The notes under the pieces: model-generated | Told to the model about the DNA's origin: nothing | The model's database searches: none | Seen by the model: only the letters and a program-made list of their open reading frames with translations | DNA from: a bacterium | GTDB taxonomy: Bacteria > Electryoneota > Electryoneia > Electryoneales > Electryoneaceae | Length of the DNA: 13,651 nucleotides | NCBI GenBank assembly: GCA_028278125.1 | Contig: JANQEY010000204.1 | Span: 1 to 13,651 of the forward strand | Reading direction: 5' to 3' | Position numbers and translations under genes: made by a program | In this document: positions 1 through 13,651 of the stretch, in pieces | How the letters are laid out: each line of letters begins with the position of its first letter | How positions within the stretch are numbered: position 1 is the first letter of the stretch

Positions 1-234
1 ATCAACAGTTTCAAACCGGTTAGTTTCGAGGTTGATCAAATCCATTTTTTGTGGTGAATAATGAATTACTTCATCGACTGTCTGGTTCACCCTCAAACCG
101 GGCTGCCCGGGTGCTATCAGGACTGGGTAATCGTCGCTTAGAGGGTGAACCAGACAGTCGATGAAGTAATTCATTATTCACCACAAAAAATGGATTTGAT
201 CAACCTCGAAACTAACCGGTTTGAAACTGTTGAT
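1..234. repeat. 94-bp perfect inverted repeat at the window edge, probable fold-back artefact
   Basis: Bases 1-94 are the exact reverse complement of 141-234 (paired positions sum to 235), with a 46-bp spacer at 95-140. The left arm begins at base 1 of the window. On the minus strand, 138 down to 1 is an open frame that includes SDDYPVLIAPGQPGL and then runs into RVNQTVDEV, the same residues that start the plus-strand gene at 142. On the plus strand the spacer is not in frame with that gene, and a TAG lies at 139-141. The spacer therefore carries the natural upstream part of the gene but in reversed orientation. This is what a fold-back chimera or an assembly error at a contig end produces. 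A genuine small inversion is possible but less likely. Confidence 0.9.
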
Positions 235-1566
235 ATCAGGGAATTCCTTGAAGAATGCGGCAATGAATGGCCGGGGGTTGAAAACCTGGTCTCCATTGTT
301 CAGGATAATCACCTAAAGGTTAAGAGCCTGTTTAATCTTGACTTTGAAAAAGACGACATGGCGATCACCTTTGAAGGTTTGATGAAAAAAACGGACTTTA
401 TCACTAAAACTCAGAAGATGTTGTCAGTATTGCAGGAACGATTGGGTGTACCGGTGGATGTTGAATTCGCGGTCAATGGCAAAGATTTTTACCTGCTGCA
501 GTGCCGTCCCCAGAGTTACTCCAAGGACGCGCGTCCGATGCTGATCCCCAAGGATATTCCTGAAACAGCAATCCTGTTTACGGCTAATCGTTATATCTCT
601 AACGGATACGTACCGGATATAACACACCTGGTATATGTTGATCCCATTGAGTACAGTGAATTACAGCAACATAAACAACTGATTGATGTTGGAAAAGCCA
701 TTGGAAAACTCAACCGTCTGCTTCCCAAGCGACAGTTCATCCTCATGGGGCCGGGCAGATGGGGCAGCCGTGGAGATATCAAGCTGGGTGTAAATGTAAC
801 CTATGCCGATATCAGTAATACTGCCATGCTGATCGAAATTGCCCGCCAGAAGGGTAATTATGTTCCCGACCTGTCCTTTGGTACCCACTTTTTCCAGGAC
901 CTGGTGGAATCTTCAATCAGGTATTTACCACTGTATCCCGATGATAAATCGATAGTTTTTAATGAAACATTCTTCCGGAACAGTAAAAACATCTTAGAAG
1001 AAATTCTGCCGGAATACAGCCATCTCGATAAGGTGATTAAGGTTATCGATATTCCCGGCCTGAAAAATGGAAAAATTGTTAAAGTTTATATGAATGCAGA
1101 ACTTGACGAGGCGGTTGGAATAATCACTCAACCGACCGGGGATGAGGAAAAAGCCGCTGAAAGTTATGAAGAAGAGACACCGGATTATTCGGAAGATCAC
1201 TGGCGTTGGCGCATCAGGATGGCAGAACAGATCGCCCTGAAGATCGATGCGGATAAGTATGGTGTTGACGCTATGTATGTTTTCGGCAGCACCAAGAATG
1301 GTACAGCAGGACCGGGATCCGATCTTGATTTACTGGTTCATTTCAGTGGAAGTGAAAAACAGAGATGTGAACTTGAAAACTGGTTCGATGGATGGAGCCA
1401 GTGCCTGGGAGAGATTAATTTCCTGCGTACAGGTTACAAGACAGACAGTTTACTGGACGTTCACTTAATCACGGATGAAGATATTGATAAAAGAAATTCC
1501 TGGGCGGTAAAAATTGGTGCTGTGACTGACGCCGCAAAGGAATTGCCAATGAGTAAGGGTGAGTAA
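142..1566 (+). CDS. PEP/pyruvate-binding domain protein fused to a nucleotidyltransferase domain, 5'-truncated
   Basis: The frame is open from 142 and stops at TAA 1564-1566. A GTG at 145 could serve as a start but is almost certainly internal, because the inverted copy at 1-138 shows that the protein continues upstream. Residues are counted from that GTG. About residues 1-124 are the end of a PPDK_N (PEP synthase-type) ATP/pyruvate-binding domain, closing with the typical LLQCRPQS at 117-124. A middle region follows with GPGRWGSRGD at 202-211. A C-terminal NTP_transf_2 fold has G381-S382 and D393-L-D395, the GS...DxD pattern that binds metal and nucleotide. No PEP-utilising phosphohistidine domain follows the binding domain, so it is not an ordinary PEP synthase. 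The substrate is unknown. It is convergent with the next gene, 22 bp away, and appears unrelated to the redox operon. Domain calls are firm; the function is not. Confidence 0.85.
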   Translation, partial: RVNQTVDEVIHYSPQKMDLINLETNRFETVDIREFLEECGNEWPGVENLVSIVQDNHLKVKSLFNLDFEKDDMAITFEGLMKKTDFITKTQKMLSVLQERLGVPVDVEFAVNGKDFYLLQCRPQSYSKDARPMLIPKDIPETAILFTANRYISNGYVPDITHLVYVDPIEYSELQQHKQLIDVGKAIGKLNRLLPKRQFILMGPGRWGSRGDIKLGVNVTYADISNTAMLIEIARQKGNYVPDLSFGTHFFQDLVESSIRYLPLYPDDKSIVFNETFFRNSKNILEEILPEYSHLDKVIKVIDIPGLKNGKIVKVYMNAELDEAVGIITQPTGDEEKAAESYEEETPDYSEDHWRWRIRMAEQIALKIDADKYGVDAMYVFGSTKNGTAGPGSDLDLLVHFSGSEKQRCELENWFDGWSQCLGEINFLRTGYKTDSLLDVHLITDEDIDKRNSWAVKIGAVTDAAKELPMSKGE

Positions 1567-1588
1567 TTTTTAGATAAAAGAAGTAATT

Positions 1589-2440
1589 TCAGATAAGTTC
1601 ATAAGTAGCGTTATCCAAATCCTTGAGCAGGAACCTGATGACCGCCAGCTCCGGACCACCATGCGCTGAATTGAACATCCAGGTTCGTCCCGATTTTTCC
1701 CGCCACTCTCCTGTCAACCGGGTAGATTCATGCACATGTCCATGTAAAGTCAGGTATGGCTGTTTTGATTCAATAAACCTCTGGATAGCAATACTTCCAA
1801 CATGGACATCCACTGGTACATGGTCAATGGTCTTTCCATCAAGTGCAGCACGGTCAAGTTTGCCTCCATATGGAGGAGAATGGAACAGGTAGATTGATTT
1901 ATCTAATGATTTACCTTCTGAAAGTCTATTGAGATCATCAGCGATGGTCAAATATTTTAAATCGTTCTCTTTTACATCACGTGTAAACCGCCCCTCTTTT
2001 AGTGGGATTACTCCCACATCATCAAACTGGGAGACATCATACCGCTCCCAATCCTTTAACATAAAAGGTGTTGGTGGTACATAGCTGTAGCCGGTAATAG
2101 AATATTCCCCATGGGACGTTTCTTTATTGTGGATGTATTCTACTAGAGATTTTTTATCTAAATCCAGGATGTTTTCTTCAAAAATTGCGGGATCGTCATT
2201 TCCCATTATTATCATTATTCTTGGAAACTTGTCACCAAGCGACGCTTTCAGTTTTGTTAATCCAGGTTCCAGGAAATCAGTGAAGAAGTCATCATTGCCA
2301 TACTGCCTGTCGTAAGCGTGTGGAAGGATATCACCACCTATGAAGACTATATCGGGTTTTTCAGACGAGATTAAAGAAAATAATTTCTCATACCGTGAAC
2401 GATGCCCATGCAGGTCGGACACGAATTGACAATTGGTCAT
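1589..2440 (-). CDS. Calcineurin-like metallophosphoesterase
   Basis: This 283-residue soluble protein carries the full set of metallophosphoesterase metal-binding motifs: D9-L-H11 near the start, G35-G36-D37, G80-N81-D82, H187 in FHSPPYG, and G234-H-V-H237. Such enzymes hydrolyse phosphate mono- or diesters using two metal ions; the substrate cannot be read from the sequence. It has no signal peptide or membrane segment, so it is cytoplasmic. The ATG at 2438-2440 lacks a clear Shine-Dalgarno sequence, but there is no better in-frame start. It stands alone: 195 bp separate it from the response regulator gene upstream on the same strand, and it has a candidate promoter at 2477-2505. Confidence 0.88.
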   Translation of the reverse strand: MTNCQFVSDLHGHRSRYEKLFSLISSEKPDIVFIGGDILPHAYDRQYGNDDFFTDFLEPGLTKLKASLGDKFPRIMIIMGNDDPAIFEENILDLDKKSLVEYIHNKETSHGEYSITGYSYVPPTPFMLKDWERYDVSQFDDVGVIPLKEGRFTRDVKENDLKYLTIADDLNRLSEGKSLDKSIYLFHSPPYGGKLDRAALDGKTIDHVPVDVHVGSIAIQRFIESKQPYLTLHGHVHESTRLTGEWREKSGRTWMFNSAHGGPELAVIRFLLKDLDNATYELI

Positions 2441-2476
2441 AGTTTACGCTCATGATGCTTCGAAAGATTTTGTCCA

Positions 2477-2505
2477 AATATATTAAAAGGTGTGAGTATT
2501 ACCAA
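2477..2505 (-). promoter_or_regulatory. Candidate sigma70-type promoter of the metallophosphoesterase gene
   Basis: On the minus strand, TTGGTA (2505-2500) and TATATT (2482-2477) are separated by exactly 17 bp. The match is 4 of 6 at -35 and 5 of 6 at -10. Transcription would begin near 2470, about 30 bases before the ATG. The surroundings are AT-rich, so a chance match is possible. Confidence 0.4.
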
Positions 2506-2552
2506 ATTGGATATATTCTGATGAAAACTGATATGCATTCCAAATATAACTC

Positions 2553-2580
2553 TTCCGGCTGACAAATCAATCAACCGGAA
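2553..2580 (-). terminator. Weak hairpin after the response regulator gene
   Basis: TTCCGGCTG (2553-2561) and CAACCGGAA (2572-2580) can form a 9-bp stem with one mismatch and a 10-base loop. It lies about 55 bp past the stop of the response regulator gene, at the end of the long minus-strand gene series. No run of T follows it in that direction, so it would be a poor intrinsic terminator. Confidence 0.25.
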
Positions 2581-2635
2581 AAGTTTATTCTAGAACAACT
2601 TAAGATGTAAAATGATGTGCGGATGCGGGGAAAAC

Positions 2636-3085
2636 TCAGGTACCTATAATATCCTTTACTCTTTCAATAACCTGTTCTGGATCGATTGGTTTATCAATAA
2701 ACATGTCCGGTTTGATCAAACCTTCTTCTTTCAGTTCCTGGATTTTAAGTCTCAGTTTTTCACGAAGGTTATCAAACGGTCTCATGAACGTGTCATCACT
2801 TTCGGCGTCAAGTCCGGCTAATGAATCAGCAACACCGGTAAGCATTATTACCGGGAGATCCTTGTGTTCTTCACTTTTTCTCAGCGATTGGAAAAGTGTA
2901 AAGCCGGTCTTTTTCGGCATCATCACGTCCAAGATGATGAGATCGGGATTTTCACTTTTGATCATCTCCAGCCCTTCCTTACCGTCGTACGCTCCCAGTG
3001 CCTGGTAGCCATTCTCTTCGAGGGCAACAGAAAGAAACTTTACTGTGTTCTCATCATCATCAATTACCAGTACTTTTTTTGCCAT
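2636..3085 (-). CDS. Single-domain response regulator with an enlarged C-terminal half
   Basis: The 149-residue protein is a CheY/Spo0F-like receiver without an output domain. The acidic pocket is D9-D10-D11, the phospho-acceptor is D53 in ILDVMMP, the switch threonine is T83 in MLTG, and the lysine is K132 in DKPID. In CheY the last two are about 22 residues apart; here they are 49 apart, because of an insert rich in charged residues between roughly 90 and 128. It starts 14 bp after the kinase stop, so the two are a cognate pair in one transcript. Lacking a DNA-binding domain, it probably acts by protein contact or in a phosphorelay. It is the last gene of the qmo-dsr series. Confidence 0.9.
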   Translation of the reverse strand: MAKKVLVIDDDENTVKFLSVALEENGYQALGAYDGKEGLEMIKSENPDLIILDVMMPKKTGFTLFQSLRKSEEHKDLPVIMLTGVADSLAGLDAESDDTFMRPFDNLREKLRLKIQELKEEGLIKPDMFIDKPIDPEQVIERVKDIIGT

Positions 3086-3099
3086 AGGTCTTCTCCACG

Positions 3100-4563
3100 T
3101 TAATTGCCGGACTTGCTTACCGGGAGCATAATTCTGAATGTTGTCCCCACATCCGGCTCAGATTCAACCTCTACTTTCCCATTATGGGCATCGATCATTC
3201 TTGAAGTAATCGCCAGCCCCAAGCCAGTGCCGGCTTTGCTTTTTGTACTGAAAAACGGGTTAAATATCTGTTCTATAACGTCTTCGTCCATCCCACAGCC
3301 GTTATCACTGATCTCAACAACTGCGTTCCGGCCTTCATGATTCAGATGAACACCAAGCTTAACTTCGGGTGTATCACCTTCATCATAACTTTTCCAGAGG
3401 CACGCGTCAAGTGCATTGGACACAATATCCATAATTGCTGAATGTACCATGCCATCATCAATAATCACTGGAGGCAGGTCTGGTGTTGGATTAAACTTCA
3501 GTTCGATACCTTTATCGCTGGCTGTCTGGCTGACGACTTTGTGGATTTTTTCGAGGGTATGGTTCAGGTCGACCTCGTTAAAACTCGGCTTCCAATCCTT
3601 TACATATCGAAGCATATCCATCGACATATTTGTCAGGCTGGATATTCCCTGCTGGACAATATCCCACCCCTCCACCAGCATATCTTTTTTATCCTTGGAC
3701 AGACCAAGTTTGACCATGTAAGCACCACCCTTACAGGCATTCAGGTAGTTCTTCATAGAGTGCTGAATTCCTGTAAATACCTGCCCAATGGCAATATATC
3801 GCTGAGACTGTAATAGTTGGTGCTGCAGGTATTTCTCCTCTGTTATGTCTTTACTGATCCCGATTGTACCGATCACCTCACCTGCCGGGTTGCGTAATCT
3901 TGAGATAGTAAGCAGCACGTCCCTGATCTTCCCCTCTTTTGTCAGGAAACGGGTTTCATAGTTGACAACGCTGTCTGTCTCTTCCAGCCTGCCGATCGCA
4001 ACTGCTCGGTCATCCGGGTTGGCAAATACCATTTCAATTGGTTTACCGATTACCTCCAGCCGGTTATATCCAAGCGCTTTTTCAGCGCCACCATTAATAG
4101 TACTGATCTTTCCAGACGCGCTGACAGTTATGATAATATCAGCAGAACTTTCGAGAATGCTCGCCACGTAATCACGGTTTTTCTTCAATTCATTCATTGA
4201 AGACTCAAACATGGATGCCATATCATTAAAAGAGGATGCGAGCAATCCGAATTCGGTACTCTCATCTTCTGCGAGACGGTAATCAAATTCCTTTTCAGCC
4301 AGCCGATAGAGGCCATCATCAAATGTATCGAGGGGATTTTTTATATATCGTGTTATAAATCCACGTGCAAAGAGAACACTTGCACCAAGAGTTATGCCAA
4401 CGATGATGATTAAAGGTATTATTCGATAAATTGCCGGTGTTTCCGGGGGGAAAATAAAATTGTCGAACAAGTAAATTATAATACTGGAAGCAAGTAACAT
4501 TGTTAAAACAAACAGTGATACCAGGATACTGAGTTTCCAGTTCATATTCATTCTATTCAACAT
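3100..4563 (-). CDS. Membrane-bound PAS-domain sensor histidine kinase
   Basis: The protein is about 487 residues from the ATG at 4563. The frame is open to an ATG at 4635, but that start would overlap the dsrP-like gene by 55 bp and add a polar N-terminus; neither start has a good ribosome site. Numbered from 4563, there are two membrane segments (about 11-33 and 46-70), a HAMP region (67-121), and a PAS/PAC sensor (129-241). The dimerisation helix carries H268 in GIQHSMKN. The ATPase domain has the N-box N383, DNGCG (420-424), the F-box NPFFSTK, and GTGLGL (445-450). The H-box lacks the usual acidic residue after His and the following NP. It lies 17 bp after the dsrP-like stop and 14 bp before the response regulator, which suggests that it senses the redox or quinone state linked to the complex. 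The signal is unknown. Confidence 0.88.
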   Translation of the reverse strand: MLNRMNMNWKLSILVSLFVLTMLLASSIIIYLFDNFIFPPETPAIYRIIPLIIIVGITLGASVLFARGFITRYIKNPLDTFDDGLYRLAEKEFDYRLAEDESTEFGLLASSFNDMASMFESSMNELKKNRDYVASILESSADIIITVSASGKISTINGGAEKALGYNRLEVIGKPIEMVFANPDDRAVAIGRLEETDSVVNYETRFLTKEGKIRDVLLTISRLRNPAGEVIGTIGISKDITEEKYLQHQLLQSQRYIAIGQVFTGIQHSMKNYLNACKGGAYMVKLGLSKDKKDMLVEGWDIVQQGISSLTNMSMDMLRYVKDWKPSFNEVDLNHTLEKIHKVVSQTASDKGIELKFNPTPDLPPVIIDDGMVHSAIMDIVSNALDACLWKSYDEGDTPEVKLGVHLNHEGRNAVVEISDNGCGMDEDVIEQIFNPFFSTKSKAGTGLGLAITSRMIDAHNGKVEVESEPDVGTTFRIMLPVSKSGN

Positions 4564-4580
4564 GATATTAATAGTAGCTA

Positions 4581-5759
4581 TTAATTCAGTGTTCTCGCCT
4601 CTGTTGGGAGCAGTTTCATGTATTTTAATCCCCATCCAAACATAAAGCCTATAATACCGAGGACACCAAGTGCCTGTAATACCTCAAGAAAACTCATCGT
4701 GTAGGAAGCGATTCCTTCTTCCATAACCGACTGTGTAATTTCCATGCCGGGGAACAGTTCTGCTGGATGGGTTAATCCCGGTATTACAATTACATATCGC
4801 TCGCATAACACCCCGAAAACCACAAGGCAGGACGCCAGCACAATCCACTTGATGGATTTACCCCTTTTCCTGTTGAAGAGGATAAACATTGGGATCACAA
4901 GTCCAACCAGTATCAAACCGAACCAGAATAACAGGCTGTGGATTCCTCCGAAGAGGTAATAAACCGCCGCCGGCCTTAATTCAACTACATATGCGCGATA
5001 AGCGTTTTCAACGAAAAGGAAATACAGTACAACAATAACACAAATCGCAAGGAACCTTCCCAGCCACACGATTAGTTCATCATCAACAACTCGATTAGTA
5101 AGTTTAAAAAGGACAACGATTACCAGGATCATTAAGGCCGTACCCGATGCCATTGCCGCAGCTACAAAACTTGCCGGGAGAAGAGGTGATTCATAGAGCA
5201 TTCTCGCTCCAAAGCCAAAAATAGCGCCTGTTCCGCTATGCACACAGAACGCCCAGCCAAAAGCCAGGGTAGCGATTACGGTGGTCAGTTTTTTCCGTTC
5301 AGTAAAAAGCGCCCAGAGGTAAACAACACAGATCATGATATGACCGATATACAGAATCGGGTTGATTGAAAACATTGATTGCAGGTTGAAGTGAACGAAT
5401 GGTTGCACAAATACGCGGTCAAGCCGTCCCTGGTCAGTGAGGATTGATAACAGTCCGGCAATCAGGAATAACATGGCGATATAAACCGCAATCCGGGCGA
5501 AAGGTTTGTATTCTATCTTTCCGAAAACGCCATATAAACCGGAAATCACCAGTGATCCAGCAGACAGACCGATATAGTAGACTGCCATCACGATCTGAAG
5601 TCCCCAAGGCACCCGTATTGTCATTCCAGTTACCCAGATACCCTTTTCAACAATCCACCAGGTCGCGATACCCCCTGCAATCGCGAAAGCGGCAAATACT
5701 ATCATCAATACCCGGTATAAAAACGAATTTCCATCGATATATTCAAACTTGATTTCCAT
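4581..5759 (-). CDS. dsrP: DsrP-like NrfD-family quinone-interacting membrane subunit
   Basis: The protein has 392 residues and about ten membrane helices (for example near 14-34, 52-74, 90-108, 132-152, 194-218, 231-250, 272-295, 303-325 and 355-377), as in the NrfD/PsrC/DsrP family. These proteins bind menaquinone in the membrane and pass electrons to or from an exported iron-sulfur partner. The late motif ERYVIVIPG near 320-328 is typical of the DsrP branch. The ATG at 5757-5759 has a good ribosome site (GAGGAAGCC just upstream). It lies 18 bp after the dsrO-like stop and 17 bp before the kinase start. Family membership is certain; assignment to DsrP rather than another NrfD protein rests on the DsrJ- and DsrO-like neighbours. 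Confidence 0.9.
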   Translation of the reverse strand: MEIKFEYIDGNSFLYRVLMIVFAAFAIAGGIATWWIVEKGIWVTGMTIRVPWGLQIVMAVYYIGLSAGSLVISGLYGVFGKIEYKPFARIAVYIAMLFLIAGLLSILTDQGRLDRVFVQPFVHFNLQSMFSINPILYIGHIMICVVYLWALFTERKKLTTVIATLAFGWAFCVHSGTGAIFGFGARMLYESPLLPASFVAAAMASGTALMILVIVVLFKLTNRVVDDELIVWLGRFLAICVIVVLYFLFVENAYRAYVVELRPAAVYYLFGGIHSLLFWFGLILVGLVIPMFILFNRKRGKSIKWIVLASCLVVFGVLCERYVIVIPGLTHPAELFPGMEITQSVMEEGIASYTMSFLEVLQALGVLGIIGFMFGWGLKYMKLLPTEARTLN

Positions 5760-5777
5760 GGCTTCCTCACGCCGGAA

Positions 5778-6518
5778 TTATAATCCGATATAGTACACTT
5801 TTGGATCAGTACCCAGGTCTTCCCTGATTCTTTTTACAGCGGTAGTCGAAACTATCTCAGAAATCTCGCTGTGTGGATCATTCAAATCACCAACTGTCAA
5901 CGCTCCGCATTCTTCCTGTCTACATGCTTCAACACATGCCGGTGACTGGTCTCGATCTAACCTGTGAGCACATAGATTGCACGCCTCAGCGACACCATGC
6001 GACCGTTTGGGAAAGTCCTTATTCGGCCACTCTTCACTGTCTTTAAAGTTGAAATAACGGGCGTTGTAGGGACAGGCGATCATACAGTACCGGCAACCGA
6101 TACACCTGTGATGATCAACTATAACTATCCCGTCATGTCGTTTATATGTGGCCTGAACCGGGCAGACCTGTGCACAAGGCGGTTTTTCACAATGATTACA
6201 GAGCAGGATGACAGATTTTTCAGTATGCTTGGCACCAACATGGCTCTCCAGCTTGACCTTCCTGATCCAGTGAATATCCCAGCGTTTGTCTTCGTGCGAG
6301 GCTACATTATTTTCTTCCCTGCAGGCATGCAGACAGGCAGTGCAACCATCCTTACATTTTGTCAGGTCAACAACCATTCCCCATTTTTTGCCGGTTAGTG
6401 CAGTTTCCTCATCCGTACCCTTGTAACCGAACGTTGTCAGGTAGCGAAACGCGTAAACACTTGTCGCGCCTGCAATAAAGGTACCGCCCGTAATTTTAAC
6501 AAAATCCCTTCTATCCAT
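5778..6518 (-). CDS. dsrO: DsrO-like exported ferredoxin with four [4Fe-4S] cysteine sets
   Basis: From the ATG at 6518 the protein has 246 residues. I prefer this start to an in-frame TTG at 6539 because it places a twin-arginine signal, DRRDFVKITGG, at the very N-terminus with GGTGAT just upstream. Cysteine sets are C55/59/62/66, C107/110/115/119, C139/142/145/149, and C180/183/195/199, which fits four clusters in the DsrO/PsrB/NrfC fold, plus an extra C204. The Tat signal means that it folds with its clusters inside and works on the periplasmic face, passing electrons between the cytochrome (DsrJ) and the NrfD-type subunit (DsrP) encoded on either side. Confidence 0.92.
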   Translation of the reverse strand: MDRRDFVKITGGTFIAGATSVYAFRYLTTFGYKGTDEETALTGKKWGMVVDLTKCKDGCTACLHACREENNVASHEDKRWDIHWIRKVKLESHVGAKHTEKSVILLCNHCEKPPCAQVCPVQATYKRHDGIVIVDHHRCIGCRYCMIACPYNARYFNFKDSEEWPNKDFPKRSHGVAEACNLCAHRLDRDQSPACVEACRQEECGALTVGDLNDPHSEISEIVSTTAVKRIREDLGTDPKVYYIGL

Positions 6519-6548
6519 AATATCACCCAGGTTTATCAATAAATCCGA

Positions 6549-6920
6549 TCACGGATAGTAATGACAATGGAAACAATCAGGATGCATGCTTACCGCGTTA
6601 TGGCATTTATCACAGAATTCTTCTCTTTTTGTATGGCAGCGGCTGCAATCATACAAACCTGTATCGCCTCTTTTTCCATATCGGACAACTTCTTCCCTGA
6701 TCCCTCTCAGCAGTTCCCAGTGCTGGAAACGCATGTATTCCGTTTCCCTGACACAATTCTCATATATCTCATCTGGCATTTCCAGGAAAACTTCCTTCTG
6801 AAGCTGGTTTTTCGCTGTCACACTTCCCACAAGCGAATATCCGAAAGGAATTAAAATCAGCAGTATCAGGATGATCGGGAGGATAGCCTTGAGACGTCCA
6901 CGATTATTATTGTTCGCCAT
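6549..6920 (-). CDS. dsrJ: DsrJ-like triheme cytochrome c
   Basis: From the ATG at 6920 the protein has 123 residues. That start has a strong ribosome site (GAGGAGG) and overlaps the end of qmoC by 14 bp; a start at 6938 is possible but has no such site. Residues 12-32 are a hydrophobic signal anchor. Three CxxCH haem motifs follow at C92-H96, C103-H107 and C116-H120. Before them lies NCVRETEYMR with C56, followed by HW and VVRYGKR, the conserved DsrJ pattern in which the cysteine is the candidate sixth ligand of an unusual His/Cys haem. The protein would sit in the periplasm, anchored to the membrane. This pattern, more than the haem count, identifies it as DsrJ. Confidence 0.9.
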   Translation of the reverse strand: MANNNNRGRLKAILPIILILLILIPFGYSLVGSVTAKNQLQKEVFLEMPDEIYENCVRETEYMRFQHWELLRGIREEVVRYGKRGDTGLYDCSRCHTKREEFCDKCHNAVSMHPDCFHCHYYP

Positions 6921-8247
6921 GAGTTTCCTCCTCGGCAACGACCTCTTCTACTTTCTCTTCGACAACCGGTTCATCGATAACTTCTTCTGCTTTCTCTTCA
7001 ACCACCCGTTTTACAAGCATCCCCTCTTTCCGTCCTGTATGTTCAGCAAAAACAAGTGCCGTGGTACGATATGCAAGGTGCGCAAGCTTGGAGTATGGCA
7101 GGTACATGATCAGCGTAGCAACAAAAACGAGATGGGCAAAATAGGCCAGGTGCCTGTGTGGTTCGAGACGGACATAATGCAGTATTTCCGTTACGAAACC
7201 GGTAATAACAATCAGGAGGATAGTCCCCAGCAGCATCCAGTCGAAGTAAGATCCGGCACCAAACTTGTCACTTTTTAGAAGACGGTCTTTTGCCATCAGC
7301 AGGCAGCCTATCAGAACAGCCAGGCCACCAACATTCGCCAGGATTTTCCACGGACTCCAGAAACTGAATGGATAGACAAAATCACCTTTTATCAGTGGAT
7401 TAATTCCAGATGTTATCACCCAGCTGGTAACAACCGTGAGCGCAATAAAACCGAAGAAAACAAAGATATGTGACGTAAACCGTGGTTTTGATTTCTCGCA
7501 GGTATCAAAGTTGTCATGGGTGAAAATACTCTTGAGCACAGATAAAAAGCTGGGCCAGACTTTTTTAGTCCGCCCTCGAATACTCTGAAAATACCTGTTG
7601 TTCTTCATCGCCTTCCACTGGCGCCTGACACCGATTACCAGGATAATAATTGAGAGAATGGTGAAAAAGAAGAAAAAACTGTTCAGCAGCCAGTGCGGAA
7701 ATACACTGGAATAGGGATAGCTTATCTGCCCGCTCAGATCTCGAGTTATTCCCAGTGCGCTTTCAAAATTATCCCTGAAGTATAGTGCCAGTGTGAGAAG
7801 CAGTGCCGGAATACCCAGGAGTAGCGGAAGATATTGAGGTTGATTTACCCGTTTTCCAATAAAATATGGAATCGAATAATTGATGACTGCTTCCTGCCTG
7901 ATAGCACCGAGGATATCACCCGGATGAGCACCACGTGGACATCGTGTCGAGCAATCGTTGCACTGGTAACATAACCAGATATCCGGATCTGACAAGAGAC
8001 GATCCTTAAGGCCCCAGCTAATCCACGCCATCTCCTTTCGAGGGAATGGTCGCAGGTCAGGTGAAATGGTACATGTAGCCGAACATGTCCCACACTGAAA
8101 ACATTTCTCAAAGGTTGTACCTATCCGCTGACCCAGGATTCTCTTAAATTCGAGATCCGGTTCAACGAATTCCGGTTCACCAATGTCAGGGGCAGTAAGA
8201 GTAGCCTGCTGGACTTCCTGCGGTATGGATTCCGATTTATCCTGCAT
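6907..8247 (-). CDS. qmoC: QmoC-like subunit: HdrC-like ferredoxin domain fused to cytochrome b-like membrane domain
   Basis: The 446-residue protein begins with a cytoplasmic HdrC-like domain binding two [4Fe-4S] clusters: C49/52/55/59 and C93/96/99/103. From about 140 there are six likely membrane helices (near 140-157, 187-207, 259-279, 303-319, 338-356 and 370-386) of the NarI/HdrE type, with histidines such as H185, H260, H357 and H372 as candidate haem b ligands. In known Qmo complexes this subunit links menaquinone to the soluble QmoAB flavoproteins. The ATG at 8247 has GAGAGGA upstream. The protein is longer than the roughly 390 residues I recall for QmoC, because of an acidic Glu/Val-rich tail from about 413 to the end. 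The DNA for that tail overlaps the dsrJ start. Confidence 0.92.
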   Translation of the reverse strand: MQDKSESIPQEVQQATLTAPDIGEPEFVEPDLEFKRILGQRIGTTFEKCFQCGTCSATCTISPDLRPFPRKEMAWISWGLKDRLLSDPDIWLCYQCNDCSTRCPRGAHPGDILGAIRQEAVINYSIPYFIGKRVNQPQYLPLLLGIPALLLTLALYFRDNFESALGITRDLSGQISYPYSSVFPHWLLNSFFFFFTILSIIILVIGVRRQWKAMKNNRYFQSIRGRTKKVWPSFLSVLKSIFTHDNFDTCEKSKPRFTSHIFVFFGFIALTVVTSWVITSGINPLIKGDFVYPFSFWSPWKILANVGGLAVLIGCLLMAKDRLLKSDKFGAGSYFDWMLLGTILLIVITGFVTEILHYVRLEPHRHLAYFAHLVFVATLIMYLPYSKLAHLAYRTTALVFAEHTGRKEGMLVKRVVEEKAEEVIDEPVVEEKVEEVVAEEETHGEQ

Positions 8248-8275
8248 TGTCCTCTCGCTGTTTATTTTATTTTTC

Positions 8276-8294
8276 TATAACACTCCCTGTTATG
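8276..8294 (-). promoter_or_regulatory. Short hairpin in the qmoB-qmoC gap
   Basis: ATAACA (8277-8282) and TGTTAT (8288-8293) form a perfect 6-bp stem with a 5-base loop. It lies in the 83-bp gap, the largest within the gene series. On the transcribed strand it is followed by an A-rich stretch leading to the qmoC ribosome site, so it does not look like a terminator. It could affect mRNA processing or be chance. Confidence 0.2.
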
Positions 8295-8330
8295 TCTGGC
8301 AGCTATCTATAATAAACACCTAATCTTAAG

Positions 8331-10604
8331 CTACATTCCCTTAAACGGATTCATTCCGAATTCTTCAATCACCTCTTCGAAATCGTTAAATATTTTCTGA
8401 AGTTTTTCATATTCAGATATCTGGAGCTGGTGAATTTCAACCCTTTCATGTTCCATCGCCATCTGTTCCAGTTTTTCCCTGATATTTTCACCTCGGTAAT
8501 CCGCCAGCTCACTTCCCTTGATAAAGTGGCACTGGTAATCATCGCCATGTTTGCAACCTACCATGATTACGCCATCATAACCGGCCGAAATCGCCTCCTT
8601 GATCCAGGATGTATTTACCGATCCAAGGCACCTGACCGGAATTGCCCGGATAAAGGGATTATATTGGATATGATGTTTCCCCATCAGGTCCATTGCCGGA
8701 AAAGCATCGTTTTCGCACATTAGAGCAAGGATTCTCGGTTTTTCCTCATCCTCATCGGGAACTTCAACCGCCTTGATCATCGCCTCAACAATACCAACTG
8801 AAAAATCTTTGAACGAGACAATTCGTTCCGGACAGGCACCCATACAGACACCACAACGACGACACCTTGTCGCCCAAAGCAATGGGTTATATTTCTCATC
8901 TTCGTTGAGAACACCGAACGGGCATTCCTCGGTGCAACGTTTACACTGTGTACATCTCTGCAGGAAGAAATCCGGGTACGATTTATCACCGGCCCTTGGA
9001 TGAACCGCCTCTCCCCTGGCGATCATCTCAACACACTGGATGGCCTTTAATGCAGCGCCGGTGGCGTCTTCCCTGCTGTTCAGACCATCCATAGGTTGAC
9101 GAACACTCCCGGCGGGATAAATTCCTGTCCGTCGGCTTTCATATGGGAAACAGATAAAATGTGAATCCGGGAAACCGTACTTAAGGGTTGGAAGATCGGG
9201 TCCCAGGCGGTAGCTGAGGTTAAGGATTTCGGTACCCTCGTGTTGTTTGAGTTCTTCGACTTTTTTAGCCGCCTTTTCTTTTTGAACGTCCGATTCTCCC
9301 TCGGCAGCAATATGTTTTGCCTCTTCGAGTGCACGGATCGCCTCTCCATCAGCTGAATTAGGAATCATGCCCGCCGCGAGAACCACCAGGTCGACTTTGA
9401 CCTGGATCTGCTCACCCTGCATGGTATTCTTAGCTGTAAGCACTAAAGTCCAGTCATCCCCGGGCGATACATCCGCGACTTCTCCCCTGGTCAGGAATAC
9501 ACCCGTGTCTTCCTGCACCCGGCGGTAGAAATCCTCATACAGGCCGGGGGTACGCATGAACTCATAGAAGATATACGCCTTGGCTTCTTTATCCTGCTCT
9601 CGTAAATACATCGCCTGCTTCAATGATGTCATGCAGCAAATTGAAGAGCAGTATGAAAAATGTTCCTTATTTTTCGATCCTCCACACTGGATAAATGCTA
9701 TATTTTTAACCTCTTTGCCGTCAGATGGACGAACTATTTTCCCATGTTCCTTGACTATTTCTTCGAGCTCAATATTGCGGATGACATTTTCGAGTTTGCC
9801 GTATGACAGATTGTCCCGTGGTTCCTTAGGTCTCCAGCCCGTTGCCTGGACAATCGATCCCACGCGGAATTTATCGATTGTCTCGCCGTCAGTTTTACCA
9901 TTTCCATTGGACTTAAGTTTTACATCAAACAGTCCGGGCCCACCGGCAATTTCGCTGGTGTATGCTGACGTATAGACCTGGATATTCTTGTGATTCTCAA
10001 CTTTAACTGCGAGTGCATCAGCGCCGGTATCCTCGAGGTTACGGAAAGGTGGTTTCGTTGGGATTGACTTGTATTGTTTCGCCAGCCAACCACCCAGTTT
10101 AGCAGATTTTTCCACCAGCCTGACCTTGTACCCTGTATCTGCTGCTTCAAGGGCGGCCGTCATTCCGGTAATTCCCCCACCAACAACCAGAACTGTCTTG
10201 TCGATAGGTTCTTCCGGCTGGTAAGGTTCAACCGGTTCCATTTTCTGGACTTTAGCGATATACATGCGAACGTAGTCTTCCGCCATCATCTGTGTATCTT
10301 CATCATTTGGCGGTTGACAGTTCACCACGTGCTCCAGGAGAGGGATTTTCTCCACCGTAACATCATTAGGGAATTCTTTTCCAGAATAACGTCTTGGAGA
10401 AATCCCCACGATAACTACCTTGTTCAATCCCTCCTTCTTGATATCCTCGTTGATATCGTCAATCACAGAACCTTCGCAGGAACTTATTATTTTTGAAAAT
10501 GCTACTTTGCATTCGTTGTCCGCGATTTTTTTCAATTCATCAATATCGAGGGCGTTTGCAATCCCATAACCCTTGCAGATAAATATTCCAAGCTTATCTT
10601 CCAT
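8331..10604 (-). CDS. qmoB: QmoB-like HdrA-type flavoprotein with ferredoxin and MvhD domains
   Basis: The 757-residue protein has a short N-terminal region and then an HdrA-like FAD-binding fold with VGGGITGMTA at 141-150. The HdrA cysteine pattern is C307, C319, C323 and C324. Two [4Fe-4S] clusters are encoded by C551/554/557/561 and C581/584/587/591, followed by an MvhD-type [2Fe-2S] domain with C630, C659, C684 and C692. This architecture is that of QmoB, a partner of QmoA in moving electrons between menaquinone and a cytoplasmic acceptor such as APS reductase. The ATG at 10602-10604 has a purine-rich ribosome site that overlaps the end of qmoA, only 2 bp away, so the two are translationally coupled. 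No aprAB is visible in this window, so the acceptor here is unknown. Confidence 0.93.
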   Translation of the reverse strand: MEDKLGIFICKGYGIANALDIDELKKIADNECKVAFSKIISSCEGSVIDDINEDIKKEGLNKVVIVGISPRRYSGKEFPNDVTVEKIPLLEHVVNCQPPNDEDTQMMAEDYVRMYIAKVQKMEPVEPYQPEEPIDKTVLVVGGGITGMTAALEAADTGYKVRLVEKSAKLGGWLAKQYKSIPTKPPFRNLEDTGADALAVKVENHKNIQVYTSAYTSEIAGGPGLFDVKLKSNGNGKTDGETIDKFRVGSIVQATGWRPKEPRDNLSYGKLENVIRNIELEEIVKEHGKIVRPSDGKEVKNIAFIQCGGSKNKEHFSYCSSICCMTSLKQAMYLREQDKEAKAYIFYEFMRTPGLYEDFYRRVQEDTGVFLTRGEVADVSPGDDWTLVLTAKNTMQGEQIQVKVDLVVLAAGMIPNSADGEAIRALEEAKHIAAEGESDVQKEKAAKKVEELKQHEGTEILNLSYRLGPDLPTLKYGFPDSHFICFPYESRRTGIYPAGSVRQPMDGLNSREDATGAALKAIQCVEMIARGEAVHPRAGDKSYPDFFLQRCTQCKRCTEECPFGVLNEDEKYNPLLWATRCRRCGVCMGACPERIVSFKDFSVGIVEAMIKAVEVPDEDEEKPRILALMCENDAFPAMDLMGKHHIQYNPFIRAIPVRCLGSVNTSWIKEAISAGYDGVIMVGCKHGDDYQCHFIKGSELADYRGENIREKLEQMAMEHERVEIHQLQISEYEKLQKIFNDFEEVIEEFGMNPFKGM

Positions 10605-10606
10605 GG

Positions 10607-11869
10607 CTATTCCCCCCCTCTGACACTTTGAATCGCCTTTAGTGCCGCTGCTGTGGATTCTTTTGTTGTTCGTGCCACATCACAGGGATGCTTAGCGCAC
10701 CCCAACGCGAATATCCCGTTATTCTCTCCGGAACCATCCAGGAAACCGTATTCATCCATTTCTATTCCGGCAGGAAGGTTAAGCTCATCCGTATTCGGGA
10801 CAACGCCGGTTGCCAGCACCACCAGGTCGAAGCCTTCGTGATGAATCTCCCCTGACAGAGTATCTTCTACATCCAGGATCAAATTGTTGGTGTTCGGATC
10901 TTCTTCGATATTGGCAACCTTACCCTTGAATGCTGCAAAGTTATCATCTTCCAGCATATCGTAGAAGAATTTCTCCAGCCTGCCAATAGTCCGGATATCT
11001 ATATAAAAGACAGTGACCTTTGCTTTCTCGTTCTTCTCGCGGACATACCTTGCCTGTTTCAACGATGCCATACAACAGACCGCTGAACAGTACGGTAGAT
11101 GGTTTTCATCTCTTGATCCCGCGCATTGGACAAAAGCGATATTTTCAGCTTTTATGCCGTCAGAGGGACGAACAATCTTGCCTTTGGTTGGACCACTTCT
11201 CGACGCGATTCTTTCCATCTGGACATTGGTGATGATATTCGGAAATTTCTCAAATCCAAGGTTGTCCAGGTTGATAGCGTCGTACGGACGCCAACCCGTA
11301 GCGATTATCACCGCCCCCACATCAACCTTAATCTCTTCCTCCATCATCCCGAGGTCGATAGTCCCGGCAGGGCATAATTCTTTGAGCTTCTTGGCGTCAG
11401 CATCGGAAAGTGCTTCCCTGTCAATTACGTATTGCGAAGGGTATGCCATCTCATGCGGCATATAAAGCGCCTTGGTCTTATCCATACCAAGGTTGAAGTC
11501 ATTCACTCTCTCAGAAGAAATCTTTTCGATGATTGAATCGTCAGGCGTATATTCCCCGGTCACATACCTGGGATTGACTTTTATCATCGCCTTAAAATTA
11601 CCGGCTGTCCCGGTTATTTCTTCGACTGAGGCCAGTGTATAAACTGTGATACGTGGATTTTGCTTGATCCGTCTTGCGTTTATCTCAAATCCACATGTGG
11701 GAGGGCACATCTTTGGAAAATAACGGTAGGTTCTTATAACACGTCCGCCTAAGTAAGCCTCTTTTTCTACCAGGATGACATTGTATCCTACTTCCGCGGC
11801 TTCCACCGCCGCCGTCATCCCTCCAATACCTCCTCCGATAACAAGAATAGGTTTTGTTTTTGTATTCAT
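10607..11869 (-). CDS. qmoA: QmoA-like HdrA-type flavoprotein
   Basis: The 420-residue protein is close to the usual QmoA length. It has an N-terminal FAD-binding GGGIGG motif at 12-17, FPKMCPPTCG (51-60) with C55 and C59, the HdrA-type set C249, C261, C265 and C266, and a C-terminal C391/C396 pair in LGCAKHPCDVAR. QmoA is the cytoplasmic flavin subunit of the quinone-interacting membrane oxidoreductase. It lacks the ferredoxin insert found in methanogen HdrA, as expected for QmoA. The ATG at 11867-11869 has AAGGGA upstream. It is the first gene of the minus-strand series; a candidate promoter lies 50-90 bp upstream. Confidence 0.94.
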   Translation of the reverse strand: MNTKTKPILVIGGGIGGMTAAVEAAEVGYNVILVEKEAYLGGRVIRTYRYFPKMCPPTCGFEINARRIKQNPRITVYTLASVEEITGTAGNFKAMIKVNPRYVTGEYTPDDSIIEKISSERVNDFNLGMDKTKALYMPHEMAYPSQYVIDREALSDADAKKLKELCPAGTIDLGMMEEEIKVDVGAVIIATGWRPYDAINLDNLGFEKFPNIITNVQMERIASRSGPTKGKIVRPSDGIKAENIAFVQCAGSRDENHLPYCSAVCCMASLKQARYVREKNEKAKVTVFYIDIRTIGRLEKFFYDMLEDDNFAAFKGKVANIEEDPNTNNLILDVEDTLSGEIHHEGFDLVVLATGVVPNTDELNLPAGIEMDEYGFLDGSGENNGIFALGCAKHPCDVARTTKESTAAALKAIQSVRGGE

Positions 11870-11917
11870 GAATCTTCCCTTAACCTGGATTCAGAATCTG
11901 TTCACTTGTACCCGGAT

Positions 11918-11961
11918 TAATTGTTATCTATATGCAATTAGTCGTTCTCAGTTAATGCAAT
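11918..11961 (-). promoter_or_regulatory. Candidate promoter and dyad upstream of qmoA
   Basis: On the minus strand, TTAACT (11955-11950) and TATAGA (11932-11927) are 17 bp apart, each 4 of 6 to the sigma70 consensus. A perfect inverted repeat, TAATTG at 11918-11923 and CAATTA at 11935-11940, is centred on the -10 element. A 7-bp direct repeat, ATGCAAT, lies at 11932-11938 and 11955-11961, 23 bp apart, about two helical turns. Together these suggest an operator over a promoter, but AT-rich DNA yields such matches easily. Confidence 0.35.
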
Positions 11962-12697
11962 GAACTGTCACCACGATCTTTCAAGCTCAGGTGAGATATC
12001 TTGTATTTCACTAATGAGCCGTAAACGTAGCAAGCATAACTGGATAAAAGAGGCTACCTCCCCTATTAAATGAAGATTATGCAGTCTTATACTACATCTA
12101 AGAAGCTAATAAATATGATTATGTGCTCGACCAGCGGGAAAATCTTAAAAACGTTACCGTTTTGCTTTATAATTGTGGTTCAGTAGATGGCATATCACAG
12201 GTTGTGATTAAATATTAATAGCAATTATATACCAGAGCAAGTTATTGAGTGTTGATTTACAAAAATATTAGTTTAAACCAACATTTTTCCCATCTTCTTA
12301 TACTTGCATAGGATATGATTGAAATAATTGTTTTTATCGAATAATCAATACCAATCAAGAACTTATGATGAGATATTTCAGTGCAAAAGTTAGACATATC
12401 TAAAAAATTACGATCGCTTTGATCATTATTACTCTCGTTTGTTTCAATTAATCTGCCAATATGTTATACTAGTCTAACATTTTTGAAGAAAACAGGCTAA
12501 CCAGTACAACAATTTTTCATATAAAGCAAAATATAATGAGAATAATTAATTTGGCTCACTATTCAGGGAAGAATAAAACAGGTGAGTAAAATATAAACAA
12601 TCATATCCATATATTTATTAATTAAATATGATTAATGAGTTATTTAACTCATATATTTCATAAAATCTCCAATTAATCGACTTTAGTAAAGGTAAAC
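11962..12697. other. AT-rich stretch without a recognisable gene
   Basis: I find no convincing coding region here on either strand. It holds only short dyads: ATCACA-GGT-TGTGAT at 12194-12208, AAAACG-TTAC-CGTTTT at 12148-12163, ATGTTA-N8-TAACAT followed by four T at 12461-12484 (+), and ATGAGTT-ATTT-AACTCAT at 12635-12652. None matches a motif I can name. The composition is clearly more AT-rich than the qmo-dsr genes. It may be decayed DNA downstream of the former tRNA gene, or a long leader or regulatory region. Confidence 0.5.
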
Positions 12698-12727
12698 AAA
12701 AAAAGGATTACATTTCGAAATGTAATC
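12698..12727 (-). terminator. Rho-independent terminator behind the tRNA-Arg fragment
   Basis: GATTACATTTC at 12706-12716 and GAAATGTAATC at 12717-12727 make a perfect 22-bp palindrome. On the minus strand it is followed by C and seven T (12704-12698). It lies 13 bp after the 3' end of the tRNA fragment, the usual place for a tRNA terminator, so it is probably the original terminator of that tRNA gene. Confidence 0.8.
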
Positions 12728-12741
12728 ATTTTATTATTAAG

Positions 12742-12786
12742 TACCCCCGGCGCGAGTCGAACACGCGACCTACAGATTAGGAATCT
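12742..12786 (-). other. 3' fragment of tRNA-Arg(CCU), probable attR attachment site
   Basis: On the minus strand this 45-bp stretch runs from the last three bases of the 5' anticodon stem to the discriminator base. It contains the anticodon loop TTCCTAA (anticodon CCU, 12781-12779), a TTCGACT T-loop with five paired stem positions, and the 3' acceptor strand CGGGGGT. CCA is not encoded. The 5' half is missing: the sequence before it has no matching acceptor strand and no D-arm, and positions 27-28 of the anticodon stem no longer pair. A loss of homology exactly at the anticodon stem is the usual signature of a tyrosine-integrase att core. The fragment with its terminator would be the displaced native end (attR), with the inserted DNA on the higher-coordinate side. 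No integrase gene is in view. Confidence 0.7.
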
Positions 12787-13026
12787 CGTATTTACAAAAC
12801 CAACCGCATTATATCACTATTAACCACACGTACATATTTCCTAAACACAGAATCCTCTTTTGTTACCTTTTGCTAGGTTTTATGGGTTTTCGCTGCATAG
12901 TGCCACAATAGTGCTACATTTCCCCTCATTAATAAATCACATTATTTTTGGTTGTTTTCGAAAATGTTTCAGATCCATTACAGATCGACTGAATTACTCA
13001 AATATTATCAATTTCCCATCGTGAAT
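12787..13026. other. Non-coding stretch beside the att-like site
   Basis: No supportable gene lies between the tRNA fragment and the permease stop. If the att reading is right, this is the terminal segment of an integrated element. Its only distinct structure is the tandem repeat at 12897-12918. Confidence 0.4.
12897..12918. repeat. Two tandem 11-bp direct repeats near the att-like site
   Basis: ATAGTGCCACA (12897-12907) is followed directly by ATAGTGCTACA (12908-12918), with one difference in 11 bases. The pair lies about 110 bp from the tRNA fragment, on the inferred element side. Integrase arm-type sites are often short direct repeats at such distances, so this is a candidate for one. The repeats themselves are plain in the sequence; the role is inferred. 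Confidence 0.5.
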
Positions 13027-13651
13027 TTATATGTCCTGTCTAGAGAATAATCGGTTTGCAATCGCTATAGGAATTACGATCCAGAGAAACAGGGCAATAA
13101 AACCATACAGGCTTGCGATTGTTTGAGAACCGGTCGTCTTGACAAGAGTCGCACCTGCCGGACCGAACAACTGTGCTCCACCAACAGAGAGCAGGGAAAG
13201 AACCCTGCTTATATCAATGGGATTGCCCAGCAATCCTGCCAAAAGGAAAGTTTTGAGTGTTGCAGGTTCAAGATAGAGAGTGCTTCCAAGGATAATAAGA
13301 CCATAGATCAACTCATAAAACAGCCATACCGCAAAGGCAATCCCCAGGGCTATCTGGCGTCGTTGTACAAACAAAACGATCATGAAAGAAATACTGCAGA
13401 AAACAATTCCAAGAAGAAGTGAATTCAGGATTACGATTGCATAAGAAAGAGCGCCTTCTGTTCCAATGTTCAATGCAATGATTATCCCGGCTAAACCCAA
13501 TCCGAAGAGGGTCGAGCCACAGACGACAGATACCAGGCCGATATACTTTCCAATCAGGATTTTACTGCGTGAAACAGGTTGGGACACCAGGAGTTCAAGA
13601 TATTCTCTATTAGTCTGGAAACTGTATATACCGAGGATCAAGGCAAAAAGT
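13027..13651 (-). CDS. NosY-like ABC-2 family permease, 5' end beyond the window
   Basis: The frame is open through the right edge (codons for L-F-A precede a TTG at 13641), so the start is outside the window; about 208 residues are visible. The sequence has NREYLELLVSQPVSR, which is the coupling region seen in ABC-2 permeases, and then about five hydrophobic helices. It also has LLGNPIDISRV, resembling the NP(V/A)D region of NosY. NosY-type permeases work with an ATPase, probably encoded upstream beyond the edge, to move or mature a substrate at the membrane. The final residues RLFSRQDI resemble the family's C-terminus. It may instead be a generic ABC-2 exporter subunit. It lies on the inferred element side of the att site. 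Confidence 0.75.
   Translation of the reverse strand, partial: LFALILGIYSFQTNREYLELLVSQPVSRSKILIGKYIGLVSVVCGSTLFGLGLAGIIIALNIGTEGALSYAIVILNSLLLGIVFCSISFMIVLFVQRRQIALGIAFAVWLFYELIYGLIILGSTLYLEPATLKTFLLAGLLGNPIDISRVLSLLSVGGAQLFGPAGATLVKTTGSQTIASLYGFIALFLWIVIPIAIANRLFSRQDI

Follow-up and report, generated by a model that had tools for sequence, protein, structure and literature searches.

An operon in the stretch of DNA analysed here (13,651 nucleotides, hereafter the window) joins qmoABC to genes resembling dsrJOP, and we favour, with slightly better than even confidence, the view that it encodes one membrane complex. This putative QmoABC-JOP would serve as an alternative Qmo, supplying electrons to APS reductase and fitted with a menaquinone and cytochrome arm. 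The arrangement itself is far beyond chance, since the complete order qmoA-qmoB-qmoC-dsrJ-dsrO-dsrP is found in 16 of 23 homologous loci (22 from public genomes, plus the window) and the other seven (L003, L007, L009, L132, L134, L149 and L153) are truncated where the contig ends or where an N gap interrupts it. No published description of a qmoABC-dsrJOP operon was found in the literature searched. The operon and its two neighbours in the window are:

10607..11869, minus strand: QmoA, 420 aa, HdrA-type flavoprotein; FAD motif and TrxR-domain Cys retained, inserted ferredoxin-domain Cys gone
8331..10604, minus strand: QmoB, 757 aa, flavoprotein of HdrA type, carrying C-terminal ferredoxin clusters plus an MvhD/FlpD domain
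6907..8247, minus strand: QmoC, 446 aa, cytochrome b domain of six helices joined to an HdrC-like Fe-S domain
6549..6938, minus strand: DsrJ-like triheme cytochrome c; three CxxCH, a single N-terminal hydrophobic segment and a conserved Cys before a YMR..H stretch
5778..6539, minus strand: DsrO-like ferredoxin; 16 conserved cluster Cys and a twin-Arg export motif
4581..5759, minus strand: DsrP-like membrane protein of the NrfD family, homologous to canonical DsrP over its full length; 9-10 predicted helices
3100..4635, minus strand: histidine kinase (HAMP, PAS, HATPase), a conserved neighbour of the operon
2636..3085, minus strand: stand-alone receiver protein, the receiver being the sole Pfam domain found; a conserved neighbour of the operon

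As the first-pass annotation had described, the six operon genes follow each other on one strand, with gaps of 2, 83, -32, 9 and 18 bases from qmoA to dsrP in transcription order. Its statement that DsrM and DsrK are missing also stands: NCBIfam names neither among the ten window ORFs scanned, the reference proteins match no ORF in the window, and both are absent from the six-gene block of the relatives. Farther downstream they do occur in L009, whose operon is followed on its own strand by sat, dsrC, dsrM and dsrK. One locus with the full order, L005, has broken qmoA and qmoB frames, and in two truncated loci (L132 and L134) dsrP with the kinase and receiver is all that shows. The window is a single metagenome-type contig, as would suit an assembly join or ordinary qmo and dsr genes that happen to be neighbours, but the recurrence of the order in many assemblies, and the divergence of JOP as a single clade, leave this explanation next to no probability; the order kept across loci rules out an assembly join. 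ORFs were called mechanically, and overlong ones (e.g. L033 and L148) were trimmed to their C-terminal piece before some alignments.

The identity of the arm as DsrJOP is only partly upheld. The DsrO-like protein passes its equivalog model (NF045797, 292.6 bits, cut-off 200). The DsrJ-like protein falls below its own (NF038038, 64.8 bits, cut-off 100), as does the DsrP-like protein (NF045798, 79.9 bits, cut-off 350), against 170.1 and 459.3 bits for the canonical copies in genome G010. The latter is nevertheless homologous to DsrP by profile comparison (probability 98.8), and the three CxxCH and the conserved Cys are present in all 16 hybrid DsrJ sequences aligned. In unrooted trees, a single branch sets hybrid DsrO apart from the canonical proteins (100/100), and the same holds for hybrid DsrP (100/100). 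For DsrP the separating branch is very long, with a total of about 10 changes per column, so these trees speak to separation and not to the order of events, and the DsrP tree excludes the divergent DsrP of one host, G009 (L112, 26% identity to canonical). Alignment rows that covered less than 60-85% of the reference, depending on the analysis, were removed, as were masked rows in some alignments. Judged by sequence, J, O and P of the operon are a divergent clade, distinct from the DsrMKJOP that their host genomes also encode, in answer to the tree comparison that the first-pass annotation had called for, and canonical JOP displaced next to qmo is ruled out by the trees and profile scores. Against solved structures, sequence searches with DsrP and DsrJ returned no match, and no DsrMKJOP chain is among the matches listed for DsrO, DsrP, DsrJ and QmoC. 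With a mean pLDDT of 68, the model of DsrP is a weak one and served for the helix count only.

The arm shares with DsrMKJOP the triheme DsrJ with its conserved Cys, the twin-Arg DsrO, the NrfD-like DsrP and the J-O-P order; it differs in its separate clade, in J and P scoring below the equivalog cut-offs, and in a six-gene block that lacks DsrM and DsrK. It also looks like a swappable module, because JOP of the hybrid type (by the DsrO tree and the DsrP match) accompanies a DsrM-like and a DsrK-like gene in locus L150 of genome G149. There, these two (87.7 bits, cut-off 300, and 360.6 bits, cut-off 400) stand with DsrC genes in place of QmoABC. In L104 we find O and P with QmoC alone, without QmoAB; a DsrJ remnant between its QmoC and DsrO was sought in three frames, none of which holds a CxxCH. 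Cable bacteria have DsrOP homologues with a tetrahaem cytochrome, a comparable re-use of a DsrOP-type module with a different partner, although no Qmo linkage is described in the part of that source available to us (PMC13047784).

QmoC passes its equivalog model (NF038018, 392 bits, cut-off 300) and has the anticipated two domains, a cytochrome b membrane domain with four invariant His (244, 260, 372 and 390) and an HdrC-like Fe-S domain. Foldseek searches with its model gave no match at E <= 0.001; the best weak ones were EtfD, HdrC and NarI, and likeness to NarI appears through such weak matches only. In an unrooted tree one branch (SH-aLRT 99) divides hybrid QmoC sequences from the canonical ones, and the hybrids carry a motif of their own:

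7150..7191, minus strand: QmoC residues 353-366, hybrid-specific predicted periplasmic motif with core H-x4-[ED]-P-H-R and consensus TE.LHY.RLEPHRH

Across all 58 distinct QmoC rows (21 hybrid, 36 other and L069), the core motif is present in 21/21 hybrids and 0/36 others; it is missing in L069/L104, the variant without dsrJ. A new QmoC motif in operons that have DsrJ supports a physical complex. When compared with 25 non-hybrid rows chosen by locus, 22 of the 26 hybrid-specific positions fall in the predicted periplasmic half, which holds 127 of the 399 positions tested (Fisher p 1.3e-8), and a control canonical clade has 8 of its 17 clade-specific positions there (p 0.12); these tests assume independent columns or genomes, an assumption that does not hold, and the limits of the half are midpoints of modelled helices, set after the list of hybrid-specific positions had been seen. 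The periplasmic location of the hybrid-specific residues is a prediction from a structural model (mean pLDDT 77) together with a count of charges. Of the 61 conserved positions in canonical QmoC, 9 lie in this half, compared with 53 of 127 in hybrids, and the weak conservation of the canonical half makes hybrid-specific positions easier to find there. The suggestion that QmoC could fill the DsrM position gains support from the conserved order, the separate JOP clade and this predicted face.

Both QmoA and QmoB are HdrA-type flavoproteins, QmoB with an MvhD domain, and each has lost cluster ligands:

11519..11551, minus strand: QmoA residues 107-117, the site of CxxCxxCxxxC in most other QmoA/HdrA, with 0/4 Cys in 16/16 hybrids; mapped onto HdrA chains
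10401..10577, minus strand: QmoB residues 10-68, N-terminal cluster region, with C10 and C43 kept and C13 and C68 lost in 17/18 hybrids

The inserted-ferredoxin motif of QmoA is found in none of 16 hybrids and in 17 of 20 other QmoA, being missing in the remaining three. For QmoB the count covers the 18 hybrids whose N-terminus was read, the exception being L009, which retains all four Cys; this region matches the HdrA N-terminal domain. A role of the HdrA N-terminal and inserted ferredoxin clusters in the ferredoxin branch is taken from the available part of PMC9012536. The proposed electron bifurcation through QmoAB is thus unsupported, because ligands of that branch are gone in QmoA and halved in QmoB, and on these sequences HdrA-type bifurcation by the hybrid is disfavoured. 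The likeness to electron-bifurcating HdrABC lies in HdrA-like QmoA and QmoB, the HdrC-like head of QmoC and the MvhD domain, the differences in these lost ligands and the membrane cytochrome b domain. Compared with canonical QmoABC, the three subunits, the FAD motif, the TrxR-domain, C-terminal ferredoxin and MvhD Cys and the four QmoC His are the same, whereas the QmoA inserted-ferredoxin cluster and two QmoB N-terminal Cys are lost, QmoC has a new face, the genes are joined to JOP and the hosts have the hybrid as an extra copy. Cluster loss is also seen outside the hybrids, in QmoA/QmoB of an Omnitrophota locus with no JOP attached (L011) and in the other QmoA/QmoB of host G002 (L103). L011 falls inside the hybrids in the QmoB tree, so hybrid QmoB is not one clade. 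The QmoAB of L011, sister to that of the hybrids, lies downstream of aprBA on the same strand, which counts in favour of the main reading.

Gene content suggests that QmoABC-JOP is an additional complex, most hosts also having canonical DsrMKJOP and QmoABC. DsrK is over cut-off in 20 of 22 hosts, non-hybrid DsrO in all 11 searched and a second, non-hybrid QmoC in 18 of 22; the operon as a stand-in for a missing DsrMKJOP is ruled out by the canonical DsrK and DsrO. The first-pass annotation had set against its own reading an assembly join, or a further dsrMKJOP with which the operon's JOP would cluster. Separate canonical dsrMKJOP is indeed present in relatives, yet the JOP of the operon groups apart from it, and a join is excluded. 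Of the separate aprAB and dsrAB that the annotation had suggested looking for, AprA is over cut-off in 20/22 hosts (not found in G005 and G009) and DsrA has a match in 20/22.

We infer the assembly of six subunits, AprAB as partner, electron direction, charge translocation and regulation. The argument for one complex is that the order is conserved, the DsrO, DsrP and QmoC branches are separate, and the QmoC motif is lost where DsrJ is missing. As a cytochrome b carrying an HdrC-like Fe-S head, QmoC would act as a trans-membrane wire, binding QmoAB on the cytoplasmic side and, by the docking face gained on the periplasmic side, holding the DsrJ-like cytochrome and the DsrO/DsrP-like module. Electrons may come from menaquinol oxidised at the DsrP-like subunit, or from a periplasmic cytochrome via DsrJ, and would pass from the QmoC haems through QmoAB to APS reductase. 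The membrane arm would then replace the HdrA-type ferredoxin branch lost by hybrid QmoAB, and the complex would work alongside canonical Qmo and DsrMKJOP in the same cell. The link to AprAB is favoured because AprA occurs in 20/22 hosts and because the Planctomycetota host G361 has AprA and the hybrid as the only QmoC found. The second QmoC of 18 of the 22 hosts could itself serve AprAB, an observation that tells against the APS role.

Such a complex may link APS reduction, with which the reductive part of sulfate respiration begins, directly to carriers outside the inner membrane. The electron route to APS reductase is unsettled: according to the available part of PMC10553843, an endergonic reaction is expected when menaquinol reduces AprAB, and confurcation involving a second donor, itself unclear, has been put forward. 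A natural Qmo without the HdrA ferredoxin branch and with a periplasmic arm is a direct test of confurcation. If true, the reading would also mean an extra respiratory route in uncultured sulfate reducers, and Qmo and Dsr membrane complexes made of interchangeable parts. We put forward only tentatively, as a rather doubtful extension, a third class of respiratory complex, in which a trans-membrane Qmo would drive APS reduction with electrons drawn either from the periplasm or, at an NrfD-type module, from menaquinol. Its periplasmic arm would take over from the ferredoxin confurcation that has been suggested for canonical Qmo, and J-O-P would be exchangeable, mounted on DsrMK, on QmoABC or (as O-P) on QmoC alone.

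The same complex could run in reverse: during disproportionation or sulfide oxidation, AprAB/QmoAB would pass the electrons of sulfite oxidation by way of QmoC to menaquinone and DsrJ, and from there to acceptors in the periplasm or outside the cell. Two Qmo copies in 18/22 hosts would make sense if one were a dedicated reverse complex, and the ferredoxin-branch clusters, a possible aid to uphill reduction, are missing. A GltD/DsrL-like gene lies near dsrAB in seven hosts (G001, G002, G003, G004, G008, G009 and G010), and on the same contig in G011; DsrL-2 is described in such phyla in the available part of PMC7596348. We nevertheless consider reversal unlikely: the operon of L009 sits with sat, dsrC and dsrMK, and nothing in the sequence fixes a direction.

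It is also improbable, in our judgement, that the complex is real and QmoAB serves another cytoplasmic partner, maybe a different flavoprotein or a soluble carrier. No aprA or aprB lies in the DNA retrieved around any of the 23 loci (several cut short), while the canonical QmoC genes of G001, G003, G004, G006 and G010 adjoin sat-aprBA, and a cysteine of QmoA, C396, is found in 16/16 hybrids and 0/19 others. Set against this are AprA in most hosts, G361 with its single QmoC, and the few hybrid-specific positions in QmoA (11/419) and QmoB (16/747). That a QmoABC paralogue and a JOP paralogue form two complexes, merely co-transcribed, seems very unlikely. The DsrM-like and DsrK-like partners of JOP in L150 would fit it, as would the L104 set of O and P with QmoC alone, but the predicted periplasmic face of QmoC is conserved in hybrids only and its motif is gone where DsrJ is gone, and L104 keeps QmoC together with O and P despite lacking QmoAB. 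The preferred reading remains QmoABC-JOP as one complex feeding APS reductase.

The two genes downstream of dsrP, which the first-pass annotation had passed over, are part of the conserved neighbourhood. The kinase and receiver pair is absent in L008, L009 and L033, and the kinase adjoins the operon in 19 of the 23 loci; the pair probably controls QmoABC-JOP.

Six minus-strand genes at 4581-11869 bear out the order qmoA-qmoB-qmoC-dsrJ-dsrO-dsrP that the first-pass annotation had read on one strand. The gaps from qmoA to dsrP are 2, 83, -32, 9 and 18 bases.

10607-11869, minus: qmoA
8331-10604, minus: qmoB
6907-8247, minus: qmoC (NCBIfam 392, cut-off 300)
6549-6938, minus: dsrJ-like (NCBIfam DsrJ 64.8, cut-off 100)
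5778-6539, minus: dsrO-like (NCBIfam DsrO 292.6, cut-off 200)
4581-5759, minus: dsrP-like (NCBIfam DsrP 79.9, cut-off 350)
3100-4635: PAS histidine kinase, after the dsrP-like gene
2636-3085: stand-alone receiver, after the kinase gene

The canonical copies in genome G010 score 399.6 (QmoC), 309.1 (DsrO), 170.1 (DsrJ) and 459.3 (DsrP). By this comparison the window's O protein is DsrO-like by the family test, and J and P are divergent paralogues. Even so, the DsrP-like protein is homologous to canonical DsrP along its full length (hhalign probability 98.8; 23% identity across 356 columns). Upstream of qmoA, about 1.1 kb (11870-13026) lacks any ORF of at least 80 aa, and GC is low (0.305 in 12001-13000). 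At 145-1566 an ORF joins a short PPDK_N match to a nucleotidyltransferase domain, a pairing that looks unusual.

This six-gene hybrid, whose DsrJ-, DsrO- and DsrP-like proteins we call JOP, recurs in other genomes. A QmoC pattern scan of genome contigs, limited to close relatives, gave 40 loci, 11 of them hybrid (L001-L010 and L033). Searches with the DsrP-like protein, whose counts take in hosts known beforehand, matched 12/132 genomes in the phylum of G001 (a genome labelled Zixiibacteriota), 4/392 sampled genomes in that of G009 (labelled Pirellulales) and 4/39 in that of G002 (labelled Electryonea clarkiae). One of the four in the G009 phylum, G149, is a DsrMK-like variant rather than a QmoABC hybrid. 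The hosts added in this way are G024, G025, G079, G081, G119, G122, G262, G361, G533, G539 and G541, bringing the hybrid loci to 23, the window counted. The first-pass annotation had proposed looking for adjacent qmoC and dsrJ elsewhere, and the complete order is visible in 16 of these 23 loci, including L005, where the qmoA and qmoB frames are broken; this repetition rules out an assembly join as the origin of the junction. The other seven end at a contig edge or N gap (L003, L007, L009, L132, L134, L149 and L153); at L132 and L134 only dsrP, kinase and receiver are seen, and the remaining hybrid genes are assumed. A wider protein search (7999 candidates scored) returned 1022 DsrP-like relatives at E <= 1e-10; among the 120 matches listed, identity is 76-100%, and the source names include Zixibacteria, KSB1, LCP-89, Calditrichaeota and Planctomycetota.

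A kinase adjoins the hybrid in 19 of the 23 loci, and a receiver as well in 18 (L003 is cut). The kinase shares the strand of the operon, downstream or (L148) upstream of it, or is convergent (L149); among the 23 loci both genes are missing at L008, L009 and L033, and L007 is cut. The window receiver matches the DVU0259 family best (99.1 bits, below the NCBIfam cut-off of 160); DVU0259 itself is a Desulfovibrio gene that probably lies close to the Tmc redox operon.

Phylogenetic trees set hybrid DsrP, DsrO and QmoC apart from canonical ones, the own-clade outcome that the first-pass annotation had raised. A branch with support 100/100 splits hybrid from canonical sequences both for DsrP (17 versus 12 rows, the divergent row L112 left out) and for DsrO (16 versus 13 rows), and the hybrids form one side of a branch in the QmoC tree (17/52 rows, SH-aLRT 99); the L104/L069 copy was counted as hybrid in all three sets. 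Hybrid QmoA sequences (16 rows) group together with support 98, and their sister, with support 100, is Omnitrophota locus L011; the QmoB tree departs from this pattern and places L011 between L009 and the remaining hybrids. At L011, QmoABC follows aprBA in the same orientation and has no JOP attached. From this gene context and tree position, the hybrid QmoAB lineage plausibly derives from an APS-linked Qmo. In the passages searched from open-licence papers, qmo joined to dsrJOP is nowhere described; the closest of these papers, PMC10504309, distinguishes two types of Qmo and finds the DsrJOP trees congruent, and PMC10439189 mentions that dsr operons vary in Electryoneota.

Markers of the separate dsrMKJOP, dsrAB and aprAB that the first-pass annotation had thought worth checking for are found in most of the 22 host genomes, though not in all. 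DsrK is over cut-off in 20/22 (not in G006 or G262), as is AprA (not in G005 or G009). DsrA matches 20/22, with 19 over cut-off and a fragment below it in G006; at the thresholds used there is none in G025 or G541. Such absences weigh little because many host genomes are fragmented assemblies of no stated completeness. An additional non-hybrid QmoC is over cut-off in 18/22 hosts and non-hybrid DsrO in 11/11 searched. In G262 and G008 the extra QmoC matches outside the hybrid clade are all sub-threshold, though G008 has the L104 copy as well. The hybrid QmoC is the only one over cut-off in G009 and G361. The DsrK, DsrO and second QmoC of most hosts rule out the hybrid as a replacement of canonical complexes, and it is therefore an added one. 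Of the 132 genomes in the phylum of G001, 51 have DsrA and 12 have the hybrid-type DsrP, 11 of these 12 together with DsrA (Fisher p 1.2e-4, relatedness ignored), so that the hybrid is an extra complex in a minority of Dsr-bearing genomes.

Electron bifurcation through QmoAB, as the first-pass annotation had entertained, is not supported by the cluster cysteines. PMC9012536 describes the low-potential pair in HdrA as leaving via the inserted ferredoxin domain and an N-terminal cluster. The CxxCxxCxxxC counterpart of the inserted cluster, placed by alignment to HdrA chains, is present in 17/20 other QmoA rows, and all four cysteines are missing in 16/16 hybrids. In the QmoB region matched to the N-terminal cluster of HdrA, four cysteines are complete in 14/16 other rows with the N-terminus read; hybrids keep C10 and C43 and lose C13 and C68 in 17/18, L009 keeping four. 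This loss accompanies the JOP arm and is not unique to it, being common to L011 and to L103 (G002:C57, 1889-5439), where a non-hybrid QmoA and QmoB next to sat-aprBA lack most inserted-ferredoxin and all N-terminal cluster cysteines. Hybrids retain the FAD motif and the cysteines of the TrxR domain, C-terminal ferredoxin and MvhD. One cysteine, C396 of QmoA, which stands with C391 (window 10607-11869), is hybrid-only (16/16 versus 0/19).

Judging from sequence and a structure model, we think that QmoABC and JOP form one complex. The motif H-x4-[ED]-P-H-R (consensus LHY.RLEPHRH) occurs in 21/21 hybrid QmoC and in 0/36 other distinct QmoC; it is missing from the L104/L069 QmoC, which comes from an operon without dsrJ. 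Aligning 21 hybrids with 25 others, we called a position hybrid-specific if at least 90% conserved in hybrids and occupied by that residue in no more than 15% of the others. There are 26 such positions, 22 of them in the half predicted to be periplasmic, which holds 127/399 tested positions (p 1.3e-8); within the membrane domain alone it is 22/25 versus 127/281 tested (p 4.6e-6). The half-membrane limits are helix midpoints, set after the list of positions was seen, on the helices of a structure model (mean pLDDT 77.3); six hydrophobic segments are consistent with these helices and the loop charges fit the positive-inside rule. A control clade of canonical Zixiibacteriota type gives 8/17 periplasmic (p 0.12; membrane domain 8/16, p 0.38), and canonical-specific positions give 3/5 (p 0.17; membrane domain 3/3, p 0.08). 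Conserved positions on the periplasmic side number 9/61 in canonical QmoC and 53/127 in hybrids. Part of the excess thus arises because canonical periplasmic loops are variable, and the novelty in hybrids is conservation of these loops. QmoC His 244, 260, 372 and 390 are invariant (18-row alignment), as expected if they bind two haems b. The DsrJ-like protein has three CxxCH and a conserved Cys, presumably a haem ligand of DsrJ, in 16/16 hybrids, and the DsrO-like protein keeps 16 cysteines in 20/20 rows.

Electrons would enter as menaquinol at the DsrP-like subunit, or from a periplasmic cytochrome via DsrJ, and would pass to the QmoC haems, the HdrC head, QmoAB and finally AprAB. We infer this direction and partner; for AprAB speak its co-occurrence in hosts, L011, and G361, with AprA present and the hybrid as sole QmoC found. 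Against it stand the second QmoC in most hosts and the lack of aprA or aprB in the DNA fetched around the 23 loci.

Variant loci suggest, from their gene content, that JOP may be a swappable arm with varied partners. L150 (G149:C15, 7005-12673) reads DsrC, DsrM-like, J, O, P, DsrK-like, DsrC-family, and its JOP belongs to the hybrid clade; it is a divergent form of DsrMKJOP with a DsrC-family gene at both ends and a hybrid-type arm. L104 (G008:C97, 2798-6385), in an Acidobacteria MAG that also has the full hybrid, holds QmoC followed by O and P, without QmoAB or dsrJ. Behind the L009 operon, in the same orientation, come sat, a small ORF, dsrC, dsrM and dsrK. Elsewhere, at L101 (G002:C98, 7086-8405), a QmoC gene has no adjoining qmoAB, and a large kinase-like ORF lies upstream on the opposite strand.
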